NCBI GenBank assembly: GCA_027309085.1
Contig: DAIDDL010000014.1
Span: 1 to 64,000 of the forward strand
Source: Sulfobacillus sp.
GTDB taxonomy: Bacteria > Bacillota > Sulfobacillia > Sulfobacillales > Sulfobacillaceae
DNA length: 64,000 bases
Direction: 5' to 3'
Below the pieces are notes generated by a model. The model was not told the DNA's origin. It searched no databases and saw nothing but the letters and a program-made list of their open reading frames with translations. Shown here one piece after another: positions 1-64,000 of the stretch. Numbering within the stretch: position 1 is the first letter of the stretch; every line of letters starts with the position of its first letter. Both the position numbers and the translations under genes were made by a program.

Positions 1-390
1 TGTCTGTATTGCGGGTACGAGGATCGTTGGGTGCTCCCCACCTTAGCTCGCGAACCCGGCGTGGTGGTGGATATCGTGGATGTCTCTCCGCACGGCGGCA
101 TCGCTGATCCGGGGCCCGAGTCTCCCCCGTTTCATGGCCACGATGGGCAGGGCGGGCCGTTAACCACGGCGGGCATGGAAGCGGTCATGCGGCAGTATGT
201 GCGCGCCTATCACCTCGCCGGGGCCGCCCTCCATGTCTATGTCGCCCCGGCTGCCACCCAAAAACTGTGGGCGGTGCCAAGCTTTCCGGCCCTGGCGTTC
301 GTGAATCGGCAGGGCATCGTAGCGGTGAGTCCGGCGGGCGCACAGACCCTGCCGCAAGCCCGCGCGGATCTTGCGCAAGCGGTGAGGTGA
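1..390 (+). CDS. Thioredoxin-like protein, 5' end outside window
   Basis: The reading frame is open from base 1, so the start lies upstream. The first codons read CLYC, a CxxC pair as in thioredoxin-fold redox proteins. The C-terminal half has VPSFPALAFVNRQG, which fits the cis-proline strand and glycine turn of thioredoxins (see: CxxC, then a late Pro-containing strand). Such proteins reduce or oxidise disulfides, often at the cell surface. A GTG at 31 would give a shorter product lacking the CxxC, so I prefer the truncated longer frame. The next gene, a membrane protein, starts 4 bases after the stop, suggesting one operon. Family assignment is moderate because the N-terminus is missing. 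Confidence 0.6.
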   Translation, partial: CLYCGYEDRWVLPTLAREPGVVVDIVDVSPHGGIADPGPESPPFHGHDGQGGPLTTAGMEAVMRQYVRAYHLAGAALHVYVAPAATQKLWAVPSFPALAFVNRQGIVAVSPAGAQTLPQARADLAQAVR

Positions 391-394
391 CGCG

Positions 395-709
395 ATGCAG
401 ATTGTTGGGCTAGAACTTTTGGCGTTGATTATCGCCAAATTTGTCTTTCACGTCCCAGTCCATGGCAGTGCCTACCCACTGCCCCTGTTTATCCTGGTGT
501 ATGTCATGAGCAGTCTCTTAGCGTTCGTCGGGATGGCCGGGCTATGGCTCATTATGCAGGGATTCGGTGTTCTGCTGCATCGCCGGATCGTCGGGTCATT
601 TGAGCACTGGCTTCTCTTCGATCCGGCAGGGGCCATGGGCAATGTCTATTTTTTTCTGATGAGTGTGAGCTTTGCCGTATTGTGGGTCCTGATGAGTCAT
701 GGGCGTTGA
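395..709 (+). CDS. Small integral membrane protein (104 aa)
   Basis: Three hydrophobic stretches are visible, at about residues 3-18, 27-55 and 80-99, so this is a small inner-membrane protein. It starts 4 bases after the thioredoxin-like gene and is probably co-translated with it. I do not recognise the family. The pairing suggests a membrane partner for an extracytoplasmic redox protein, but that is inference only. Confidence 0.6.
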   Translation: MQIVGLELLALIIAKFVFHVPVHGSAYPLPLFILVYVMSSLLAFVGMAGLWLIMQGFGVLLHRRIVGSFEHWLLFDPAGAMGNVYFFLMSVSFAVLWVLMSHGR

Positions 710-891
710 CGCTCGCGGAGTTCGTTGTTGGCATACTGGCCCTGCACCGTCTGTCCGGAGAACCGTGGTGACCCAGTCCTTTGGCTCCCGAACCGCCATC
801 GCCCGATTGGGAACCCTGAGCGCCCATGGAAACACTTGCTCATAACTCGTTGCCGTTCACTGACCGATTACGTCAAACCGGGGGGGTTGCA

Positions 892-1959
892 GTGAAAACA
901 GAACCAAAACCTGAAAACCGCACTATTATCCGCACAATAAAAGATAGGCACAACCCATACGTCATGATCCGCAAGACGATCTTTGAAGACACGAGCATTT
1001 CTTGGAAAGCCAAGGGGATTATCGCTTATGCCCTGTCGCGGCCCGATGACTGGCAAATTTGGGTGAGCGACCTTGTAAAAAGGAGTACCGATGGCCGGGA
1101 TGCCGTATATACCGGCCTCAAGGAATTGAAAGATAGCGGCTACATAAGAGAGAGCGTTTACCGGGATCAGCATGGCCGGATCAGCTACCGGGAATACGTG
1201 ATCTACGAGAATCCGGATGACGCATCACTTGATCCGGAAAATCCCGATCAAGTGACAGTTCAACAAAACTCACTTGATCCGGAAAATCCCGATCAGGTAA
1301 ATCCCGATCAGGTAAATCCAAGACAACTAAGTACTAATCTTTACCAAGAAAGAAAAAACACACACACGACGGAACATGTGTGTGAAGATTTTCATTCCCC
1401 AACCCCAAAGCCAGACCCTCTCCCCCGTCCGCCCACCGTTTCTGAGCGAAGCTGGGCGGAATGGCGCGGGCGCTACGGAGAGGAGCGTGTCAACGAGGTG
1501 GGATCTTGGGCTAAAGAAGTCCAGCCCAAAAACCCAGCAGGCTGGATGAAGAAGTGCTTGGAGGAGGAATGGCCGAAGCCGCCAGAGCTTGCACAAAAAG
1601 AGCGCAAGCTGGAATCACTCCAGCGAGAACGGCGGGAGAGGGAAGCTGAAGCCAGAGAAGAACAGCGCCTGGCCGATATTCGGGATAAGGAGGTGGGGGA
1701 GGTAATGGGATGGTGGTACGGCCTGTCTGCGGGCGAACAGGACAAGCTGCGCGGCCAAATTGATGGCCAGACACTGATAAACGAAGGCCTAAACGACATG
1801 GTAGCCAAGGCGGCGTTAATGAGCCTGCTGCGCGGCAGGCAAGAAGCTCCGGGCATCACATGGCTTAGGGTGGCTAAGGCGGTTTGGGAAAAAGAACACG
1901 GAAAATGGCTGGCCCAGTGTTCTTTTGGAGGGGCGGGGGAGGGTCAGCTTAACACGTGA
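892..1959 (+). CDS. Winged-helix plasmid/phage replication initiator-like protein
   Basis: The N-terminal ~95 residues match the helix-turn-helix replication proteins of Firmicute plasmids and phages: NPYVMIRKTIFED, then SWKAKGIIAYALSRPDDW and a recognition-helix region ending in SGYIRES. These bind origin DNA and load the replication machinery (family knowledge). A flexible middle carries repeats of DPENPDQV. The C-terminal third is a charged coiled coil (QKERKLESLQRERREREAEA). I chose GTG 892, after a G-rich stretch and just before the conserved block; ATG 826 is an in-frame alternative without a visible Shine-Dalgarno. Direct DNA repeats lie inside the gene (1225-1314), as is common when the origin sits within the initiator gene. 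Function is likely but not proven. Confidence 0.75.
   Translation: MKTEPKPENRTIIRTIKDRHNPYVMIRKTIFEDTSISWKAKGIIAYALSRPDDWQIWVSDLVKRSTDGRDAVYTGLKELKDSGYIRESVYRDQHGRISYREYVIYENPDDASLDPENPDQVTVQQNSLDPENPDQVNPDQVNPRQLSTNLYQERKNTHTTEHVCEDFHSPTPKPDPLPRPPTVSERSWAEWRGRYGEERVNEVGSWAKEVQPKNPAGWMKKCLEEEWPKPPELAQKERKLESLQRERREREAEAREEQRLADIRDKEVGEVMGWWYGLSAGEQDKLRGQIDGQTLINEGLNDMVAKAALMSLLRGRQEAPGITWLRVAKAVWEKEHGKWLAQCSFGGAGEGQLNT
1225..1314. repeat. Direct repeats inside the rep gene, candidate origin
   Basis: A 26-bp unit occurs perfectly twice, at 1225-1250 and 1270-1295. A 15-bp unit (AATCCCGATCAGGTA) is tandem at 1285-1299 and 1300-1314, with related copies at 1210 and 1240. ATCCCGATCA is the shared core. 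Repeat lengths keep the frame, so they also encode DPENPDQV protein repeats. An A-rich stretch (about 1325-1375) follows directly, as expected for a duplex-unwinding region. Repeats within an initiator gene next to AT-rich DNA are a common origin design, but simple coding-repeat expansion is an alternative. Confidence 0.6.
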
Positions 1960-1993
1960 TTAACGACAGACACCACACGATAGGAGGATCACT

Positions 1994-2329
1994 ATGGACA
2001 GTATCCCAGAAGAAATCCAAGAGTTCTGCCGCGAGGTGGATGCTTTTTTAGAAAAATTCGGTTCCCAAGATAACCCCACGTTTATCCGGAAATTGTTTAA
2101 TGTCCTCAAAAAAGCCGCAACAGCCGAATATATTGCCGGTGCTCTAGCAGGAAGTCCCTTAGACATGATAAAACCAGCCGTGCAATTATTGGGGGATGAA
2201 GCCCAAGGCCTTCACATCATCTCCCGGGCGAAACAATTAGGGCACAAATATCCTGAAGAATTTTCTCTTTGGATTGATCGCATTAACGAGACAGGCGAAA
2301 TTTATTGTGGCCACTGGAAGAAACAATAG
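1994..2329 (+). CDS. Hypothetical 111-aa protein
   Basis: The start follows a perfect AGGAGG with 6-base spacing. The product is soluble and mostly helical by composition, with no signal peptide or clear motif. It lies between the replication protein and the conjugation ATPase, is more AT-rich than its neighbours, and is closed by a strong hairpin at 2363-2400. I do not recognise a family. Confidence 0.65.
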   Translation: MDSIPEEIQEFCREVDAFLEKFGSQDNPTFIRKLFNVLKKAATAEYIAGALAGSPLDMIKPAVQLLGDEAQGLHIISRAKQLGHKYPEEFSLWIDRINETGEIYCGHWKKQ

Positions 2330-2362
2330 TATCACCTCACCGTAATCTTGTTGATACCTAAC

Positions 2363-2400
2363 ACCCAGCCGCAGACGTCTCACAGTGTCTGCGGCTGGGT
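2363..2400 (+). terminator. Rho-independent-type hairpin
   Basis: A 14-bp perfect stem (ACCCAGCCGCAGAC with its complement) and a 10-base loop follow the 111-aa gene. The downstream T-tract is weak (TGTCATTT). It separates the rep-side genes from the conjugation-type operon. Confidence 0.7.
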
Positions 2401-2433
2401 TGTCATTTCCCTGCCACCTGAGGAGGCGTCTGG

Positions 2434-5400
2434 ATGTCATCAAACAATCTCCCGAATCTTCCCGAATACCGCGGCCGCAATCGCCGTGAGACACTCTTTT
2501 GGATCGCGATCGGCGTGGCCTTGTTGGGCCTGGCCTTGTACGAATGGGGCCCTCGTGCCCTGTGGCACCAACTCACGAGCGGTATGACGCGCCTGTGGGA
2601 CGCCATTCCTTTGCTGAACCACCCCGTGCATCTTTACCGGCAGGGGCATCTCGTCACGCTCCATGCCCATCCCTCCTGGGCCCGTGCGGTCTTGCTGGGC
2701 GGGCTGCATCTCGTCGGCACGGTGCTCCTCTGGGCCTTGCCTCTGCTTGTCCTGATCGGGCTGGTCCGGTGGGGCTTACGCCGGCAACGCATTCGCACCA
2801 TGACCTGGACCGAAGTGGTGCTCTTCCAAAATGACGTGGTGACGCCCGATGTCATGCGCCAGCTCTTTGACCAACTCTGGGACGCCTTATGGCCGCGCTC
2901 GCGCTGGGTGGGATCGGCGTGGTGGTATCGCCTCTTTGTCACCGCGCCGCCGTTTTCGCTGGTGCTGGTGCGTGACGCGGCGGTAGACGACCAGATGCAT
3001 TGGTTCTTAGGCATTCCCGCCGCCATGCAGGACCGGGTGCTGGCCGCCTGGCAGAATGCGTACCAGAATGTCCGCTTCCACCCGTGGAGCCATCCCGTCT
3101 CGGCCCCGCCCCATCCGGTCCGGCGCTGGGAACGCACGCTGAGCCGGCAATGGGCCACTTGGCAAGCGGCCCGCCGTTTGCCTCGCCCTCCCCTGTGGCA
3201 CATGGCAAGCTGGGCGTTTGTGTGGCGGCAGAATTGGCGCACGGCGCGGATGCAACAACCCGCCGTAATGCAGGTTGGCTCCAACACGGCTCCACCCCGT
3301 CCCCAAGTGGTGCGCTGGCGGTTAAAGTACCGCACAGCCATTCGCATGGTCGATGTCGTCTCCGAGTATAAAGCCTTGCCCTTAGAATTGCTGGTGCAAG
3401 CCTTGGCCCGGGAAGCGTGGAAAGAGCATCAGCCGCTCCCCAACTTTGTCTGGCAAGCCACGTGGACGCCCATTCCCACTGGCCGGGCGTTACGCCGCGT
3501 CGAGCAAGGCGCGCAAATGGCCGCGTGGGAGGAAAATGTCTCCGCCTTGCAAGCGGCCGATAGTGCCTTGGATCAAATGGGACGCGGCCGCTGGATGACG
3601 GAACTGCGGGCCAGTGCGCCGACCTATGACACCATGCAGCGCATGGTCTCGGCGTGGGGCACGCAAAACCGCTGGGCCATCTTGCGGCCCCGGAATGTGA
3701 TTGTCTGGCGACGCGCCTGGAGCCGCTGGATCACCGAAGGCGTGCCCCGGATTTGGCCGCTCGGGGGCGGCAATCCGCTGTGGTCGGGCGAATGCGCGGC
3801 CTTCTTTGCTTTGCCCACCGGGCGCTTGCGGGTGTCGGACCTCCCCCGGTCCATGACCCGCCGGATGCCGGCGTCCCGAGCGTTAAATCGTGCGCCGCAT
3901 GAGGTGATTGTGATGGCGGAGGGTCACGACCGCGTTGGACTCTACCCCGCCGACTTTACCAAAAACCTGTTGCTCTTGGGCATCCAAGGATCGGGCAAAT
4001 CCACGTCCTTGATTCATGTGTTTAAGAATGCCGTGCGGGCGACACGTCCCGATGGGACTCCCGAAGCGGCGGTGATTCTCTTTGACATCGGGAAAGATAC
4101 GGCGCAAGCGGCTTTGCGCTTGGTGCCCCCGGACCGTACGGTCATTTGGTTTGACCCGACGGATCCGGCCAATCCGTGGGCGATTGAGCCCTTGGATACC
4201 ACGGTCAGCGACGCGGCGGCGATTACGCAGATGCTCGACACCTTGCAGGATATTTTTGGAGCCGACGCCATTGGGCCCCGGTCCCGCGAGATCTTGAGTC
4301 ATACCCTGACGGCTATTATTGCGGCCTCGACTCCAGAGCATCCGCGCACGCTCCGCGATGCGTACCGGTTTATCACGGATGAGGGCTACCGCATGGGACT
4401 GCTCTCGCTGGCCTTAAAACAGCCGGATCTCCCGCCGCAGACCCGCGATTTCTGGACGGTAGTGTTGCCCCAACTCTTGGCCAATAATCCCCGGTTCTGG
4501 GAAGAAGCCGTGGCCGCCCCGCGCAATAAGCTGGATGAGCTCTTGCGTCATCAAGCCGTCGAACAAGCGCTCGGCGTGGCCCGGCCCGGTCAGCCGCGCA
4601 AGCGGCCGATTGATTGGGACCGCGTCATCCGGGAACGCCAAGTGGTCATTGTCAATCTGGATATGGCCCAGCTCGGCGGACGCTCCCCGGTGCGGCTCTT
4701 CGGGATTCTGATGACGCAGCTGGCGTGGCGGGCAATTCAGCGCCAAGGCTTGAAACCGGAAGAGGAACGGATTCCCGTACGTCTGCTGTATGACGAGGCC
4801 CAGGAATATCTCTCCTTGCAGTTCCTCGACATGCTGGCGTTAGGCCGCGCTTATGGGTTCCAGACGGTGTTAGCCACCCGGTTCCTCATGGAATTGCGTG
4901 ACCCGGCCTTGCAAGCCGGGATTGTCAATCTCTGCCAGAACCGGATTATTCACCGGATTCCCGAACCCAGTGAAGCAGTACGGCTCATGCAGCAGATGCT
5001 CACGATTTACATCAACAACATCACGTTGACGGAAGAAGCCCAGAATCTCGAACGGTTTATGGCGGACGACATCATGCGCCTGCCGGACCACACGGCCATT
5101 TGTTTGTGGCAGGCCAAAGGCGCGGTGCAGTCGCCCTTTGTCGCGGAGACGATTGATTGGCGGCCGGAAGCGCATGAGGACTGGGCGACATGGCACAAGG
5201 CTCATCAAGCGACCTGGTTACCCCCAGAGGAACCGGAGGAGTTTGAGTTGCCGGAGGATAAGGGTCAGTCGGACGGTACAGACGGCACGCCAAGCCCGGA
5301 GGCGGGAGAGGTTCACGATGTCGACAGCCACACCGAAAAGCCGCAATCAGACCCGCTGGACGGTTTGGACATTCCGGCGTTTTCTTCGACACCCCAGCCC

Positions 5401-5712
5401 GCTTCGTCTTCTCGTGCCGAGACGTTATCCGCGCAAGCAATTGCCCAACGGTTTCGCTTAACCGAGGCGATGGTCTTGCGTGTGTGCCGGGAACAGCACT
5501 GTACCTTGAGTCATTTGTCCAACGTTTTAACTCAGCACCAAGCCGAACGGCCCGACTTTATGACCCAAGTGCCCAAGTGGCTCAGCGAACATCCGGAGTG
5601 GTTCCCTGATGCGCCTGAGCCAGCATCGACTGACCACAGTACGCCAACGGTGGCCGTCTCGGAGCAGACGGCGGACACGGACGTCCCGTGGTTATTAGAT
5701 CCCAAACTCTAG
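2434..5712 (+). CDS. Conjugative-transfer ATPase (TraG/VirD4 or VirB4-like)
   Basis: This 1092-aa protein has two N-terminal membrane spans (about residues 22-40 and 86-112) and a P-loop ATPase core: Walker A GIQGSGKST near residue 517, a strand VVIVNLDMAQ near 737, and Walker B-like LLYDEAQEYLS near 783 followed by GRAYGFQTVLATR. This layout fits coupling proteins or VirB4-type ATPases, hexameric motors that feed DNA or protein into a type IV secretion channel. The last ~200 residues are acidic and proline-rich and end with an HTH-like segment (AQAIAQRFRLTEAMVLRV). A good Shine-Dalgarno (GAGGAGG) precedes the ATG. The replication-relaxation gene follows 12 bases later. No relaxase is visible, so self-transfer cannot be claimed. 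Confidence 0.8.
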   Translation: MSSNNLPNLPEYRGRNRRETLFWIAIGVALLGLALYEWGPRALWHQLTSGMTRLWDAIPLLNHPVHLYRQGHLVTLHAHPSWARAVLLGGLHLVGTVLLWALPLLVLIGLVRWGLRRQRIRTMTWTEVVLFQNDVVTPDVMRQLFDQLWDALWPRSRWVGSAWWYRLFVTAPPFSLVLVRDAAVDDQMHWFLGIPAAMQDRVLAAWQNAYQNVRFHPWSHPVSAPPHPVRRWERTLSRQWATWQAARRLPRPPLWHMASWAFVWRQNWRTARMQQPAVMQVGSNTAPPRPQVVRWRLKYRTAIRMVDVVSEYKALPLELLVQALAREAWKEHQPLPNFVWQATWTPIPTGRALRRVEQGAQMAAWEENVSALQAADSALDQMGRGRWMTELRASAPTYDTMQRMVSAWGTQNRWAILRPRNVIVWRRAWSRWITEGVPRIWPLGGGNPLWSGECAAFFALPTGRLRVSDLPRSMTRRMPASRALNRAPHEVIVMAEGHDRVGLYPADFTKNLLLLGIQGSGKSTSLIHVFKNAVRATRPDGTPEAAVILFDIGKDTAQAALRLVPPDRTVIWFDPTDPANPWAIEPLDTTVSDAAAITQMLDTLQDIFGADAIGPRSREILSHTLTAIIAASTPEHPRTLRDAYRFITDEGYRMGLLSLALKQPDLPPQTRDFWTVVLPQLLANNPRFWEEAVAAPRNKLDELLRHQAVEQALGVARPGQPRKRPIDWDRVIRERQVVIVNLDMAQLGGRSPVRLFGILMTQLAWRAIQRQGLKPEEERIPVRLLYDEAQEYLSLQFLDMLALGRAYGFQTVLATRFLMELRDPALQAGIVNLCQNRIIHRIPEPSEAVRLMQQMLTIYINNITLTEEAQNLERFMADDIMRLPDHTAICLWQAKGAVQSPFVAETIDWRPEAHEDWATWHKAHQATWLPPEEPEEFELPEDKGQSDGTDGTPSPEAGEVHDVDSHTEKPQSDPLDGLDIPAFSSTPQPASSSRAETLSAQAIAQRFRLTEAMVLRVCREQHCTLSHLSNVLTQHQAERPDFMTQVPKWLSEHPEWFPDAPEPASTDHSTPTVAVSEQTADTDVPWLLDPKL

Positions 5713-5724
5713 GCAAGGAGTGTG

Positions 5725-6609
5725 ATGACCATGGCGTCTTCCCGGCGTCCTATTAAATGGACGCCTCCTGAACCGTATACGCCTACTATGAAGCCTTACA
5801 GTGAGTTTACGTTGAACTTCTTGTGGGATTTAAGCTTACTGGGTTATGTGCATACGGGTCATGTGAGCATGATGTATGGAGCCCCCCATTCTACGACGTT
5901 ATTGCACGTCAAACGGTGGCGACAAAAAGGGTTGATTCAAGCCGCGTGGGTGCCGTACCACAAAAAACGCACCCGCATCTTTACCCTGGCCCCGGGAGGT
6001 GTGGAATTACTGCAATATGAAGATGATAAAACGTGGGACATGCTCCATCCTTATTGGATTCCGATTCCTGACCAACAGCGGACGCTGCATACGGTCGAGC
6101 ACAATTTAGACCGCACGACGGCGGCGCTCCTGCTTGTCAAAAATGCGGGAAGCTACGGACTCGATGCGTTTTGGGATAAAACCTATACGCGCATTGTAGG
6201 CATGTTACCGAATGCCACGGTCTCGCTCAGGCCGGACGCCGCGATTTGGATTAACGGCCATCCGTGGTTCATTGAATTGGAGCGGTCGTGGCGCAATAGC
6301 ACCCTGATGCATAAGCTCACGCAATATGATCATGTGGCCATGCATGGGTTATGGCGCAAGGTGCCCCAGTGCAATGAGCCCCCGAAAGTGCTGCTGATTC
6401 CCACGGCGGCCAACACGCAAAACAAAAACTTCAAAACATGGATGACGACCTTTCGTCTGTATCAGCATGGGTATGTGTGGGTGTGGCCGTGGGATCATGT
6501 CCTCAAGAAGGATTTCACCATCTATGGGGGAGACGGCGATACGACGCTGGTCTCCCGCAATTTCTGGAAGCTGAACCAAGCGCCCGCCTATCCAGGGCGA
6601 GTGCGCTAA
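5725..6609 (+). CDS. Replication-relaxation family protein
   Basis: The N-terminal half is a winged helix (FTLNFLWDLSLLGYVHTGHV, then LLHVKRWRQKGLIQ and a beta wing ending in FTLAPGGVELL). This is the usual opening of the replication-relaxation family, found beside TraG/FtsK-like ATPases on Gram-positive conjugative elements and proposed to act in plasmid DNA processing. The C-terminal half may hold a nuclease-like fold (PDAAIWINGHPWFIELERS), but I cannot show catalytic residues with certainty. AAGGAG lies 4 bases before ATG 5725; ATG 5731 is also possible. It directly follows the large ATPase, so the two probably work together. Confidence 0.75.
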   Translation: MTMASSRRPIKWTPPEPYTPTMKPYSEFTLNFLWDLSLLGYVHTGHVSMMYGAPHSTTLLHVKRWRQKGLIQAAWVPYHKKRTRIFTLAPGGVELLQYEDDKTWDMLHPYWIPIPDQQRTLHTVEHNLDRTTAALLLVKNAGSYGLDAFWDKTYTRIVGMLPNATVSLRPDAAIWINGHPWFIELERSWRNSTLMHKLTQYDHVAMHGLWRKVPQCNEPPKVLLIPTAANTQNKNFKTWMTTFRLYQHGYVWVWPWDHVLKKDFTIYGGDGDTTLVSRNFWKLNQAPAYPGRVR

Positions 6610-6636
6610 CACTTCTCCTGAGGAGGACTGCCATTT

Positions 6637-7581
6637 ATGGAAAAAATTGCGATCGATGCTGGACATGGCTATATGAAAGGATTAAACGCCAATGGAGGAC
6701 GGGCGTTGTTCCCGTCTTTAATTGCTCCCGCGCCAGCGGTGACAGACTTAGGCACGTTTGGGCAATTGGCCATTACGATGATTGACGGGACGCCGTACGT
6801 CGTTGGCGAAGCCGCACGGCCTTATGCGCTCCCTCGGTGGTCTCGGGATAAAGCGGCGGATGATGACACGCTCAGGTTAATTTTGGTGGCCGCCGCTGCC
6901 TTGGGAGGCGTCGGTCCCATTCAGCTTGCCACCGGCCTTCCGCTGACGTGGTTTGGCCCGCAACGCAAAGACTTCAAGGAAGCACTGCAAGGCTATGGCG
7001 GCACGGTGGTCACACCTCAAGGCATTCATACCCAACTGTGGTTTGAAAGTGTGAAAGTGCTGCCCCAAGGGGTGGCGGCCGCCAGTGCGATTATTGCCGA
7101 TCCTTCCCGGGTGGCAGGAGATTATGTGGTCGTCGACGTGGGTTACCGCACGATAGACTTTTTGGTTGTCACTAAAACCCCTCAGGGTACGATTCAATTT
7201 GACCCCACAAAAGCGGGTAGCCCCGAACTCGGTATGCACGCCGTGACGGTTGCTCTTGTAAATGCGTTGACCCACGACTATCATATTCCATTTCAGACAG
7301 CGGAAATTGAAGAAGCTCAGACCATTCATGTACGCGGGCAAGTGGTAGACCTCGCGCCTCGACGCCAACAGGCCACCGCGCATGTAAGCCAGCAGATTCG
7401 TGAGGCGCTTATTGAGCAGTTGGATCACAAGATGGATAAGATTGCCGGCCTAGTCTTGGTCGGAGGGGGAGCTACGACAATTCCCACGCTCTTCCCACAT
7501 GCTATGGTCATGGAAGACGCCCAATGGGCAAACGTCACAGCTTACCTCAACAGCTTACCAAAACCTACGGTGTCGGTATGA
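6637..7581 (+). CDS. parM: ParM/StbA-like actin-family segregation ATPase
   Basis: Actin-fold nucleotide motifs are in order: phosphate-1 loop IDAGHGYMKG at residues 5-14, phosphate-2 loop YVVVDVGYRTIDF near 163-175, and adenosine motif LVLVGGGATTIP near 272-283. At 314 aa it fits plasmid ParM/StbA/Alp proteins, which polymerise with ATP to push plasmid copies apart. Two ParR-like genes follow, and inverted repeats that could be operators lie between (7605-7715). The PRTRC gene set elsewhere in this window (46-50 kb) classically includes a StbA-like protein D, and this gene could fill that role at a distance. The Shine-Dalgarno AGGAGG is strong. Confidence 0.85.
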   Translation: MEKIAIDAGHGYMKGLNANGGRALFPSLIAPAPAVTDLGTFGQLAITMIDGTPYVVGEAARPYALPRWSRDKAADDDTLRLILVAAAALGGVGPIQLATGLPLTWFGPQRKDFKEALQGYGGTVVTPQGIHTQLWFESVKVLPQGVAAASAIIADPSRVAGDYVVVDVGYRTIDFLVVTKTPQGTIQFDPTKAGSPELGMHAVTVALVNALTHDYHIPFQTAEIEEAQTIHVRGQVVDLAPRRQQATAHVSQQIREALIEQLDHKMDKIAGLVLVGGGATTIPTLFPHAMVMEDAQWANVTAYLNSLPKPTVSV

Positions 7582-7604
7582 TGCACTTTGCAACAGCTAT
7601 TCAA

Positions 7605-7715
7605 TTGACGGCACACTAAACCCCTGATTGCGTAAGGGTTTTGTAACGCTTTGAAATAATAAGTGCCGTCAACCTTTCGATTTTTGCCGATTTTCGTAGT
7701 ATGTTGACGGCACTT
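7605..7715. promoter_or_regulatory. TTGACGGCAC operator-like repeats upstream of parR
   Basis: TTGACGGCAC occurs at 7605-7614 and 7704-7713 and inverted at 7663-7672. The last two form a perfect 13-bp inverted repeat (AAGTGCCGTCAAC at 7661-7673, complement at 7703-7715) with a 29-bp spacer. TTGACG resembles a -35 hexamer, so a protein bound here would block it; I do not see a convincing -10. The place, between the ParM gene and the RHH-type ParR genes, suggests autoregulation. A stem-loop in the RNA is an alternative. Confidence 0.6.
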
Positions 7716-7769
7716 ATGTCAGTATTTTACACGTTATCGCTTACGTACCAACGAGAGGAGTATGCCGTC

Positions 7770-8069
7770 ATGCGCGATAAGAAAATGACTATTCGATTGA
7801 GAGAAGGCCGCGATGATATGCTGATCGCCGCCATCGACAGCATTCCCCCGGGCCAACGGGAACCGTTAATCCGTCGAGCCCTCGCATGGTATTTGGTGCC
7901 TGGCGGGTTTCATGATTTGGAAGAGCAATTACGCATCATCAGTGGGTCGTCTCGTCCTATCGCCCAAGACACGGCCCAAGCGGCTCCTTATGTGCCAGAC
8001 CCCTTGGCCGTCTCGGAAATTCTTGATCAGGCCATGAAGGATTTTGGCTGGGATGACGACGATGAATGA
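7770..8069 (+). CDS. ParR-like ribbon-helix-helix protein, copy 1
   Basis: The 99-aa product starts with a short strand and helix-turn-helix, KMTIRLREGRDDMLIAAID and SIPPGQREPLIRRALAWYL. This is the layout of small RHH centromere-binding proteins paired with ParM-like actins in Firmicute plasmids. It ends in an acidic tail, FGWDDDDE. I start it at ATG 7770 because GAGAGGAG lies 9 bases upstream; the longer frame from 7701 would begin inside the inverted repeat. The second ParR-like gene follows 19 bases later with a matching N-terminal layout and tail. RHH domains bind DNA repeats, so the operator-like sites upstream and iterons downstream are candidate targets. Confidence 0.7.
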   Translation: MRDKKMTIRLREGRDDMLIAAIDSIPPGQREPLIRRALAWYLVPGGFHDLEEQLRIISGSSRPIAQDTAQAAPYVPDPLAVSEILDQAMKDFGWDDDDE

Positions 8070-8088
8070 TGGGAGAAAGGGGACGACT

Positions 8089-8406
8089 ATGCAATTACTG
8101 TTAATGCTTCATTCTGAACACGATGCAGTCCTTATTGAGGCTCTCCAAGCAATTCCGCCTACAGAACGTGAGGCTCGCATTCGCCATGCGTTGATGGACT
8201 GTTTTGTGAAAGCTCCGGAAATCGCCCAAGCCATTCAGCGCTTGGCAGATGTCTTAGAAGTGAAGACAACGGGAATCCCCGTTGCGACGACAGCCTCGAC
8301 AGAACCTACAGACCTTACGCAGGCCGATCCACAAAAAGAAGTCGAGCGCAAAGTCGCCATCAGCTTATTCAAAAACTTTGGCGCGTGGGACGACGATGAT
8401 GAGTAA
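8089..8406 (+). CDS. ParR-like ribbon-helix-helix protein, copy 2
   Basis: This 105-aa protein is a diverged paralogue of the preceding gene. QLLLMLHSEHDAVLIEALQ and AIPPTEREARIRHALMDCF align with the RHH region of copy 1, and the end, FGAWDDDDE, is almost identical to copy 1. ATG 8089 has GGAGAAAGGGG upstream and is preferred to a longer frame from 8044 that would overlap copy 1. Two RHH proteins with the same acidic tail may form heterodimers or bind different repeat sets. The tail could contact the actin filament, as the ParR C-terminus does in known systems (inference). Confidence 0.65.
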   Translation: MQLLLMLHSEHDAVLIEALQAIPPTEREARIRHALMDCFVKAPEIAQAIQRLADVLEVKTTGIPVATTASTEPTDLTQADPQKEVERKVAISLFKNFGAWDDDDE

Positions 8407-8496
8407 TATCGGCACCGACGCCCGCCTAAACTCGCTGAGCAAACAAGCGTCTCGTAGTTCTAAAGCACTATCCGATAAGGTCCTGATGCCGGGGGG

Positions 8497-8620
8497 CTTA
8501 AGTTCCGGTTGGCCCGAGCTTAAGTTTCGGTTGCCGGGATACTTAAGTTCCGGTGCCATGCCGCTTAAGTTCCGGTTGCGGGGGGCTTAAGTTTCGGTTT
8601 GTCGGCACTTAAGTTTCGGT
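8497..8620. repeat. Six phased 13-bp iterons (candidate parC centromere or origin)
   Basis: CTTAAGTTYCGGT occurs six times in direct orientation, starting at 8497, 8519, 8542, 8564, 8586 and 8608. The 22-23 bp period is close to two helical turns, so all copies face nearly the same side. Spacers between copies are GC-rich and unrelated. They sit just after two ParR-like genes and before the gene at 8853, in a 446-bp gap without a convincing ORF. Regular phased repeats beside parM-parR suggest the centromere; an iteron-type origin is the alternative. An AT-rich patch (CAGTTTTTTCCAAAT) follows at 8623. Confidence 0.85.
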
Positions 8621-8852
8621 TACAGTTTTTTCCAAATCGCTACAGCCTTTGTCCTGATTGCGATTCCGGGATCGGTCCAAGGGGTAAAATATAGAGCTAT
8701 TTTCCGATGTTCTTGCTGAAAGGCTTCTCGTGATCCGGTTTGAACTTTTCTTCCCCCAAAGTTTAGTGATTGGCGCTGTTCCATCCTGAGCGCCCCCTGT
8801 TCCGGTAACGTCTCGCAGATTCCTATTTCCCTATCGCTAGGAGGCCCTTCTC

Positions 8853-9548
8853 ATGCTCAATAGTCTCGGCAAACTCGAATGCATCCGCCAAGTCGTCGCT
8901 CCACCCGGCGTCGACTTGGCCACGGCTCCTGATCTCTACCGCACCCGTTTTAGCACCGCGTCGGAATGGCAAGAGGCCCTGCATGACTATGCCCGGTCTC
9001 TCACGGCCCATCCGACGCCTACGATGCCGCATCTCGACGCGGATCTCCTGGGCATTCGGTTCCGGGCTCCTGACAGCACCACGGTCCATGCGCTGTGGGA
9101 CGGGGAGTATTCGACACCCATCCTGCGCGTGTCGCGGGCCGCTCGGACGCTGCCCGGCCACGCGATGCTGGATGCCATTGTCCAGAACCGCATCGAGCAA
9201 GCTCCCGAAGCGTCCTTGTACTGGGAAGATCCCCAACTGGACTGGCTGCACGCGCAGCGTCCTGAGGGCAAACGGGTCATCGGCGTCCATGGCCAAGCCA
9301 CCTTGTTTCAGGCCCATGAAGGGGACACCTTGGTGGATACCCTGGTCACCCCGCAAGGCTGGTTTACGGAACGGCAGTACGACATTATTACGCCGGACTG
9401 GATGAAAGCCGCAGGCGCTTCCAAAGAGGCCATGGAGACCGTCAGGCAGGCGCTGGAGATTCCCAGCCTGTGGTATGCCGAACCCCGGCCGAAACCCCTA
9501 CGCAATCCGCATGCCGTTCCACGCCACCCCAAACCGCCACGGCTGTAA
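8853..9548 (+). CDS. Hypothetical 231-aa protein
   Basis: A strong AGGAGG lies before the ATG. The protein is soluble, rich in Pro, Trp and Asp, and has no motif I can name. It is the first gene after the iteron block and is followed 41 bases later by the small ORF and EAL gene, so it may share their transcript. The last 20 residues are Pro/Arg/His-rich (LRNPHAVPRHPKPPRL), possibly a nucleic-acid contact. Confidence 0.65.
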   Translation: MLNSLGKLECIRQVVAPPGVDLATAPDLYRTRFSTASEWQEALHDYARSLTAHPTPTMPHLDADLLGIRFRAPDSTTVHALWDGEYSTPILRVSRAARTLPGHAMLDAIVQNRIEQAPEASLYWEDPQLDWLHAQRPEGKRVIGVHGQATLFQAHEGDTLVDTLVTPQGWFTERQYDIITPDWMKAAGASKEAMETVRQALEIPSLWYAEPRPKPLRNPHAVPRHPKPPRL

Positions 9549-9589
9549 GACGGTGCGTTTCATCATTCCTGCTAAGGAGGACTGTTCTG

Positions 9590-9685
9590 ATGCTGTGTGA
9601 CCTGTTATTCCTTTGGACCCGTGCGGGGGTGCTTCGCGTTCCGGGTCTCCCGTCACGGCTCGCCGCGGAGGCGCTGTGCGTATGA
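9590..9685 (+). CDS. 31-aa ORF translationally coupled to the EAL gene
   Basis: AAGGAGG lies 8 bases before ATG 9590, and the TGA overlaps the ATG of the EAL gene as ATGA. The peptide is partly hydrophobic (MLCDLLFLWTRAG). The strong ribosome site and stop-start overlap suggest it is translated and governs ribosome supply to the EAL gene, which has no Shine-Dalgarno of its own as good. It may be a leader peptide rather than a functional protein. Confidence 0.5.
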   Translation: MLCDLLFLWTRAGVLRVPGLPSRLAAEALCV

Positions 9686-10416
9686 GTCAGACGCTCATTC
9701 CCACTTACCGGTCGTGGACCAAACCGTTAACCCTCGTGTGGCAACCGATTTGGACGCCGACCCAGGAACGGCGCGGCGAGATTCTGACCCGCGTCCATCC
9801 TCCGCAAACGGATTGGCTGCTCTCGCCACTGAAGTGGTGGCAGATGGCCGCCACCCTGGACCCGTATGTGGTCGCTGCCTTAGATCAATGGGTCTGGATG
9901 CGCGTCCATGTGCAAACGCCGGCCCGGTGGCATTGGCACATCAATATCTGGCCGCAGACGGTCTTAGTAGCATCCCAGTGGATCGCCGAGCAGGAGCCGC
10001 AAGCGATTGCCTTAGAGATGACCGAGCAATGGCCGTGGTCACCAGACTTGTGGAGCCTGTTTACCGATGTGTGGATGGCGCGGGGCGGCCGTGTCTGGGT
10101 CGATGACTGGACCGATCCGATGGCCTTGCCGCCCTGGTCTCATTTAACCGGTGTCAAGGTGGACAGGACGGTGTGGGACGCCAACCGATTAACTCCCGCG
10201 TCTGTGGCCCAGTGGACGCAGTTTGTCACCCGGTGCCATGACCAGGGCTTGCTGGTGGTGGCCGAAGGGATTGAAACGGTGCATCAGCAAGAGGCCGCGC
10301 TGGCGTGCGGCTGTGACGGCTTGCAAGGGTTTTTGTGGGGCCATCCGCAGCCGTGGCCGGAGCCGGAGCGTGATGCCCTTGATGCTGTTGTCAGAGGGTA
10401 CGGCGAAGAATGGTAA
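9682..10416 (+). CDS. EAL-domain cyclic-di-GMP phosphodiesterase-like protein
   Basis: The whole 244-aa protein is one EAL domain. Signature residues appear in order: QPIW at 21-24, EIL (a variant of EAL) at 33-35, N88, LEMTE with E112, DD at 141-142, K159 in GVKVDR, VVAEGIET with E195/E198, and LQGFLWGHP with Q215. EAL enzymes hydrolyse c-di-GMP using two metals; almost all metal and catalytic positions are kept, so activity is plausible. The loop after DD reads WTDP instead of FGTG, a deviation that may affect dimerisation or activity. No sensor or GGDEF domain is attached. It starts within the stop of a 31-aa leader ORF. An EAL gene on an element like this may alter host signalling or a nucleotide-based defence (inference). 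Confidence 0.85.
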   Translation: MSQTLIPTYRSWTKPLTLVWQPIWTPTQERRGEILTRVHPPQTDWLLSPLKWWQMAATLDPYVVAALDQWVWMRVHVQTPARWHWHINIWPQTVLVASQWIAEQEPQAIALEMTEQWPWSPDLWSLFTDVWMARGGRVWVDDWTDPMALPPWSHLTGVKVDRTVWDANRLTPASVAQWTQFVTRCHDQGLLVVAEGIETVHQQEAALACGCDGLQGFLWGHPQPWPEPERDALDAVVRGYGEEW

Positions 10417-10439
10417 GCCAGCGCCTCTTAGGCTACCTT

Positions 10440-10472
10440 GGAAGCGGTGGGGAATCCCTGCCCACCGCTTCC
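10440..10472. terminator. GC-rich inter-gene hairpin
   Basis: GGAAGCGGTGGG pairs perfectly with CCCACCGCTTCC (12 bp, 9-base loop) between the EAL and macro-domain genes. There is no T-run, so it may be a weak terminator or an RNA-stability element. Confidence 0.5.
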
Positions 10473-10535
10473 GAGTCACACGGCGTGCTGTGCCTAGACA
10501 CGCCCCTCATTCTCTCATTCAAGGAGTGATACGGT

Positions 10536-11129
10536 ATGCCCTCTCTCCCATTGACTATGGTCTTGATGGACCGCCGCCCGGCTTTAGTGCGCGCTTGGAC
10601 TCGCGCCTTTGTTGATACGCCCATTACCGTCCGGCACGGCAACATTCTGAGGGCGGCGGAAGGCCACACGCTCATCTCGCCCGCGAACAGCTTTGGGTGG
10701 ATGGATGGGGGCTTTGATGATGCGATCCGCCGCACGTATCAGATGACAGGCGTCGATATTATGACCCGCGTCCAAAACGCCATCACCGCCCAAGCTGACG
10801 GGGAATTGCTGGTGGGGCAGGCCCTGGTCATTCCGACCCCGGAGGGCCCCTTTCCGTATCTGATCAGTGCGCCGACCATGCGCAAGCCGGGGCCGGTGCC
10901 GTGGAGTGCCAACGCCTATCTGGCTTTTCGCGCGATTTTACGCACAGCCTGGATGTGGAACCAGTCCCATCCCGATACGCCGTTGCCTGCGCTCTATGTG
11001 CCAGGTCTGGCGACCGGAGCGGGGCTGATGTCTCCCAGACGCGCCGCGCGGCAAATGCGGGCGGCTTGGGAGACCGGTTGTGCGCCGGGCGCAACGCCTG
11101 TCCCCACTTCTCTCACCTTTGGAGGTTGA
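10536..11129 (+). CDS. Macro-domain (ADP-ribose-binding) protein
   Basis: Macro-domain motifs are clear: an early strand with HGNIL, then LISPANSFGWMDGGFDDAIR (ligand loop 1), and late VPGLATGAGLMSPRRAARQM (ligand loop 2). Macro domains bind or hydrolyse ADP-ribose and its derivatives. The phage-type layout with PANSFGWMDGG is usual for stand-alone bacterial and viral members of about 180-200 aa, and this one is 197 aa. AAGGAG precedes ATG 10536. Neighbours are an EAL enzyme and a ParB-Dam fusion. It may reverse ADP-ribosylation or sequester nucleotide signals made by host defence; this role is inference. Confidence 0.85.
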   Translation: MPSLPLTMVLMDRRPALVRAWTRAFVDTPITVRHGNILRAAEGHTLISPANSFGWMDGGFDDAIRRTYQMTGVDIMTRVQNAITAQADGELLVGQALVIPTPEGPFPYLISAPTMRKPGPVPWSANAYLAFRAILRTAWMWNQSHPDTPLPALYVPGLATGAGLMSPRRAARQMRAAWETGCAPGATPVPTSLTFGG

Positions 11130-11133
11130 TACC

Positions 11134-12315
11134 ATGGACATCTTTGAAGACTATGCGATTCACCCCTTAGCGTTCTTGATTCCCGCGATGAGCGCCGAAG
11201 AACTGGCGCGGCTGACCGAAGACATTGCGGCGCATGGCCTCGTGGAGCCGATTGTGCTCCACGAAGGGCAGATTCTGGATGGCCGGCACCGCTACCAAGC
11301 GTGTCAGACAGCTGGTGTGGAACCGCACTTCACCGTGTTTGACGGAGAGGACCCCGTGGCGTTCGTGCTCTCGAAGAACCTGCACCGAAGGCATCTCACC
11401 AGCGGCCAGAAAGCGGCCATTGCGGTGGAGGCCTTGCCGCTGTTGGAAGAGCAGGCGAAGAAGCGGCAAATCGCCGGAGCGCAATTAGGCGCGGCACTAA
11501 CCAATAATGCGTCGCCGGAGCGCCTTCCGGAAAAAATTCCGGAAGGCGAAGAAGCCCGTGCTAAAGCCGCCACGCTTACCGGCACTAATCCTCGCTACGT
11601 TTCTGACGCCAAGAAGATTGCGCAGACCGCCCCGGATGTCCTCACGGCCATGAAAGAGGGAGCGGTGACCATGACCGAAGCCAAGACCTTGGCCCGGCAA
11701 GACCCGCCGACGCGCAAGGAAATCCTCTCAGCCCTCTCCGACCTGACCCCGGACGAGCGGCGGGAAGTCATGGGCGCGTATCAGGTGCCGATGCTGTCCG
11801 TCCACCACTCGTCCGAGTCGGACGAGTGGTACACGCCGTCGTTTCTAGTAGAGCGCGTGGTGGCCGCCTTGGGAGCCATTGACGTGGATCCTTGTGCCAA
11901 TGCGGAGAAGACCGTCCCGGCCGGCCAGCATTTCACCCGCGAGGACGATGGCTTAGCCCAGCCGTGGTCTGGTACGGTGTTCATGAACCCTCCTTATGGC
12001 CGCGAGATTGATGCCTGGGTCACGAAACTCCTGGACGAATACACCGCCGGGCGCGTCACCGGGGCCATTGCGTTAGTGCCCGCCCGGGTGGACACGGAAT
12101 GGTTCCGGCGCTTGCAAGCCTTTCCCGTGGCGTTTTGGCATGGCCGCATTGCCTTCATCGGCCCGAACGGGGTCTTGAATCCCGCGCCCTTTCCCAGTGC
12201 GCTTGTCGGCGTCGGGCTGTCTGCCGCCGACCTCGATGTGGTCTTCGGTGATGTCGCCACGGTCTATGTGGCGCTGCCAGCGTTAGGAGGCATGTCTCAT
12301 GGTGATTTGGAGTGA
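11134..12315 (+). CDS. ParB-like domain fused to Dam-type N6-adenine methyltransferase
   Basis: Residues 1-110 are a ParB/Sulfiredoxin-type domain (LTEDIAAHGLVEPIVLHEG, ILDGRHRYQACQ, FVLSKNLHRRHLT). A helical linker with an HTH-like part follows (to about residue 230). The C-terminal ~160 residues are a phage Dam-type methyltransferase: DEWYTPSFLVERV, IDVDPCAN, the catalytic NPPYG near residue 288, and IALVPARVDTEWF. Such enzymes methylate adenine-N6 in DNA, often to shield it from restriction. GGAGG lies before ATG 11134; the longer frame from 11080 overlaps the macro gene and lacks a site. The next gene overlaps its 3' end by 17 bases. A ParB domain (now known as a CTP-binding fold) fused to a methyltransferase is seen in phages and plasmids. 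Confidence 0.88.
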   Translation: MDIFEDYAIHPLAFLIPAMSAEELARLTEDIAAHGLVEPIVLHEGQILDGRHRYQACQTAGVEPHFTVFDGEDPVAFVLSKNLHRRHLTSGQKAAIAVEALPLLEEQAKKRQIAGAQLGAALTNNASPERLPEKIPEGEEARAKAATLTGTNPRYVSDAKKIAQTAPDVLTAMKEGAVTMTEAKTLARQDPPTRKEILSALSDLTPDERREVMGAYQVPMLSVHHSSESDEWYTPSFLVERVVAALGAIDVDPCANAEKTVPAGQHFTREDDGLAQPWSGTVFMNPPYGREIDAWVTKLLDEYTAGRVTGAIALVPARVDTEWFRRLQAFPVAFWHGRIAFIGPNGVLNPAPFPSALVGVGLSAADLDVVFGDVATVYVALPALGGMSHGDLE

Positions 12316-12550
12316 CCGCTTTCGGCGGCAGCACGACCGGCTCCCGCCGGACACGCAAGTCGTCGTGCTCAAAATCCTGCGGAAACTGCAAACCCAAGGA
12401 GCGTGCCGGATAAAAGCGCTGAGCGCCTATCCCGGTCTCTATGAAATCCGCGTCAATTCGAGTATGCGCCTGATTCTCGAACGGCATACCACCGGGCATT
12501 GGTATGTGCGCAGTGTCGGGGAGCACGGCCCGATTCTCAGGCGGCCCTAA
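12299..12550 (+). CDS. RelE/ParE-fold toxin-like protein (83 aa)
   Basis: Length and pattern fit the RelE superfamily: SDRFRRQHDRLPPDTQ, YPGLYEIRVNSSMRLILE, then VRSVGEHGPI near the end, matching the usual YEIRV..yRii...vg.H core. RelE-type toxins cut mRNA on the ribosome; ParE types poison gyrase. The start has AGGAGG upstream and overlaps the methyltransferase gene. No antitoxin-like gene is adjacent (the next product is membrane-bound), so it could be an orphan or a non-toxic family member. Confidence 0.6.
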   Translation: MVIWSDRFRRQHDRLPPDTQVVVLKILRKLQTQGACRIKALSAYPGLYEIRVNSSMRLILERHTTGHWYVRSVGEHGPILRRP

Positions 12551-12576
12551 TGCGCCCTACGGAGGAATGTGAACAG

Positions 12577-12960
12577 ATGTGTGTCTGGCTTCTTGGCAGT
12601 ATCCTGGGCCTCGTTTTGGCCCATGAACTCGCGCATATTCTCGTCACCCGCCTTTATGGTGGGAAATTTTTGGGGATAGTGGGAGACTGGCAGCACGGGC
12701 GAATTGGGGTCGCGTTAGAGGTGAGCCCGCTCACGCCCTCGCAATTTCGGCAGACCCTTATAGCGGCTCCCATTGCCGAAGCGCTCTGGCTCGGGCTAGT
12801 GTGTCATGGGATGCCGGAGCTCTGGCTCTGGTGGCGCTGGATTCTCCCGGTCCACTGGGGCCTCAACGCCTGGCCGTTCGGATCGACGGACGGGGCGCGG
12901 TGGTGGCAGTCATGGCGGCCAGTTCCACTTGTTTCCGACATCTCGTCAAAAGGAGGCTAA
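12577..12960 (+). CDS. Miniature M50-like membrane metalloprotease
   Basis: HELAH at residues 16-20 lies within a hydrophobic segment, and LNAWPFGSTDG near residue 97-107 matches the NxxP...DG second zinc motif of site-2 (M50) proteases. These cut substrates inside the membrane. At 128 aa it is far smaller than classical members, and only the catalytic core is visible. GGAGGA lies before ATG 12577; ATG 12550 is an alternative. A second protein with the same pair of motifs lies on the other strand at 13455-13976. Confidence 0.6.
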   Translation: MCVWLLGSILGLVLAHELAHILVTRLYGGKFLGIVGDWQHGRIGVALEVSPLTPSQFRQTLIAAPIAEALWLGLVCHGMPELWLWWRWILPVHWGLNAWPFGSTDGARWWQSWRPVPLVSDISSKGG

Positions 12961-12965
12961 CGACG

Positions 12966-14075
12966 ATGCGAGCTTTTTTATGGTCAGCCTGCTTTAGGCT
13001 CCCTGAATGGTTTTTCGGTCTCTTTCTTGGTGCCGTTTTACTGATCTGGAACCCGATGGGCTGGTCGATTCTTCGTGTGGTGTGGGTCCTGCACCTTTTA
13101 GCAGGGATAGCCCTCGCCTCGGTGTTGGGGCTGTTGTCCTTTCGATGGGGCTCAGCTCGTTGTTTTCCTCCGGTATCTCGACGGGAGAGGAAAGACGAGG
13201 CGGTATCCGCAGGATCCCCCCCGATGTATGCCATCCACGTGCATACCCTAGCGGGTGCGATTTTTGTGGGACTCGTGCTCACCATGCCCCGCAGGCTGTG
13301 GTCAAAACCTCCGCACTCGCTCCATGCGCTGGGACCCTTGGTGCATTTCTTATGGCGCTGGGGTTTCCCGGCGTTAGGGATCGAGGTGATGAGTCTGGGA
13401 ATCATATTTCTGGGCATGGGCTATCGCAATTCCGAAGATACTATGTCGGTTAGGCTAGATGCGTCCCGTGGCAGCCCAATGTATCATCAGCAAAAGACCC
13501 AATACCGTTCCCATCCCCATCAGTACGCCCTCAAGAATACACAGACCATGCATCAGACGGAGAGAGCCAGGCACAGACTGCTTCAAGGCGCTCATCGTTT
13601 TCGCCCCATCCATGATCGGCGGCCATGGCATCATGTCCAAACATATCGTAGTGCCTCCAAAGACCAAGATTATGGGAGCTACAGACCACAAGAGACTACC
13701 AACAATCCCGGTGACTATAGCAACGAGGCCGACTCCAGACAAGCTCATCCCCAAGCGATGCCCAACCTTGCGAATGGGTTCCTGTACCCTCACCTGACTC
13801 ACTCCAGGGACGATGCCCATTCGCCATCGACGACCGCGAAGAATCCAAGGAGCCGATCCGATGCGCCAGTCTTTCACAGAATAATGCCCCCATGCCAAAA
13901 AGAGGCGATGTCCTCCTTCATGAAGGAGGCTTATTCCCATATACAGGCCATACAGTACGATAAGACGTATGATCATATATGGATAACCTCCCGTACTCTG
14001 ATTCGCCTTAGTCTGATCGTTCTCCTGTCTATGGGCTTAGCGCATATCGGCATTGTGCTATGGCTCCGGACCTGA
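12966..14075 (+). CDS. Membrane protein, 3' extent doubtful
   Basis: AAGGAGG precedes ATG 12966. The first ~160 residues contain four convincing membrane segments (for example VVWVLHLLAGIALASVLGLL). From about base 13450 the frame runs antisense through the minus-strand M50-like gene, and its translation turns hydrophilic, His/Gln/Arg-rich and shadow-like before a last hydrophobic stretch. Another frame has a stop at 13451-13453, right at the convergent boundary with the minus gene, so the real protein may be ~160 aa with a frameshift here. Only the N-terminal part is well supported. Confidence 0.45.
   Translation: MRAFLWSACFRLPEWFFGLFLGAVLLIWNPMGWSILRVVWVLHLLAGIALASVLGLLSFRWGSARCFPPVSRRERKDEAVSAGSPPMYAIHVHTLAGAIFVGLVLTMPRRLWSKPPHSLHALGPLVHFLWRWGFPALGIEVMSLGIIFLGMGYRNSEDTMSVRLDASRGSPMYHQQKTQYRSHPHQYALKNTQTMHQTERARHRLLQGAHRFRPIHDRRPWHHVQTYRSASKDQDYGSYRPQETTNNPGDYSNEADSRQAHPQAMPNLANGFLYPHLTHSRDDAHSPSTTAKNPRSRSDAPVFHRIMPPCQKEAMSSFMKEAYSHIQAIQYDKTYDHIWITSRTLIRLSLIVLLSMGLAHIGIVLWLRT
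13455..13976 (-). CDS. M50-like membrane metalloprotease on the minus strand
   Basis: The 173-aa product has HEGGH at residues 19-23 in a hydrophobic helix, then a long membrane segment (SLSGVGLVAIVTGIVGSLLW) and LDMMPWPPIMDG, which fits the second M50 zinc motif. A GGGAGG ribosome site lies upstream on the minus strand. This layout matches small site-2-protease-like proteins. It is one of only two convincing minus-strand genes here and lies antisense to the tail of a + ORF. It may have arrived together with the similar + strand protease at 12577. Confidence 0.6.
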   Translation of the reverse strand: MIIRLIVLYGLYMGISLLHEGGHRLFLAWGHYSVKDWRIGSAPWILRGRRWRMGIVPGVSQVRVQEPIRKVGHRLGMSLSGVGLVAIVTGIVGSLLWSVAPIILVFGGTTICLDMMPWPPIMDGAKTMSALKQSVPGSLRLMHGLCILEGVLMGMGTVLGLLLMIHWAATGRI

Positions 14076-14199
14076 GCTGGGAATACCACCGGTGGCCTTT
14101 TTTGAGGCGTTAAGGCCGATTAGTGACGACGGGATGGGTTCTAGGCCGTGACCGGCCTAGATAGCATCAGGCATTCTCTTTCAGGAGGTGCTTTGCCTG

Positions 14200-14538
14200 A
14201 TGTCCGATTTTCTCAGTTTCTGCCTGTGTGACCAGTGCTGCCGCCCTACGGATGTTGCTCGTTTGCAGAGTGTGTGCCCCTCTGACACCTCGATGCCTCT
14301 CCGTGTCTGTCCTGACTGTTGCATGGATATTCTCTGGAACACCGCAGATGGCGTCATTCCTCTCCCTGATCCGTGGGAACAGACGCCCACGTGGCTGCAA
14401 TCGATCTTTCTGAGTCGGTGGTTTCGTTTCCGTGCCGTCCAGTGGCTATGGACGCACACTTACCGGAGCCATTTGCGGCAGCCACTTTTAACGGAGAGCC
14501 CAGAGCTTGAGCGGACCGGACAGCCACTGATTGGATAG
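14200..14538 (+). CDS. Cysteine-rich putative zinc protein (112 aa)
   Basis: AGGAGG lies 11 bases before ATG 14200. The N-terminal 45 residues hold two cysteine pairs (CLCDQCC and CPDCC), a likely zinc site. The remainder is Trp- and Arg-rich. No family recognised. Confidence 0.6.
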   Translation: MSDFLSFCLCDQCCRPTDVARLQSVCPSDTSMPLRVCPDCCMDILWNTADGVIPLPDPWEQTPTWLQSIFLSRWFRFRAVQWLWTHTYRSHLRQPLLTESPELERTGQPLIG

Positions 14539-14572
14539 CGGGGTGTTTTGCGAAAGGAGCGACAGAGACCCA

Positions 14573-14743
14573 ATGACACTCCCAGACCGTCAACCTGCCG
14601 ATTTTGTTCTGGCTCACTGGATGCGTGATCCCGATGGGCTCACCGCTTTTATCTTGGACTGGTAGCCGGGATCGCCGCCGGCATGGATCCTGCGGGTATT
14701 GATGGCGCAGCACCGCCTGCGCCTGTGGTGGCGACGGCGTTAA
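14573..14743 (+). pseudogene. 56-codon small gene interrupted by one amber codon
   Basis: AAAGGAG precedes ATG 14573. The first 30 codons end at TAG 14663-14665, but the same frame continues as normal protein-like sequence (SPPAWILRVLMAQHRLRLW) to TAA 14741. The simplest reading is a small gene broken by a single nonsense change. It could also be a 30-aa peptide. Confidence 0.4.
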
Positions 14744-14760
14744 GCGCCGTGCCTTTCCTT

Positions 14761-14801
14761 CGTAGCATACGCCCTTTCTTTTTACCAGGGCGCATGCTAC
14801 G
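14761..14801. terminator. Hairpin with T-rich loop
   Basis: CGTAGCATACGCCCT and AGGGCGCATGCTACG pair over 15 positions with one mismatch around an 11-base loop. It follows the interrupted small gene and precedes the coiled-coil pseudogene. Confidence 0.5.
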
Positions 14802-14842
14802 CTAACGGAAAGGAGCCGCTGTTTGTGGAAGGAGATCATCCT

Positions 14843-15219
14843 ATGCCGGATCAACCTCCCATGCCGCCGACGACCCAAGATTTCCCCGATCACTGGGGAT
14901 TTATCTCTTACAGGCCATCAATCGACTCGATGACAAGATTGATGCCGTGCGGCGCGACTAAGAACGCACGGCCCACGATTTGCGCCAAGATATTCATGCA
15001 CTGGATGCCAAGATTGATCAAAAGGTGGATGCGCTAGATACCCAATTTACCGCTCAAATCGAGCAGAAGATCGATACCTTAGATACTAAAATTGAGCAGA
15101 AGGTCGATGCTTTAGATGCCAAATTCGATCAAAAGCTGACCAACTTGCAATACTGGTATTGGGGCACTTTTGTCGTGATTATCGTCGGGTTTGTGACGCT
15201 GTTTTTCACCCATGCCTAA
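14843..15219 (+). pseudogene. Decayed coiled-coil membrane-anchored protein
   Basis: It is closely similar to the intact gene at 26011-26331. The start (PPMPPTTQDFPDHWGF) and end (LQYWYWGTFVVIIVGFVTLFFT) match that protein. Relative to it, one base is lost after GGGGATT (about 14911), and the restored frame meets TAA near 14961 where the other copy has CAG. An ORF restarts at TTG 14980 and covers the heptad region (KIDQKVDALD) and membrane anchor. The intact protein has a coiled coil and one C-terminal membrane span. With two lesions this copy is a pseudogene, although the 79-codon tail could still be made. Confidence 0.75.
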
Positions 15220-15307
15220 ACCGCACGTGCCCCGCCTCTACGAGCCGACTCCCGTCGGCTCGTTTTGTCTTACGGGGACTGCACACAATCAGAAAGGACG
15301 AGTTGCT

Positions 15308-15676
15308 ATGAAACGGTTGTCCCTCTATCTGGCCGGCCCCATGACGGGCCTGCCCGATTACAACTATCCCGCGTTCTTTGCGGCGGCCGACTTGTTACGT
15401 CACGCTGGCTACATCGTGCTGAATCCCGCCGACATTGGGCTCCATCCAACGTGGACCTGGGCCGATTATATGCGTGTCGGGCTGGAGACATTAACGGACC
15501 AGGCGGAGGCCGTCGCCGTGCTGCCGGGCTGGGAACACTCGCGCGGCGCGCGGATTGAAGTCCGCATTGCGCACCGCTTCCGCCTCCCCGTGCATACGGC
15601 GTATACGTGGCATGCGCTCGCAGCGTTTTCCCCGCTGTCCTCTCACTCAGCATCCTGTGGGATAGAAACGATATAG
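15308..15676 (+). CDS. DUF4406 nucleoside-deoxyribosyltransferase-like protein
   Basis: The sequence opens with LSLYLAGPMTGLPDYNYPAF and continues with GYIVLNPADIG, DYMRVGLETL and AVAVLPGWEHSRGARIEVRIA, the full set of DUF4406 motifs. The fold resembles nucleoside 2-deoxyribosyltransferases, which bind nucleotides or NAD-like ligands; the exact reaction of DUF4406 is not known to me. ATG 15308 follows GAAAGGAC with suitable spacing. The last 25 residues are not family-like. It lies in the string of small cargo genes. Confidence 0.8.
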   Translation: MKRLSLYLAGPMTGLPDYNYPAFFAAADLLRHAGYIVLNPADIGLHPTWTWADYMRVGLETLTDQAEAVAVLPGWEHSRGARIEVRIAHRFRLPVHTAYTWHALAAFSPLSSHSASCGIETI

Positions 15677-15687
15677 AAAGGATCGGG

Positions 15688-15718
15688 CCATCCCGCAGGG
15701 TGCTTCCCTGCGGGATGG
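15688..15718. terminator. GC-rich inter-gene hairpin
   Basis: CCATCCCGCAGGG pairs perfectly with its complement over 13 bp around TGCTT. It separates the DUF4406 gene from the next gene. No T-run follows. Confidence 0.6.
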
Positions 15719-15751
15719 GTGAGGTATTCCTCAAGAAAGGAGTTTTTTCTC

Positions 15752-16453
15752 ATGTCTTTGACCTCTGCGCTTCCCGTGTCTCCCGTGTTTTTGTTACGCG
15801 CTCGTCACGCCGCCGATGTTTGGGGTGCCCGGCCTCTTATTACCCCAGAATGGTATATTCCGTTAGGATACCCCACTCCAGCGGGGCTCATTGTCCACCA
15901 CCAATTGCATGCTTGGCCTTCGCCAGCCCACCGGCAGCTGTGGGGGCACTGCCGCTATGGCTGTCCTGCCGCCGTCATTGATCGTCTGTCCTCCGCGGAC
16001 TTTTCTCTAATCTTTGATGCGGATTCACTCTGGGGCCGGCAGTATTTCCTGAATCTATTTGCAGCATTTTTGCATACCGGGCCATGGCCGGATCTTGCCC
16101 GAGCTGCGGTTTCTCGGGCCGCAACGCTTCAATGGCAGGCCCTCTGGAAGCGCGGGACACGATCCGGGCAGTCCGGCTGGCAACATCCGCAGTGGTCTTG
16201 GCTCTTCATTCCCGATTTTGCGCCGCTCGCGCCCCTTAATGCCTATCTGCCTGCCACGCAGGACCCGTTGCCGCTCGGGCCGTGGTTAGCCCAGACGATT
16301 CCTTTGGTGCAAAACGTTGATCCGTTGTGGCTGATCGACCAACCGTTGGTGCCCCTGCAACTTATTGGCATGCAATGGGCGATGTGGCAGGCCATGGGCC
16401 TGGGGTATTTTGAACCGCTTCAGGAGGGTCCAAACGATGGCTCCTCCCGTTAA
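15752..16453 (+). CDS. Hypothetical 233-aa protein
   Basis: GAAAGGAG lies before ATG 15752. The protein is rich in Trp, Pro and Leu, with no signal peptide and no motif I recognise. Its 3' end overlaps the start of the next gene by 17 bases, so the two are probably co-translated and may act together. Confidence 0.65.
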   Translation: MSLTSALPVSPVFLLRARHAADVWGARPLITPEWYIPLGYPTPAGLIVHHQLHAWPSPAHRQLWGHCRYGCPAAVIDRLSSADFSLIFDADSLWGRQYFLNLFAAFLHTGPWPDLARAAVSRAATLQWQALWKRGTRSGQSGWQHPQWSWLFIPDFAPLAPLNAYLPATQDPLPLGPWLAQTIPLVQNVDPLWLIDQPLVPLQLIGMQWAMWQAMGLGYFEPLQEGPNDGSSR

Positions 16454-17591
16454 GTATAATTCGCGCTACAACACGACTATGCGGTTGTCCTACACCACCA
16501 TGATGAGCATTTTAGTCGGGTTAGGCGTCACCGTTGGGGGATTTGTGGACCCGGCGTTAACGTTTCTCAACAATCCTGCCATTAACGCGGGGGCCTCAGG
16601 AATCATTGGCACGTTAGCCGGGCTCGGTGCTGTGGGCATCTTTAATTCTCGCCTGGCGAAGTCCTCCAGTACCGTCGATCAGGCCTATCAGGAGGCGCTA
16701 ATTTGGCCGCATCCGCATCAAACCTCCGGGTATCTGGTTCTGCAACCACACCATCGCAAAACCGGCTGGCGGCTCCGTGACGCGATAACTTGGCGCAAGC
16801 CGCCCAAAATCCTTGGAGCCGCCGCTACCGAAGATCAAGCGCAGGCGTTGTGTCGCGCTGTCACACAGGAAGATGGCGTCGTCATCGATCCGTCTCGTCT
16901 GTCTGACGCGCAATCTCAGGCCTTTGATAAGGCCTATGCGAAATATACCCAGGATCCCAGCGTTTATGACCACAATACGCAAAAGCAACTCACAGGACTG
17001 TGGCGCGTCACCGCTGTTGACCCGACCACCCCGGAGATCCTCGCCTACCGCACGCGCTATACGGCGCATGGCCGTCAAATCGAATTTTATCCTTCGCCGC
17101 CGCAGACCACGTCGACGGTCACTACATTGAAGGCCGATTTGGCTCATCGCAATTTGTTTGCCCCGGCCGATCAGACTATTCCGGAATCGTTGCCAGAAGG
17201 CACCCCGCTTGTCCAAGCGCCCGACTTACACACGGCGTGGGACGTGCAACGGCTCCAGACCCAAGCGACGATTCCCTGGACACTGCTAAACGTGGCCAAT
17301 CCGAATCAGATGCCGTATTGGACGGCGGGGTGTGCCGTGCCTACGGCTAACGGCACGGGGTTAACGTGGCACTTTTTCCCCGAACCGCCGCGTACGATGA
17401 CCGACCCGCAGCGGTTAAGCCAAGACCTGCGCCGCTACAGCGTGCCGGATCAAACGCCTGCCGAATGGCCAGTGGCCGTGACGCCTCCCTCAGAGGCTCT
17501 CGCCCAATGGAACGCCCAAGCTCGTCCTACCCCGGCCTTATCGCCTGCTGCGCCGACGTTAGCAGTTTCTCTCCGTCATCCGTCACTGTGA
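16437..17591 (+). CDS. Membrane-anchored hypothetical protein (384 aa)
   Basis: CAGGAGGG lies upstream of ATG 16437, inside the end of the previous gene. Residues ~20-40 and ~48-68 form two hydrophobic segments (MMSILVGLGVTVGGFVDPAL; GIIGTLAGLGAVGIFNS), followed by a large soluble domain. No catalytic motif is evident. The coupling suggests a complex with the 233-aa protein. Confidence 0.65.
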   Translation: MAPPVKYNSRYNTTMRLSYTTMMSILVGLGVTVGGFVDPALTFLNNPAINAGASGIIGTLAGLGAVGIFNSRLAKSSSTVDQAYQEALIWPHPHQTSGYLVLQPHHRKTGWRLRDAITWRKPPKILGAAATEDQAQALCRAVTQEDGVVIDPSRLSDAQSQAFDKAYAKYTQDPSVYDHNTQKQLTGLWRVTAVDPTTPEILAYRTRYTAHGRQIEFYPSPPQTTSTVTTLKADLAHRNLFAPADQTIPESLPEGTPLVQAPDLHTAWDVQRLQTQATIPWTLLNVANPNQMPYWTAGCAVPTANGTGLTWHFFPEPPRTMTDPQRLSQDLRRYSVPDQTPAEWPVAVTPPSEALAQWNAQARPTPALSPAAPTLAVSLRHPSL

Positions 17592-17604
17592 GGGGGTCGC
17601 GCCT

Positions 17605-17627
17605 CCCATGCCCAAGCTGGGCATGGG
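17605..17627. terminator. GC-rich hairpin
   Basis: CCCATGCCC and GGGCATGGG form a perfect 9-bp stem with a 5-base loop just after the membrane protein gene. Confidence 0.5.
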
Positions 17628-17707
17628 CTGGTGATGCTGTTCGCCATTTCTGTCGTATGGGCTGTGATAATCCATTCCTATCACTCACTTTTGAGGAGGT
17701 TTTTTTG

Positions 17708-18226
17708 ATGGAGATCACCTACGCGACCCCGGAGACGCTGGCTGTGCTTGATCGCGCCTCCGTCTCTATCTTGCCGCATTGCTGGGCTCAGTACAATGAT
17801 GTGCATTGTCGCAAGCCGAGCCTCGCCTCCCCGACCGCCGCCTTGCAGGCTGGTTGGACGGTGCTGCAAGTGTCGTTGACTTCCGTCCCCTCTCGCCCCG
17901 CCTCTTTTGGCACCACCTTGCTGGTTCCCTTTTGTCCCGAACACAACCATAACGATATGGCCGATGTCGCTTTTTGGGCGTTTGGCTTGCATACTCCCAT
18001 CTGGGACGCCGCGATTCCGGCGTTAGGCTCCGAACGCATCCAAATGAACCGGGATTGTCCCGAATGCCACCGGATCGTCGATGCCCAATGGGATCTCTCC
18101 GAGCCATTGCCCGATGGCTGGCATGCCGCGTATACCTATACCGGCGGCTCTATTGTCGAAGGCCATATAACGATCGCCTGCCCCAAACACACGTATGCCC
18201 TGTGGGATTTTTCGTTGGGCATTTAA
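17708..18226 (+). CDS. Hypothetical Cys/His-rich protein (172 aa)
   Basis: GAGGAGG precedes ATG 17708. Cysteines and histidines are spread through the protein (HCWAQYNDVHC, FCPEHNH, DCPECH, CPKH), suggesting one or two zinc sites. No family recognised. Neighbouring genes are small and independent, each with its own ribosome site. Confidence 0.65.
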   Translation: MEITYATPETLAVLDRASVSILPHCWAQYNDVHCRKPSLASPTAALQAGWTVLQVSLTSVPSRPASFGTTLLVPFCPEHNHNDMADVAFWAFGLHTPIWDAAIPALGSERIQMNRDCPECHRIVDAQWDLSEPLPDGWHAAYTYTGGSIVEGHITIACPKHTYALWDFSLGI

Positions 18227-18321
18227 GTCTCGTCCGGACTCTTGCCGTTGATGCCGCGTCCTGACGGAGCGCAGCATGTTAGCAGTGTCTTCCCACTCCC
18301 CCAAAAAGGACGGCGACCACC

Positions 18322-18570
18322 TTGACAACCCATTGGACAGCCTTTTACCTCGACCGTGCCGTACGGTATCGTCGGATTTTCTTAAGGTTCGCCAAGCCTC
18401 GGCACCACCTGGCGATTCTCCTCCTCGCGCTATTGAGCATGGTTGTCATTAGCGAAATGCCCACCCCGTGGGTTGTGATCACGCAACTACCGTTTTTAGT
18501 CTTGCCGGTTTGGCTATATGGTTCCCATGCTTCTTGGGCGATCATGCGCCGCCGTTCCTCGCGGTCCTAA
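18322..18570 (+). CDS. Small membrane protein with TTG start
   Basis: AAAAAGGACGG lies upstream of TTG 18322. A hydrophobic stretch of ~35 residues ([20 protein letters not shown] and onward) makes one or two membrane spans, flanked by basic ends. Function unknown. The rare start and modest ribosome site lower confidence. Confidence 0.45.
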
Positions 18571-18664
18571 TCGGTTCCCTCGCGCATACCGCCCCCCTGC
18601 ACGGGGCGGTATGATGAAGGTGTTCTGCACCATACAAAAACCCACTCAAAGGAGCTGTTCACTC

Positions 18665-19057
18665 ATGTTGAATCGCATTATTCTCATTGGTCGTCTCACC
18701 CGTGACCCGGAACTCCGTTACACACCGCAAGCCGTGCCGGTGGCCTCGTTTTCGCTCGCCGTCGATCGGCCCTTCACCAATCAGCAGGGCAACCGGGAAG
18801 CCGACTTCATTGATATTGTCGCGTGGCGCAAGCTTGGGGAGACCGTCGGCAATCATCTGACCAAGGGCCGGTTGGTGGCCGTCGAAGGCCGCTTGCAGAT
18901 CCGGTCTTACGAAGCCCAAGACGGCACTAAACGCCGCGTCGCGGAGGTCGTGGCCGATTCCGTCCAGTTCCTCGACTTCCCCAAGGACAAAGCCGGGGCA
19001 CCCACTGGCACTATGCCGGAGGACGCCCCGGAGTTGCCTGACGACTTGCCATTCTGA
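18665..19057 (+). CDS. ssb: Single-stranded DNA-binding protein, copy 1
   Basis: A 130-aa SSB with the OB fold at residues 1-105 ([45 protein letters not shown]) and the acidic tip DDLPF, which recruits partner enzymes. It coats ssDNA during replication, transfer and recombination. It is shorter than chromosomal Firmicute SSBs (~170 aa) because the linker is reduced. AAAGGAG precedes ATG 18665, and a hairpin (ATACCGCCCC at 18586 with its complement) lies upstream. A second copy at 22976 shares the 3' flank too, showing a block duplication. The ERF protein at 61680 is a likely partner. Confidence 0.95.
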
Positions 19058-19112
19058 CGACCCTATCCAATCTATGTCCCGGGCCCACCAGGCCCGGGGC
19101 GTCCCAGCTTTT

Positions 19113-19141
19113 TTGGCAGTAGACCGGGTTCCTGCTATACT
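19113..19141 (+). promoter_or_regulatory. Sigma-70-type promoter
   Basis: TTGGCA at 19113-19118 and TATACT at 19136-19141 are 17 bases apart, close to consensus. The expected transcript start (about 19148) lies upstream of ATG 19183 but only just before ATG 19156, which helps choose the start of the coiled-coil gene. Confidence 0.65.
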
Positions 19142-19182
19142 GGAGGTATACGACGATGCACACGAAAGGACTGAGTACCCCC

Positions 19183-19500
19183 ATGAGCGATGCTCCGAAG
19201 ACGCCGACTGAGCCGACCCCGGTCATCGAGATGCCCTGGGTGTTCATCAGCAATCAAATTCAGCAACTGAACGACAACATGAATCAGCGGTTTAACGACG
19301 AACGCATCCGCATGGATGACCGCTTTGCCGCTATTGACCACCGCTTCGCGGCCATTGATCAGCGGTTTGCGGGTATTGATCAGCGCCTCGATAAGCTCGA
19401 ACACCGCCTCGAATTCCGCGTCAGCACGTGGTTGGCCATTATTCTGGCGGCGCTGACCCTCATTATTGGCGTCCTCTTGGGTCATTCTGCGGGCTTATGA
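19183..19500 (+). CDS. Coiled-coil protein with C-terminal membrane anchor
   Basis: Heptad-like repeats (RFAAIDHRFAAIDQRF, GIDQRLDKLEHRLEF) are followed by one membrane span (WLAIILAALTLIIGVLLGHS). The design matches the products at 14843 (broken) and 26011, though the sequence differs, so it is a more distant member of the same type. Similar short coiled-coil/TM proteins occur on phages and plasmids with unknown roles. I prefer ATG 19183 (AAAGGA upstream) because the promoter just before would leave no leader for ATG 19156. Confidence 0.65.
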   Translation: MSDAPKTPTEPTPVIEMPWVFISNQIQQLNDNMNQRFNDERIRMDDRFAAIDHRFAAIDQRFAGIDQRLDKLEHRLEFRVSTWLAIILAALTLIIGVLLGHSAGL

Positions 19501-19639
19501 TAGGGATGTCAGATCAGCGTGTCGTGTAATCCTTTGCGCTCCGTGCCACCAAGACGCGGGGCTTTTTTGGTTTGCATGATGCGGCCGGGTGTCCCTCCTA
19601 AGGGTCAGCATGGCCCCGTCAGCGCCAAAGGAGAGGACT

Positions 19640-19738
19640 GTGCTCTGCCACATCTCGTTCTGGATATCGCGCTTTCCCGCCGAACATCCCTCGCCTGGGC
19701 CTGCCCGGGCCTGGGAGACTCCCTTCGTCGCGGCTTGA
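19640..19738 (+). CDS. Possible 32-aa peptide
   Basis: AAAGGAG precedes GTG 19640, and the frame runs 32 codons to TGA. Apart from this the 328-bp stretch 19501-19828 holds only short GC-rich palindromes. The peptide (MLCHISFWISRF at its start) has no known relative. Support is the ribosome site alone. Confidence 0.25.
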   Translation: MLCHISFWISRFPAEHPSPGPARAWETPFVAA

Positions 19739-19758
19739 CCTTGAGTGCGCCTCCGTGT

Positions 19759-19784
19759 AGCAGGCCCTCATAGAGGGGCCTGCT
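19759..19784. terminator. GC-rich hairpin
   Basis: AGCAGGCCC and GGGCCTGCT form a perfect 9-bp stem before the sigma-region-4-like gene; CTTTGG follows. Confidence 0.55.
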
Positions 19785-19828
19785 CTTTGGTCGGTGTTTT
19801 CACCACACCCCAAAGGAGCGGATATCCC

Positions 19829-20068
19829 ATGACCTCTTCTCTCTTCGATGCGTTGCAGACTCTCCCGACCCTCACCTACCAAGTCGTACTCTTGACGTAC
19901 GGCCTCGTCAACGGCACGCCGTACACCGTGCGCACCATTGCCCGCCAGCTCTCTCTGTCGGAAACCTCTGTGCACCGTTTGCAAGCGGACGCACTCGCAC
20001 ACTTACGCGGCATTCCGGCTTTTCGGCAGCTCGCGGGCACCCGACAGGCGGTGCGTCGTGTCGGCTAA
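19829..20068 (+). CDS. Sigma-70 region 4-like small protein
   Basis: The 79-aa product resembles region 4 of sigma factors: LPTLTYQVVLLTYGLVNG, then YTVRTIARQLSLSETSVHRL and ALAHLRGI, a complete helix-turn-helix with the usual preceding helix. Region 4 reads -35 boxes. Without region 2 it cannot melt promoters alone, so it may act as a transcription regulator, bind RNA polymerase or pair with a partial sigma. AAAGGAG precedes ATG 19829. The full sigma factor at 30365 lies on the same element. Confidence 0.65.
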   Translation: MTSSLFDALQTLPTLTYQVVLLTYGLVNGTPYTVRTIARQLSLSETSVHRLQADALAHLRGIPAFRQLAGTRQAVRRVG

Positions 20069-20204
20069 TCGCGTGACGCGTCGGGCCCATTATCGACTGC
20101 GCCCGATGGCACGGCGGTTTTGGGCGGTAGTCTTCCGCTTGAGTGCCTTCGTGCTCCTCTGGGGCGTGTTGGTCAGTGTGATGCTCGTGGGCCCCCACCG
20201 CTAA
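20058..20204 (+). CDS. Small single-span membrane protein
   Basis: GTG 20058 lies inside the 3' end of the sigma-region-4-like gene. A basic N-terminus is followed by one span (LSAFVLLWGVLVSVMLVG). 48 aa. Translational coupling suggests a functional link with the upstream regulator, perhaps as an anti-sigma-like anchor, but nothing in the sequence proves it. Confidence 0.4.
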   Translation: MSANRVTRRAHYRLRPMARRFWAVVFRLSAFVLLWGVLVSVMLVGPHR

Positions 20205-20253
20205 GTCCCAGCGCGCTCTCAGAGCCATTCTAATCAAAGGACGTGATCATCCT

Positions 20254-20427
20254 ATGACAACCCCAGCCGTCTCACAGACCACGGATACTGCCCCTTATTC
20301 GCCCGCCTGGCACGCTTGGATTGCCCGGCTGCGCATGCAACCTCCCCATTCTCACTTACGCGCCAGCCTGAACGCCCGGCAGACTGCTCTTGCCGCCCGT
20401 ACCACCCCGGAACCCGGGGCGGTTTAA
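20254..20427 (+). CDS. Small hypothetical protein (57 aa)
   Basis: AAAGGACG lies before ATG 20254. The product is basic and Ala/Thr/Pro-rich without a named motif. Its last codons overlap a CCCCGG/CCGGGG hairpin, an arrangement seen after several genes here. Confidence 0.45.
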   Translation: MTTPAVSQTTDTAPYSPAWHAWIARLRMQPPHSHLRASLNARQTALAARTTPEPGAV

Positions 20428-20452
20428 CATGTCACATTCTTGAGGAGTTATT

Positions 20453-20821
20453 ATGGCACTTAATTGGTTCTATTACATCAGACAATCTTTATTTCCCCAG
20501 CCACTACCGCCTTTAGCGACGATAGTGCTTCAATGGATTCCTCTCCTGACTACTGAGAATTGCTGGTGGCATCAGCATAACAATAACGTTACGCTATTTC
20601 TCCACAAACAGCGTATCTGCATCATCCAATGGGAACCATTACCGCTCGCGTTCATGGGAAGAGTTTACTTAATTTTCCCGGACACTATCCCCACTATCAC
20701 CTTTGCGCTCACCCAACACGGCGATGCTTGGACCTATCAGGCCACAGACAATTCTCCCCTCTCTCCGCAGGATGCGTACAATCAGCGTATACGCCAATTC
20801 CCGGGGAGCATCCTCCCATGA
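20453..20821 (+). CDS. Hypothetical 122-aa protein, AT-rich
   Basis: AGGAG lies 7 bases before ATG 20453. Trp, Gln, Ile and Leu are frequent, and base composition is lower in GC than around it, hinting at separate origin. No family recognised. The next 30-codon ORF overlaps its stop. Confidence 0.55.
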   Translation: MALNWFYYIRQSLFPQPLPPLATIVLQWIPLLTTENCWWHQHNNNVTLFLHKQRICIIQWEPLPLAFMGRVYLIFPDTIPTITFALTQHGDAWTYQATDNSPLSPQDAYNQRIRQFPGSILP

Positions 20822-20910
20822 CGCATGAACCCCAGCCCCTTTCCTCCAAGACAGGGGAGCGTGTCATTATCGCAGGGAGTCTGAGGCCCACCCTATTGGA
20901 ATTTTCTTGA
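20818..20910 (+). CDS. Possible 30-aa coupled peptide
   Basis: ATG 20818 overlaps the previous stop (ATGA) and the frame runs 30 codons. Coupling is the only support. Confidence 0.25.
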   Translation: MTHEPQPLSSKTGERVIIAGSLRPTLLEFS

Positions 20911-20950
20911 CGTTTCGGGTATCATCACAATAAAGGAGAGCGACCTAACG

Positions 20951-21109
20951 ATGGCGTATTTCATCCGTGCGGGGCACACCCGCAAATTGTGGCGGCTGTT
21001 CCCTCGCAAGCCCTACTCTATCCCCCCACGATCGGCATTGTGGATGTTACGAATTCAGGCCTTCAAGAGTCTCCTCGCGCACCACGATTCTTTTGGCGAT
21101 TTCTTCTAA
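20951..21109 (+). CDS. Small basic protein (52 aa)
   Basis: AAAGGAG lies before ATG 20951. The product is rich in Arg, Lys and aromatic residues (HTRKLWRLFPRKPYSIPPRS). No family recognised. Confidence 0.45.
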   Translation: MAYFIRAGHTRKLWRLFPRKPYSIPPRSALWMLRIQAFKSLLAHHDSFGDFF

Positions 21110-21263
21110 CCTTTCTTGTTCCACCGGATAGAGGAGCGGTCACGTCCCGGCCCTTGGCAGCCGGGGCTCTTGATTCCCCGCCGTGATTCTGTCCCGTGTG
21201 TACCGCACCTTTTCCCGAGAGAGCTTTCACCTATTCTTGGATCCAATCCAAGGAGACATGTCG

Positions 21264-21884
21264 ATGGACGATTGGGATATGCAACTGCTCACCCGCCGCA
21301 ACCAGGATGAGGAACGGCGCGATACCGCCCCGCTCATCCTCGACGAATTGCGCTGCTGGTTTGAAACCCATCTGACTCCGTGGGCCGACCGCTGGTACGG
21401 GAAAATTCTCGTGTCCGCCGATTTTACCGTGACGGTCAATATCTGGCTCACCGCTACGCCCTTCTCGGGATCCCACTGGATCTCAACCACACCAGCCTCT
21501 TTCTCTCTGGGCCGCGTGTTATTTCTCACCGGCTCCTTGCAGGCTCTCCGCTGCGCCTCCGCGCACTGCCTGCTGGAGTATTCGGATCACCACTGGCACG
21601 CCAGCGAAGAATTGTTTGCGCTCTGGATGGCTCAGATAGACACAGTAGTTACTCAGCAACAATGGGCCCATGTCCCCTCCCTTGCCGCACACCCCAGACT
21701 CCGCACAGGACACCTGCCACCGGCTCGCCGCATCGCTCAAGGATTCGCGCTCGGTGCGAGCATGAGTACGCTCGTGACCCTTCTTCCGCTGCTCTTCGTC
21801 CCTCATGGGGGGATCCCCCTGTGCTCTATGGTCGGGTCCTTGAGTGTCCTGGTTTTTTCTCTGCCCTGGGCCTTATGGCCGTAA
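21264..21884 (+). CDS. Hypothetical protein with C-terminal membrane segments (206 aa)
   Basis: AAGGAG lies 8 bases before ATG 21264. The first ~160 residues look soluble; the last 45 hold two hydrophobic spans (GASMSTLVTLLPLLFV; MVGSLSVLVFSLPWALWP). No motif recognised. It stands alone with its own ribosome site. Confidence 0.55.
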   Translation: MDDWDMQLLTRRNQDEERRDTAPLILDELRCWFETHLTPWADRWYGKILVSADFTVTVNIWLTATPFSGSHWISTTPASFSLGRVLFLTGSLQALRCASAHCLLEYSDHHWHASEELFALWMAQIDTVVTQQQWAHVPSLAAHPRLRTGHLPPARRIAQGFALGASMSTLVTLLPLLFVPHGGIPLCSMVGSLSVLVFSLPWALWP

Positions 21885-22080
21885 TGCACCCCTGATGTTC
21901 TGGATCGGCTCCGCTTCCGACCCCCCTTTTTGCGTTCCTGGCCTCACCCCTCGCTCCGTTCACTCGATGCCCCGCTGTGCGGAATGTAGCCCCGTTCCGT
22001 GCCCTATGCGGGCACAACGTGTCAGCCGTGTTCTCAAATACCCTTAAACACCCTCACACTCAAAGGAGCTGACCTCTCTC

Positions 22081-22665
22081 ATGGCTGTGGCCTCACATCC
22101 CGTGTTGGATACCTTTATTACCCAGTTCGCCGCTACACTGAAAGCCGAACGTACGTCCCGCTTTGCCCAAATCGACCTGGCCGCGCAAATTTTGCTGCAC
22201 TTCGGTTATGCCGGGCTGCACCGCGTCAGTGATGCGGTCGGGATGGATCCCCGTATCTTAGTCGTCTATGCGAAAATCGGCCGAGCGTTTCCTCCGGAGA
22301 TCCGCCGCCAATGGCCCACCTTGCTGTATACGCATTACCGCGAGGCCGTGACAGCGGCGCACCGGTTTTCCCACGGGTCGAGTGCCGATCCGCAGTGGTG
22401 GGCACGCCAGGCATTCACCGCCGGCTGGAGCGCCGCCGAATTGCGCCGCCACGGGTTACATCATGTGCCCCTGTCGGCGGATCACCCCCCGCTGGCCGAA
22501 GATGTGGTCCGCCGCGCCGTGCGCATGGCGATGGAAGGGCAGGAGCAGGAGCGGCGCATTGAGACGCTGCTGGCCCGGTATAATGCGCAATATGCTCCGG
22601 TCACCGGAGTCGTCCTGGCGATGTGCCGCTCCCCGTATCCGCCGCCGCACACAGTGCACTCCTGA
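22081..22665 (+). CDS. Hypothetical protein with HTH-like segment (194 aa)
   Basis: AAAGGAG lies upstream of ATG 22081. HRVSDAVGMDPRILVVYAKI could be a helix-turn-helix, and the pattern of short helices around it recalls DNA-binding plasmid proteins, but I cannot name a family. A GTGCCC...GGGCAC hairpin with similar flanking words precedes both this gene and the second ssb, suggesting shared regulatory sequence. Confidence 0.6.
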   Translation: MAVASHPVLDTFITQFAATLKAERTSRFAQIDLAAQILLHFGYAGLHRVSDAVGMDPRILVVYAKIGRAFPPEIRRQWPTLLYTHYREAVTAAHRFSHGSSADPQWWARQAFTAGWSAAELRRHGLHHVPLSADHPPLAEDVVRRAVRMAMEGQEQERRIETLLARYNAQYAPVTGVVLAMCRSPYPPPHTVHS

Positions 22666-22975
22666 CGTGCTCATGTCCCCCATGGGTCTACTCGTCTTTC
22701 GCCGGCGCGGGCAGACCCCGCCGGGCCCTGGTTGAGTTGTGTGCTATACGGTTCGTATGGTGATCACCCGTGGGCGTTAGCGGCTCCGCTACCGCACCGC
22801 GTCAGGAAACACTTCCCGATTCTCAGGCGGATTTCACACGCTGTTCTCCGTGATCTCTTCGCGGTCTGCGCATGGCCATCAGGGAGCGTCGCAGGCTGTC
22901 GTGCCCTACGCGGGCACGACGTGTTGGTCGTGTTCTTCTCAACACAAAAACACTACTCAAAGGAGCTGTGCCTTC
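22666..22975. other. 310-bp gap without a supported gene
   Basis: No ORF with a ribosome site is seen. A GTGCCC-TACGC-GGGCAC hairpin and the downstream words CGTGTT and CAAAGGAGCTG resemble the leader of the gene at 22081. The rest shows no structure I can name. Confidence 0.5.
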
Positions 22976-23368
22976 ATGTTAAACAAAATCCTCTTAATTG
23001 GTCGCTTAACCCGGGACCCGGAAATGAAGTACCTCGCCAACGGCACGCCGGTCGTGAACTTTTCGGTGGCGGTGGACCGTCCGTTCACCAACGCGCAGGG
23101 CAACAAGGAAACGGATTTCATTGATATTGTCGCGTGGAGAAAGCTGGCCGAGACCGTGGCGAATCACCTCACGAAAGGTCGGCTCGTGGCCATCGAAGGC
23201 CGCCTGCAGATTCGCAGCTACGAGGCGCAAGACAGCTCTAAGCGCAAAGTCGCTGAGGTCGTGGCCGATTCCGTCCAGTTTCTCGACTTCCCGAAAGACC
23301 AGGCCGGAGTACCGGCCGGCGGCATCCCGGAGGACACCCCGGATTTTCCCGACGACTTGCCATTCTGA
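22976..23368 (+). CDS. ssb: Single-stranded DNA-binding protein, copy 2
   Basis: A second 130-aa SSB with the same OB-fold landmarks ([39 protein letters not shown]) and tail DDLPF. It matches copy 1 at most positions, with changes clustered in residues 17-50 and the linker. The sequence after the stop (GACGACCCTATCCA and a GGCCCGGG hairpin) is also shared, so ORF plus 3' flank were duplicated together. Having two SSBs may allow different loading in transfer and replication, or give dosage. AAAGGAG precedes ATG 22976. Confidence 0.95.
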   Translation: MLNKILLIGRLTRDPEMKYLANGTPVVNFSVAVDRPFTNAQGNKETDFIDIVAWRKLAETVANHLTKGRLVAIEGRLQIRSYEAQDSSKRKVAEVVADSVQFLDFPKDQAGVPAGGIPEDTPDFPDDLPF

Positions 23369-23451
23369 CGACCCTATCCACTCTGTGCCCCGCGCCCACC
23401 AGGCCCGGGGCCTTTTTTGTGTTTCACCACGACAAAAGGAGAGGATCTCTC

Positions 23452-23697
23452 ATGCCAGACTCCGACAACGATCCGCACAGCCCGATTTTCTGGGAGCTCG
23501 GACGGTACACGGTCGTCATTCAGCCCACGTGGCATCAGCGCTATACGTGGGACATCGTGGGCCCTCACGACCAGACCCCGTTTGCCACCGGATCGGCCCG
23601 TACGGTCGCCGAAGCCTTGCGGCAAGCGACGACAGCGGCCGAGATCCCTGCCGCTAGTGGCTCCTCTCGTACGGCACCCGCCGTTCGAGACGGCTGA
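23452..23697 (+). CDS. Hypothetical 81-aa protein
   Basis: AAAAGGAG lies before ATG 23452, just after the ssb 3' hairpin. Small, acidic at the start and Ala/Thr-rich at the end. A segment FWELGRYTVVIQPTWHQRYTW looks like a beta sheet. No family recognised. Confidence 0.55.
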   Translation: MPDSDNDPHSPIFWELGRYTVVIQPTWHQRYTWDIVGPHDQTPFATGSARTVAEALRQATTAAEIPAASGSSRTAPAVRDG

Positions 23698-23738
23698 TAT
23701 TTTCTCCACGGCTAAACTATCGTAAAGGAGACGTTTCC

Positions 23739-23999
23739 ATGACCGTCTTACGCCATTCCCGCCAACACCACCGCATGACACACCGCCGCTGGGCCCGGCG
23801 TCGTAAAATCCTTCTCAACCTCCTCTATCCTTGGCGGAATACCCCTGCCGACTGCGATACGCATTTTCCGTCCCATATGCTGGGCAAAAAGCCACGACGT
23901 GCTTGCCATATTGAGGAAAAACAGTTTCGCCAGCAAGTGCGCAAAGCTCTCTGGTACGATGAACCGATGCCCCGCTATCGCCATGAATATGCGGATTAG
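23739..23999 (+). CDS. Very basic hypothetical protein (86 aa)
   Basis: AAAGGAG lies before ATG 23739. The first 30 residues are dense in Arg and His (RHSRQHHRMTHRRWARRRK), suggesting nucleic-acid or phosphate binding. No family recognised. Confidence 0.55.
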   Translation: MTVLRHSRQHHRMTHRRWARRRKILLNLLYPWRNTPADCDTHFPSHMLGKKPRRACHIEEKQFRQQVRKALWYDEPMPRYRHEYAD

Positions 24000-24016
24000 C
24001 CTCCGGTTTTTATTGA

Positions 24017-24196
24017 TTGATTCCGCGGCACCCCGACCTGCCATTAGCTTTTGTACCCGACGACCAGATCACCACCCTGTGTGAAATTTGCACAACGGAG
24101 TCGGCCGCTGGGCAATTATGCCTCGCTTGTCATCCAGAGTCTTCGTTTGCCATTAACGCGTGTTCGACCTGTGGTATCCACAGCGTCGGTGACTAG
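24017..24196 (+). CDS. Small zinc-ribbon protein, TTG start
   Basis: The 59-codon frame contains three CxxC pairs (CEIC, CLAC, CSTC), typical of zinc ribbons. The only in-frame start is TTG 24017, and no clear ribosome site precedes it, so it may be the end of a larger, decayed gene. A perfect hairpin terminator follows directly. Confidence 0.4.
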   Translation: MIPRHPDLPLAFVPDDQITTLCEICTTESAAGQLCLACHPESSFAINACSTCGIHSVGD

Positions 24197-24198
24197 TA

Positions 24199-24227
24199 TG
24201 AAAGGCCTGAGAGTTTCAGGCCTTTCA
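24199..24227 (+). terminator. Hairpin terminator
   Basis: TGAAAGGCCTGA pairs perfectly with TCAGGCCTTTCA around GAGTT; TCATTTC follows. Confidence 0.65.
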
Positions 24228-24255
24228 TCATTTCAGAAGAAAGAAGGAATCCCCC

Positions 24256-24474
24256 ATGTCCTCCATGCACGATCAGCACACTATCGACACCCTCATTGAC
24301 CATCTCGAGTCTCAAGGATCCACAGAAGCCCACCTGGTGGCGGAACTGCTCGAAACGCTCGATATCCCTGACGACCTCCAGGTGTCGCCAACCTCATTCA
24401 TGATTACATGCCTGGACGAGCTCATTGGCTGGGCCATGCAGGCCCAAATGGTTTTACGGCGGTGTGTGCGATGA
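24256..24474 (+). CDS. Hypothetical acidic protein (72 aa)
   Basis: AAGAAGGA lies before ATG 24256. The protein is helical and acidic (TLIDHLESQGSTEAHLVAEL). Its stop overlaps the next start as ATGA, so the two genes are coupled. No family recognised. Confidence 0.55.
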   Translation: MSSMHDQHTIDTLIDHLESQGSTEAHLVAELLETLDIPDDLQVSPTSFMITCLDELIGWAMQAQMVLRRCVR

Positions 24475-24665
24475 ATCACCACGGGAGTCCAGTTCCCTGC
24501 CAAGAGGCCCAATGCCCCTATTGCCTACACTGGAGCGCTATCTGCTGGGATGATACCGTTGCCCCGGGCGGGCTGTGGTGGGAGAACGTACGCGACGGCG
24601 GCTGTCCGCATTGCGGCGCTTTAGTATTCGTCGAAAGCGAATGCGCCCGGCGCGACCGGCCCTAA
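24471..24665 (+). CDS. Small zinc-ribbon protein (64 aa)
   Basis: ATG 24471 overlaps the previous stop. CPYC and CPHC 32 residues apart form a classical zinc ribbon. Likely a nucleic-acid or protein adaptor coupled to the 72-aa protein. Confidence 0.55.
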   Translation: MNHHGSPVPCQEAQCPYCLHWSAICWDDTVAPGGLWWENVRDGGCPHCGALVFVESECARRDRP

Positions 24666-24857
24666 GGGGAATGTCCCCTGTGTTCTCACCTCGGCTCCGC
24701 CGGGGTTCCTCTACCGCGAGACACTGGGCAGATTCCTGCCTCCCTAGGCCCCTGATTCTTTCACCCGCCTTCCCTCTTCCGTCGCTCGGCTCTAGCGCGG
24801 CGGGGGCGCCGCGCAGGTTTTGTCGCCATACGATCACACATCAGGAGGAATCTCTCT

Positions 24858-25079
24858 ATGCCTAAAATTTTACAGTCTCGGGTCGTAGATGCCCATGTCG
24901 TATTCGTGCTCCGCTATATGCACCCCCAAGCTCCCCAGCCTTACGCCACGCATCGGTATGACGCCGCCTCCGATACCTATTTCTGGGGGCATTATTTTCG
25001 TTCGGAAGCGGAAGCCTTAGCGGATTTACGGCGGCGCTGCCATTTGCTCGCAGAGATGCGCACGGCGGCGCCTCTTTAA
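24858..25079 (+). CDS. Hypothetical 73-aa protein
   Basis: AGGAGG lies 9 bases before ATG 24858. A beta-rich start (DAHVVFVLRYMH) and a helical, Arg-rich end (EAEALADLRRRCHLLAEMR). No family recognised. Confidence 0.55.
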   Translation: MPKILQSRVVDAHVVFVLRYMHPQAPQPYATHRYDAASDTYFWGHYFRSEAEALADLRRRCHLLAEMRTAAPL

Positions 25080-25177
25080 CCCGTGATCGCTATGGTGAGG
25101 GACCTTTCTAAGCTGACGTTACCGTCAGCTTGTGGCCTATCCTATCGATACGTCAGCCACGAAAGCCGGTGCGGTCT

Positions 25178-25615
25178 ATGACCACTCACATTCTCGAGTG
25201 TTCGTCTCAAGGGGATCGACGCTTTTCTGCGCTCTATGCGCAGGTCTCCGTATTCGCCAACACTCAGAGCATCGAAACCCATTATCAGCTCGCGAAACGG
25301 TTTGGGCCGTACGCCCCACGTACTCCACGCGACGCGAAAGGCCGCAAGCCCACGCACTTTCAGGTGCGCGATACATCTTTTTCCCTGACCTTGGGACCGG
25401 CATGGTATGAACTGCTGTGGGTGAAATATCTCGATCAGCATCCCGACCTCGTGGCGTACGCCATGACATTCGAGGATTTCCATGACGCATTCCACACCCC
25501 GCGGCAAGTCGTGTGTCAGGCGGATAGCATCCGCCGCTACATCCGAGACGGCCGTGGGGGTGTTCTCGCCCGTCCCGATATCCAAACCTTGCAGTCTCTT
25601 TTCGCCAGCCGATAA
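25178..25615 (+). CDS. Conserved hypothetical protein with GDRRFSA signature
   Basis: The 145-aa product opens ILECSSQGDRRFSALYAQV and continues SIETHYQLAKRF, WYELLWVKYLDQHPDLV and FHDAFHTP. I recall this pattern from uncharacterised phage and bacterial proteins that I cannot name with certainty. No ribosome site is obvious before ATG 25178. Probably an enzyme because of the many conserved-looking polar residues, but no reaction can be given. Confidence 0.6.
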   Translation: MTTHILECSSQGDRRFSALYAQVSVFANTQSIETHYQLAKRFGPYAPRTPRDAKGRKPTHFQVRDTSFSLTLGPAWYELLWVKYLDQHPDLVAYAMTFEDFHDAFHTPRQVVCQADSIRRYIRDGRGGVLARPDIQTLQSLFASR

Positions 25616-25778
25616 ACTGGAGGGGATCGATCCTAAAACTTGGACCGCCTTGAGCTTTGTGGGCCTGACGACGGGGCTCCGGGCTTGGGTCTCTTCCTAA
25701 TGCCTCAGGCTCAAGGCTCCGCGCTTACCGCGCGGGGCTTCGTTGTGCTCGATATTCTTTCCCAAAGGATGTGATATC

Positions 25779-25946
25779 ATGCCGAAGCTCAGCAAGCGTC
25801 TCCGCCAGCACGGTTCTCGCGCTCTCGGTCGCCAGACGTGGCCGGTCGATCCGCGGCCGCGCATCGTCCCGTCCAAAAAGCACCCCACACGGTCTGCCGC
25901 GCAGCAAGGGTTGCGGGCGGTGCGTCAAGAATCTCAAGACCGTTAA
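25779..25946 (+). CDS. Small basic protein (55 aa)
   Basis: AAAGGATG lies before ATG 25779. Highly basic (KLSKRLRQHGSRALGRQTW), with no hydrophobic segment. A TACACT -10-like box for the next gene lies shortly after its stop. Confidence 0.45.
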   Translation: MPKLSKRLRQHGSRALGRQTWPVDPRPRIVPSKKHPTRSAAQQGLRAVRQESQDR

Positions 25947-26010
25947 GACGCCCTGGTGTGTGGTACACTAGAAGAAAGGAGTGCCATGCCCGATGGAAGG
26001 AGACCGTCCG

Positions 26011-26331
26011 ATGTCTGATCAGCCGCCCATGCCCCCGACGACGCAAGAGTTCCCGGATCACTGGGGATTCTATCTCTTGCAGGCCATCAATCGGCTCGAT
26101 GACAAAATTGATGACGTGCGGCGGGATCAGGCGCACACGGCGGAGGCTTTACATCAAGAAATTCATGCGCTGGATGCCAAGTTTGATCAAAAAATTGATA
26201 CCCTTGATACCAAAATTACTGGTCTCGATACCAAGTTCGACCAGAAACTCACGAGTCTCCAATACTGGTATTGGGGCACGCTCATTGTGATCATCGTCGG
26301 ATTCGTCACCCTCTTTTTCACCCGGCCTTAA
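26011..26331 (+). CDS. Coiled-coil membrane-anchored protein, intact copy
   Basis: AAGGAG lies 8 bases before ATG 26011. After a proline-rich start (PPMPPTTQEFPDHWGF) come heptads (DDKIDDVRRDQAHTAEALHQ, ALDAKFDQKIDTLDTK) and one span (WGTLIVIIVGFVTLFF). The copy at 14843 is a broken relative. A weak promoter (GTTAAG, 16 bases, TACACT) lies just upstream. Related phage proteins are small membrane coiled coils of unknown job. Confidence 0.7.
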   Translation: MSDQPPMPPTTQEFPDHWGFYLLQAINRLDDKIDDVRRDQAHTAEALHQEIHALDAKFDQKIDTLDTKITGLDTKFDQKLTSLQYWYWGTLIVIIVGFVTLFFTRP

Positions 26332-26478
26332 TCGACTCTGGTGCGTTGGCCAGGCTTGACATCACAGGACGTCCTCTCCTCCTGAGTCTTCCTGCACGGG
26401 GCTCACAGCCAATCCCGTCTTCGCCCGCCTTGTGACTCTCTAAGAACGTATCCCCTACTCCAGAATGGAGGCGTTTAG

Positions 26479-27417
26479 ATGCCCAAAACCGAGCATGTGG
26501 CGCAGCTCATTCGCGCTATCGGGAAGAAAGATGACGCGAATGCCCGCCGCGCCGTCGAGGTGATGATTGCTCATGAGGACGCGCATAACAATCGGCAGTC
26601 GGCGGCTGCGTTGCAGCAGGCGCTCAATACCTGGAGCCGGATGCTCACACCCCTGCAACCGTTGCCCTATGCCGTACAGAACCTCGTCTGGGGTGAATCG
26701 GTTCTCCGAACGTTGGACGACTTGGCCTTGCCCGCAGCTATTACTGCGCATGTCCACGCCTTCTTGTCGGAGCGCCAGCACGCCGCCCGACTCCGGGTGG
26801 CAGGACTGCCAGTGGCCCACACGTTGCTGCTCACCGGACCACCCGGCAATGGCAAAACGAGTCTAGCTACCGCTGTGGCCTCGGCCCTCGACATGCCCTT
26901 TCTCGCCGGGCAATCGCACGCGCTGATTGAATCCCACCTCGGCGAGACCAGCCGCAACGTAGGCAAACTCTTTGAGTATGCCAATCAAAATCCTGTGGTG
27001 CTGTTTCTCGACGAACTGGATACCTTGGGATCAGGTCGCGCCGCAGAGGGATCGTCCGCCAACAAAGAATACCGGCACGTGCTCACGTCGCTACTGATGC
27101 TGATCGACCACTTCCCGGACACCAGCGTCTTGGTTGCGGCTACAAACCGGCCGGACTTGATCGATCCGGCCCTCATTCGGCGGTTTGATTTAGCGATGGT
27201 GTTGCCGCCGCCATCGGAGTCCGACATTTTGGGCTATCTCACCCGGTATCAAGCCGATCATGCGATGCACTTCCCCGTGTCGGTCACGGCCTTGGCCCAT
27301 GACCTCGCCGGCCATCCGTGGAGCATGGTCGAACGCACGTGCCAGCAGCTCCACAAGCAGCGGATTCTTGCAGAATCCGCCACCACGTCAGTCTTAGTCA
27401 ATACCCGCGCTCTCTAA
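26479..27417 (+). CDS. AAA-family ATPase (312 aa)
   Basis: Residues 1-75 are helical; the AAA module follows with Walker A GPPGNGKTS near 118-126, Walker B VVLFLDELD near 174-182, sensor-1 VLVAATNRPDLIDPAL and the arginine-finger region IRRFDLAMV. The C-terminal lid is short. Such single-AAA proteins act as hexameric remodelling machines; members of this size occur on plasmids beside proteases or in defence pairs. GGAGG precedes ATG 26479. The next gene, 187 aa and unknown, follows within 30 bases and could be a substrate or partner. Confidence 0.85.
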   Translation: MPKTEHVAQLIRAIGKKDDANARRAVEVMIAHEDAHNNRQSAAALQQALNTWSRMLTPLQPLPYAVQNLVWGESVLRTLDDLALPAAITAHVHAFLSERQHAARLRVAGLPVAHTLLLTGPPGNGKTSLATAVASALDMPFLAGQSHALIESHLGETSRNVGKLFEYANQNPVVLFLDELDTLGSGRAAEGSSANKEYRHVLTSLLMLIDHFPDTSVLVAATNRPDLIDPALIRRFDLAMVLPPPSESDILGYLTRYQADHAMHFPVSVTALAHDLAGHPWSMVERTCQQLHKQRILAESATTSVLVNTRAL

Positions 27418-27447
27418 TGCGAGAGATCGGAGATAGGAGCCCAGCTG

Positions 27448-28011
27448 ATGGTCCCCACCCGTCCCTTCTCGTTAAACGTGCGCCATGAATGGCGGACAGC
27501 CGGAGGATTTCACGCGCTGTGCCACGAAGCTCACCAGAGTCCACACGTCACCGCTATGGTCAAACGCCGAGTATTTTGCCATGCACCCCAAGACAATTTT
27601 TTGGACCCTCTCAACAATCAATGGATTTGGTTGCGCTCACGATGGCAAGGCGTCGACACTCAACCGATGCGGTGGATGGTGTCGTGGATGCCCTCTGCGG
27701 TATGGGATAGTAAATTTTCTCACGACACGCCTCTTACCGCGGATCTTTCGTCTTTCGCGTGGCAAACCGAGAATCACCCCACCGCAGAGGTCTTGATTAT
27801 TCGCCGATTCTGGGGACGGTATTATCCGACCCCTCAGAATCCTATTATTAGTTGGGGCACGGTATTCCCAGCCTTTCGTCAAACCGTATGGACCACGAGC
27901 GGCGTCTGTTGGGAGTTAGCGCAAGCCGTATTGCGCCCCGAGTGTTGGACCCATATTCCTGTTCCTTCCACAGAAGAAACGTTCTACTGGACGCCATCAC
28001 CCCCCGTTTAG
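27448..28011 (+). CDS. Hypothetical 187-aa protein after the AAA ATPase
   Basis: TAGGAG lies 9 bases before ATG 27448. Trp-, Pro- and His-rich, no signal peptide or motif recognised. It directly follows the AAA ATPase and may be co-transcribed. Confidence 0.6.
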   Translation: MVPTRPFSLNVRHEWRTAGGFHALCHEAHQSPHVTAMVKRRVFCHAPQDNFLDPLNNQWIWLRSRWQGVDTQPMRWMVSWMPSAVWDSKFSHDTPLTADLSSFAWQTENHPTAEVLIIRRFWGRYYPTPQNPIISWGTVFPAFRQTVWTTSGVCWELAQAVLRPECWTHIPVPSTEETFYWTPSPPV

Positions 28012-28014
28012 CGT

Positions 28015-28116
28015 GTGCCGTCCCTCTGGCGCAAAGTGGGAGAGGCGGTAGACCGGCGCGCAAACCGCATGACCCCAGAACAGCGGAGACGGTCTGACCT
28101 ATTTGGGGGGGAGTAA
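28015..28116 (+). CDS. Possible 33-aa basic peptide
   Basis: GTG 28015 starts 3 bases after the previous stop and reads MPSLWRKVGEAVDRRANRM to TAA 28114. The sequence is a plausible amphipathic helix. No separate ribosome site, so translation would need coupling. Confidence 0.3.
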   Translation: MPSLWRKVGEAVDRRANRMTPEQRRRSDLFGGE

Positions 28117-28178
28117 TCGTTGCACGGATGGCTCTTTGTCGTCAGCAGTCGAAAGGAGAGGAGACGATATCTCCCATC

Positions 28179-28388
28179 ATGACCGCTTTGGTGGATGGCT
28201 ATGTAGGCGTCGGGATCTTTTGGGCCATCCTCTTGATGCTGACCGCCGTTTGCGGCGCCGCTTGGTCCATCACGCTGGGATCTCATACCCTCCGCTTGTC
28301 CACCCCCGGCCTGATTCCTCGCTGGCGCGAATGGCGCCGGCATCGCACCATCCAGCGCCGGGAGTCCCACTCATCATCGAAAGGATGA
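28179..28388 (+). CDS. Small membrane protein (69 aa)
   Basis: GAAAGGAGAGGAG lies upstream of ATG 28179. One or two N-terminal spans (GVGIFWAILLMLTAVCGAAW) and a basic tail. Function unknown. The DUF2493 gene starts 6 bases after its stop. Confidence 0.55.
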   Translation: MTALVDGYVGVGIFWAILLMLTAVCGAAWSITLGSHTLRLSTPGLIPRWREWRRHRTIQRRESHSSSKG

Positions 28389-28394
28389 TCGCTC

Positions 28395-28742
28395 ATGTGG
28401 CGTGTCATTATCTGCGGCAGCCGGCATTGGACGGACCCTACACCGATTGCCCGTCTGATCCAGGCCTTGCCCCCGACCACCGTGGTCATCACCGGCGGCG
28501 CCTCCGGGACCGATACCCTCGCGCATCAGCTCGCCCAACAGCGCGGGTTGCACACGGAGGTCTATCCCGCTCAGTGGGCCACGAAAGGACGGCGTGCAGA
28601 CCCCTTGCGCAATTAACGCATGTTAAACTCGGGGGTCGCGGCTGTCTATGCCTTCCGATTATCGGGTGCGAGTGCGGGCACAGATCACATGGTGCGCATT
28701 GCCCAAGCCGCTCGTGTGCCCGTGCGGGTCGTGACACTCTAG
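28395..28742 (+). pseudogene. DUF2493 (SLOG-type) protein interrupted by one TAA
   Basis: The frame has the complete DUF2493 plan: MWRVIICGSRHWTD, VVITGGASGTDTLAHQLAQQ, VYPAQWATKGRRADPLRN, then TAA at 28614-28616, then RMLNSGVAAVYAFRLSG, AGTDHMVRIAQAA and VPVRVVTL to TAG 28740. In the family a residue follows PLRN, so one codon has become a stop. SLOG proteins bind nucleotide-derived ligands; some act in nucleotide-sensing defence. AAAGGATGATCGCTC precedes ATG 28395. The truncated 73-aa half would lack part of the fold. Translation through the stop or a sequencing error cannot be excluded. Confidence 0.8.
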
Positions 28743-28828
28743 CGGGCATTGCGACGCATGTGGCGCGTGAGACCGCCTCAAGGCGGTCTCCGAACCCGCA
28801 CTATTCTCAATACACAGGAGGGCTTTCC

Positions 28829-29122
28829 ATGGCACGCACACACGTTGTTCATTGCAAAAAGGAACCTTTTGACGTATACATCGGGCGGCCGAGCAAATGG
28901 GGCAATCCGTTTACGCACAAGCGCAACGGGACGCTGGCATCGTTCGTGGTCACCACACGTGAGGAAGCCGTAGAAGCCTACCGCGCATGGATTGTGCAAC
29001 AACCCGCACTCATGGCGGCTTTGCCGGAATTACAAGGAAAAACACTGGGATGCTGGTGCAAACCGCCAGCGTGTCATGGCGATGTCTTAGCGGCACTGGT
29101 CAATGCTCTCACGGTTCATTGA
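28829..29122 (+). CDS. DUF4326 protein
   Basis: The 97-aa product shows DUF4326 hallmarks: VDVYIGRPSKWGNPF-like start (here DVYIGRPSKWGNPF), EAVEAYRAWI, LQGKTLGCWCKPPACHGDVL. The CWCKP..CHGD part looks like a metal or catalytic site; the reaction is unknown to me. Frequent on phages and plasmids. CAGGAGG precedes ATG 28829. Confidence 0.85.
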   Translation: MARTHVVHCKKEPFDVYIGRPSKWGNPFTHKRNGTLASFVVTTREEAVEAYRAWIVQQPALMAALPELQGKTLGCWCKPPACHGDVLAALVNALTVH

Positions 29123-29198
29123 TCCCCCCATGTGGGCCGCCTTCAGGCGGCCCTTGTTTCGTCTGGACCTCCACTCATTCCGAAAGAAGGCTGCCCTC

Positions 29199-29507
29199 AT
29201 GCGTGTGATTCTTGTCAACCCTCATGAACCCCCGGTCGTCCAAGAGATTACGGGCGACTTAGCCTCCCTCAAAGCCTGCGTCGCAGGCTATGTCGAGCGG
29301 ATTGCTTGTGACGGGCATGTGAATATCTTAGCCAATGAGGAAGGCCGCCTCCGCGGCATGGCCTTGAACCGTGCCGTGATGTTGTCCAATGGCGGCGTGA
29401 TCGAGATTGTGGGTCCGTTTCTTTTGATCGGCAGCAATCCGCAGCAGGGCGTATTCGAGGATCTGTCTGATGCCGATATCGCTCTGTGGCTCTCACGCTT
29501 AGCCTGA
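29199..29507 (+). CDS. DUF3846 protein
   Basis: The 102-aa sequence fits DUF3846: ILVNPHEPPVVQEI, LASLKACVAGYVERI, ILANEEGRLRGMALNRAV, VGPFLLIG. Typical for phage and plasmid cargo, function unknown. AAAGAAGG lies before ATG 29199. Confidence 0.8.
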   Translation: MRVILVNPHEPPVVQEITGDLASLKACVAGYVERIACDGHVNILANEEGRLRGMALNRAVMLSNGGVIEIVGPFLLIGSNPQQGVFEDLSDADIALWLSRLA

Positions 29508-29566
29508 GCGGATTGCCCGTGCGGCCGTCTCCTCAAATCTCTCTGGCCAAAGGCAGGTGACCCCTC

Positions 29567-30307
29567 ATGCAATTACCGGCGGTCCGTCCACTCGCCGTCC
29601 CGTCTCATTGGCGCACCAGGCCTTCGGCCTGGCCCGGCGTCTCGTGGTCCCTCACGGCAGCTCAGCGCACCGCGTTTTACGGAGCCGTCTGGAACGGCCC
29701 GCAGTGGTTTGTCCAGGCCGTGACTCCGGCCCATATCGTTCTCGAAGCTGGGCACTACTTCGACTGGTTGGCCACGAATCGGCTGCTCACAGGGCCCCTC
29801 GCGGCCTTGCCGCCCGAGGCCCAAACATGGGTGCAAGCCTATCCGTGGTCCGATCCCCCCACCTGGCTGCCCACCGCCCGGATTGCCCTCGCCACGAGTG
29901 GCCTCATCCAGGATCGCTATGGTCGCTGGCTCTTTGTCCAACCGCCGCGGCGCGCGGGATGGTTCGCCAGCGCTGGCGGCGGGATCACTCCAGAGGATGG
30001 CGCGGATGCCGCGACGCCCCAGCGGGCGTGGGTGCGCGAGGTGCAAGAAGAACTCGGTATTGCCGTCACGGCGGTAGTCCCCCTCGGCCCCGTCGCCTCC
30101 CCCTGGCATGACGAATGGGTGTGGGGCTTTCTGGCCCGCTGGGAGGGTGTCTGGGAGTCCGCTCCGTGGCAGCACGCCCCAGACGGCGCGTTAGAAGTCG
30201 GACGCGTCCATTGGCAAGCAGCGGACACCCCGTTGTCCTGGCCCCTTAGTCCCGTGGCCGTGTGGCTGTGGGAATCTGTTGTCATGAGACACCCCGTCCT
30301 TTCTTAG
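29567..30307 (+). CDS. Nudix hydrolase-like protein (246 aa)
   Basis: Residues ~108-240 form a Nudix domain: ALATSGLIQDRYGRWLFVQ, GWFASAGGGITPEDGAD and REVQEELGI, the metal-binding core of the Nudix box. The upstream part of the box is altered: seven residues before REVQEEL the usual Glu is Ala. Nudix enzymes cleave nucleoside diphosphates linked to another group, such as ADP-ribose or NADH. The ~105 N-terminal residues (Trp-rich) are unassigned. A true terminator follows at 30306. With the macro, DUF4406 and SLOG genes it suggests a nucleotide-handling theme. Confidence 0.75.
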   Translation: MQLPAVRPLAVPSHWRTRPSAWPGVSWSLTAAQRTAFYGAVWNGPQWFVQAVTPAHIVLEAGHYFDWLATNRLLTGPLAALPPEAQTWVQAYPWSDPPTWLPTARIALATSGLIQDRYGRWLFVQPPRRAGWFASAGGGITPEDGADAATPQRAWVREVQEELGIAVTAVVPLGPVASPWHDEWVWGFLARWEGVWESAPWQHAPDGALEVGRVHWQAADTPLSWPLSPVAVWLWESVVMRHPVLS

Positions 30308-30332
30308 CCCGCCGTCTCCGGCGGGCTTTTTT
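30306..30332 (+). terminator. Intrinsic terminator
   Basis: AGCCCGCCG, TCTC loop, CGGCGGGCT and then six T. One of the clearest terminators of the window; it isolates the sigma-factor gene. Confidence 0.85.
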
Positions 30333-30364
30333 CTGCCGTATTCCGAAAGGAGGTGGTGCTTTCT

Positions 30365-31237
30365 ATGACCCTCTCAACTTTTGTCCGCACCCTGGCGTAT
30401 CCCGCCCGGCCGCACAAGGCCTCTGGTTTTTCCTTGCAAGCCCTCGATTGGCCTCCCGCTTTATCCCCAGAGGCTGAACGTGCGCTCATGGCCCGCGTCG
30501 CTGCCGGCGACCGGGATGCTCGGGATCAGTTCTTCCAAGCTAACATGCGCCTCGTCTTCTTTGTCATCAAGCGCTATACGGTTCCCGACAGTCTGACTTT
30601 CGAGGATCTGGTGCAATGGGGCGCGATGGGCCTCTGGGAAGCCATTCACCGCTTCGATCCGACCCGGCAGACCAAGTTTTCGACCTACGCCGTCTTTTGG
30701 ATCCGGCAAGCCATTGGCCGCGCTCTCGACAATACCGCGACGCTCATTCGCGTGCCGGTTCATCAGCGACAACGCTTAGCCAGTCGGGACCACCAAGCCG
30801 ATCCCGGCCCTCTCACCCCGGCTGATGCCTGCGCTGTGCATGCGATGACGCCACTCCAGTCTTTTGACGCGCCCTTAGACGAGGATGATCCGGATTCCAG
30901 TTTGTATACAGCGTATCCCGATCCTGCGCTGAATGATCCGCTTGAGCTGGTCACCGCGGCCGATGACGTTCAAGAACAACATCAACTCCTCGCGCAAGCA
31001 CTAGCCACGCTCCCCGAACGCACGGCCCGCATTCTCGCCTGGTACACCGGCTGGCCCGATCAGGCACCGCAATCCTTCACGATGATTGCGCGGCGTCTCG
31101 GACTCAGTAGCGAGCGGGTCCGACAAATCGTTCAGCAGGGCTTAGCGCAACTGCGCCAAGCCCCCACGCTGGCCTTACTCGATACGGAAGGAGAGCCTTC
31201 GTTATGCCTAAAGCTATCTGGCGCGAGGCCGATCTGA
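30365..31237 (+). CDS. Sigma-70 family RNA polymerase sigma factor
   Basis: This 290-aa factor has region 1.2/2 (NMRLVFFVIKRY, LTFEDLVQWGAMGLWEAIHRFD, KFSTYAVFWIRQAIGRAL), a short acidic region 3, and region 4 (LPERTARILAWYTGW, TMIARRLGLSSERVRQIVQQG). It can recognise both -10 and -35 elements. At this length it resembles group 3 or plasmid/phage sigmas, not RpoD. AAAGGAGGTGG precedes ATG 30365. The region between 140 and 200 is unusually acidic (DEDDPDSSLY). It probably drives genes of the element; its target promoters are unknown. A small region-4-only protein lies at 19829. Confidence 0.9.
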   Translation: MTLSTFVRTLAYPARPHKASGFSLQALDWPPALSPEAERALMARVAAGDRDARDQFFQANMRLVFFVIKRYTVPDSLTFEDLVQWGAMGLWEAIHRFDPTRQTKFSTYAVFWIRQAIGRALDNTATLIRVPVHQRQRLASRDHQADPGPLTPADACAVHAMTPLQSFDAPLDEDDPDSSLYTAYPDPALNDPLELVTAADDVQEQHQLLAQALATLPERTARILAWYTGWPDQAPQSFTMIARRLGLSSERVRQIVQQGLAQLRQAPTLALLDTEGEPSLCLKLSGARPI

Positions 31238-31458
31238 CCCAAATCCGCGCCTGAGTCCACGAGCGCAATGCGCTCGCCCGTGACAATCACGCCTTGCGCC
31301 TCGCGGCGCAAGCGTTGCACATCACGATCAACACGTTTTGGCAAGGCGATTGTGACAAGGCCACGGTCATTCGGGCGCAGTCCCGTCTTGTCAATATTCT
31401 ACTGTCGTCGCCGCTTCCCCACGACTCCCTCATATCAGAAAGGATGGATATCCCATGA
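31204..31458 (+). pseudogene. 84-codon coiled-coil gene with in-frame TGA
   Basis: AAGGAG lies before ATG 31204, within the end of the sigma gene. The frame reads MPKAIWREADLTQIRA, TGA (31252-31254), then VHERNALARDNHALRLAAQA and on to a stop that overlaps the ArdC-like start as ATGA. Overlap at both ends and regular helical sequence argue that it was one gene. A single nonsense mutation or UGA readthrough would explain it. Confidence 0.5.
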
Positions 31459-32345
31459 CGGGACAAGACGCGCAAGCGCTCGTACAAGCCGGCATCGAAC
31501 GCCTCATCGGCGATCCGGCCCAGTGGCTTCAGTGGGCCCAAACGCAGGCTCGGTTTCACCATTACTCTCCCCAAAATATTCTGCTGATTCTCGCCCAGCG
31601 GCCTGATGCCACCCGCGTAGCTGGATTTCAAACATGGAAGCGCTTAGGACGCTTCGTGCGTCGGGGCGAAAAAGGCATCACCATTCTGGCTCCCATGGTG
31701 CGAAAAAGCTCCGACGCCGTGGAACCAGACGACGTGCCAACCGAAGAACCCACCCGAAAACTCGTCGGCTTTCGGCCCGTCACGGTCTTCGACATCGCCC
31801 AAACCGATGGCGATCCTTTAGAGGATCCGCCCCGTGCGATCGTTCTCACAGGCGATACCTGGCAGCCGGTCCTGACGGGGCTGATCGCCTCCACCGTTCC
31901 GGTTCCTGTGACCTTTGGGGCGTTGCCCCCGGACACGTGGGGCATGTGGCAGCCGGCGCTCGATGGTCACATTACGATCTCCGATGCTGCCGCGCCCAAT
32001 ATGCAACTCAAAACGTTGCTGCACGAATGGGCCCACAGCGTCGGCATTCCGGCCGGCACAGCAGTCCCTGTGGACGAGACCGCCCGCGCCGAAGAAGAGG
32101 TGATGGCCGAAACGACCGCGTACATCGTGGGGCAAATCATTGGACTCGATACGCTATCCTATAGTCAGTCCTATGTCGCAGGCTGGAGCGATCGGTCGCC
32201 AGAGACCGTCCGCCGGGCCCTCAGCGCGATTCATCACCGCGTGCGGGTGATGATGGACGCTATCGCCCATTCGCCTGACCCGTTAGTGCAGACATTAGCC
32301 CCCGATTGGCGTGAGGCGTCTTCGCCAGCGCAAAAGGTCAGTTAA
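31455..32345 (+). CDS. ArdC-like antirestriction protein with metallopeptidase domain
   Basis: The N-terminal ssDNA-binding ArdC domain is plain: FHHYSPQNILLILAQRPDAT, VAGFQTWKRLGRFVRRGEKG, ITILAPMVRK. The C-terminal half is an IrrE/ImmA-type metallopeptidase with LLHEWAHS (HExxH) and the third ligand in EEVMAETTAYIVG. ArdC proteins enter the recipient with transferred DNA and protect it from restriction. 296 aa is normal. Its start overlaps the stop of the interrupted coiled-coil ORF. Its presence supports a conjugative lifestyle. Confidence 0.88.
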   Translation: MTGQDAQALVQAGIERLIGDPAQWLQWAQTQARFHHYSPQNILLILAQRPDATRVAGFQTWKRLGRFVRRGEKGITILAPMVRKSSDAVEPDDVPTEEPTRKLVGFRPVTVFDIAQTDGDPLEDPPRAIVLTGDTWQPVLTGLIASTVPVPVTFGALPPDTWGMWQPALDGHITISDAAAPNMQLKTLLHEWAHSVGIPAGTAVPVDETARAEEEVMAETTAYIVGQIIGLDTLSYSQSYVAGWSDRSPETVRRALSAIHHRVRVMMDAIAHSPDPLVQTLAPDWREASSPAQKVS

Positions 32346-32363
32346 GCACGGAAAGGAGCGCGC

Positions 32364-32570
32364 ATGATTCGCCACAGCCGGGGCAATGCGGCCAAAGATA
32401 CGAAACGCTGTCCGCATTGCGGGTTTGAGAATGCTCTCATCGTGTGGGGCCGCTTAGCTCCGGGCGAAATCCGCTTGGCCCATACGTGCAGTGCCTGCGG
32501 GCATCTGATTATTCTCGATCCGCACCGTTATGCCGCCTTCCTTGCCAGACAGGCGCATGACCGCTCCTAA
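32364..32570 (+). CDS. Small zinc-ribbon protein (68 aa)
   Basis: AAAGGAG lies before ATG 32364. CPHCGFENALIVW and CSACGHLIIL form a standard zinc ribbon. Possible transcription or nucleic-acid adaptor. Directly downstream of the ArdC-like gene. Confidence 0.6.
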   Translation: MIRHSRGNAAKDTKRCPHCGFENALIVWGRLAPGEIRLAHTCSACGHLIILDPHRYAAFLARQAHDRS

Positions 32571-32648
32571 AGCCTCCTATATCCCGCCGTACTCGGCGGG
32601 AACGGTTGCTCTTGTCTTTTACTTCTCAAAAACAAGGAGTGTTCTCCC

Positions 32649-32987
32649 ATGTTCCACTGTCCTCGCTGCCATTCTACCGAAAATTTTACCGTCAGCGGCA
32701 CGGCTCTGGTCGAGATCTCGGTCTATCAATTCTCAAACGACACGCCGCATCACGCTGTCGATCTTGTCCACGATGTCGTATGGGAAGACGACTCCGCGAT
32801 CGTGTGTCGTGCCTGCTTCCACGAGGATACCGCCCGGGCGTTTACGATAGAAGACGCAGAAACTGTAGAATCCGGAGATTCTACCATATCACAGGAAAAC
32901 ACCACGCTCACTGCGCGTGATATCAAACACACTATCGCGCTCATTTCTGCCGTCCTTGAATCAGATTTAACCGGTCCCGACGCCTGA
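32649..32987 (+). CDS. Zinc-binding hypothetical protein (112 aa)
   Basis: AAGGAG lies before ATG 32649. CPRC at the start and CRAC near residue 60 could share a zinc ion. The rest is acidic. No family recognised. Confidence 0.6.
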   Translation: MFHCPRCHSTENFTVSGTALVEISVYQFSNDTPHHAVDLVHDVVWEDDSAIVCRACFHEDTARAFTIEDAETVESGDSTISQENTTLTARDIKHTIALISAVLESDLTGPDA

Positions 32988-33021
32988 GTGGCGGCAACCC
33001 CCAAAAAAGGAGCGTGTCTTG

Positions 33022-33222
33022 ATGCACCGCTACTGGATCTACAACGGCACCCTTTATTCCGAAGCAAAAGCCCAACAGCGTCCTTATGTGCGCCGCAAAG
33101 GCCTCGCCATTTGGGCCGCTACGCATGCGGCTGCCATCCGCCAACTCACTATTCTCCAACAGGAACAGGTCTCAGACCCGCGTCTCTATAGAAACGGTCC
33201 AGGTGCTGTGTCATCTTCTTAG
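33022..33222 (+). CDS. Hypothetical 66-aa protein
   Basis: AAAAGGAG lies before ATG 33022. Basic, aromatic-rich start (MHRYWIYNGTLYSEAKAQQR). No family recognised. Confidence 0.5.
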   Translation: MHRYWIYNGTLYSEAKAQQRPYVRRKGLAIWAATHAAAIRQLTILQQEQVSDPRLYRNGPGAVSSS

Positions 33223-33307
33223 GCACTGGCCTCAAGACAACAGCACAGCTATTTGTTATGATTTTCTCAAGCGCCGGCGTGGCGTATTCCTTCCGGAGGT
33301 GATCCTT

Positions 33308-33490
33308 GTGACGACAGAGGCTCTCGACGACTTATTACACGCGTTGCCCGATACGCATGCGACGGATGTGCTCACCTTCTACCTCCACGGACTCCACCCC
33401 GGCGACGGTCCAGTGGATGCGGAGACCGTGCGGGCGTGGCTCGATGACCTCCATCAGCATCTCACGACCCTTCTGCAGGTCTTACCCTAA
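33308..33490 (+). CDS. Small acidic protein, GTG start (60 aa)
   Basis: GGAGGTGATCC places a good ribosome site 8 bases before GTG 33308. Product is helical and acidic (TEALDDLLHALPDTHATDVL). No family recognised. Confidence 0.5.
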   Translation: MTTEALDDLLHALPDTHATDVLTFYLHGLHPGDGPVDAETVRAWLDDLHQHLTTLLQVLP

Positions 33491-33515
33491 CGTATCATTC
33501 ACCGCGGCAGGACGT

Positions 33516-33542
33516 GCCCGGCCCGTGTACTGAGGGCCGGGC
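33516..33542. terminator. GC-rich hairpin
   Basis: GCCCGGCCC and GGGCCGGGC (9 bp) with a 9-base loop; TTTGTC follows. Lies before the DUF3850 gene. Confidence 0.6.
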
Positions 33543-33579
33543 TTTGTCACGGAGATCTGATGCAAAAAGGAGAAAACCT

Positions 33580-33864
33580 ATGGTCCATGTGCTCAAAATC
33601 TGGCCTGAAGACTTCCAGCCGGTGCTCACCGGGGCCAAAGCGATTGAGTTGCGGTCGGAAGCGGATCGGACGTTTGCCGTGGGCGATACCCTCCTGCTGC
33701 GTGAATATGTGCCCGACACCTCCCCGCCGTATACGGGGCGCACGGTTGCCGTCGTCGTTACACACATTGTGCGTGACCCGTCGGGTTCCTGGCTCGCTCC
33801 GCACGTGGCTGCGCTCTCTATTCGGCCATATTTCGCTCGTCATCCCGAGTTACCCGGCCTCTAG
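33580..33864 (+). CDS. DUF3850 (ASCH-like) protein, short copy
   Basis: The 94-aa product has the DUF3850 pattern: HVLKIWPEDFQPVLTGAKAI, ELRSEADRTFAVGDTLLLRE, YTGRTVAVVVTHIV. The ASCH/PUA-like fold binds RNA or modified nucleotides. A longer paralogue lies at 41273. AAAAAGGAG precedes ATG 33580. Confidence 0.82.
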   Translation: MVHVLKIWPEDFQPVLTGAKAIELRSEADRTFAVGDTLLLREYVPDTSPPYTGRTVAVVVTHIVRDPSGSWLAPHVAALSIRPYFARHPELPGL

Positions 33865-33913
33865 GGCCGGGCCGTGTCGTGCTGTGATCTTTCCGAAAGG
33901 ACGGGAATACGCG

Positions 33914-34210
33914 ATGTCAGATGCTTCCCTCATTCATTTGGACGTGGCCGCGTGGTGCGGCACGACGACTCTTGGTCAGCGGCCACCCGCCCGGCTCTTA
34001 CGCGCCTGTCTTGAGGACATCGTGCACGAGGGCAAGACGGTTGTTTGCGATTTCGCTCACGTAGACGTTCTCACCAGCGCATTTATGGATGAGTGCTTCG
34101 GCAAGCTCTGGGACCACTTTCCGCATGACCAGCTTCGCGTCCAGCTTCGGATTCAGCATCTTACCGGGAATAACCGGGCGATCTGGCGGTTTGTGCTGGC
34201 GCATCGTTAA
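33914..34210 (+). CDS. STAS-like DUF4325 protein
   Basis: The 98-aa sequence matches STAS-like DUF4325: TVVCDFAHVDVLTSAFMDEC, FGKLWDHF and a last helix. STAS folds serve as regulatory adaptors, sometimes with ATPases. AAAGGACGGG lies before ATG 33914. No kinase partner is seen beside it. Confidence 0.72.
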   Translation: MSDASLIHLDVAAWCGTTTLGQRPPARLLRACLEDIVHEGKTVVCDFAHVDVLTSAFMDECFGKLWDHFPHDQLRVQLRIQHLTGNNRAIWRFVLAHR

Positions 34211-34274
34211 TCCTAAGCACTTGTTGGGTCATAATATAATCTAGGGGATACTCAAAATACGAGGTGAGAATGAA

Positions 34275-35126
34275 TTGAAATGGGAACACATCGAAGCCGC
34301 TGCTAAAAAACGTGAAGTCCCCACTATCTGGATGTTTCGCGAACTGTGGCAACGTATGGTATTGGCCACCATCATGAGCATGGATACAACCCATCGTATC
34401 GTGTTCCAAGGCGGTACGGCTTTACGATTATGTTATGGCAACACACGATTTTCCGAAGACTTGGACTTTGTGATGAATCAGAGGTCTTTACCGTATTCGT
34501 TATCGGAACCTATTCTTCCGTTTCATCAAATCGTCGAACAGATGCGTCCTATGCTTCCTCACCCTTCTAATATCACATGGAAAATTCAAAAAGCTACACC
34601 GACCCTGCAACGCACGGTTTTAACGGCCCAGCTTCCCGACAGTACGAACGTACGTCTGCATCTTGAATTTGTTACCGTGCCAAGCTATGATCCTAGAATA
34701 TTGACTCTTTCATCTCTGCGCGATTCTCAACCGATTGTCGTTGAAAGTCGTGAAGAAATTTTAGCGGATAAAATTGTGGCGTTGGGCCTTCGACCTTATA
34801 TTAAAGGTCGTGACATTTGGGATGTGGCATTTTTACAAGCATCTCATGTTCCCGTACATGTTGATTGGATCCTACAAAAGGTTCAGGATTACGGTGCTCA
34901 ATCTCTGGTCTTTTACCAAAATCTTGTGCAACGTCGCCAGATATTACAAAACCCTGAGACCCTCATGCAATTTCGTCAAGAATTGTCACGATTCATTGCG
35001 CCTCAACAGGTCGCCACATTGGATAGCCAACAGGCGTGGGCCCAGATGACTCAACAGTGTGTCGACATGATCCAGAACACTACGGCTCATTTCACAGGAC
35101 CTCGGAGAGGAGGACCGCATCGATGA
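34275..35126 (+). CDS. AbiEii-type nucleotidyltransferase toxin
   Basis: IVFQGGTALRLCYGNTRFSE and DLDFVM form the nucleotidyltransferase GG..R..DxD site of the AbiEii family, with a later lysine-bearing ILADKIVALGLRPYIKGRDI block. AbiEii toxins modify tRNA or other targets and are neutralised by AbiEi. 283 aa is normal. The start is TTG 34275 with GAGGTGAG upstream. Unlike the classical operon, the toxin precedes the antitoxin, whose ATG overlaps the toxin stop. Base composition is AT-rich, suggesting recent acquisition. Predicted role: maintenance or abortive infection. Confidence 0.85.
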   Translation: MKWEHIEAAAKKREVPTIWMFRELWQRMVLATIMSMDTTHRIVFQGGTALRLCYGNTRFSEDLDFVMNQRSLPYSLSEPILPFHQIVEQMRPMLPHPSNITWKIQKATPTLQRTVLTAQLPDSTNVRLHLEFVTVPSYDPRILTLSSLRDSQPIVVESREEILADKIVALGLRPYIKGRDIWDVAFLQASHVPVHVDWILQKVQDYGAQSLVFYQNLVQRRQILQNPETLMQFRQELSRFIAPQQVATLDSQQAWAQMTQQCVDMIQNTTAHFTGPRRGGPHR

Positions 35127-35779
35127 ACACACCAACCCTTCAGCAATGGCTTCATGAACAACCCCAGCGCATTCTGTTGACTGCGGAGATTGCTCGTGCC
35201 CGAGGAGAGTCTGTCGATTTCACGCATGGTCTTCTTGCCTCGTGCCGAGACCCCCTACCGCTATTTCACGTCGGAGATCGTTGGGTCAATCCTTGGACGA
35301 CAGACAATCCGGAAACAATTGTTCCTCTCTTATATCCGGATGGGTATGTCTCGCTCGAATGGGCTCTCGCCCGGTGGGGCTGTTTGTCCCAGCAACCGAC
35401 AGTCTTAAGTGTGGTGACGCCGTCTGCTGTCCCGCATGATCCGCAAGCTGTCACGCATCGCTGGTCATTGGAGTGCCTTTCGCCGTTATCGAATCGGCAT
35501 CCCGCCCCGATCCTCACCGCCGAAAACGTGCCCGTGGCCACCGCCGCCTACGCGTTAATCGACTGGGCCTATCATCGCTGGCTGCAACCCGGCGCCTCTC
35601 TCTCTCTTTTGCAAAGTTTTTTGGACGATTGTGACCGCGACGTCGTGGACGACGATCTCATCGCTTTACAGCAATATGCGGACCCCCTCATTCGTCAATT
35701 AGCCGCCACTATCATTCGCCAGTGGCCTGACGACAGCCATGTCTTCGTGGCTCCATTCAACACTACTCGACAGCCTTAA
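35123..35779 (+). CDS. AbiEi-like antitoxin
   Basis: The 218-aa product starts with a winged-helix stretch and contains LYPDGYVSLEWALARWGCLS followed by PTVLSVVTPSAVP, the typical AbiEi segment. AbiEi binds the operator and blocks its toxin. ATGA overlap with the upstream toxin ensures co-translation. GAGGAGG lies before ATG 35123. The reversed order (toxin first) is unusual for AbiE. Confidence 0.7.
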   Translation: MNTPTLQQWLHEQPQRILLTAEIARARGESVDFTHGLLASCRDPLPLFHVGDRWVNPWTTDNPETIVPLLYPDGYVSLEWALARWGCLSQQPTVLSVVTPSAVPHDPQAVTHRWSLECLSPLSNRHPAPILTAENVPVATAAYALIDWAYHRWLQPGASLSLLQSFLDDCDRDVVDDDLIALQQYADPLIRQLAATIIRQWPDDSHVFVAPFNTTRQP

Positions 35780-35830
35780 GTACACACTCTCTCGCGTGTG
35801 AGTCCACTCAGTTTGAAAGGAGCGCACCCT

Positions 35831-36091
35831 ATGAAAATCAGCCTAAACAATGAGACGGTTTTTGATACGGATGACCTGACCGACACCCTCCACGATCTCT
35901 TTGCCCGTTTGGCCCCGGCTACCGCATTGTCGCCAGAAGCCTTAACCCATTTTGATGATGTCACCTTACGATCGTTATTACGCCGCACCACGGTGAAACG
36001 CGACATGGTCAACGACGCCATTGCTCTCATCCAAGAGGAGCAAGCACGCCGACACGCTTCCTCTTCATCGAATGTTCCAGACAAACTCTAA
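35831..36091 (+). CDS. Hypothetical 86-aa helical protein
   Basis: GAAAGGAG lies before ATG 35831. Helical, charged at the end (NDAIALIQEEQARRHASSSS). No family recognised. Independent small cargo gene after the AbiE pair. Confidence 0.55.
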   Translation: MKISLNNETVFDTDDLTDTLHDLFARLAPATALSPEALTHFDDVTLRSLLRRTTVKRDMVNDAIALIQEEQARRHASSSSNVPDKL

Positions 36092-36180
36092 AGCCTTCTC
36101 TTGCCGGCAATCACCGGGCGACCTGGCGGTTTGCCTTGGCGCCTCGGGATCTTTCCCCAGTTCCCTAGAACGAGGTGTGG

Positions 36181-36375
36181 ATGATGCCAGATGATCCTCA
36201 GCAGCTTCCACTTCTCGGCGTGGCCTTTAAGTGCCACGAGTGCGGCCTGGTCTTCCGGTTAGCCTCGCTGGATGACGATCCCACGACGTCGTCCGGGTGT
36301 TGTCCCTTATGCGGGGGGCGACAGTGGAATATCTATGGCAAATACGTCAACGGACAGATCGTGCGTCTCGTTTGA
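36181..36375 (+). CDS. Small zinc-ribbon protein (64 aa)
   Basis: AACGAGG lies before ATG 36181 (GTG 36175 is an alternative). CHEC and CPLC 25 residues apart form a zinc ribbon. It is the last protein gene before the non-coding module. Confidence 0.5.
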   Translation: MMPDDPQQLPLLGVAFKCHECGLVFRLASLDDDPTTSSGCCPLCGGRQWNIYGKYVNGQIVRLV

Positions 36376-36514
36376 TGGCTTCTCATCGGCACCAGGACGC
36401 TTATAAATAGTCTCTGGCCCGATCGCCGTTTAGACGGTGCAAAAAAATGAGCTGGGTGCGATAGCCGCCCCTTTTCGGGCGGCTCTGGATGTTTGATAGA
36501 GTTTTGTCCCATCC

Positions 36515-36649
36515 ATGGCGCCGTCCGGCGAGATGACGGACGCGGCCTCGGAGCGGCTCCCTGTGTTGAGTACCTCCGCGGTCGGCCACGCATCGTCTGG
36601 GTTCTTCGAGAACACCTGGTGCGTGAGCCGGGGCAGGACCGGCCGCCAT
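36515..36649 (+). ncRNA. Structured RNA element R, copy 1
   Basis: ATGGCG at 36515 pairs with CGCCAT at 36644-36649, closing ~135 nt. Inside, CGTCCG-GCGAGATGA-CGGACG forms a hairpin; the 9-base loop is identical in copy 2 while the stem differs but still pairs. GCCGG-GGCAGGA-CCGGC near the end is identical in both copies (26 bases conserved from 36626). A GCCGCCC/GGGCGGC hairpin lies just upstream (36463-36484), also matched in copy 2. Together with elements S and tRNA this occupies the 638-bp gap 36376-37013, which has no supported gene. I cannot assign a known RNA family. Confidence 0.55.
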
Positions 36650-36737
36650 GCCTATCCGACATGCGTTGAATACTCTCTCGCCTTTTCGAGGGACGACGCG
36701 CCACCTCGGCGCTAGGTGCATGCCGGTTGTGTTTTAA

Positions 36738-36817
36738 GACTGGTGGATGCTCGCACCCTGCGTGGAGCGGGTATCCCCGCGGCTGGCCATTCGGTGGCCG
36801 GTCGCGGCCCTCCAGTC
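36738..36817 (+). ncRNA. Structured RNA element S, copy 1
   Basis: Exactly 80 nt closed by GACTGG/CCAGTC. Two inner hairpins: a 13-bp stem with loop CTGCGT and a 12-bp stem with a 5-base loop, giving a three-way junction. It matches copy 2 (38205-38284) at 71 of 80 positions. One change pair (T-A here, C-G there) is compensatory within the first stem; one A-A mismatch is found here. Confidence 0.6.
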
Positions 36818-36834
36818 GAACAATAAAAACATTC

Positions 36835-36925
36835 AGGCCCGTCGTTCAACGACAGGACAGCGGTCCCCCCCGAAAGGGACTGACGCAAAACCGCCGATGG
36901 GGGTGCGACTCCCGCCGGGTCTCCA
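36835..36925 (+). pseudogene. tRNA-Trp-like sequence with disrupted anticodon loop
   Basis: AGGCCCG/CGGGTCT forms an acceptor stem like that of the intact tRNA-Trp at 38321. D-arm, GCGGT/ACCGC anticodon stem and a T-arm-like segment align, but the anticodon loop is ~25 nt (including CCCCGAAAGGG) instead of 7, the D-loop GG is lost and TTCGA has become TGCGA. A CCA follows. Probably a decayed duplicate; a spliced insert is less likely. Confidence 0.6.
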
Positions 36926-37013
36926 ATTTTTCACGATTCGTAGCATACTTGACCATCCTTCTGCATACAATGGCCGTAAGCGATTGTTGACAAGCTCGGA
37001 AGGATAGCCCATT

Positions 37014-37202
37014 ATGAGAAAAAAGAGGAAGCTCAAAAGGGGGGCGCGAAAAATGGCGAAGCCAGTGAAGATCCAGGAACGAGTTGACGTTCAGCAGGTC
37101 ACCATTCCCCCGGCTTCAGAGGTCAATGCGGCTTTTATGAAGGTCGGCGATGCCATCCAAAAGCGCCACATCGAGGCGTTCAAGCGATTGGCCGATCAAT
37201 AA
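37014..37202 (+). CDS. Putative antitoxin of the Doc-type toxin (62 aa)
   Basis: The small basic protein (MRKKRKLKRGARKMAKPVKI start) with a helical C-terminus (FMKVGDAIQKRHIEAFKRLA) sits directly before the Doc-type toxin, overlapping it as TAATG. Size, order and coupling fit an antitoxin. It lacks an obvious Phd/YefM N-terminal domain, so the DNA-binding role is uncertain. GGAAGGA lies before ATG 37014. Confidence 0.6.
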   Translation: MRKKRKLKRGARKMAKPVKIQERVDVQQVTIPPASEVNAAFMKVGDAIQKRHIEAFKRLADQ

Positions 37203-37630
37203 TGCGTTGGGTGTCGCTCACAGAAGCCATCCTGTTCCAAGAACGGGTGGTTGGGGATACCGGTGGATCCATCGGAGTCCTCGATCAAGGAAAATTGGAG
37301 GCCGCCATTGCGCGGCCTCTCACTGTGGTATTCGACTACGAGCCCTTTCCGACGCCGGCTTTGAAGGTGGCGGCGCTCATTGAGAGTATCATTACTACCC
37401 ACCCCTTTCTCGATGGCAATAAGCGAACGGCGATGCGGTTGGGATTGGCGCTTTTGGAGTTCAATTTCCCGCGGACTGGGACCGCGTCAGATGTCGACAT
37501 TGAAGCTATCGCCGTCGGGGTGGCTGAAGGAACAGTGGCTTTTCCAGAAGTTGCGCGATGGCTCGAAGGGCTTTACATGTGCTCGAACCCGACGCCTGTC
37601 GAATGTGACCCTTCGGATATAGGCCCTTAA
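37202..37630 (+). CDS. doc: Doc/Fic-family death-on-curing toxin
   Basis: The Fic motif HPFLDGNKRTAMRLGL is intact near residue 64, preceded by KLEAAIARP and AALIESIITTHPF as in Doc proteins. Doc phosphorylates EF-Tu and stops translation; related Fic proteins AMPylate targets. 142 aa is usual. The ATG shares a base with the upstream stop, so toxin is made only with antitoxin. The operon lies between two copies of the R-S-tRNA module, and may have inserted between them or have helped to duplicate them. Confidence 0.9.
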   Translation: MRWVSLTEAILFQERVVGDTGGSIGVLDQGKLEAAIARPLTVVFDYEPFPTPALKVAALIESIITTHPFLDGNKRTAMRLGLALLEFNFPRTGTASDVDIEAIAVGVAEGTVAFPEVARWLEGLYMCSNPTPVECDPSDIGP

Positions 37631-37839
37631 TTCCTTTCGTGCAACACTTCTTTAAACCTCCGCGGCCCTAAAAGCTGGGACTTTAGGCCCGATTGTGGCC
37701 CGTTCACTCGGTCAAAAATTCCCGCGTATGGAAATCACGAATCGCGGCCTCTTATCCTTCCTCTGCTAATTGTGCGACAATCATACCGTCTGATCCTCTC
37801 ATACACCGCCCTATCGGGCGGCGTGTCGTTTGTCCTATC

Positions 37840-37942
37840 ATGGCGCAGGTGGCGAGATGACACCGTGCGACGCAGCGGCCCTACGTCCGGTTGTCCGGAC
37901 GTCGTCTGTGACGGGCCCAGCCGGGGCAGGACCGGCCGCCAT
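37840..37942 (+). ncRNA. Structured RNA element R, copy 2
   Basis: ATGGCG/CGCCAT closes 103 nt. GGTG-GCGAGATGA-CACC keeps the loop of copy 1 on a different stem. A perfect 8-bp ACGTCCGG/CCGGACGT hairpin occupies the variable middle, and the terminal GCCGG-GGCAGGA-CCGGC hairpin is identical to copy 1. A CCGCCC-TATC-GGGCGG hairpin lies upstream (37806-37821). The 816-bp stretch 37631-38446 contains only this module (R, nested hairpin, tRNA-like, S, tRNA-Trp). Confidence 0.55.
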
Positions 37943-37961
37943 GCAGTAACTGATTTTTCGG

Positions 37962-38032
37962 AACACCCCGTCAGGCCGCACCAAAAGGGTGCGGCCTGAC
38001 GCGCAAAGCATGGGGAATCCTCACGGGGTGTT
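37962..38032 (+). other. Nested hairpin in the RNA module
   Basis: AACACCCCGT (37962) pairs perfectly with ACGGGGTGTT (38023). Within it CAGGCCGCACC and GGTGCGGCCTG form another perfect 11-bp stem. Present only in copy 2 of the module. Confidence 0.6.
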
Positions 38033-38045
38033 CTGAGAATCGAAC

Positions 38046-38171
38046 CTGCCGGTGACGAAAATGGCAACCGTAGCGGAGGCGGGGAAACCGATGGTTGATA
38101 CCCCAAACCCGCAGCCACTAAAGGAACCATCCCCGAGTTGCGGCACTGTGGGTTCGAGTCCCACCCGGCAA
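38046..38171 (+). other. tRNA-like sequence with oversized core
   Basis: A perfect T-arm (GTGGG-TTCGAGT-CCCAC at 38148-38164) is followed by CCGGCA, which pairs with TGCCGG at 38047. A 3-bp D-arm with GG in the loop fits. The ~125-nt length is at least 35 too long; GATGGTT/AACCATC closes a 28-base loop where the anticodon should be. No usable anticodon can be named. May be a decayed tRNA or part of a larger RNA. Confidence 0.4.
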
Positions 38172-38204
38172 GGATAAAGGAATTGCCCGAGGGCAATCCC
38201 GCAA

Positions 38205-38284
38205 GACTGGCGGACGCCCGCACCCTGCGAGGTGCGGGTGTCCACGCGGCTGGCCATCGGGTGGCCGGTCGCGGCCCTCCAGTC
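38205..38284 (+). ncRNA. Structured RNA element S, copy 2
   Basis: 80 nt closed by GACTGG/CCAGTC. The first inner stem pairs 13 of 13 (GGACGCCCGCACC with its partner, one G-T), the second 12 of 12. Loops CTGCGA and TCGGG. The complete pairing in this copy next to the intact tRNA-Trp suggests it is the functional one. Unknown family. Confidence 0.6.
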
Positions 38285-38320
38285 TTTTATCCCAAAATCG
38301 AAAAATTAAAAAATCTACCT

Positions 38321-38394
38321 AGGCGCGTCATTTAACGGTAGGATAGCGGTCTCCAACACCGCCTATGGGGGTTCGACTCCCTCCGCGTCTGCCA
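38321..38394 (+). tRNA. trnW: tRNA-Trp (CCA anticodon)
   Basis: A full cloverleaf: acceptor AGGCGCG/CGCGTCT, D-arm ATTT-AACGGTA-GGAT, anticodon arm GCGGT-CTCCAAC-ACCGC with anticodon CCA, 5-base variable loop, T-arm GGGGG-TTCGACT-CCCTC, discriminator G and encoded CCA. It carries U11-A24 in the D-stem, as I recall for Bacillus tRNA-Trp, a pair linked to UGA readthrough. Encoded at the end of the RNA module. Confidence 0.88.
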
Positions 38395-38446
38395 ACTTTT
38401 TCGTGCCCTTTATCTCGTCTGCATGATCCCCAAGGAGGTCCGCGTG

Positions 38447-38809
38447 ATGCTCTGTTATCTCCTCGAAACCCGTACAGGACAACGCTGGGCGATACACGCC
38501 ACATCTCGGGTGCGGGCCACGGCTCTGGATTCGTTCATCCCTGTGTGATCCCACCATCCCCCACTGGTTATCCGTATTCCCCGTAGCACCACAATAGACC
38601 TGGCTGGCCATTGTGCCATTGCGCATCTCCAAGATGCCATTCCCGGCACGACCGTGACTGGTGCCCCAAAAGAGTTCGACATTCTCGGCGTGTCCGCCGA
38701 GATCTCTCTGACAAGGTGTATTTCAATCACACGACAAGGAGAATACCTTTATGTCCACACGCGGATTTGTCGGCATTGGCACCCCTACACAATGGAGCGG
38801 CCGCTATAA
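38447..38809 (+). pseudogene. Hypothetical gene interrupted by in-frame TGA
   Basis: AAGGAGG lies before ATG 38447. The first 33 codons (MLCYLLETRTGQRWAIHATS start) end at TGA 38546-38548, but the same frame continues with good protein sequence: PPLVIRIPRSTTIDLAGHC, AIAHLQDAIPGTTVTGAPKE, FDILGVSAEISLT. It runs into the next gene. A single nonsense change in a ~100-aa gene is the simplest reading. Confidence 0.5.
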
Positions 38810-39596
38810 CCATTCCGACTCCTATCCCACCGGATTAGGCGCAGAGGTCTGGACTACCGCCCAGCGGTTTTTCTCTGACGATCAGCATCTCCACGGGTTT
38901 GCCCACCGTCTCCTGAGTGTGACCGATTGGCGCCAAATGGCGACACACGGCATTTGCGAGTATTGTGGCCAACGCACGGGCCACCCGCAGAGCGTTAGCG
39001 GTCTAATCGCTGTGCCTTTTCTCGACCGCACGGCACTGCCTGACACGGAAGAGGCACTCCGCCAACAGAAAATGGCCGAAGCTCGTCAATATCACTGGTC
39101 CGGAGAGCGGCGGGCACTCATGACCCAGGAAGTCCACGATGAATGGCAGATCGTGCAAAATTTACGGAGCTGCGGCTATCCCGATCCCGACGCGTGCTAC
39201 CATGAGCACGATGCGGAAGATCCCACGGCGTCGGCCATAACACCCGACACCTGCGACTGTCTGTTCATGGAGTGGGGATACGTGCTGGATCCGGATATGC
39301 AGACGCTCCATGTATTCGTCGGAGGCATTGAGACGCCGATTACCTGCGCGGTTGACATCATTCGGCCGGATGGAACGCATGACTGGTGGCACGACAAAAC
39401 CCGTTATACCGGGGCCTTGGTCGGCTCCTATCCCTTAACGGCCCCGGAACCCGATTGGCATGCTGTCGACCAGGCGGGACAGACTGTATGCACCCAACTG
39501 GAGAAAGATTTTGCTGCACATCCCGACCATCCGCTCTTAGCCTCCGTGCGGGCGTTGCCCTTGGTGGATGTGTGGGATCAAACCGCTCTGTCCTAA
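38751..39596 (+). CDS. Conserved hypothetical protein (281 aa)
   Basis: ACAAGGAG lies before ATG 38751. The start, MSTRGFVGIGT and YNHSDSYPTGLG, resembles phage and actinobacterial proteins with a (G)xYNHxDSYPxGLG signature; I cannot give a function. CEYCGQRTGHP and CDCLF may bind metal. It overlaps the interrupted ORF upstream. Confidence 0.65.
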   Translation: MSTRGFVGIGTPTQWSGRYNHSDSYPTGLGAEVWTTAQRFFSDDQHLHGFAHRLLSVTDWRQMATHGICEYCGQRTGHPQSVSGLIAVPFLDRTALPDTEEALRQQKMAEARQYHWSGERRALMTQEVHDEWQIVQNLRSCGYPDPDACYHEHDAEDPTASAITPDTCDCLFMEWGYVLDPDMQTLHVFVGGIETPITCAVDIIRPDGTHDWWHDKTRYTGALVGSYPLTAPEPDWHAVDQAGQTVCTQLEKDFAAHPDHPLLASVRALPLVDVWDQTALS

Positions 39597-39760
39597 ATCG
39601 TAGGGGTGACGCGAGAGGCGCCCCGCTCTTCCCTGCCCTAGTTTTGCTCGCCCTACAGGCTGGCCCACTGGCCCTCCACAGACCAGATCCCGTTGCTACC
39701 GCCCCACGCCGCGGGGCGGTTAGCGGTGAGCCGATTATCCATCCTGTGAGAAAGCCGGTG

Positions 39761-40429
39761 ATGCTGATGAGTCATTTTGCCACCCTCGTTTTAGTTCCTC
39801 CATCCACTCCGCCCGACGCCATCGACAGCGCGGTTGCGGCATTGCTGGAACCGTTTGACGAAAATACCGAAGTTGAGGCCTATCCGACCGACTGCTACTG
39901 CAAGGGCAGTCTCGCCCAACGGGCCGGACGCGTGGCCGCCGATCAGGAAGTGGGTCCCCTTCATGAGCTAACCGAGCGGTATTGGGCACTGCCCGAGGCT
40001 GACCGCCCAGACCTGACGGAATATCTGGCCTCCTATCAAGCCGTCGCCGACCGCGCCGAACGGGCCCACCCTCTGTACCAACAGCCCGATCCGGCGTGCA
40101 AGGAATGCCATGGGACCGGTAGCCGTCTCACGACGTATAATCCGGATAGCCAGTGGGACTGGTGGGTCATTGGCGGGCGCTGGGACGGCTGGCTCCATCC
40201 CGAGAATGTGCTGCCTGTTCGCACTCTCTTAAGCGACAACCTCGCAAATTCGGAGAAAACGCCCTTCGCCCTCGTAACGCCGGACGGGGCGTGGTACCAG
40301 CAAGGCCGCATGGGCTTATGGGGCATGGCGTCGGATGAAGCTCCAAAGGAGGAGTGGGCGGACACGGTGCAGACGCTGCTCCGCGCACACCCGGGGGCCC
40401 TCGCTGTGACGTGTGACTTGCATATCTAA
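39761..40429 (+). CDS. Conserved phage/plasmid protein with CxxC and WDWW motif
   Basis: The 222-aa product contains CKECHGTGSRLTTYNPDSQW followed by DWWVIGGRWDGWL, a motif pair I know from phage and plasmid proteins of unknown role. A single CxxC pair could hold metal with distant ligands. The frame is open upstream; ATG 39761 or 39767 are likely starts with a weak GAGAAAG site. Confidence 0.65.
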   Translation: MLMSHFATLVLVPPSTPPDAIDSAVAALLEPFDENTEVEAYPTDCYCKGSLAQRAGRVAADQEVGPLHELTERYWALPEADRPDLTEYLASYQAVADRAERAHPLYQQPDPACKECHGTGSRLTTYNPDSQWDWWVIGGRWDGWLHPENVLPVRTLLSDNLANSEKTPFALVTPDGAWYQQGRMGLWGMASDEAPKEEWADTVQTLLRAHPGALAVTCDLHI

Positions 40430-40510
40430 ATTCCGCTGGCTCCTCTGCCAGCCTGAAGGTGGCAGAGGAGGCCCTGTTTTGTCGCCTCTCTCTTTTGAAA
40501 GGAGTGCCAA

Positions 40511-40777
40511 ATGAGTATAATGATGCCGGTGACGGGGGTGGTCCAAGTGCCTGGGTGGTCCGCCAAAGCGTGGTGGTCTAGGAGGCAGCAACTGTGGCTG
40601 GTCCAAATCGAGCGCAACTGCCCCGACCGCGGCGGGTGGATCCGGGGTTGGCTGACCTCGGCCATCCCCGGTCAACCGCAGACCTTTGCCACCTTAGCCA
40701 TGGCCCTCGCGGCCACCGAAGCGTTTTGTGTCAAGCCGACGGAGACCACGTGGCAAGAAAATTATGGTGTGCTCTAG
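40511..40777 (+). CDS. Hypothetical 88-aa protein
   Basis: GAAAGGAG lies before ATG 40511. Trp- and Arg-rich, with RRQQLWLVQIERN and a helical end. The next gene may overlap its 3' end. No family recognised. Confidence 0.55.
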   Translation: MSIMMPVTGVVQVPGWSAKAWWSRRQQLWLVQIERNCPDRGGWIRGWLTSAIPGQPQTFATLAMALAATEAFCVKPTETTWQENYGVL

Positions 40778-41165
40778 ACAGAAGGGGGTGCCTCTGATCA
40801 GAAACAGCGCGGGACTCCATTGGGGGACTCTTCACGGGTCTATTGGGCTCACGGGACACTACTTGCAGATCCATGTCAGCGGCTCTCCGCTCGCGGTGCG
40901 TATCCTCATTATTCTCCTGACCCTGTTGTGGATTGGGGCACTCATCGCCTTCTGGCGTCTGGCTCGCCAGACGATCCGCACCATACGGACCGTCTGGCGT
41001 ACTATTCCGTGGCTCGGTTGGTCCTGGCGCGCTCTCCTGATGATGATGCACAACGCCACCTGGATTTCCCTGTTGGAAGATCTGGTGTTCTTGTTACTCG
41101 ATTTGAGTATCGTGATCGGGATCGCCGCCATGGTCATTGGCGGCCTGTGGCTGAAAGCTTTTTAA
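40764..41165 (+). CDS. Membrane protein with two spans
   Basis: Two hydrophobic regions (AVRILIILLTLLWIGALIAF; LVFLLLDLSIVIGIAAMVIG) flank a basic loop. The start is uncertain: ATG 40764 overlaps the previous gene, and GTG 40788 is an option. No family recognised. Confidence 0.5.
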   Translation: MVCSRQKGVPLIRNSAGLHWGTLHGSIGLTGHYLQIHVSGSPLAVRILIILLTLLWIGALIAFWRLARQTIRTIRTVWRTIPWLGWSWRALLMMMHNATWISLLEDLVFLLLDLSIVIGIAAMVIGGLWLKAF

Positions 41166-41272
41166 TCTGCCTGCCGGCAGCCCCGGCATATCGTCGGCGA
41201 CGTGTTCGTCGAGGCTGCGAACCGTAACGTATGACTGGCCTCTCTCAATTTCGCCGCAAAGGAGAATTTCTG

Positions 41273-41866
41273 ATGAACCACACCCTGAAAATCGTTCCCC
41301 CGCACTTCGATGCCGTGGCTGCCGGCCAGAAAACGCTCGAAATTCGCCGCGAGGATGACAAGACGTTTGCCGTCGGGGACGTGCTGACGCTCCGAGAATG
41401 GGATGACCGCCGTCTGCCAGCCCGCCAGCACGATCAATACCGGCTGCTCCACGATCTCCATATCAGCCCGCCATCCAGTGGGGGAGAAAGAGAGCATACC
41501 GAGTATCAGAAGGCCCTCACGCAAGGGTACACCGGCCGCGGCTGCCGCGTGCGGGTGACGCATGTCCTGCGCGAGCCGCCTTTCGTTCCCCAGGGCTATG
41601 CGGCCTTAAGCATCCGTTTGCTCTCGCAACCACCTGCGGCCATCACGACCCCCGGCGGCGTGCTGACTGTCCAAGGGGAGGACGATTCCGACCCCGCGCA
41701 ATATCCCGGCTATGCCATTGCCGTGGACGGCGAAATCGCCGCCATTGTGGAATGGCATCCCGACTATCAGGCCGTGGTCTTGCGCACCTATACCACGCGC
41801 GATGACCTGGAGGCCCAGGCCTATCACCGCTGGGACACGGGAGAGACTTTGCCGGAATTGGAGTAA
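41273..41866 (+). CDS. DUF3850 (ASCH-like) protein, long copy
   Basis: [20 protein letters not shown] and [20 protein letters not shown] match DUF3850 and the paralogue at 33580. [15 protein letters not shown] closes the domain after an insertion of ~35 residues. The C-terminal ~75 residues are extra ([19 protein letters not shown]). Probable RNA or nucleotide binder. AAAGGAG precedes ATG 41273. Confidence 0.8.
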
Positions 41867-42000
41867 TCCTTTTCGCGAAACCAGCTGCTTCGCGTTCCGA
41901 CTTGGCCGATAGGGCCCGCACAGGTTTTGAGGCCCCTGCGCACCCTGGGCGGTAACTTCTTGGCCTCCTCGACGTTATGTGGGGTAAAGGAGGCCCGCAC

Positions 42001-42201
42001 ATGATATGGATGACCCTCAATGCCCGGCAGCACTCCGTCAGTCTCTACACCACGTCATCGCACCACATCCGGCCCGTGCTCCGGCATTGCCATGACCTGA
42101 ATCAGGTCATGGACACGCTCGGGGCTCCGACCCCGCGCAACGAGGCCTATGTCTCCATTGCGTGGGATTTTCTGGCGGCCCGTGCGGGATCTCTCCGCTA
42201 A
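42001..42201 (+). CDS. Hypothetical 66-aa protein
   Basis: AAAGGAGG lies before ATG 42001. Contains several histidines (SSHHIRPVLRHCHDL), with no named fold. Confidence 0.5.
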   Translation: MIWMTLNARQHSVSLYTTSSHHIRPVLRHCHDLNQVMDTLGAPTPRNEAYVSIAWDFLAARAGSLR

Positions 42202-42256
42202 AGAACGTCCTCTCTACAGGAGTACGAAAACCGAATTTCATCCAAGGAGTGTTGTC

Positions 42257-43540
42257 ATGTTTGCTCACCGGTCTGTTCTGCTCAGTGCAAGCGTGCTCAT
42301 CCTCAGCCTCAGTGGCTGCGGGACTCAAACAATCATCGCCTCCGCACCTCATTCGGCCGTGACGCCCGCAGCCACCCCGCTGACGGTGTCCCCTGCACCC
42401 TCAGCCTCCGCCGTGATCCTCGAGCCTGGGGCGGGGACGGCACCGTGGGTCAGCCTGATCGATCACGCCCACACGGGCCTCGATCTCAATGGGTATCTCA
42501 TCGATAACCCGGCCATTCTCGCGGCCTTGCGCCAAGCCGGCCAGCGCGGCGTGCCCATTCATGTCTTGCTCGCGCCCAATCCCTACGACGATACCGCCGC
42601 CGTACCCGCAGAACGCCAGGTGTTGGCTCAGGTTCCGGATAGCACCGTCCGCAATGCGCCGACCCGGTTTGATCAGGCGTATGCTTTTGACCATGCCAAG
42701 TACCTGGTCATCAATCCCGGCACGGCGCAGGTCACCGCCATCATCGGGTCGCCGAACTTTACCGACAGCGCATTTGATGGCACCAATCTCGAAGCCGCCG
42801 CGACGGTCACTGGATCGACTGCGCAAGCGGCGGCGCAGGTCTTTCAGGCGGACTGGACGGACCAGTCCGCGGGTTCTGCACCCCGCCACCAGCTGGTGCT
42901 CTCTCCCGGCGCTGCCGCGACTTGGCTTCGCCTCCTTCAGTCCGCCGGGCCGATTGAGATGACGGCGGAAGAAATTGGCGATGATTCTTCTGTGCTCGCG
43001 GCGATGGCCGCGAAAGGGTCCGCCTTGCATCTGCTCTGTCCGGCTCCGTCCAATGCCGCCGCCCAGGCCCGTCTCGCGACTTTAGCCGCCGCCGGCGTGC
43101 AGATTCGGACGCTCACCGCCCCCTATGTGCATGCGAAGACCCTCATCACGACGCAGACGGCCTTCTTAGGCTCCCAAAACTTGTCCTCCGTCTCCTTGCA
43201 CGACAACCGCGAAATGGGCGTGCTGGTCTCAGGCGGAGATCGTGCGGCCCTGGCCACCTGGTTTCAACATTGGTGGGCTCAAGCCACGCCGTGGACGCCT
43301 ACGACGGCCTCAGCAGGCTCCCCAGGTTCTCCGACAACGCCTCCCACTTCGCCTGCATCGTCCGCACGCCCCTGGTTGCCGCAGGGGGCCTCCATGACCA
43401 CGGTACGACACCTGTGGGGTGCGCCAGTTCGCACGTATCCCACGACCTATCAGGGGCAAGCTCAAACGGCTTGGATCTATTCCACGGCGACAGTGTATTT
43501 TGTCCAGCAGCACGTAGTCGATGTCAGCGATCAGTCATAG
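42257..43540 (+). CDS. Secreted phospholipase-D-like lipoprotein
   Basis: A lipoprotein signal peptide ends in LSLSGC (lipidated Cys at about residue 21). A Pro/Ala/Ser linker and two PLD-type half-sites follow: FDHAKYLVI with IGSPNFTDSAF, and YVHAKTLIT with LGSQNLSSVSL. Each HxK plus later N/S is the PLD catalytic set (the usual D is not seen). PLD-like enzymes cut phosphodiesters in lipids or DNA. The C-terminal ~90 residues are a separate small domain after a Pro/Ser/Thr linker. It is anchored outside the cell, so it may act on incoming DNA or on lipids. AAGGAG lies before ATG 42257. Confidence 0.8.
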   Translation: MFAHRSVLLSASVLILSLSGCGTQTIIASAPHSAVTPAATPLTVSPAPSASAVILEPGAGTAPWVSLIDHAHTGLDLNGYLIDNPAILAALRQAGQRGVPIHVLLAPNPYDDTAAVPAERQVLAQVPDSTVRNAPTRFDQAYAFDHAKYLVINPGTAQVTAIIGSPNFTDSAFDGTNLEAAATVTGSTAQAAAQVFQADWTDQSAGSAPRHQLVLSPGAAATWLRLLQSAGPIEMTAEEIGDDSSVLAAMAAKGSALHLLCPAPSNAAAQARLATLAAAGVQIRTLTAPYVHAKTLITTQTAFLGSQNLSSVSLHDNREMGVLVSGGDRAALATWFQHWWAQATPWTPTTASAGSPGSPTTPPTSPASSARPWLPQGASMTTVRHLWGAPVRTYPTTYQGQAQTAWIYSTATVYFVQQHVVDVSDQS

Positions 43541-43563
43541 GTCACGGATCTCGCGCACCGACT

Positions 43564-43584
43564 AGCCCATCCTGAGGATGGGCT
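43564..43584. terminator. GC-rich hairpin
   Basis: AGCCCATCC-TGA-GGATGGGCT follows the lipoprotein gene. No T-run follows. Confidence 0.55.
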
Positions 43585-43625
43585 GTATACTAATCTCTGA
43601 GCGGACCTTTTAAGGTCCCGGTCGG

Positions 43626-43692
43626 CCTCCTTCCGGCGTGCCACGTCTGCGATCTGCCGCCTCATCCGAGCGCGAGCAGAACCGGAAGGAGG
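43626..43692 (+). promoter_or_regulatory. Anti-Shine-Dalgarno stem before the 27-aa peptide
   Basis: CCTCCTTCCGG at 43626-43636 is fully complementary to CCGGAAGGAGG at 43682-43692, which contains the ribosome binding site. TCTGC (43646) and GCAGA (43676) extend the structure. Pairing would hide the site in the mRNA, a control typical of type I toxins and leader-regulated genes. Confidence 0.65.
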
Positions 43693-43700
43693 TGGTGCTG

Positions 43701-43784
43701 ATGAGCATCCATCTCACCGCGCCAGTGGCCTTAGCCATTGTCGGGCTGATTGGGCGATGGCTTTTCCGGCGTCGCAAAAAGTAA
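43701..43784 (+). CDS. 27-aa hydrophobic peptide, possible type I toxin-like
   Basis: The peptide has a short start, one membrane helix (VALAIVGLIGRWLF) and a basic tail (RRRKK). GGAAGGAGG lies 8 bases before ATG 43701 and is complementary to an upstream segment (43626-43636). A hairpin follows the stop (AAACT.CCGGG / CCCGG.AGTTT). Size, hydrophobicity, basic tail and hidden ribosome site resemble type I toxins such as TxpA/Fst types or holin-like peptides. No antisense RNA can be shown from sequence. It could also be a harmless small membrane peptide. Confidence 0.5.
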   Translation: MSIHLTAPVALAIVGLIGRWLFRRRKK

Positions 43785-43860
43785 ACTACCGGGAATACAG
43801 CCCGGCAGTTTAAGTTTATCTCTGTAGCATCCTGTACATCGATCGCAGACGGTGGAGCTC

Positions 43861-43895
43861 TGCACGGCGTCCGGCCAGCCACCGGATGCCGTGCA
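43861..43895 (+). terminator. Strong hairpin terminator
   Basis: A 14-bp stem (TGCACGGCGTCCGG with its partner, one G-T) and 7-base loop followed by TCTTTCTATC. Confidence 0.7.
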
Positions 43896-44069
43896 TCTTT
43901 CTATCATGTTTAGAATACTCCGTTTTCATACGGTTGGCAACTGCGCGGGACATCCGCAACCACGGCTTTCTTGTCACCCATAGCAGCAGCTGGCACCGCT
44001 GCCTCTCTAAATTACGCGAGGCCGATTGTCCGAATCTATGCCCCTTCGCACAACAAAGGAGGTTTCTCT

Positions 44070-44561
44070 ATGCGCATTCTGAACCAGTGGCGCTCTTCCG
44101 CTCGCCGCCGCCTGTCTCGGCCTCTTTCCCGTGTGTCCGGCCCACGCTTCGGCCCCCAGCCCGTGCTGGTCTTTGCTGGCCCCTATCTGGGCCAGGTGAG
44201 CCGCTGCCGCTGTGGCGCTTATGCCGATGCCAACCGTCTCGGGCCGCACGACACCTGCCAATATTGCACGCCGCTTCCGGTCCTGATCCTTGACCGCCGC
44301 GACGCCGGAGACGAGACCACAGACAGCGATGAAGCCGGGTCCACGTTAGAAACCTATGGCCTCGGCCCCGATGGGGCCACGGACGCCCAGACTCCCCGCG
44401 TGTTCTCGGTCCTTACGGCGTGGCTGTCCGCCTACCTGGCGCGGGAATGGCAGATGACGCCCGAAGACTTTGAGACCACGTATGCGTATGACGATAGCTT
44501 AATGGTGCTCGACGAAGCGGAACACTGTGCCGTACGACAAACCGGTCTCAGGATTTGGTGA
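44070..44561 (+). CDS. Hypothetical protein with CxC/CxxC (163 aa)
   Basis: AAAGGAGG lies before ATG 44070. Basic start (RSSARRRLSRPLSRVS), a cysteine group (CRCGAYADANRLGPHDTCQY, then C) likely to bind zinc, then an acidic middle. Its last 23 residues (DDSLMVLDEAEHCAVRQTGL and on) resemble a remnant at 44756-44824. Confidence 0.6.
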   Translation: MRILNQWRSSARRRLSRPLSRVSGPRFGPQPVLVFAGPYLGQVSRCRCGAYADANRLGPHDTCQYCTPLPVLILDRRDAGDETTDSDEAGSTLETYGLGPDGATDAQTPRVFSVLTAWLSAYLAREWQMTPEDFETTYAYDDSLMVLDEAEHCAVRQTGLRIW

Positions 44562-44575
44562 AAGGAGAGAGGCTA

Positions 44576-44752
44576 TTGTTCTGCGAAGTGTTCACAGCTA
44601 GCGTGCTAGGATTCAGTGGATTTCTCATGATGATCATGGCCTTAGGGGGCGGCCGCCTAGAGATATCGCTCACGCTTCACCATGAGCACTCTATCTGGCA
44701 TCGTGTCTTTAGAGCATGGCACGATTCTCAAGGGCCAGACTCGCGGACCTGA
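44576..44752 (+). CDS. Small membrane protein, TTG start (58 aa)
   Basis: AAAGGAGAGAGG lies before TTG 44576. One hydrophobic span (VLGFSGFLMMIMALGGG). It ends at TGA 44750, after which the same frame continues into a short paralogous tail. Confidence 0.45.
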   Translation: MFCEVFTASVLGFSGFLMMIMALGGGRLEISLTLHHEHSIWHRVFRAWHDSQGPDSRT

Positions 44753-44755
44753 AAA

Positions 44756-44824
44756 GACAGTCTGCAAGTCCTCGACGCGGCCGCACGCTGTGCCGTGCGG
44801 GAGACCGCTCTTCACCTCTGGTAA
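44756..44824 (+). pseudogene. Remnant of a paralogue of the 163-aa gene
   Basis: DSLQVLDAAARCAVRETALH and the end LW match the C-terminus of the 44070 gene (14 of 23 positions identical, counting one residue upstream). No start belongs to it; it lies in frame after the stop of the TTG-start membrane gene. Probably the leftover of a tandem duplicate replaced or interrupted at its 5' side. Confidence 0.55.
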
Positions 44825-44985
44825 AGGCTCTCCTATGTTGCCTGTCCCGGCCTGATGGCCGGGATGGCGTTGTGGCATCTCTTCCCGAATGACGGCGCGG
44901 TCTGGACCGTCTGCGTTCCATTCTGCGGCCTTGCCGATTTCCCGGCCCGCTTTTTCCTCATACGTGCATGAAAGGAGAGGAATGT

Positions 44986-45279
44986 ATGCACACCTGGATT
45001 GCGCTCGACGCCGATGACAGTTGGGGCGCTCGGTGCGATAAACACCAACGCTGGGACGACTTTCCGCAACCCGTCTATGTCCTGGCCGGTCCCGGCTTGT
45101 ATGAGACGGAACGGTTCTTGCTGGTCAGTGACGCTCCATGGACCCCGGATGCTGTCCGGGCCACGCTCGCAGAACTCTATGGGCCGGCCGACACCTGGAC
45201 GGATGATCCTCACGCTCATCAGATTTATGCCGATTGGGTACAAACGTGGCTCGGTCTGGTGCTTGCCCCATCGCTCTAG
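44986..45279 (+). CDS. Hypothetical 97-aa protein
   Basis: GAAAGGAG lies before ATG 44986 (ATG 44982 is out of frame). Acidic and Trp-rich (HTWIALDADDSWGARCDKHQ). No family recognised. Confidence 0.55.
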   Translation: MHTWIALDADDSWGARCDKHQRWDDFPQPVYVLAGPGLYETERFLLVSDAPWTPDAVRATLAELYGPADTWTDDPHAHQIYADWVQTWLGLVLAPSL

Positions 45280-45365
45280 CCGCCCCGTGTTTTATTTACC
45301 CCCCTGCGCACCCAGACGGTCAGCACCGGGCCATTCGATCCCCTTCCCTGAAAGGATGACCGCCC

Positions 45366-45632
45366 ATGTTTCACCACCCGTTATTTGTCGCCTTCCGCCC
45401 GTATCTCAATACGGCCGTGACGATCCATGCCGCCAAAAAAGCTCCGATGCCCGGCGTTCTCCTCGCCCTCACGGCCACCGGCTATACCGTACAAGGACTC
45501 CACTACCGTGAATGGTTCTTCTTCCACGACCTGATGACGGGGACCGATACGCTCAGCGGACCCCTGGCACCCCTGTTGGCCCACGTCCGCCGTGTCTATC
45601 GGCCGGTGTCGCTCATTCGCTCTCCCGCCTAA
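45366..45632 (+). CDS. Hypothetical 88-aa protein
   Basis: GAAAGGATG lies before ATG 45366. A compact domain with alternating hydrophobic pattern (VLLALTATGYTVQGLHYREW). Last + strand gene before the ParB-like gene on the other strand; a hairpin terminator separates the two. Confidence 0.55.
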   Translation: MFHHPLFVAFRPYLNTAVTIHAAKKAPMPGVLLALTATGYTVQGLHYREWFFFHDLMTGTDTLSGPLAPLLAHVRRVYRPVSLIRSPA

Positions 45633-45646
45633 CCCTTGACAAGCCG

Positions 45647-45675
45647 CACGCCCCTGCGACTATCGCAGGGGCGTG
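45647..45675. terminator. Bidirectional hairpin between converging genes
   Basis: CACGCCCCTGCGA and its complement make a perfect 13-bp stem with a 3-base loop, between the 88-aa gene and the ParB-like gene. Confidence 0.7.
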
Positions 45676-45705
45676 AGAGAATCTGTGAGACGTCTGCCGT
45701 GAGCC

Positions 45706-46845
45706 TTAGCCGATTTGCGCCAAGCGTGCTCGCGCCGCCGTGAGTTGTGCGTCGGCGACCGCAATCAAGGCTTCCAGATCGGCCCGGTCCAAAGTGTCCA
45801 CCACGAGACTCTTAAAATTGCCTAAGACGAGCGCCGGCCTGATCCGGCCCCTCTCCCCAGGCTCCTCTGCCGACGCTTTCTCAACGCCCGCTTGGTCTAA
45901 CAGGCGCACGACTTCTTTGCTGACCCGTTTCATGGTCAGAGGCTGCATTTGCACCAGCCGCTCGATCATGGACACAAACAGCTGCTCGGCCTGCTCCATA
46001 ATCTGTGCCTGCACGGCCGGATCGGTGGTCACGGCCCCGGCCTTGCGCCGGGTCGCGGTGAGCAGTCTTTGCGCGGCCCGGAACTGCTCAATCGAAATGA
46101 GTCCTTTATCGAAGTATGGCCACAGCTTCGGCTGGGCCTGCAGGATGTCGCCCAGCTGCTGGTATAAATGCAGGCGGCTTTGGCTCATGCCCAGCTGCCG
46201 CGCCATTTCGGCGGGCGACCGCCCCAGCTGGTGCAAAGCCTGCACACTGTGGACCACATCGCGCAGGCGCATCGACTCGCGCTGCAAGTTTTCCGTCATT
46301 TGCAGGACGGTCCGCTCTTCGTCCGTCAGCGGCGTGGTCAAGACCCGCGCCGGCACATGCGTCCAGCCGAGCGCCTGCGCGGCCGCCGTGCGGCGGTACC
46401 CGGCCACGAGCCGGTAGCGGAAGCCCCGGGTTTTATTCGGCAAGGGCTCCACAATCACGGGGTGCATCATCCCCTGCTGGGCTAAACTGGCTTGCAAGGC
46501 CACCAAATCCTGCGGATCCATGCTCTTGCGCACATTATCGGACCGCCGGTCTAACACGGTCAGCGCAATCTGCACGATCTGGCTTTCATACTGGAGCGCA
46601 CCCATGGTGCTCACGGCCCCGGGGCCGGCCTCTTGGGGCGCCGACGCGGAGTCGCCCATCAACTGCCGCAGCGCCTCCGCTTCCTGATCCAGCGCCGGAG
46701 CCGCCGATGGGGCCGTCTGCGGTTTCAGTGTGGCAGGCGGGTGCAGCACGGACGAGGTTTTGGCGCGGTTGGGTGCGGACGCCTCAGATTTCTTGCGCGG
46801 AGGGCGAGCCGGGGAAGCATTTTTGGAGGAAGCGATAAGAATCAC
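45706..46845 (-). CDS. parB: ParB-family DNA-binding protein (PRTRC-associated)
   Basis: After a basic, disordered start (KKSEASAPNRAK) the ParB core runs from about residue 95: LDRRSDNVRKSMDPQDLVAL, HPVIVEPL, YRLVAGYRRTAAAQALGW, LQMTENLQRESMRLRD and the HTH SPAEMARQLGMSQSRLHLYQ. ParB proteins clamp DNA at parS in a CTP-dependent way. The gene heads the PRTRC-like cluster on the + strand, as in PRTRC sets, but is divergent. No ParA is seen. The start is GTG 46845, with AAGAAGG immediately before; the site is too close, so the true start could be a little downstream. 379 aa. Confidence 0.85.
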   Translation of the reverse strand: MILIASSKNASPARPPRKKSEASAPNRAKTSSVLHPPATLKPQTAPSAAPALDQEAEALRQLMGDSASAPQEAGPGAVSTMGALQYESQIVQIALTVLDRRSDNVRKSMDPQDLVALQASLAQQGMMHPVIVEPLPNKTRGFRYRLVAGYRRTAAAQALGWTHVPARVLTTPLTDEERTVLQMTENLQRESMRLRDVVHSVQALHQLGRSPAEMARQLGMSQSRLHLYQQLGDILQAQPKLWPYFDKGLISIEQFRAAQRLLTATRRKAGAVTTDPAVQAQIMEQAEQLFVSMIERLVQMQPLTMKRVSKEVVRLLDQAGVEKASAEEPGERGRIRPALVLGNFKSLVVDTLDRADLEALIAVADAQLTAARARLAQIG

Positions 46846-46903
46846 CTTCTTTGGAGGAATTTAGCGTCATTGTGGCACAGACGGCCCCGCGTTGGCAAGC
46901 CCT

Positions 46904-46925
46904 AGCCCGCCCGTCGGGGCGGGCT
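46904..46925. terminator. GC-rich hairpin in the divergent parB region
   Basis: AGCCCGCCC-GTCG-GGGCGGGCT lies between the ParB-like gene start and the first + gene of the cluster; may act on either leader. Confidence 0.5.
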
Positions 46926-46966
46926 CTTGTCCTGAACATCCTCTGCCGAAAGGAGGTTGTGATGTT

Positions 46967-47278
46967 ATGCCCCCGACACTCTCCCGCCGCTGGCTGACCG
47001 GGAGCATTTCTGCCCTGCCCCGTGCGATGGCGGTGGCCGCCGCCTTTTTACAAGAAGCCACCGTGGACTGGACGACCTTCACATGGACCGATATTGACAC
47101 CGCCTATGAACAGCTGATCCATTACGAGCCCCTCGACTGGGTGTACGACGAATGGAACGAGGGGGATGAGCCTCCGAATGCCGGCAATGCCTGGCACCCG
47201 CTCTTGCAGGTCTATGCGCTCACCGAGACGCTGTCAACCTGTCCAGGAATTTGTCCGCCGTCGGTTCCGTTCTACTAA
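46967..47278 (+). CDS. Hypothetical protein of the PRTRC region (103 aa)
   Basis: AAAGGAGG lies before ATG 46967. Helical; contains ALPRAMAVAAAFLQEATVDW and an acidic stretch EWNEGDEPPN. The last residues (LSTCPGICPPSVPF) look unlike a natural end, while another frame reads QEFVRRRFRSTKR, so a late frameshift is possible. First of six closely spaced genes. Could correspond to an accessory PRTRC protein; not provable here. Confidence 0.55.
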   Translation: MPPTLSRRWLTGSISALPRAMAVAAAFLQEATVDWTTFTWTDIDTAYEQLIHYEPLDWVYDEWNEGDEPPNAGNAWHPLLQVYALTETLSTCPGICPPSVPFY

Positions 47279-47297
47279 ACGAAGGGAGGCTGTTGTG

Positions 47298-47849
47298 GTG
47301 GCCGTCAGCTATTTGACCCAAGAAGACATCACCGACTGGGCCCCGTGGTTCTGGGTGCTCATGGCGTTCCAGTGGACTGCGGAGCAAGGCCGTCCGGTCC
47401 CGCCCCTCACGCTGGCGTGGCGGTCGGACTCCTGCGATCTGCCGGCCCATCTGCGCACCTTAGTCGCCGCGTGGATGCCCACGGCCACGGCGATAACCGC
47501 CACTGATGACGGCACCCACTGGACTGTCTGTTGGCGCGATACGCGCTGGATGGCATGGCGCGCCCGTCTCCAAGATCCTGGTCTGTCCCGAGTCCAGCGG
47601 CGGGATCTAGCCCGCGCTTATGCGGTCTGGCACCATACGCTGCAGGCCCGAAATATCGCCTATACGCAGCGCGTGCCCATGATCTCCATTCGGCTGGAGC
47701 TGGACGGCTTGTCGTGGGAGTGCGATCTCAGCGAATATGACAGTGTTTGGGAAGAGCCCGCATTGCTCCCATTCGCCCATTGGCTCCAAAGTCTCGTGCC
47801 GCTTCTGGACCGTATCCCCACTGGAGGTGATGCCCCATGCACGTCGTGA
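47298..47849 (+). CDS. Hypothetical protein of the PRTRC region (183 aa)
   Basis: GGGAGG lies 8 bases before GTG 47298 (GTG 47295 possible). Trp-rich, alpha/beta by pattern, with SIRLELDGLSWECDLSEYD near the end. It overlaps protein B by 13 bases, so it is part of the PRTRC operon. PRTRC sets include proteins E and F, but I cannot match it to either. Confidence 0.6.
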   Translation: MAVSYLTQEDITDWAPWFWVLMAFQWTAEQGRPVPPLTLAWRSDSCDLPAHLRTLVAAWMPTATAITATDDGTHWTVCWRDTRWMAWRARLQDPGLSRVQRRDLARAYAVWHHTLQARNIAYTQRVPMISIRLELDGLSWECDLSEYDSVWEEPALLPFAHWLQSLVPLLDRIPTGGDAPCTS

Positions 47850-48529
47850 TTACCTTGACCGATGGCCAGCTCCCGCAGGTGACCGTCACCGAGGGCCCGG
47901 CGGTCCGCCACTACGAAACGACGCCCGAGGTCCTGGCCGAGCTGTTGGTGGATGCCGACGACGGTCCCGCCCCGCGTCCGTGGACGGTCAGTCCGATTCT
48001 CCCACCACACACGGTCTTGTGGGCCCAGCAAGGCGACAGCGAGTGCGTAGTGCTGGAAATCCCCGCGGGCCCCCAGCCGTGGGTGCTGCCCACGGGTGAG
48101 GACGCGGTCACGGCCCTCGTCATTCCCCTGCCCCGCCTGCTCTTCCTCTGGACCCGGCACCGGGGCCGGATCACCCAAAAAGCTCTCGTGGCATTGAACA
48201 CGGACGCTCCGCTCACCCCGGACACCCCGCTGTTTGCGTATCCCCTGTCCAATGTCTATGATAACACGACGTTATGCTGGACCCTGCCTGACCAGCCCTA
48301 TGCGCTCACTGATATCCCCGGCTTGGCCCGCACGTTCTTTGCGACGCCCAATAATTGGGATCTCACCCGGCACCGCAATCAGAGCGGACTCGATTACCGC
48401 GCCTTGGGCGCGGCCTTAGCCGATCGCGACACCTTCCCCCCCGAATGGCTCGTCCCGCTCCATTTGACGTGGACCCAGTGGATCACGCAGTTTGTGCCAC
48501 AGGCCGAGCCTGTGGCGGAGGATCGCTAA
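47837..48529 (+). CDS. PRTRC protein B-like (E2-like fold)
   Basis: The 230-aa sequence fits PRTRC protein B: HYETTPEVLAELL, LPPHTVLWAQQGDSECVVLE, IPAGPQPWVLP, LPRLLFLWTRHRGRITQKAL, NVYDNTTLCWTLPD. Aravind and colleagues assigned protein B to an E2-like family. TLCW may hold the catalytic-type Cys region (inference). The ATG lies inside the previous gene with GGAGG upstream. It is followed by the ubiquitin-like, JAMM and E1-like genes, which strongly supports the call. Confidence 0.8.
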   Translation: MHVVITLTDGQLPQVTVTEGPAVRHYETTPEVLAELLVDADDGPAPRPWTVSPILPPHTVLWAQQGDSECVVLEIPAGPQPWVLPTGEDAVTALVIPLPRLLFLWTRHRGRITQKALVALNTDAPLTPDTPLFAYPLSNVYDNTTLCWTLPDQPYALTDIPGLARTFFATPNNWDLTRHRNQSGLDYRALGAALADRDTFPPEWLVPLHLTWTQWITQFVPQAEPVAEDR

Positions 48530-48557
48530 TATTCATCTATCAGGAGGTGTCTTTTCT

Positions 48558-48860
48558 ATGGCTGATCCCACCCAAATGTCCTTTTTGCCGCCTGAACCGG
48601 TGCCCCCGCCGGCCGCACACCAAGCCAAGACCCCTGCGCCTGCGGAACCCCCGGTCTATGACCGGGACCGTACCGTCGCCTACGCGGGGCACCAACACCC
48701 GATTACCGACCGCACCTTATCGCTCGACCAAATCCGCGCACTCCTCGAACGCGAATACCCCGAGCTCTCCAAAGACCGGTGCGAAATGCTCTACGATGCC
48801 AAAACCGGCATCATCGTCCCCGTCGTCAAAGGCGCTCGCAAAGGAGCCACAGCCCGATGA
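48558..48860 (+). CDS. PRTRC protein C-like (ubiquitin-like)
   Basis: 100 aa with a Pro-rich 30-residue lead, then the ubiquitin-like part: VAYAGHQHPITDRTLSLDQI, RALLEREYPELSKDRCEML and a final strand GIIVPVVKGARKG. PRTRC protein C is a ubiquitin-like fold. It ends ...KGATAR, so if a Gly tail is needed it must be trimmed first; the JAMM protease just downstream is an obvious candidate. AGGAGG lies before ATG 48558; its stop overlaps the JAMM gene start. Confidence 0.78.
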   Translation: MADPTQMSFLPPEPVPPPAAHQAKTPAPAEPPVYDRDRTVAYAGHQHPITDRTLSLDQIRALLEREYPELSKDRCEMLYDAKTGIIVPVVKGARKGATAR

Positions 48861-49438
48861 CGCCTTCGACGCCTCCCCCGTGGATTGGGTCTTATGCCAC
48901 CCGCGCAGCGTTAGACGCCGGAACGGAACCGATTCGGTGGCTCGCCACCGCTCAGGGCCTGTACGAATTCCGCACCACGGCCATCGGCACGTTCTGCGTG
49001 CCGCGCCCGGATGTGCCCTTGGAGATGGCGCAAGAAGGGCTGACGCTCGCCATTCCGCGCATGCCGAGAGCCCTGCTCGCCGCTCTCGTGGCGCAGTTCC
49101 GCACGGCATTGCCGTCCGAACAGTTGGCCCAGGTCTATTGGGAGCCCGGTCCCGGCCGTTTTGTGGTCGACATTCCACCCCAAGAGGCGGACGGCACCTC
49201 GGTGACCACACCGGACGCCACCGATCCCTATGACCCCGCCCGCCCCCGCGTCCTCCAAGTGCATTCGCATGCGGCCGGGCCCGCATTCTTTTCAGCCACG
49301 GACGATGCGGATGAGCAAGCGACCGGCTGTTATGGGGTCATCGGCCGTCTGGATACGGCCCTGCCCACGATGGTCTGGCGGCTGGCCTGCGGAGGACGCC
49401 ATGTGTCCTTGCGCCTCTGCGATCTCTTTGCCGACTAA
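48857..49438 (+). CDS. PRTRC protein A-like JAMM/MPN metalloprotease
   Basis: VHSHAAGPAFFSATDDADEQ is a complete JAMM motif (HxH, seven residues, S, two residues, D), near residues 137-151. An upstream Glu would complete the zinc site. JAMM enzymes remove ubiquitin-like modifiers. PRTRC protein A carries this domain. The ATG overlaps the stop of the ubiquitin-like gene (ATGA), ensuring equal synthesis. 193 aa; the N-terminal half (DVPLEMAQEGLTLAIPRMP) fits family length. Confidence 0.85.
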   Translation: MTPSTPPPWIGSYATRAALDAGTEPIRWLATAQGLYEFRTTAIGTFCVPRPDVPLEMAQEGLTLAIPRMPRALLAALVAQFRTALPSEQLAQVYWEPGPGRFVVDIPPQEADGTSVTTPDATDPYDPARPRVLQVHSHAAGPAFFSATDDADEQATGCYGVIGRLDTALPTMVWRLACGGRHVSLRLCDLFAD

Positions 49439-49463
49439 CGCGGCTTAAAAAGGAGGCTGTGTG

Positions 49464-50339
49464 ATGACCGATACCCTGCTGGATCCCCCCCGCCCTCTCG
49501 CCACAGACGCCGGGGCGTTTCCCTCAGACCTCAACATCGTAGTAGTCGGCACGGGCGGCACGGGCGGCTATGTGGTCCAATATCTGTCCCGCCTACTCTA
49601 TGCCCTCTCCCAACACTCCCCCCATCGCGCCTGGCGTCTGACGCTGGTCGACGGGGATGCCGTGGAAGCCGGCAATCTGCTCCGCCAGCATTTTCTGCCC
49701 CAAGATATCGGGCAGCCGAAAGCGACGGTCTTAGCCGAACGGTTTGGCGCGGTCTATCAGATCCCGGTCTTTGCCGTACCGACGTATCTGACCGCTGCGG
49801 ACGGGCTGGATGCCCTCATGTTCAGCCCGCGCCAGGAGCAGACGCCCTATACGCCGCGGCTGCTGGATGTGATCATCGGCTGTGTCGACAATCACGCCAC
49901 GCGGCAGGTGCTGGACCAGATTTTCCACCGGTTTGCTCATGGGATCTACATCGACGCCGGCAATGATGGAATCAATCCTTCGGACGATCCCGCCGACCGT
50001 GAGGCCGTTCAAGCCAGCGGCTATGGCGGACATGTCGTGGTCGGCGTGAAACAGCGGGGACGCGTTCTCCTGCCTCCGGTTGGCACGGTCTACCCCGATA
50101 TTCTCACCGATACTCAGTCCGCACTGCCGGGCCAAGCCTGCGGCCAGCAAGCCGTCTCACAGCCCCAGCGGATGCTGACGAATGTCTGGGCGGCGATGAC
50201 GGTCATGAGCGCCCTGAATACCCTGCTCACCGACCATCAGGTGCTCTGGCATGTCGCCAATTTTAATGCCCGCTATGGCACGACGCGCAGTCAGGCCCTC
50301 ACGGCGACTTATTGGACGCAGCTTGCGAGCGGCGCATGA
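49464..50339 (+). CDS. PRTRC ThiF/E1-like adenylating enzyme
   Basis: The Rossmann glycine loop VVVGTGGTGGYVVQYLSRL, the ATP-site block LTLVDGDAVEAGNLLRQHF, and VIIGCVDNHATRQVLDQIF are typical of ThiF/E1 enzymes, which adenylate the C-terminus of a ubiquitin-like protein. A Cys in PGQACGQQAVSQPQ could form the thioester, though that is not certain. 291 aa from ATG 49464 (AAAGGAGG upstream). With proteins A, B, C and ParB it completes the PRTRC set. Confidence 0.9.
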   Translation: MTDTLLDPPRPLATDAGAFPSDLNIVVVGTGGTGGYVVQYLSRLLYALSQHSPHRAWRLTLVDGDAVEAGNLLRQHFLPQDIGQPKATVLAERFGAVYQIPVFAVPTYLTAADGLDALMFSPRQEQTPYTPRLLDVIIGCVDNHATRQVLDQIFHRFAHGIYIDAGNDGINPSDDPADREAVQASGYGGHVVVGVKQRGRVLLPPVGTVYPDILTDTQSALPGQACGQQAVSQPQRMLTNVWAAMTVMSALNTLLTDHQVLWHVANFNARYGTTRSQALTATYWTQLASGA

Positions 50340-50743
50340 CATACCCCGAACTCATTGAGGAACAGATTCCCTCCGACACGCGTGTGGTCTATGACGCTGG
50401 CAACGGCTGGCATCTCACCGGGACCGTGACCTGGGCCTGTGGCCACCGGGGGGTGGTGCGGATGGCCTTGCGCTCCGTAGACCATTCGCTGGCCCCCCTG
50501 TTTTTTGAGGCCGAGCGCCATTTTTACTGCTCGTCCTGTTACAGCCAGTGGCACCGCCGGTTCCATATGGCGCAAGGCGACTGGTACGTCCCCCGGTGCC
50601 CCCACCACCTCAATCCTGTGCAATGGTTTGCCGATACGGCGTACCACATCGCCAAAGCCCACACCATTCTCCGGGACTATGCCGACACGTCCCTGTATCC
50701 CGCACCGTGCTCTCCCGAGACTTTGCCCGCGCCGCGGCAATAG
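50336..50743 (+). CDS. Hypothetical zinc-type protein after ThiF (135 aa)
   Basis: ATG 50336 overlaps the ThiF stop, so it belongs to the same operon. Cys/His groups (CGHRG, CSSCYSQWHRRFH, RCPHH) suggest a zinc site. No PRTRC role known to me; it might be a substrate or adaptor. Confidence 0.6.
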   Translation: MTYPELIEEQIPSDTRVVYDAGNGWHLTGTVTWACGHRGVVRMALRSVDHSLAPLFFEAERHFYCSSCYSQWHRRFHMAQGDWYVPRCPHHLNPVQWFADTAYHIAKAHTILRDYADTSLYPAPCSPETLPAPRQ

Positions 50744-50994
50744 AGACTCCCAGCTTTGGCTCACACGCCGATCTATCCCCCCGCAGACTCTCTAGAGACT
50801 GTGGGGTCTGGGACGGCCCCGCGTCTCTCGATAGCCCGTCCTGCCCGGACGGGCTGTGCCGCGATCGATGATCAAGACTGCTGATGCCAGAAGGGGTTTC
50901 CACCCCTGATCGAGGCTCCACCACTGGACGCCTACGCACAACTCTTACGGCCTGCCGGCCCCGCCCACCATTAATAAAGGAGCGTGTATCCCCG

Positions 50995-52176
50995 ATGTCC
51001 CAAACCTTTACCGCCACTGACTGGGCTCCCTTTGTCACAATAGCGACCGCCATTCTGCCCCTGACGCATACGGAAAGCACGGCCGTGATCTCTGCCACGG
51101 AGACCGCGCTCTCGGTGTCCTTGACCGCCTCCTCGCTCTGGATGCGCTATACCGTGCCCAATCGTTTAGGGGATACCCCATTGGCTCCTGCGGGCGTCCC
51201 TTGGCCCGCTTGGGGAGCCTTGCTCGGCCGGATTCCCGACACGAAGGATCTCCTCAGTACGCTCGCCGACACAGACCCGCCTCAACTGAAAATCCGCATG
51301 GGCCGCTACCGGGCGACCTTAGCCACGCAGCCGGTGCCCGCCACCCTCGAAGACACGCCGTGGCTGGAAGAGACGGCTCTGGTCTCGGGATCGTGGGACG
51401 CCTCCACCCTCAATGCCTTAAAACGCCGCCATCAACACGCCTGCACGACCGACGCCAGCCGTCCAGCCCTCAGCCATTGGCACTGGATTTATGACGCCGC
51501 GCATCAGGCCTGGCAGATCACGACCACCGATGGTGCGCGGTTGATTCGCTCATTCCTTCCCACCGATGAGACTCCCCATGACCAAGAATCGTGGCTGGTC
51601 CCCCGTACGCTCTGGCCCTGGCTCGATAAGATCGCCCGCGTCTGGCCCGCACAGCCGATCGCGTGGACGGTGACGCCGCATTACCTGCGGTTCCAATGCG
51701 GTGGTCTGCTCCTGGCGCTTCCCCGTCCGGCCCTGCCTTTCCCGGATGTCGATACGGTCTTGTGGCCCCGTCTCATCACCTTCGTGCCGGAAACCACGAC
51801 CACGCTCGACCGCGCCCCGCTCCACGATGCCCTGGGACGTCTCTTGCGCTGGATCGACCAAGACTCCGAGCAGCCGGTGCAATTGGCCTGTACGGGCGAT
51901 CAATGGCATCTGACCTGGCAAGCCCGCGATGGCTCCCTCGCCCTCGATGAATGGGGACTCTGTGCGCCCATCGCCCAAGCGTGGTCGGCTCCCTTTGCCC
52001 CCCGCCTGTTAGCGGAGCTGGTGCAGGGATTGTCCGTGGACGCCATCACCCTCACGTTTGCCCCGCAAGCCGCTCCCCCTTTTCTGCGCCTCACGGCAGC
52101 CGATGATCCGTTGACCACCACCAGTGTGCTCTTGCCGGTGCGTCAATTGGCTCCCCGTCAGGAGGTGGCCTCATGA
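50995..52176 (+). CDS. DNA polymerase III beta sliding-clamp paralogue
   Basis: The 393-aa protein follows the three-domain clamp plan. Domain 1 ends near residue 125 (KIRMGRYRATLAT). Domain 2 has TLNALKRRHQHACTTDASRP, LSHWHWIYDAAHQAWQITT, then TDGARLIRSFLP, the classical clamp TDxxRL strand, followed by WLVPRTLWPWLDKIA. Domain 3 ends with LVQGLSVDAITLTF and LLPVRQL. Clamps encircle DNA and tether polymerases and repair proteins. It is diverged from chromosomal DnaN. AAAGGAG precedes ATG 50995. It follows the PRTRC cluster and overlaps the next gene, so the clamp may serve the element's own replication or be a target of the PRTRC pathway (inference). Confidence 0.8.
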   Translation: MSQTFTATDWAPFVTIATAILPLTHTESTAVISATETALSVSLTASSLWMRYTVPNRLGDTPLAPAGVPWPAWGALLGRIPDTKDLLSTLADTDPPQLKIRMGRYRATLATQPVPATLEDTPWLEETALVSGSWDASTLNALKRRHQHACTTDASRPALSHWHWIYDAAHQAWQITTTDGARLIRSFLPTDETPHDQESWLVPRTLWPWLDKIARVWPAQPIAWTVTPHYLRFQCGGLLLALPRPALPFPDVDTVLWPRLITFVPETTTTLDRAPLHDALGRLLRWIDQDSEQPVQLACTGDQWHLTWQARDGSLALDEWGLCAPIAQAWSAPFAPRLLAELVQGLSVDAITLTFAPQAAPPFLRLTAADDPLTTTSVLLPVRQLAPRQEVAS

Positions 52177-52658
52177 TCACGACAGCCCCCGCTCTGCCGC
52201 CCTCGGTCTTCTACGGCCCGCCTCAGCTGTGCTGGGCCGAAAGCGCCGACCGCCTCTGGTTTATGGCCCCGCATCCCGACAGCACGAGTTGGCTGGCGGG
52301 GATTACCCAGCTCGACACCGATCCGCTCCTTTATGCGTATCCGACGCAAGATACGGCGTTAGCGGGGCTTCATGCCCTGTGGCGACGCGACCGGCTGGTG
52401 CTCGATACGCCCCAAAGCCTCGACTGGATGCTCGCCCATCCACACAACACGCTGCTCGCCCGCCGCTTTGACACGTTAACATGGGAACCCGCCCCCCGCT
52501 GGCTGACGGCCATTCGGACGGGACATTGGCTCGCCGGACATGCTCGGTGGACGCCTCAGACGGACTGGGAAGTGTCCACGATTAGCGCTCGGTGGTGGAG
52601 TCAGCATCATCAATGGGACGGCACCCAGGCGACGGCAGGAGTCGAAAATTCGGTATAA
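52173..52658 (+). CDS. Hypothetical 161-aa protein coupled to the clamp
   Basis: ATG 52173 overlaps the clamp stop (ATGA). Rich in Trp, Leu and Ala with no known motif. The coupling suggests a partner of the clamp. Confidence 0.6.
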   Translation: MITTAPALPPSVFYGPPQLCWAESADRLWFMAPHPDSTSWLAGITQLDTDPLLYAYPTQDTALAGLHALWRRDRLVLDTPQSLDWMLAHPHNTLLARRFDTLTWEPAPRWLTAIRTGHWLAGHARWTPQTDWEVSTISARWWSQHHQWDGTQATAGVENSV

Positions 52659-52695
52659 TGTTCACGAAGACGTCAAGGCTAAAGGAGCGACCCCC

Positions 52696-52908
52696 GTGTC
52701 TCATGCAAAAGATGTCTTGTCAAAATATCTGTTTGGCGCATTTCCTGAGGACGTCTTCAGCGCATTGGGGTGGCCAGGCCTTCATCTCACCCGCGCCTTG
52801 CCGACGGAATGAATGGAAGTGTATCAGGGCACGACCGATTCGTTAACAGGAGACTGGAGCGTCAATTCTCGACCCTTCCACTCAATACGTCGAAGAATAC
52901 TTTGCTAG
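52696..52908 (+). pseudogene. Truncated Rpn-family (PD-(D/E)XK) gene fragment
   Basis: AAAGGAG precedes GTG 52696. SHAKDVLSKYLFGAFPEDVF, SALGWPGLHLTRALPTE is the N-terminus of Rpn/transposase-like nucleases (lgp.l.....LPTEL). TGA 52810 interrupts where the family has Leu; EVYQGTTDSLTGDW continues, then the frame ends. The nuclease core is missing. It starts an AT-richer block that also holds the TacA/TacT pair. Confidence 0.6.
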
Positions 52909-53004
52909 GCATTGCCCATACTATGCTGTTGAGGAGGATTGACACGTATGGACAAATGCCGTACATTTAAGATCACATCCATTCAGAGAAGGCGAGGAAG
53001 TCCC

Positions 53005-53304
53005 ATGCCGACAGAAACCACTATGTCACGGCGCGAATCTCGTTTAGAGATTCGCGTTTCCGCTGAAATTAAACAGTTACTCGATGAAGCGGCTGAATCT
53101 CTCGGCCTGAGTACATCAGCGTTTGTGTTAGCCACCGTGACGCCACGGGCTGAAGAAATCGTCCAACAACATGCTGTGATGACATTAAACGCCGAAGAAA
53201 GTCAGGCCTTTATTAACCAATTATTAAATCCTCCCAAACCTTCTGCGGCATTACGAGCAGCGGCAGCGCGCTATTGGGCGCGAGTTGATCAATCCCCATC
53301 ATGA
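53005..53304 (+). CDS. DUF1778 TacA-like antitoxin
   Basis: RRESRLEIRVSAEIKQLLDE, AAESLGLSTSAFVLATV and LNAEESQAFINQLLNPPKPS are the RHH and toxin-wrapping segments of DUF1778 antitoxins. These bind their operator with the toxin. The gene overlaps its toxin by 4 bases. GCGAGGAAG lies before ATG 53005. Confidence 0.9.
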   Translation: MPTETTMSRRESRLEIRVSAEIKQLLDEAAESLGLSTSAFVLATVTPRAEEIVQQHAVMTLNAEESQAFINQLLNPPKPSAALRAAAARYWARVDQSPS

Positions 53305-53846
53305 GCGAATTCATCCGTGTTGAAGTCTTGGCGGGCTATCATGACCGTAAGAATTTTGAGTGTCCTACCGGAGGACTAGGAGACTATCTTCGTGAACGAG
53401 CAAGCCAGGACGTCAGGCACAGAGCCGCCGCTGTGTTTGTCGCCGTGAACCCCGCCGCCCCAGAAAGAGTTTTAGGCTATTACACCCTGTCGTCATTGAG
53501 CTTAAAACTCACCGACATTCCTGCACAACATCAGCGCAAACTGGCTCGCTATCCCGACGTTGGCGTCACGTTATTAGGCCGTTTAGCTGTCGACGTTTCT
53601 TGTCGAGGTCAACATCTAGGCGAATTTTTACTCTTTGATGCGTTATACCGCGTTATCGCTACGTCGTCTACAATTGCGACGGTCGCATTAGTTGTGGATA
53701 CCTTAGTTGACTCCAAAGATTTTTATATCCGTTATGGTTTCACACATTTAAGAGATCAACGATACTGGCTTCCTCTAGATAGCGCCCGCGACCTGATGCA
53801 AAACCAACCCCCATCAATCCTGACGCATGAAGAACGCCCATCTTAA
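53301..53846 (+). CDS. TacT-like GNAT acetyltransferase toxin
   Basis: GNAT signature: VGVTLLGRLAVDVSCRGQHL, GEFLLFDALYRV, and the late YIRYGFTHL with the active Tyr. TacT toxins acetylate aminoacyl-tRNA and stop translation. 181 aa from ATG 53301, which overlaps the antitoxin stop (ATGA). A lower GC than neighbours suggests acquisition as a module. Confidence 0.9.
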   Translation: MSEFIRVEVLAGYHDRKNFECPTGGLGDYLRERASQDVRHRAAAVFVAVNPAAPERVLGYYTLSSLSLKLTDIPAQHQRKLARYPDVGVTLLGRLAVDVSCRGQHLGEFLLFDALYRVIATSSTIATVALVVDTLVDSKDFYIRYGFTHLRDQRYWLPLDSARDLMQNQPPSILTHEERPS

Positions 53847-53971
53847 AACCATCTCACTGCGTGCCGCAGGAAACGCCCCGGTGACCAGGCGGCCATGCGC
53901 GCCGCCCAGTCCCGCCCAATGAATTTCCCCCGATTCTTCGGACAACCGCGTATGATTGAGACAAAATGCCT

Positions 53972-53999
53972 AGCCCGTCCTGACGGACGGGCTTTTTTT
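53972..53999 (+). terminator. Intrinsic terminator
   Basis: AGCCCGTCC-TGAC-GGACGGGCT followed by seven T. Confidence 0.85.
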
Positions 54000-54041
54000 G
54001 TTCCCTCAGAACCCACTCATCCGAAAGCGAGGAGATCCCTC

Positions 54042-54422
54042 ATGAAAAAGTGTCTCGTCCATATCACCCACGCCAACACGGAGTGGCATGTCCATTCTTT
54101 AGACGTCTTCGATGCCGCCGATCTTTTCGACCCCCTCGATCCTGCTCACATCACAGCACTCTATCAACACCAGACCCTATCGCTTAATGAGAATGAGCGG
54201 CTACATGTCATCGACGCCCAAGAATTTCGTGAGCAATGGCTGATCGCCCTGAGCCAATTGTTTACGCACAACGCTTTCATGGCCATTACGCAACAGCTGC
54301 AAGTCTTGACTCCCGTCTTAACCGAACCGCCCGCCACCTTTGTGGCTGAATATCCCGAAAAAATCAAGCGCATTCTCGAAGATTTTCTCAGGTGTTGGAT
54401 GCCTGGAGACCCGCCCTGTTAG
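54042..54422 (+). CDS. Hypothetical 126-aa protein
   Basis: GCGAGGAG lies before ATG 54042. Acidic and helical (ALSQLFTHNAFMAITQQLQV). No family recognised. It precedes the methyltransferase gene by ~120 bases. Confidence 0.6.
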   Translation: MKKCLVHITHANTEWHVHSLDVFDAADLFDPLDPAHITALYQHQTLSLNENERLHVIDAQEFREQWLIALSQLFTHNAFMAITQQLQVLTPVLTEPPATFVAEYPEKIKRILEDFLRCWMPGDPPC

Positions 54423-54541
54423 ATCGCTCATTGGAAGAATCCGCGGCCCCTTTCCATACGGAAACCGCCATCCCTTCTCTAACCCGTCCTGGCGGACGGC
54501 TTTCACTTTTCGGTATTCTTGTACCAAAGGAGACTGATCCC

Positions 54542-55618
54542 ATGCGTTTCGCCGGCCAAGCCCAACTCGGCTACTATCCCACCCCTCCCGCCACCCGGCA
54601 CGCGCTAGCCAGCGCGTGCCGCCCCTCCGATTCTAAACCGTGGACAGTTTGTGACCCGTTCTGCGGCCCGGGTGACGCCTTAAACGCCTTCGCGACACCC
54701 TACCGCTACGGTATCGAACTGGATGACGGCCGGGCGGCCCAAGCACGGACAACGGATGCCACGATTCTGTCCGGCAATGCGTTTGACGCGCAGATCGCCC
54801 CGCACAGTCTGTCTGCGCTCTTCCTCAACCCGCCCTACGATTATGACCCGATTCGCCACGCGCGCTATGAAGACTTGGCCTTACGCCACTTTGTCCCAAC
54901 GCTCAAACCCCACGGCCTCGTCATCCTGATTTTTCCGCGCTCCAGCTGGTTAGCGGTGAATCAAGCGTGCATGGAATTGCCTCTCTCCGCTCCGGTGGGT
55001 CTCTGGCGCTTTCCCGACCCCGACTACGAGGCGTTTCAGCAAATTGTTCTCGTCGCGCACAAACTCGGTGTGCGGGACAATATCGACGCCGCGCACAGCA
55101 TGTACCGTTCCCTGCGTTATCGGTCGACTTTTTATGCCCTGTGGCCTCTCACCTTGCCCGCCCTGTCCGTACCCGCCGCGCAGCCCCTCACGCCTGAACA
55201 ATTTACCTGGCATCCGCTTCGCGAAGACACCATTCTCGACACGCTCGCCCACGATACGCATCTCCAAGCCTTAGTCCAACCTTCGACCCTTCCCCCGCCT
55301 ACGCTATCCCTCGATACGCCGATCGCCACCCCTATGACGCTCCACCGGGGCCATCTGGCAACGCTCTTGACTGCCGGACGCTTAACCGGCGTGATCGGCG
55401 AAGGATCTCAACGTCACCTCGTCAAAGGCCGCGTCGTGCAACACACGGTCTCTATTGATGTCGTCGCCGCGGGGTTGAACCCCAAAACCACCCTGGGTGC
55501 CCACGAAACCCAGTATCAAGTCGTGCTGACCACCTTGCATGCCGATGGCACGCTGCGCACCTGGGAACCCGTGGCCGAGCCGGACGACGCGGAGGCGGAC
55601 CTCGCGACCTCTTCCTAA
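54542..55618 (+). CDS. DUF6094 SAM-dependent methyltransferase
   Basis: The start RFAGQAQLGYYPTPPATRHA and motif I VCDPFCGPGDALNAF, with catalytic motif IV LFLNPPYDYD near residue 98, show an N6-adenine-type amino-methyltransferase. PRSSWLAVNQACMEL and WRFPDPDYEAFQQIVLVAHK complete the fold. 358 aa with a C-terminal extra domain. The likely substrate is DNA. The large SNF2-type helicase follows, so the pair may be a DNA modification or defence module. AAAGGAG precedes ATG 54542. Confidence 0.82.
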   Translation: MRFAGQAQLGYYPTPPATRHALASACRPSDSKPWTVCDPFCGPGDALNAFATPYRYGIELDDGRAAQARTTDATILSGNAFDAQIAPHSLSALFLNPPYDYDPIRHARYEDLALRHFVPTLKPHGLVILIFPRSSWLAVNQACMELPLSAPVGLWRFPDPDYEAFQQIVLVAHKLGVRDNIDAAHSMYRSLRYRSTFYALWPLTLPALSVPAAQPLTPEQFTWHPLREDTILDTLAHDTHLQALVQPSTLPPPTLSLDTPIATPMTLHRGHLATLLTAGRLTGVIGEGSQRHLVKGRVVQHTVSIDVVAAGLNPKTTLGAHETQYQVVLTTLHADGTLRTWEPVAEPDDAEADLATSS

Positions 55619-55736
55619 TTTCGCCCCTCACGCATTCTCTGACGTTCCCGCTATACCCTGCCCGTGGTATCGGGCAGGGTTTTCACAGGTTTGCTGGCTG
55701 CCCTCACTTTTTTGATAGAATCCCCGAAAGGATGTC

Positions 55737-58583
55737 GTGATCCGTATGCGCTATCCGCATCTCCGTGTCGAAAATTCTACCAGTGACTATCACGTGCGCA
55801 CGCGCTGGATGGCGTGGACCGACCGTGATCTCACACGGATCGCCGGTGTCGCCTTATTCGGACCCATGGCCACCGTCCAAGGGGTCACGGCCACTGTGCT
55901 CAATCATCCCCCGCGTGCCGTCTCCTGGGAATGGGACCCTGATGATCCCCCGCTCACAGCGGCCTTCACCGCCCCGTCTTGGCCTCCTCTTTCGCAAACC
56001 ATGCGCCGGGATGACACGCTCGGTCCCTTTAAAATTGTGTCCACGGCCTTCCCGATGAAAACCCGGGCCCAATGGAGTCAACAATTCCTCGTGCCCGAGT
56101 CCGTCTTTCCGACCCCCGGAACCGACCGGGGCGACACTTTTCTCCAGTTTCACTGGGGACCTGCCGATCAGTGGCCAGAGACCGCATGGACGGTCCTCCA
56201 ATCGCTCGGAGTGCCCTTAGCCCCCTCTTGGCACACGGAGTTCTTTCAGGCACTCACCCAGGCCCACGCCACCTCCTCCGACCCCGCGAGTCTGCCCACC
56301 ATTGAACCGCTTCCCTTTTGGGCCGCCCACGACACGTTCGCCCCGATGCCGCTCCACTTCACGCATCTCGACCGCTTAGGCGACTGGGTCTCCACCCTTG
56401 TGCGCCGGTCAATCCTCGTGATTCCGCCCGGCACGGGTCCCAATCCTGCGGTGCCGCTGTCCCCGGAGACCACGCACCCCGACACCTATCTGCAAGCGTG
56501 GGCCCCCGCGTTAGGCCGCCAGCTGGATACCATGGTGGTGCCCCGTCACCCAGCCGGATCACCGCGGCCGGCCGCGTATGACATCTTAGCCCGGTCTCCC
56601 TATCCTGCCCAAGCCGATGTCATCCAAGCGGCGGCGCTGACTTTGCGCGACACGGGATCGGCCGTCATCGTGGGCGAGCAGGGCACCGGCAAAACGCTGA
56701 TGATGGCGACCGTGCCCTGGGATCTCTGGCACCGTCAGCACCAGCGTGCGGGCTACCGCGTCTTGGTCATCGCGCCGGATCATCTCGTCCCCAAATGGAT
56801 CCGCGAAATCCGCGAGACGATTCCGGGAGCTACCGCCACCAAAATTGACGACTGGCGCACGGTCTTGCACCAACGGGCCGCCTGGTCTCGCCCCGCGACT
56901 CATCCCGAGTACTGGGTACTGGGCCGAGACCGCGCCAAACTGAGTTACCGCACCCACTTTGCCGCACAGTGGTCCGTCCAGCGCGGGGGATGGGTTTGCC
57001 CCGACTGCGGTCATCTCTTGGAACATCCTGAAACCCATCACGCCTGGGCCGAAACGATCAAGAAATCCCGATCCACACGCGCATGCCCGTTCTGTCACAC
57101 GCCCTTGTGGGCCGCAGATAAGACGCTGCGCCGCATGGGGCCCATGCAGCTGTTGCGCCGCTACGCCACCCGCCGCTTTGATACGGTGATCGTCGATGAG
57201 GTGCATGAGCTCAAAGGCGCGACCGAACAAGGCCAAGTCCTCGCGTGGGCCTCCCGTGTCGGCCGCACACTACTCGCCGGCACCGGCACGCTCGCCTCGG
57301 GCTATGCCGATGATTTACACTTGCTCCAATGGCGTCTGCATCCCGCTTCCATGGTGACGGAAGGCCTCGATCACAACCGGCCGCAATGGACGCTCCAGCG
57401 CTATGGCCGCGTGCGCACGGTGACCCGCGAACCTTCTGCCGACACGGAATCCGATAAGCAGTACGGACGCCACGCGGCTCCCGTGACGACCACGAAACGA
57501 TTGCCAGGCATTAGCCCGCTGTGGTATGCCACAAAGCTTGTCGATCGCGCGGTATTTCTCACGCTGGATGATTTGGGAGCCGACGCGCTGCCAGCCTACA
57601 CCGAAACGGTCCGCTGGGTTCCCATGGATGACGATCAAGCCCGCTGGATAACCCTGGCCATCGGCATCTTGCGCGACGCGGCCACCCAAGCCTTACAACG
57701 CGGGTCGCGGCGACTCTTAGGAGCCCTCGTGTCCACGGCCCTGACGTTGCCCGATGAACCCTGGCAATCCTTAATCTTAGACCATCACGAACATCTGTCG
57801 TACCAGCCGTCCTTAACCCCAGACCGCGTGTATCCCAAAGAGCAAGCGGTGCTCGATGATGTTTTGGCCGAAATTCAGGCAGGCCGAAAGGTCTGGGTCT
57901 ATACGCCGTACACCAAAACGCATCCGCAAGCCGACCGCTTAGCGCAACTCTTCCGCGATCACGGCTTGCGGACCGCCGTGCTGACAGACGCCGTCGCGCG
58001 CGACACCCGGGAAACCTGGGTGGCCCAGCAGGTTCGTCAAGGCGTGCAGGTGGTCATTTCCCACCCCCAATTGGTCGAAACGGGACTAGACTTGCTGGAC
58101 TTTCCCAGCATCTTCTGGTTTGCCACCGGCTACAATCTCTTCCGCTTGCGCCAAGCCTCCCGCCGCGCCTGGCGCTTAGGCCAGCGCCAACCGTGTATGG
58201 TGCGCTTCTACGCCTATCAAGACACAATGCAGGAACAAGCCTTGATGCTGATGGCGCAAAAGCTCGATGTCGCCAAGGCCTTGGAAGGCCAGCTTTCCCT
58301 CGAAGGTCTGCAAACGGTGAGCAATGACACGGGTTCGCTCGATCTGGCCCGGGTGCTGGTGCAAGGCTTAGAGACGACGATCGATGTCTCAGCAGTCTGG
58401 AAAACAGCGGCAGCGGCCGCTCTGCCGATTCCTGCACCGCCCTGTAAGGAACCTGATTTCCCCTCCTCTCCGCCGTCTCCCGCTTCCGACCCCGTGGTGG
58501 TGCCGTGGGCGGCCTTAACCCGCCGTAAACGTCGGGTCCGGCCCGCTGCTGATGATCCGAATCAAATCAGTTTTGGGTTTTAA
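55737..58583 (+). CDS. SNF2-type superfamily 2 helicase with zinc insertion
   Basis: 948 aa. ~300 N-terminal residues are unassigned; then Walker A VIVGEQGTGKTLMM near 312, DEVH-type motif II FDTVIVDEVHELKG near 482, motif III-like LLAGTGTLASGYADD, and motif VI RQASRRAWRLGQRQPCMVRF near 802. Between I and II lie CPDCGHLLEH and CPFCHTPL, a zinc finger insertion. SNF2-type enzymes move along DNA and remodel bound proteins. The C-terminal ~110 residues are linker-like, ending with a basic box RRKRRVRP. GTG 55737 (AAAGGA upstream) is chosen; ATG 55746 possible. It follows the DUF6094 methyltransferase. Confidence 0.88.
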   Translation: MIRMRYPHLRVENSTSDYHVRTRWMAWTDRDLTRIAGVALFGPMATVQGVTATVLNHPPRAVSWEWDPDDPPLTAAFTAPSWPPLSQTMRRDDTLGPFKIVSTAFPMKTRAQWSQQFLVPESVFPTPGTDRGDTFLQFHWGPADQWPETAWTVLQSLGVPLAPSWHTEFFQALTQAHATSSDPASLPTIEPLPFWAAHDTFAPMPLHFTHLDRLGDWVSTLVRRSILVIPPGTGPNPAVPLSPETTHPDTYLQAWAPALGRQLDTMVVPRHPAGSPRPAAYDILARSPYPAQADVIQAAALTLRDTGSAVIVGEQGTGKTLMMATVPWDLWHRQHQRAGYRVLVIAPDHLVPKWIREIRETIPGATATKIDDWRTVLHQRAAWSRPATHPEYWVLGRDRAKLSYRTHFAAQWSVQRGGWVCPDCGHLLEHPETHHAWAETIKKSRSTRACPFCHTPLWAADKTLRRMGPMQLLRRYATRRFDTVIVDEVHELKGATEQGQVLAWASRVGRTLLAGTGTLASGYADDLHLLQWRLHPASMVTEGLDHNRPQWTLQRYGRVRTVTREPSADTESDKQYGRHAAPVTTTKRLPGISPLWYATKLVDRAVFLTLDDLGADALPAYTETVRWVPMDDDQARWITLAIGILRDAATQALQRGSRRLLGALVSTALTLPDEPWQSLILDHHEHLSYQPSLTPDRVYPKEQAVLDDVLAEIQAGRKVWVYTPYTKTHPQADRLAQLFRDHGLRTAVLTDAVARDTRETWVAQQVRQGVQVVISHPQLVETGLDLLDFPSIFWFATGYNLFRLRQASRRAWRLGQRQPCMVRFYAYQDTMQEQALMLMAQKLDVAKALEGQLSLEGLQTVSNDTGSLDLARVLVQGLETTIDVSAVWKTAAAAALPIPAPPCKEPDFPSSPPSPASDPVVVPWAALTRRKRRVRPAADDPNQISFGF

Positions 58584-58604
58584 CCGAAAGGAAGGATGGA
58601 TCCG

Positions 58605-58742
58605 ATGACGTATTGTCCCTTATGCGCGTCGCTGCTCCTGCTTATACGCGATCCGGCCACGAGCGACCTGTGGCAAGGGTGCCCGGATTGCGGCTGGATG
58701 ACGCCCGATGACCTCTCCATCCCGGAACGTTCGGCCTCCTAA
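58605..58742 (+). CDS. Small zinc-ribbon protein (45 aa)
   Basis: AAAGGAAGG lies before ATG 58605. CPLC and CPDC form a zinc ribbon. It follows the helicase by 21 bases and ends in a strong hairpin, so it is the last gene of that operon. Confidence 0.55.
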   Translation: MTYCPLCASLLLLIRDPATSDLWQGCPDCGWMTPDDLSIPERSAS

Positions 58743-58780
58743 GCCTTTTGGGGGAGCGTGAATGCTCCCCCAAAAGGCTT
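58741..58780 (+). terminator. 17-bp perfect hairpin
   Basis: AAGCCTTTTGGGGGAGC, loop GTGAAT, and complement. Begins in the stop codon of the zinc-ribbon gene. Very stable; no T-run. Confidence 0.75.
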
Positions 58781-58957
58781 AGGCCTATTATACGGTTTTT
58801 GCGCTATAGACTCCTGACTCTGCGCTCAAACCCTGATGCCGCTACTTCGCACCCCAGCCTTTCCAGCACAATGGGCCTGCGAAGTTCCTCTTAGCACGGC
58901 CTTGCGCCGTGCTGGTGTTTCACCCGTTCCCATGTCTTATCCCAGGAGACACACCTC

Positions 58958-59434
58958 ATGCCTACGCCCTTTGTCCTTCCCACCATCCCCCGCTGGCGGC
59001 TCTTGCTGACCGCTGATGGCGTCATCGGACTCCATCCTGACGGCCAAAAAGCCTTTGACACCAATGATTTGGGCACAGTGCTCGACGCACTGGATCCTGC
59101 CGACCTTTGCGCAGAATCCGTCGCCCTCTGCACGGCGGCCTTGTTAGGCGTGTCGCCGTCTTCACGCACTCCCGTCGCCGTCATCGCCCCACCGGACACC
59201 CAGGCGTCCCTCACCACGCTTGCGACGCTGCACGGCTTTGTCCCGTCAGAAGAGCTTATCGAACCTCTCATCGCTGCCTATGTGCTGGCGGTCTGGCCCA
59301 CCGTGACGATGACCGCCGCACTCGCCGCGTTATCGCCGAGGCTTCCGTTCATTATGGTGCATCCCGCATCCTTGCCCGATGCTGTCCCTTCCATGCATCT
59401 CCATCCTCGCACGTTCTCCCTTGACCCGTCCTAA
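58958..59434 (+). CDS. Hypothetical 158-aa protein
   Basis: CAGGAG lies before ATG 58958. Contains TADGVIGLHPDGQKAFDTND and hydrophobic, helical stretches (AAYVLAVWPTVTMTAALAAL). Possible nucleotide or phosphate binding, not assigned. An ACCCGTCC/GGACGGGT hairpin overlaps its stop. Confidence 0.6.
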   Translation: MPTPFVLPTIPRWRLLLTADGVIGLHPDGQKAFDTNDLGTVLDALDPADLCAESVALCTAALLGVSPSSRTPVAVIAPPDTQASLTTLATLHGFVPSEELIEPLIAAYVLAVWPTVTMTAALAALSPRLPFIMVHPASLPDAVPSMHLHPRTFSLDPS

Positions 59435-59571
59435 CGGACGGGTAATGCGTGAACCGTTAATACGCCCCAGACTAGACGTCAGACATGTTCCTCCCATAGG
59501 GAAACATGTCGCATTAGCCCGTCCTCACGGACCGTGTCATTGCGATTTCACACGAAAGGATGAGATCCCCT

Positions 59572-60000
59572 ATGTCGCTGTTGCCATTCACCACGCAAGC
59601 CTTTGCGCACTATGTCCAGACTCACACTGATCATCCTGACTGGTCGTTAATCGCTCCCAAATTCTACGTCAATCCCACTAACCCGTGGGGCAAAGCCGAC
59701 CGGATCGACACGCTCATGGGCACCTGGTATGCCCCGCGCCATTTCATCGGACAATTTCTCATGGTCTATCCGGCTAACACTGACCCCTATGGCGATCCCT
59801 ACTACACCTATCTCACCAACATGGCTTCCGAAGGCTGGAACAACTTTCTGGATCATGCCGAATGCCGCCGCCTTACGGAACTCCACCAGATGGGCTTTCG
59901 ACGCATTGCCGCTGACCACTTGCCCCCAGGCGTCCTCAATGGATTTTGTGGATACTGGCACAATTTTCTCCACGATGTCCGGCACTCTCTCAGCGCATAA
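59572..60000 (+). CDS. Hypothetical 142-aa protein
   Basis: GAAAGGATG lies before ATG 59572. Aromatic-rich (Tyr, Trp, His) with no known motif. A GACATGTT/AACATGTC inverted repeat lies upstream (about 59480-59510) and could be an operator or attenuator. Confidence 0.6.
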   Translation: MSLLPFTTQAFAHYVQTHTDHPDWSLIAPKFYVNPTNPWGKADRIDTLMGTWYAPRHFIGQFLMVYPANTDPYGDPYYTYLTNMASEGWNNFLDHAECRRLTELHQMGFRRIAADHLPPGVLNGFCGYWHNFLHDVRHSLSA

Positions 60001-60003
60001 GCT

Positions 60004-60025
60004 AGCCCGGCCTTATGGCCGGGCT
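60004..60025. terminator. GC-rich hairpin
   Basis: AGCCCGGCC-TTAT-GGCCGGGCT, 9 bp perfect, after the 142-aa gene. Confidence 0.6.
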
Positions 60026-60054
60026 TCCTGACCTCTCGTCAGAAAGGAGCTCCA

Positions 60055-60219
60055 ATGTCTACACCGTCTCCCAAACCCTCTCGCGGCCGGATCTCGTATT
60101 TACCGCACGCGACCATTCGCCTCGGACCCCATCACTGGTATATTCGCTCCCGGTGGCTATGGGCCGTCATTGCCGCCGGGCGCACTCTCTCCCACCATCT
60201 TTTCCACAAAGGAGCGTGA
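60055..60219 (+). CDS. Small basic protein (54 aa)
   Basis: GAAAGGAGC lies before ATG 60055. Basic and aromatic (RLGPHHWYIRSRWLWAVIAA). Its last codons form the ribosome site of the nuclease gene, 4 bases downstream, so the two are coupled. Confidence 0.45.
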   Translation: MSTPSPKPSRGRISYLPHATIRLGPHHWYIRSRWLWAVIAAGRTLSHHLFHKGA

Positions 60220-60223
60220 TCAT

Positions 60224-61318
60224 ATGACACCGTCCGTTCTCCCACAGGAGACATTCACCACCCAGACCTTGCACGAAACGGCGTTAGCCGACGCTCGGGC
60301 CGCCAATCCTTTCGACCCGCGCGAGATCCGCCTCTCGGCCGCCGGCGGCTGTCCCCGCCAGCAAACGTTGCGGATCTTAGGCGCTCCCCAGGCCCCGGAA
60401 TCCGTCACGCAGCTGAGCATCTTTCACGCCGGCCACTACTGGGAAGATTATCTGGCCAGTCTCTGGGAAGCCCGGTATCCCGGTCAGGTCAATCGCCAAG
60501 TCACCGTCGAAACCCAATATGGCACCGGTCATATCGATCTCTGGGTGGAACCGATTCATCACCTCGTCGAATGCAAAACCACCAAAGTCGCCCGACGTGC
60601 GCAGTTGCCGCTCGACGAACACCTGGATCAGGTCAACCTCTATCTCCACTTTTGGGGCAACGCCCACGGCGCCACCGGCGAAATCGCCTATCTCCTCAAA
60701 GAAACCGGCGAAATTCTCACCTTTCCAGTCGTCTACGATCCCCACCGGATTCCCCGCCTCTTAGAGCGGTTGGATCAGATTCTGATTGCGGTGCAAATCG
60801 ACCAACAGCCGCTGCCGATTCCCGAAGACGCTGCGCCCTTCCAATTCCCCTGCGGCTGGATGGACGCCTATGGCCAATTTACCAAATGTCCCTTTTGGGC
60901 CCATTGCTGGGGCGAACCCACGATTCCTGATGACGCCGATGAGACGCTCATTGTGGACGCTCCTGAGACGTGGATCGACTCATTACAAACGTATGCCACC
61001 GCGGTCACCGCCATCAAAGACACCAAACAGGCCTTAAAGCCGTACGAGCAAATCAAAAAAGACACCGAAGCCGCCTTAAAAGACTGGTTTGATGCCTATC
61101 CCATCGCCGGCTTGCGGATTCCTGACGGCACGTTGCGCCGGACCATCAGCAAAGCATCCGATTCCTGGGATGTCCCCCAAGCGTTAGCCGATGGCGCGAT
61201 TACGCCTGAGCAAATCGCCCCCTACACCACTCACCAACCCGGCCGCGTCACATGGCGGTGGGAAACGCCCAAACCGCCCAAAACTTCTCACAAAAAATCT
61301 CCCACCCCGCAGGACTAA
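60224..61318 (+). CDS. Cas4/RecB-like PD-(D/E)XK nuclease
   Basis: The nuclease core reads GTGHIDLWVEPIHHLVECKTTK (in parts: HIDLW, then LVECKTTK; D...ExK). An N-terminal Cys (SAAGGCPRQQTLRI) and CPFWAHCWG further down could bind an Fe-S cluster as in Cas4/AddB-type nucleases. Residues 290-330 are a charged coiled coil (KALKPYEQIKKDTE). Cas4-like enzymes resect dsDNA ends to ssDNA. The ERF annealing gene lies two genes downstream, so the pair may act like phage Red-type recombination. AAAGGAG precedes ATG 60224. Confidence 0.8.
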   Translation: MTPSVLPQETFTTQTLHETALADARAANPFDPREIRLSAAGGCPRQQTLRILGAPQAPESVTQLSIFHAGHYWEDYLASLWEARYPGQVNRQVTVETQYGTGHIDLWVEPIHHLVECKTTKVARRAQLPLDEHLDQVNLYLHFWGNAHGATGEIAYLLKETGEILTFPVVYDPHRIPRLLERLDQILIAVQIDQQPLPIPEDAAPFQFPCGWMDAYGQFTKCPFWAHCWGEPTIPDDADETLIVDAPETWIDSLQTYATAVTAIKDTKQALKPYEQIKKDTEAALKDWFDAYPIAGLRIPDGTLRRTISKASDSWDVPQALADGAITPEQIAPYTTHQPGRVTWRWETPKPPKTSHKKSPTPQD

Positions 61319-61333
61319 AGGAGACGACTGCTC

Positions 61334-61606
61334 ATGGCGTATCTCAGCACCATCACGATTGATCCCACCACACAGTCCGTGACCTTCCGCGATCATGGCT
61401 TGGTCGTGACGGTCACTCATCATGCCTTACAACGCGCCGCCTTGCAATTCGGCCATAGCGTCACCCCCTTCGACATTTCCGTCGATACCATTCGTGATCC
61501 GGCCCGGCGCGTTACCCAAGAAGCCATTCATGCAGCGTGGGTGGCCAAGGCCGCCCAAGTCCTAGTCCCGTGGACATCCGCTGCTTCTCGTGCCGCCACG
61601 CCGTAA
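61334..61606 (+). CDS. Hypothetical 90-aa protein
   Basis: AAAGGAG lies before ATG 61334, 15 bases after the nuclease stop. Beta-rich start (TITIDPTTQSVTFRDHGLVV) then helices. Placed between nuclease and ERF, so possibly a recombination accessory. Confidence 0.55.
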   Translation: MAYLSTITIDPTTQSVTFRDHGLVVTVTHHALQRAALQFGHSVTPFDISVDTIRDPARRVTQEAIHAAWVAKAAQVLVPWTSAASRAATP

Positions 61607-61611
61607 CTGTT

Positions 61612-61633
61612 AGCAGGCCGGAAACGGCCTGCT
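61612..61633. terminator. GC-rich hairpin
   Basis: AGCAGGCCG-GAAA-CGGCCTGCT followed by a CT-rich tract. Confidence 0.65.
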
Positions 61634-61679
61634 CTTCTCTCTCTTGTCCTATCCATCATTCAAAGGAGGGGTTAACCCC

Positions 61680-62561
61680 ATGACCACACTGCCAATGATC
61701 CACACATCCACCGATATCCAGGAATCCCTTCCCGCTCAAACCCACCTGTATGCCAAGCTCGCCCGCGTCTTCGGCAAAATTCACCGCGTGCCCAAACGCG
61801 GCCGCAACGATTTCCACAAGTATGACTATGCCACGGCCGCGGATGTCTTAGATGCGGTCCGTATTCCCTTAGCCGAAGAAAACATTTTTATCTTTCCTAA
61901 GACGGAGGATGTCACCCAAGTCGAGTGGATCACGCCCAAAGACAAACCGACTCAATGGAAAACGACCGTGACGCTCTCGTTTACCTTCTGCGATGGCGAC
62001 ACGGGCGCGACCCTGCAAACGATCTTCAAAGGCGAAGGCATTGACGCCCTCGACAAGGGGTTGCCCAAAGCGCTGACGGCCGCCACCAAATACTTTCTCC
62101 AAACGACCTTTCTCGTCTCCACGGGCGATGATCCGGAATCCGATGTCAAACTCGATATGATCGCCGAAGGCTTTCCGAAGCCGCCGCAAAATCCGCAGAC
62201 CACTTATGGCAAGTCCGCGTCAAAGGTCTCGGCGGCTGCCAAAAGCAGTCCGCCCAAAAACGCCCAAGCGACCCCGAAACCCTCTGCTGCTCCGGCCACG
62301 CCTCCGGCACCGGTTGCCCCTCCAGCAGAATCCGTACCCCTACAAGCCGCGTCCAAGGAAGATCTCTCGCGTGATCAGCTCGGCCTGTTAGCGGCATTGA
62401 TGAGCAAACAACACATGACGCCAGAAACCTTAATGGCCGGCATTGCCACACAGTTCGGCTGGACCCTGGACAATCCTCGACATTTAACGGTCGAACAATA
62501 CACCCAAGTAATCCAATGGCTGCAAACCCCACCGGATGCTCCGACAGCCGCTGCATCCTAA
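61680..62561 (+). CDS. ERF-family ssDNA annealing protein
   Basis: The core has THLYAKLARVFGKIHRVPKR, FHKYDYATAADVLDAVRIPL, FKGEGIDALDKGLPKALTAA and TKYFLQTTFLVSTGDD, the ERF recombinase pattern (G-D-K...AxTYA...T). ERF proteins anneal single strands coated by SSB. A Pro/Ala/Lys linker follows residue ~185, then a small helical end domain. AAAGGAGG precedes ATG 61680. The Cas4-like nuclease upstream and two SSBs elsewhere make a full recombination set. Confidence 0.9.
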   Translation: MTTLPMIHTSTDIQESLPAQTHLYAKLARVFGKIHRVPKRGRNDFHKYDYATAADVLDAVRIPLAEENIFIFPKTEDVTQVEWITPKDKPTQWKTTVTLSFTFCDGDTGATLQTIFKGEGIDALDKGLPKALTAATKYFLQTTFLVSTGDDPESDVKLDMIAEGFPKPPQNPQTTYGKSASKVSAAAKSSPPKNAQATPKPSAAPATPPAPVAPPAESVPLQAASKEDLSRDQLGLLAALMSKQHMTPETLMAGIATQFGWTLDNPRHLTVEQYTQVIQWLQTPPDAPTAAAS

Positions 62562-62588
62562 CTCTCTATCGGCATTCACCCCATTCTC

Positions 62589-62612
62589 GGGGGCTGCCAT
62601 GAGGCAGCCCCC
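62589..62612. terminator. GC-rich hairpin
   Basis: GGGGGCTGCC-ATGA-GGCAGCCCCC, 10 bp perfect, between ERF and the next gene. Confidence 0.6.
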
Positions 62613-62632
62613 TCACAAGGAGATGTTCTTCC

Positions 62633-62938
62633 ATGATGCATCACACTAAGCCTTCCCAAGCTTCTGCCAAAGATTCTACTCTGCTGACCACGCACCACAT
62701 CGCCCCAGCCCCATTCGACGCCCGCTGCTGGTGCGGCAAAGCCGCGACCATCACGCGCACCACACCTGAAGTCACGTCCCACTACTGTGCGCGCCACTGG
62801 ATGCTCTGGCTCCAGTATGTCACCCGTGATCTCGAAAAGCCGACGACCGCCTCCACAATATCTTTAGCCTTCGCAATTCCGGCGCTCCAGCGAGGTGAGT
62901 CCCATGCGTTATCCGCCATGGCTTCCGCGTTGGCGTAA
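62633..62938 (+). CDS. Hypothetical 101-aa protein with CWC motif
   Basis: AAGGAG lies before ATG 62633. CWCGKAATITR and a distant CARHW may form a zinc site. It overlaps the HNH-type gene by 35 bases. Confidence 0.55.
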   Translation: MMHHTKPSQASAKDSTLLTTHHIAPAPFDARCWCGKAATITRTTPEVTSHYCARHWMLWLQYVTRDLEKPTTASTISLAFAIPALQRGESHALSAMASALA

Positions 62939-63401
62939 CGATCTCGCGCACTGTAATGACTTTTTGCATCGCCAGTGCGATGCAGGGTCTGCCCCGTGGC
63001 TGGCTATTGTCCGCCAGCCCTATCCCCGGCATATGCGCACGGTCCCCACGGTCCTCAAACACTATCTTCTGCACGATTTGCAAGGCCACCAGTGCATTTG
63101 GTGTGGCCGCACCGTCGCCACCCCCCACGCCACCATTGAGCACGTCATTCCCTTTGATAGTGCGTTGTGGCCGCAAATGACGCCGCTCGAACAACTCCTG
63201 AGTCTGCGCGTCAGCCACGATACCTGCAATCATCGCTACGCGACTTTACGCCGCAACCTGCCACGCTGGGCCCTTGCCCAAGACCTATGGCGCTGGCGCG
63301 CGATTCAGCAGGTCTTATCCCACGATTCCTATTGGGCCTGCTGGATTCCCCATGACTCGATCCAGAAAGAGGGGCTCTCCCATGTTTGTGCTCTATCTTG
63401 A
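62904..63401 (+). CDS. HNH endonuclease-like protein (165 aa)
   Basis: CIWCGRTV, TIEHVIPFDSALWPQ and LRVSHDTCNHRYATLRRN fit the Cys-type HNH fold (CxxC, H..P, CN). HNH enzymes cut DNA; small ones occur in phages for packaging or defence. GCGAGGTGAG lies before ATG 62904. The end overlaps the next gene. Confidence 0.8.
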   Translation: MRYPPWLPRWRNDLAHCNDFLHRQCDAGSAPWLAIVRQPYPRHMRTVPTVLKHYLLHDLQGHQCIWCGRTVATPHATIEHVIPFDSALWPQMTPLEQLLSLRVSHDTCNHRYATLRRNLPRWALAQDLWRWRAIQQVLSHDSYWACWIPHDSIQKEGLSHVCALS

Positions 63402-63804
63402 GGCCGCTACATTGCCACCCGCAGTCAAAACCACCGTACTATCCTTGCTCGCACACGACACCATCGATCCCCAAAAGACAGGGTGGGACGGCACCCTCAG
63501 AATTTTCGTCCCCGACGAGACCGTACCGCGGTTAGCGCAATCCGGTGACCCCACCATCCGTCAAGCGATTGCCCAGAGCCCCCGTCTCCATACCGCGTTA
63601 GCACAAATCTTAGCCAGGGATGTCGCTGAGGGCATACTGTTGCGGCTGGCGATCAATCCTCGCACTCCACAAACCGTACTCCGACAGCTTCTGGACAATC
63701 CCCATCTCTCACCCAACATCCTCGCGGTGATCCGTGAGCACCCGCATTGTTCTCAGGCATTAGACGCCAACATCCGTCAACGCTTAGAGGCTATACCGTC
63801 CTAA
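63382..63804 (+). CDS. Leucine-rich-variant-like repeat protein (140 aa)
   Basis: Three or four ~24-residue repeats are visible: QSGDPTIRQAIAQSPRLHTA, ILLRLAINPRTPQTVLRQLL and DNPHLSPNILAVIREHPHCS. These resemble LRV/HEAT-type repeats with N-P-x-T/L cores, which make solenoids for protein binding. Start ATG 63382 overlaps the HNH gene, with GAGGGG upstream. Confidence 0.65.
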   Translation: MFVLYLEAATLPPAVKTTVLSLLAHDTIDPQKTGWDGTLRIFVPDETVPRLAQSGDPTIRQAIAQSPRLHTALAQILARDVAEGILLRLAINPRTPQTVLRQLLDNPHLSPNILAVIREHPHCSQALDANIRQRLEAIPS

Positions 63805-63825
63805 GCTTGATTTGCTAGGTGCTCC

Positions 63826-63987
63826 ATGCCGTATTTCACGGATGGCCCCACGTTTGGTCGCCAGCTCCAACAACTCTGGAGGCAGAACGCTTGTATGCAA
63901 GAAGAGTGAGCTGCTGCGCTGACCCAACGGTCAGGCGCCACACGGGTCCATATGCGGCCCAATCACGAAAGACGCCTCACGCGCTGA
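63826..63987 (+). pseudogene. HTH-like small gene interrupted by TGA
   Basis: ATG 63826 (TAGGTG upstream) reads PYFTDGPTFGRQLQQLWRQN and ACMQEE, then TGA 63907, then AAALTQRSGATRVHMRPN to a stop at 63985. The joined sequence resembles an XRE-type helix-turn-helix (..QEEwAAAL....) in which Trp often stands at the stop position. One nonsense change, or UGA read as Trp, would explain it. The window ends shortly after. Confidence 0.4.
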
Positions 63988-64000
63988 GAGGACACACTGC

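Follow-up and report, generated by a model that had tools for sequence, protein, structure and literature searches.

Cloverleaf RNAs without an anticodon in phages and Sulfobacillaceae plasmids, candidate mimics of tRNA

The DNA analysed here (the window, a stretch of 64,000 nucleotides) sits on the 86-kb contig G000:C55 of a Sulfobacillaceae genome, among whose named relatives are Sulfobacillus harzensis and S. benefaciens. The contig looks like a conjugative plasmid, with a weak Replic_Relax match, an actin-like partition protein, ERF and ArdC. Two similar single-strand-binding protein genes (18518-19057 and 22850-23368) and two DUF3850 proteins (33514-33864 and 41231-41866) are also found in the window, and the same contig bears a type III CRISPR effector-like gene set, recognised by eye (L183 12093-18268). 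An AbiEii gene (PF08843; 34275-35126), followed by an overlapping ORF (35036-35779) in the place of AbiEi, lies 1.4 kb upstream of the first element of interest, R1; some AbiEii-type nucleotidyltransferases act on tRNA ends.

The locus itself (Table 1) comprises two series of structured RNA elements on either side of a Doc toxin gene. The original prediction had described, twice in the same order, a GC hairpin, an element R closed by ATGGCG/CGCCAT, an element S and a tRNA-Trp gene, the first disrupted and the second intact. The GC hairpin is present ahead of both R elements, as it is by eye ahead of most other R copies, and the closing stem amounts to 7 bp once a flanking C-G pair is included. 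The toxin between the two series was confirmed as Fic/Doc, and a Pfam search with the small ORF upstream of it gave no match. The second tRNA gene is indeed intact, showing a tRNA fold with a CCA anticodon, and it is an extra copy, a chromosomal tRNA-Trp being present at G000:C139. Three elements between R and the tRNAs had escaped the original prediction, namely M, which follows R1, and the hairpin H and element X, which follow R2 in that order.

Table 1. Elements of the locus, with positions in the window
Feature	Position	Strand	Basis
GC hairpin before R1	36466..36485	+	Sequence
R1, R-family tRNA-like RNA, longer-arm subtype B	36514..36650	+	CM R1 E 3.5e-11; CM R2 83.2 bits, E 1.5e-14; MFE fold is the cloverleaf
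M, conserved three-way-junction RNA	about 36655..36728	+	Three more copies in G031
S1, three-way-junction RNA, local duplicate of S2	36736..36817	+	Alignment; folding against shuffles
T1, tRNA-Trp-derived gene, 18 nt inserted between anticodon bases 34 and 35	36835..36925	+	Alignment with copies in G005, G017, G026 and intact tRNA-Trp genes
Small upstream ORF, putative Phd-like antitoxin	37014..37202	+	Position; same-order homologue in G017/G026
Fic/Doc toxin	37202..37630	+	PF02661 E 2.4e-12
GC hairpin before R2	37806..37821	+	
R2, R-family tRNA-like RNA, compact subtype A	37839..37943	+	CM R1 E 7.6e-23; CM R2 69.3 bits, E 1e-11; MFE fold is the cloverleaf
H, very stable long hairpin	37950..38042	+	z -7.9
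X, tRNA-shaped RNA without anticodon; canonical T arm, extended anticodon and variable arms	38046..38171	+	Copy in G005
S2, three-way-junction RNA	38203..38284	+	Alignment; folding against shuffles
T2, intact tRNA-Trp (CCA), additional to the chromosomal one	38321..38394	+	ARAGORN, Rfam

The proposal that the two series are copies of a single duplicated module held for S alone. S1 and S2 are 89% identical, as had been stated, over an aligned length of 82 rather than 80 nt; both fold far better than shuffled sequences (z -4.0 and -5.7), and no further copy was found in 34 Sulfobacillaceae genomes beyond this pair. R1 and R2, in contrast, share the identical 26-nt run AGCCGGGGCAGGACCGGCCGCCATGC noted earlier (36626-36651 and 37919-37944), which forms their 3' ends, and do not align outside this arm. 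Each is nearer to copies elsewhere than to the other, R2 being 94% identical to a copy in S. harzensis (G031) and R1 87% identical to a copy in G003, in both cases within unrelated flanks. R1 and R2 represent two subtypes within a single family of structured RNAs. The M copies of S. harzensis fold as a three-way junction, whereas the copy in the window has another MFE; a near-consensus promoter (TTGCGA, 17 nt, TATAAT) stands directly before two tandem M elements in that genome (L035 1955-2170), suggesting that M may be transcribed on its own.

The R element consists of a 7-bp closing stem (P1), a 2-nt linker, a stem of 4-5 bp (P2) with the 9-nt loop GCNAGAUGA, a variable arm, and a 5-bp stem (P4) with the 7-nt loop GGCAGGA that abuts P1 without a gap. 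This geometry is constant in all 24 tabulated copies, with a 5-nt P4 loop in one copy. The units measure about 99-224 nt, and the variable arm, of 47-172 nt, takes the place of the anticodon arm. Three helices covaried in a first covariance model, for which 16 copies from Sulfobacillaceae were used, and the phage copies were gathered by searching IMG/VR for the R arm motifs, so that the invariance of their loops is partly given by construction. When phage hits were selected solely on the two loop motifs, P1 paired at the predicted offset in 28 of the 54 (offset -1 being equivalent to 0, since P2 was allowed 4 or 5 bp), compared with 0-5 at any offset displaced by two columns or more; P2 and P4 are nearly perfect in these 28, unlike in the remaining hits. 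The P1 sequence differs in nearly every phage. The covariance-model check put forward with the original prediction, which had staked the case on homologues with compensatory changes, clearly found them: in an alignment of 31 copies 99% of cells are paired, with 149 double changes against 37 in shuffles and a covariation score of 0.78 against 0.17 when shuffled and 0.05-0.15 when slid, and all seven P1 pairs vary on both sides. The rows of this alignment were filtered on pairing, and the 54 hits collected by loop motif serve as the unfiltered control. Covariation was thus observed in all three tRNA-like helices, and R very probably adopts a tRNA-like cloverleaf fold, which for R2 is also supported by the consensus fold of 10 subtype A copies.

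The variable arm is closed by an extra helix (longest-helix sum 227 against 183 +/- 5), which in several phage copies would form a pseudoknot, its 5' half being predicted in the loop of another hairpin. Of 37 members, 6 have NCCA immediately behind an acceptor of 7 or 8 bp, where chance was estimated to give one to two. This end, borne by roughly one member in six, is less firmly supported than the fold, and most copies, including both in the window, have no encoded CCA. Counting G-U against A-C mismatches to determine the strand of folding gave 13 versus 10.

Of 34 Sulfobacillaceae genomes, 15 carry R, with about 30 copies detected by the covariance model. A further 35 contigs, all phage sequences of IMG/VR, repeat its geometry on stems of unrelated sequence, and the neighbours there are genuine phage genes (portal, protease, scaffold, head, endolysin, RecT). 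In a sample of 299 Bacillota genomes the covariance model gave no match outside the Sulfobacillaceae. A broad model, run as a specificity control under strict filters that may miss weak copies, found nothing outside its own genome among about 400 Bacillota genomes and 50 others drawn from many bacterial phyla. A pattern scan of genome contigs for the 3' arm returned mostly coding coincidences outside the Sulfobacillaceae. The 2.1-kb region of the window had no blastn match in plasmid and phage records, and the phage copies had none, or short chance-like ones only, in phage records. Reading of the sequences upstream of R revealed no conserved promoter. One phage element (L003 1109-1240) has the exact R 3' arm without a recognisable GCNAGAUGA arm and is matched weakly by the R model (E 0.002).

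The original prediction could match neither R nor S to a known family, and in the Rfam scan only the tRNA was matched. No family of Rfam 15 fits R at permissive thresholds, be it in the window, its relatives or the phages, and no description of R was found in a literature search of incomplete coverage. The likeness to tRNA (RF00005) is nevertheless extensive, since R has a 7-bp acceptor, a 2-nt linker, a D-like arm and a T-like arm of 5 bp and 7 nt stacked on the acceptor, occurs in tRNA clusters and ends in NCCA in some members. It differs from tRNA in having no anticodon arm with a 7-nt loop, in its T-loop, GGCAGGA instead of UUCRANY, and in the conserved GCNAGAUGA at the D position, and neither RF00005 nor ARAGORN matched R in the window, its relatives or the phages. 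The tRNA-like domain of tmRNA likewise has no normal anticodon, but R has no canonical T-loop, and there was neither an ARAGORN tmRNA call nor an above-threshold Rfam tmRNA match. Phage tRNA clusters, that of T4 among them, have long been known to encode stable RNAs of unknown role. The species 1 and 2 RNAs of T4 (rnaC and rnaD) resemble R in being small, stable and without a known role within such a cluster, and rnaC, like X, has a canonical T arm at its end. Both were rejected as R members, as CM R2 gives no match in L273.

The original prediction had also compared the locus with the large phage RNAs GOLLD and ROOL. Structured RNAs beside tRNAs amid phage-type elements were borne out, and GOLLD and ROOL are likewise structured RNAs of unknown function, carried by phages and prophages close to tRNA islands (PMC12286853). 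The analogy of scale was not: GOLLD and ROOL are multi-domain, cage-forming RNAs of about 660 to over 800 nt, whereas R is a discrete, single cloverleaf of roughly 100-225 nt that falls short of 600 nt and matched neither of their Rfam models. By these tests R belongs to none of tRNA, GOLLD/ROOL, T4 species 1/2 or tmRNA, and yet it is tRNA-shaped.

In the Sulfobacillaceae, R is placed 5' of tRNA-Trp or tRNA-derived genes in many copies. About 12 of the 30 copies are followed by such a gene on their own strand, mostly within about 400 nt and often at a spacing of 10-100 nt; where one in that orientation precedes R, it always belongs to an earlier copy. At an estimated one tRNA gene per 70 kb, the chance expectation is far below one. 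This arrangement, together with several phage copies that lie 14-42 nt ahead of an ORF start, is what would be seen if R were a cis-acting leader, transcribed to control the processing, stability or antitermination of the following tRNA or gene. We consider this explanation unlikely, given that the downstream genes are wholly different (tRNA-Trp, DNA methyltransferase, lysis, scaffold, capsid), that the copy in L244 has its own terminator-like hairpin behind it while P1 in L255 runs into TTTTTTT, and that a leader would not predict tRNA-like ends.

Two further elements at the locus are shaped like, or derived from, tRNA. T1, predicted earlier to be a disrupted tRNA, is a tRNA-Trp whose anticodon is interrupted between C34 and C35 by 18-19 nt of inserted sequence; the identical site of this insert in alignments with G005, G017 and G026 argues against simple decay. 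X combines acceptor, D and T arms with a long variable arm, and a hairpin replaces its anticodon loop. Its shape is taken from the homologue in G005 (83% identical, a five-arm cloverleaf, z -3.9), because the MFE of the window copy does not show the cloverleaf. If R, T1 and X were merely relics of decaying tRNA genes, the missing discriminator base and T-loop U55 of T1 and the clearly degraded R copies in L043, L174 and L177 would be expected; we regard this as very improbable, since compensatory changes preserve the R stems across phages and genera, and the T1 insert keeps its site in three other genomes.

Toxin-antitoxin genes are frequent neighbours of R: Doc adjoins it in the window, G017 and G026, SocA/Panacea in G005 and G031, and BrnT in G029 and G032 (that of G029 being named through an 80% DNA match to the G032 locus). 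An HTH protein with an M78 peptidase lies by R in G003, a SecB-containing cassette in G009 and, by eye, a HicB-like protein in G002. This company may reflect plasmid maintenance genes, and it also fits an exchange of cassettes at R. In the latter case R would be a DNA-level exchange site marking cassette borders, as integron attC sites do, which would suit the toxin-antitoxin cassettes found between two direct R copies in the window, L035, L037, L041 and L045, as well as the 26-nt arm common to unlike R subtypes. By eye, the ends of R read ATGGCG/CGCCAT, where attC sites have RYYYAAC/GTTRRRY and are used by an integrase. Moreover, a 1064-bp stretch that starts inside the R 3' arm is 99.7% identical between G017 and G026, while the R bodies differ; this breakpoint could stem from ordinary recombination or from sequences of low-coverage MAGs having been joined in assembly at a 25-nt repeat. 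Phage R copies are mostly single in the stretches examined, the unrelated P1 sequences leave no common crossover sequence beyond the loops, and an exchange site would not predict tRNA geometry or NCCA ends, all of which makes this reading improbable. In G026 an IscB-like gene is inserted behind an R copy (L041 1246-2328), with a sub-threshold HEARO match in L145/L165; R as the omega RNA of IscB was rejected, the HEARO match being beside R but separate from it.

In phages, many R copies lie away from tRNAs, in regions of head, lysis or recombination genes, while those of L247 and L241 are in or beside tRNA clusters and that of L245 is flanked by T-arm-like sequences. The copies in L241, L244, L280, L291 and L292, located between portal, protease, scaffold and capsid genes, would accord with a trans-acting phage RNA whose role, for example in packaging, is structural or otherwise apart from tRNA enzymes. 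Many copies occur elsewhere, however, those on plasmids have no nearby head genes, and the tRNA linkage and NCCA ends would be left unaccounted for; we give such a role little credence.

The exact tRNA layout without an anticodon suggests instead that R is probably a tRNA mimic, and the geometry combined with the tRNA neighbourhood points to an RNA that uses the tRNA machinery in trans. Taken whole, the reading of R as a structured RNA family of phages and Sulfobacillaceae plasmids, built like the tRNA cloverleaf and mimicking tRNA in trans, stands, in our judgement, at about even chances. R would be transcribed together with adjacent tRNA or tRNA-like genes, might then be trimmed by tRNA-processing enzymes, and would work in trans, its likeliest use being to occupy, as a decoy or an insensitive substitute, the tRNA-attacking enzymes of hosts and rival elements; T1, with its blocked anticodon loop, and X, tRNA-shaped without an anticodon, may have arisen from the same strategy. 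Against tRNA nucleases, mobile elements supply tRNAs whose anticodon loops are altered (PMC10264068; PMC13096335), and one phage tRNA has been suggested as a possible decoy (PMC13096335). Phage tRNAs have been proposed or shown to counter tRNA-cutting defences, and a tRNA mimic, possibly a decoy, was therefore judged likeliest. Those tRNAs decode, whereas R, T1 and X cannot do so as they stand. Several points weigh against mimicry: the D- and T-loops of R are non-canonical and its tRNA-like elbow is a prediction, so that tRNA enzymes might not recognise it; toxin-antitoxin genes are common on plasmids anyway; and most copies have no encoded CCA, with many phage copies away from tRNAs. We put forward only tentatively that R founds an undescribed class of phage and plasmid tRNA mimics, spread across unrelated phages and engaging tRNA enzymes in trans, accompanied in the Sulfobacillaceae by tRNA-Trp genes with a blocked anticodon loop, and more hesitantly still that R serves as a decoy, for instance for defence and toxin enzymes that cut or modify tRNA.

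One short model recognises R in dozens of unrelated phages, which makes such RNAs testable, and tRNA mimics, if real, would join the known conflict between hosts and mobile elements over tRNAs. The family is also a warning that gene finders miss tRNA-shaped RNAs without anticodons. Other elements recur around R. A conserved hairpin, N, with the loop core GCGUAGCGRAAU, stands just behind it (L035 3266-3277, L036 3453-3464, L047 2552-2611, L175 3453-3464), and a small protein that combines a coiled coil with a membrane anchor at its C terminus is encoded upstream of or near it (L035 1-198, L179 635-934, L047, L040). In S. harzensis, a tRNA array with three R units includes a gene for Thg1, a tRNA-His guanylyltransferase-like protein (PF04446; L035 5815-6531).
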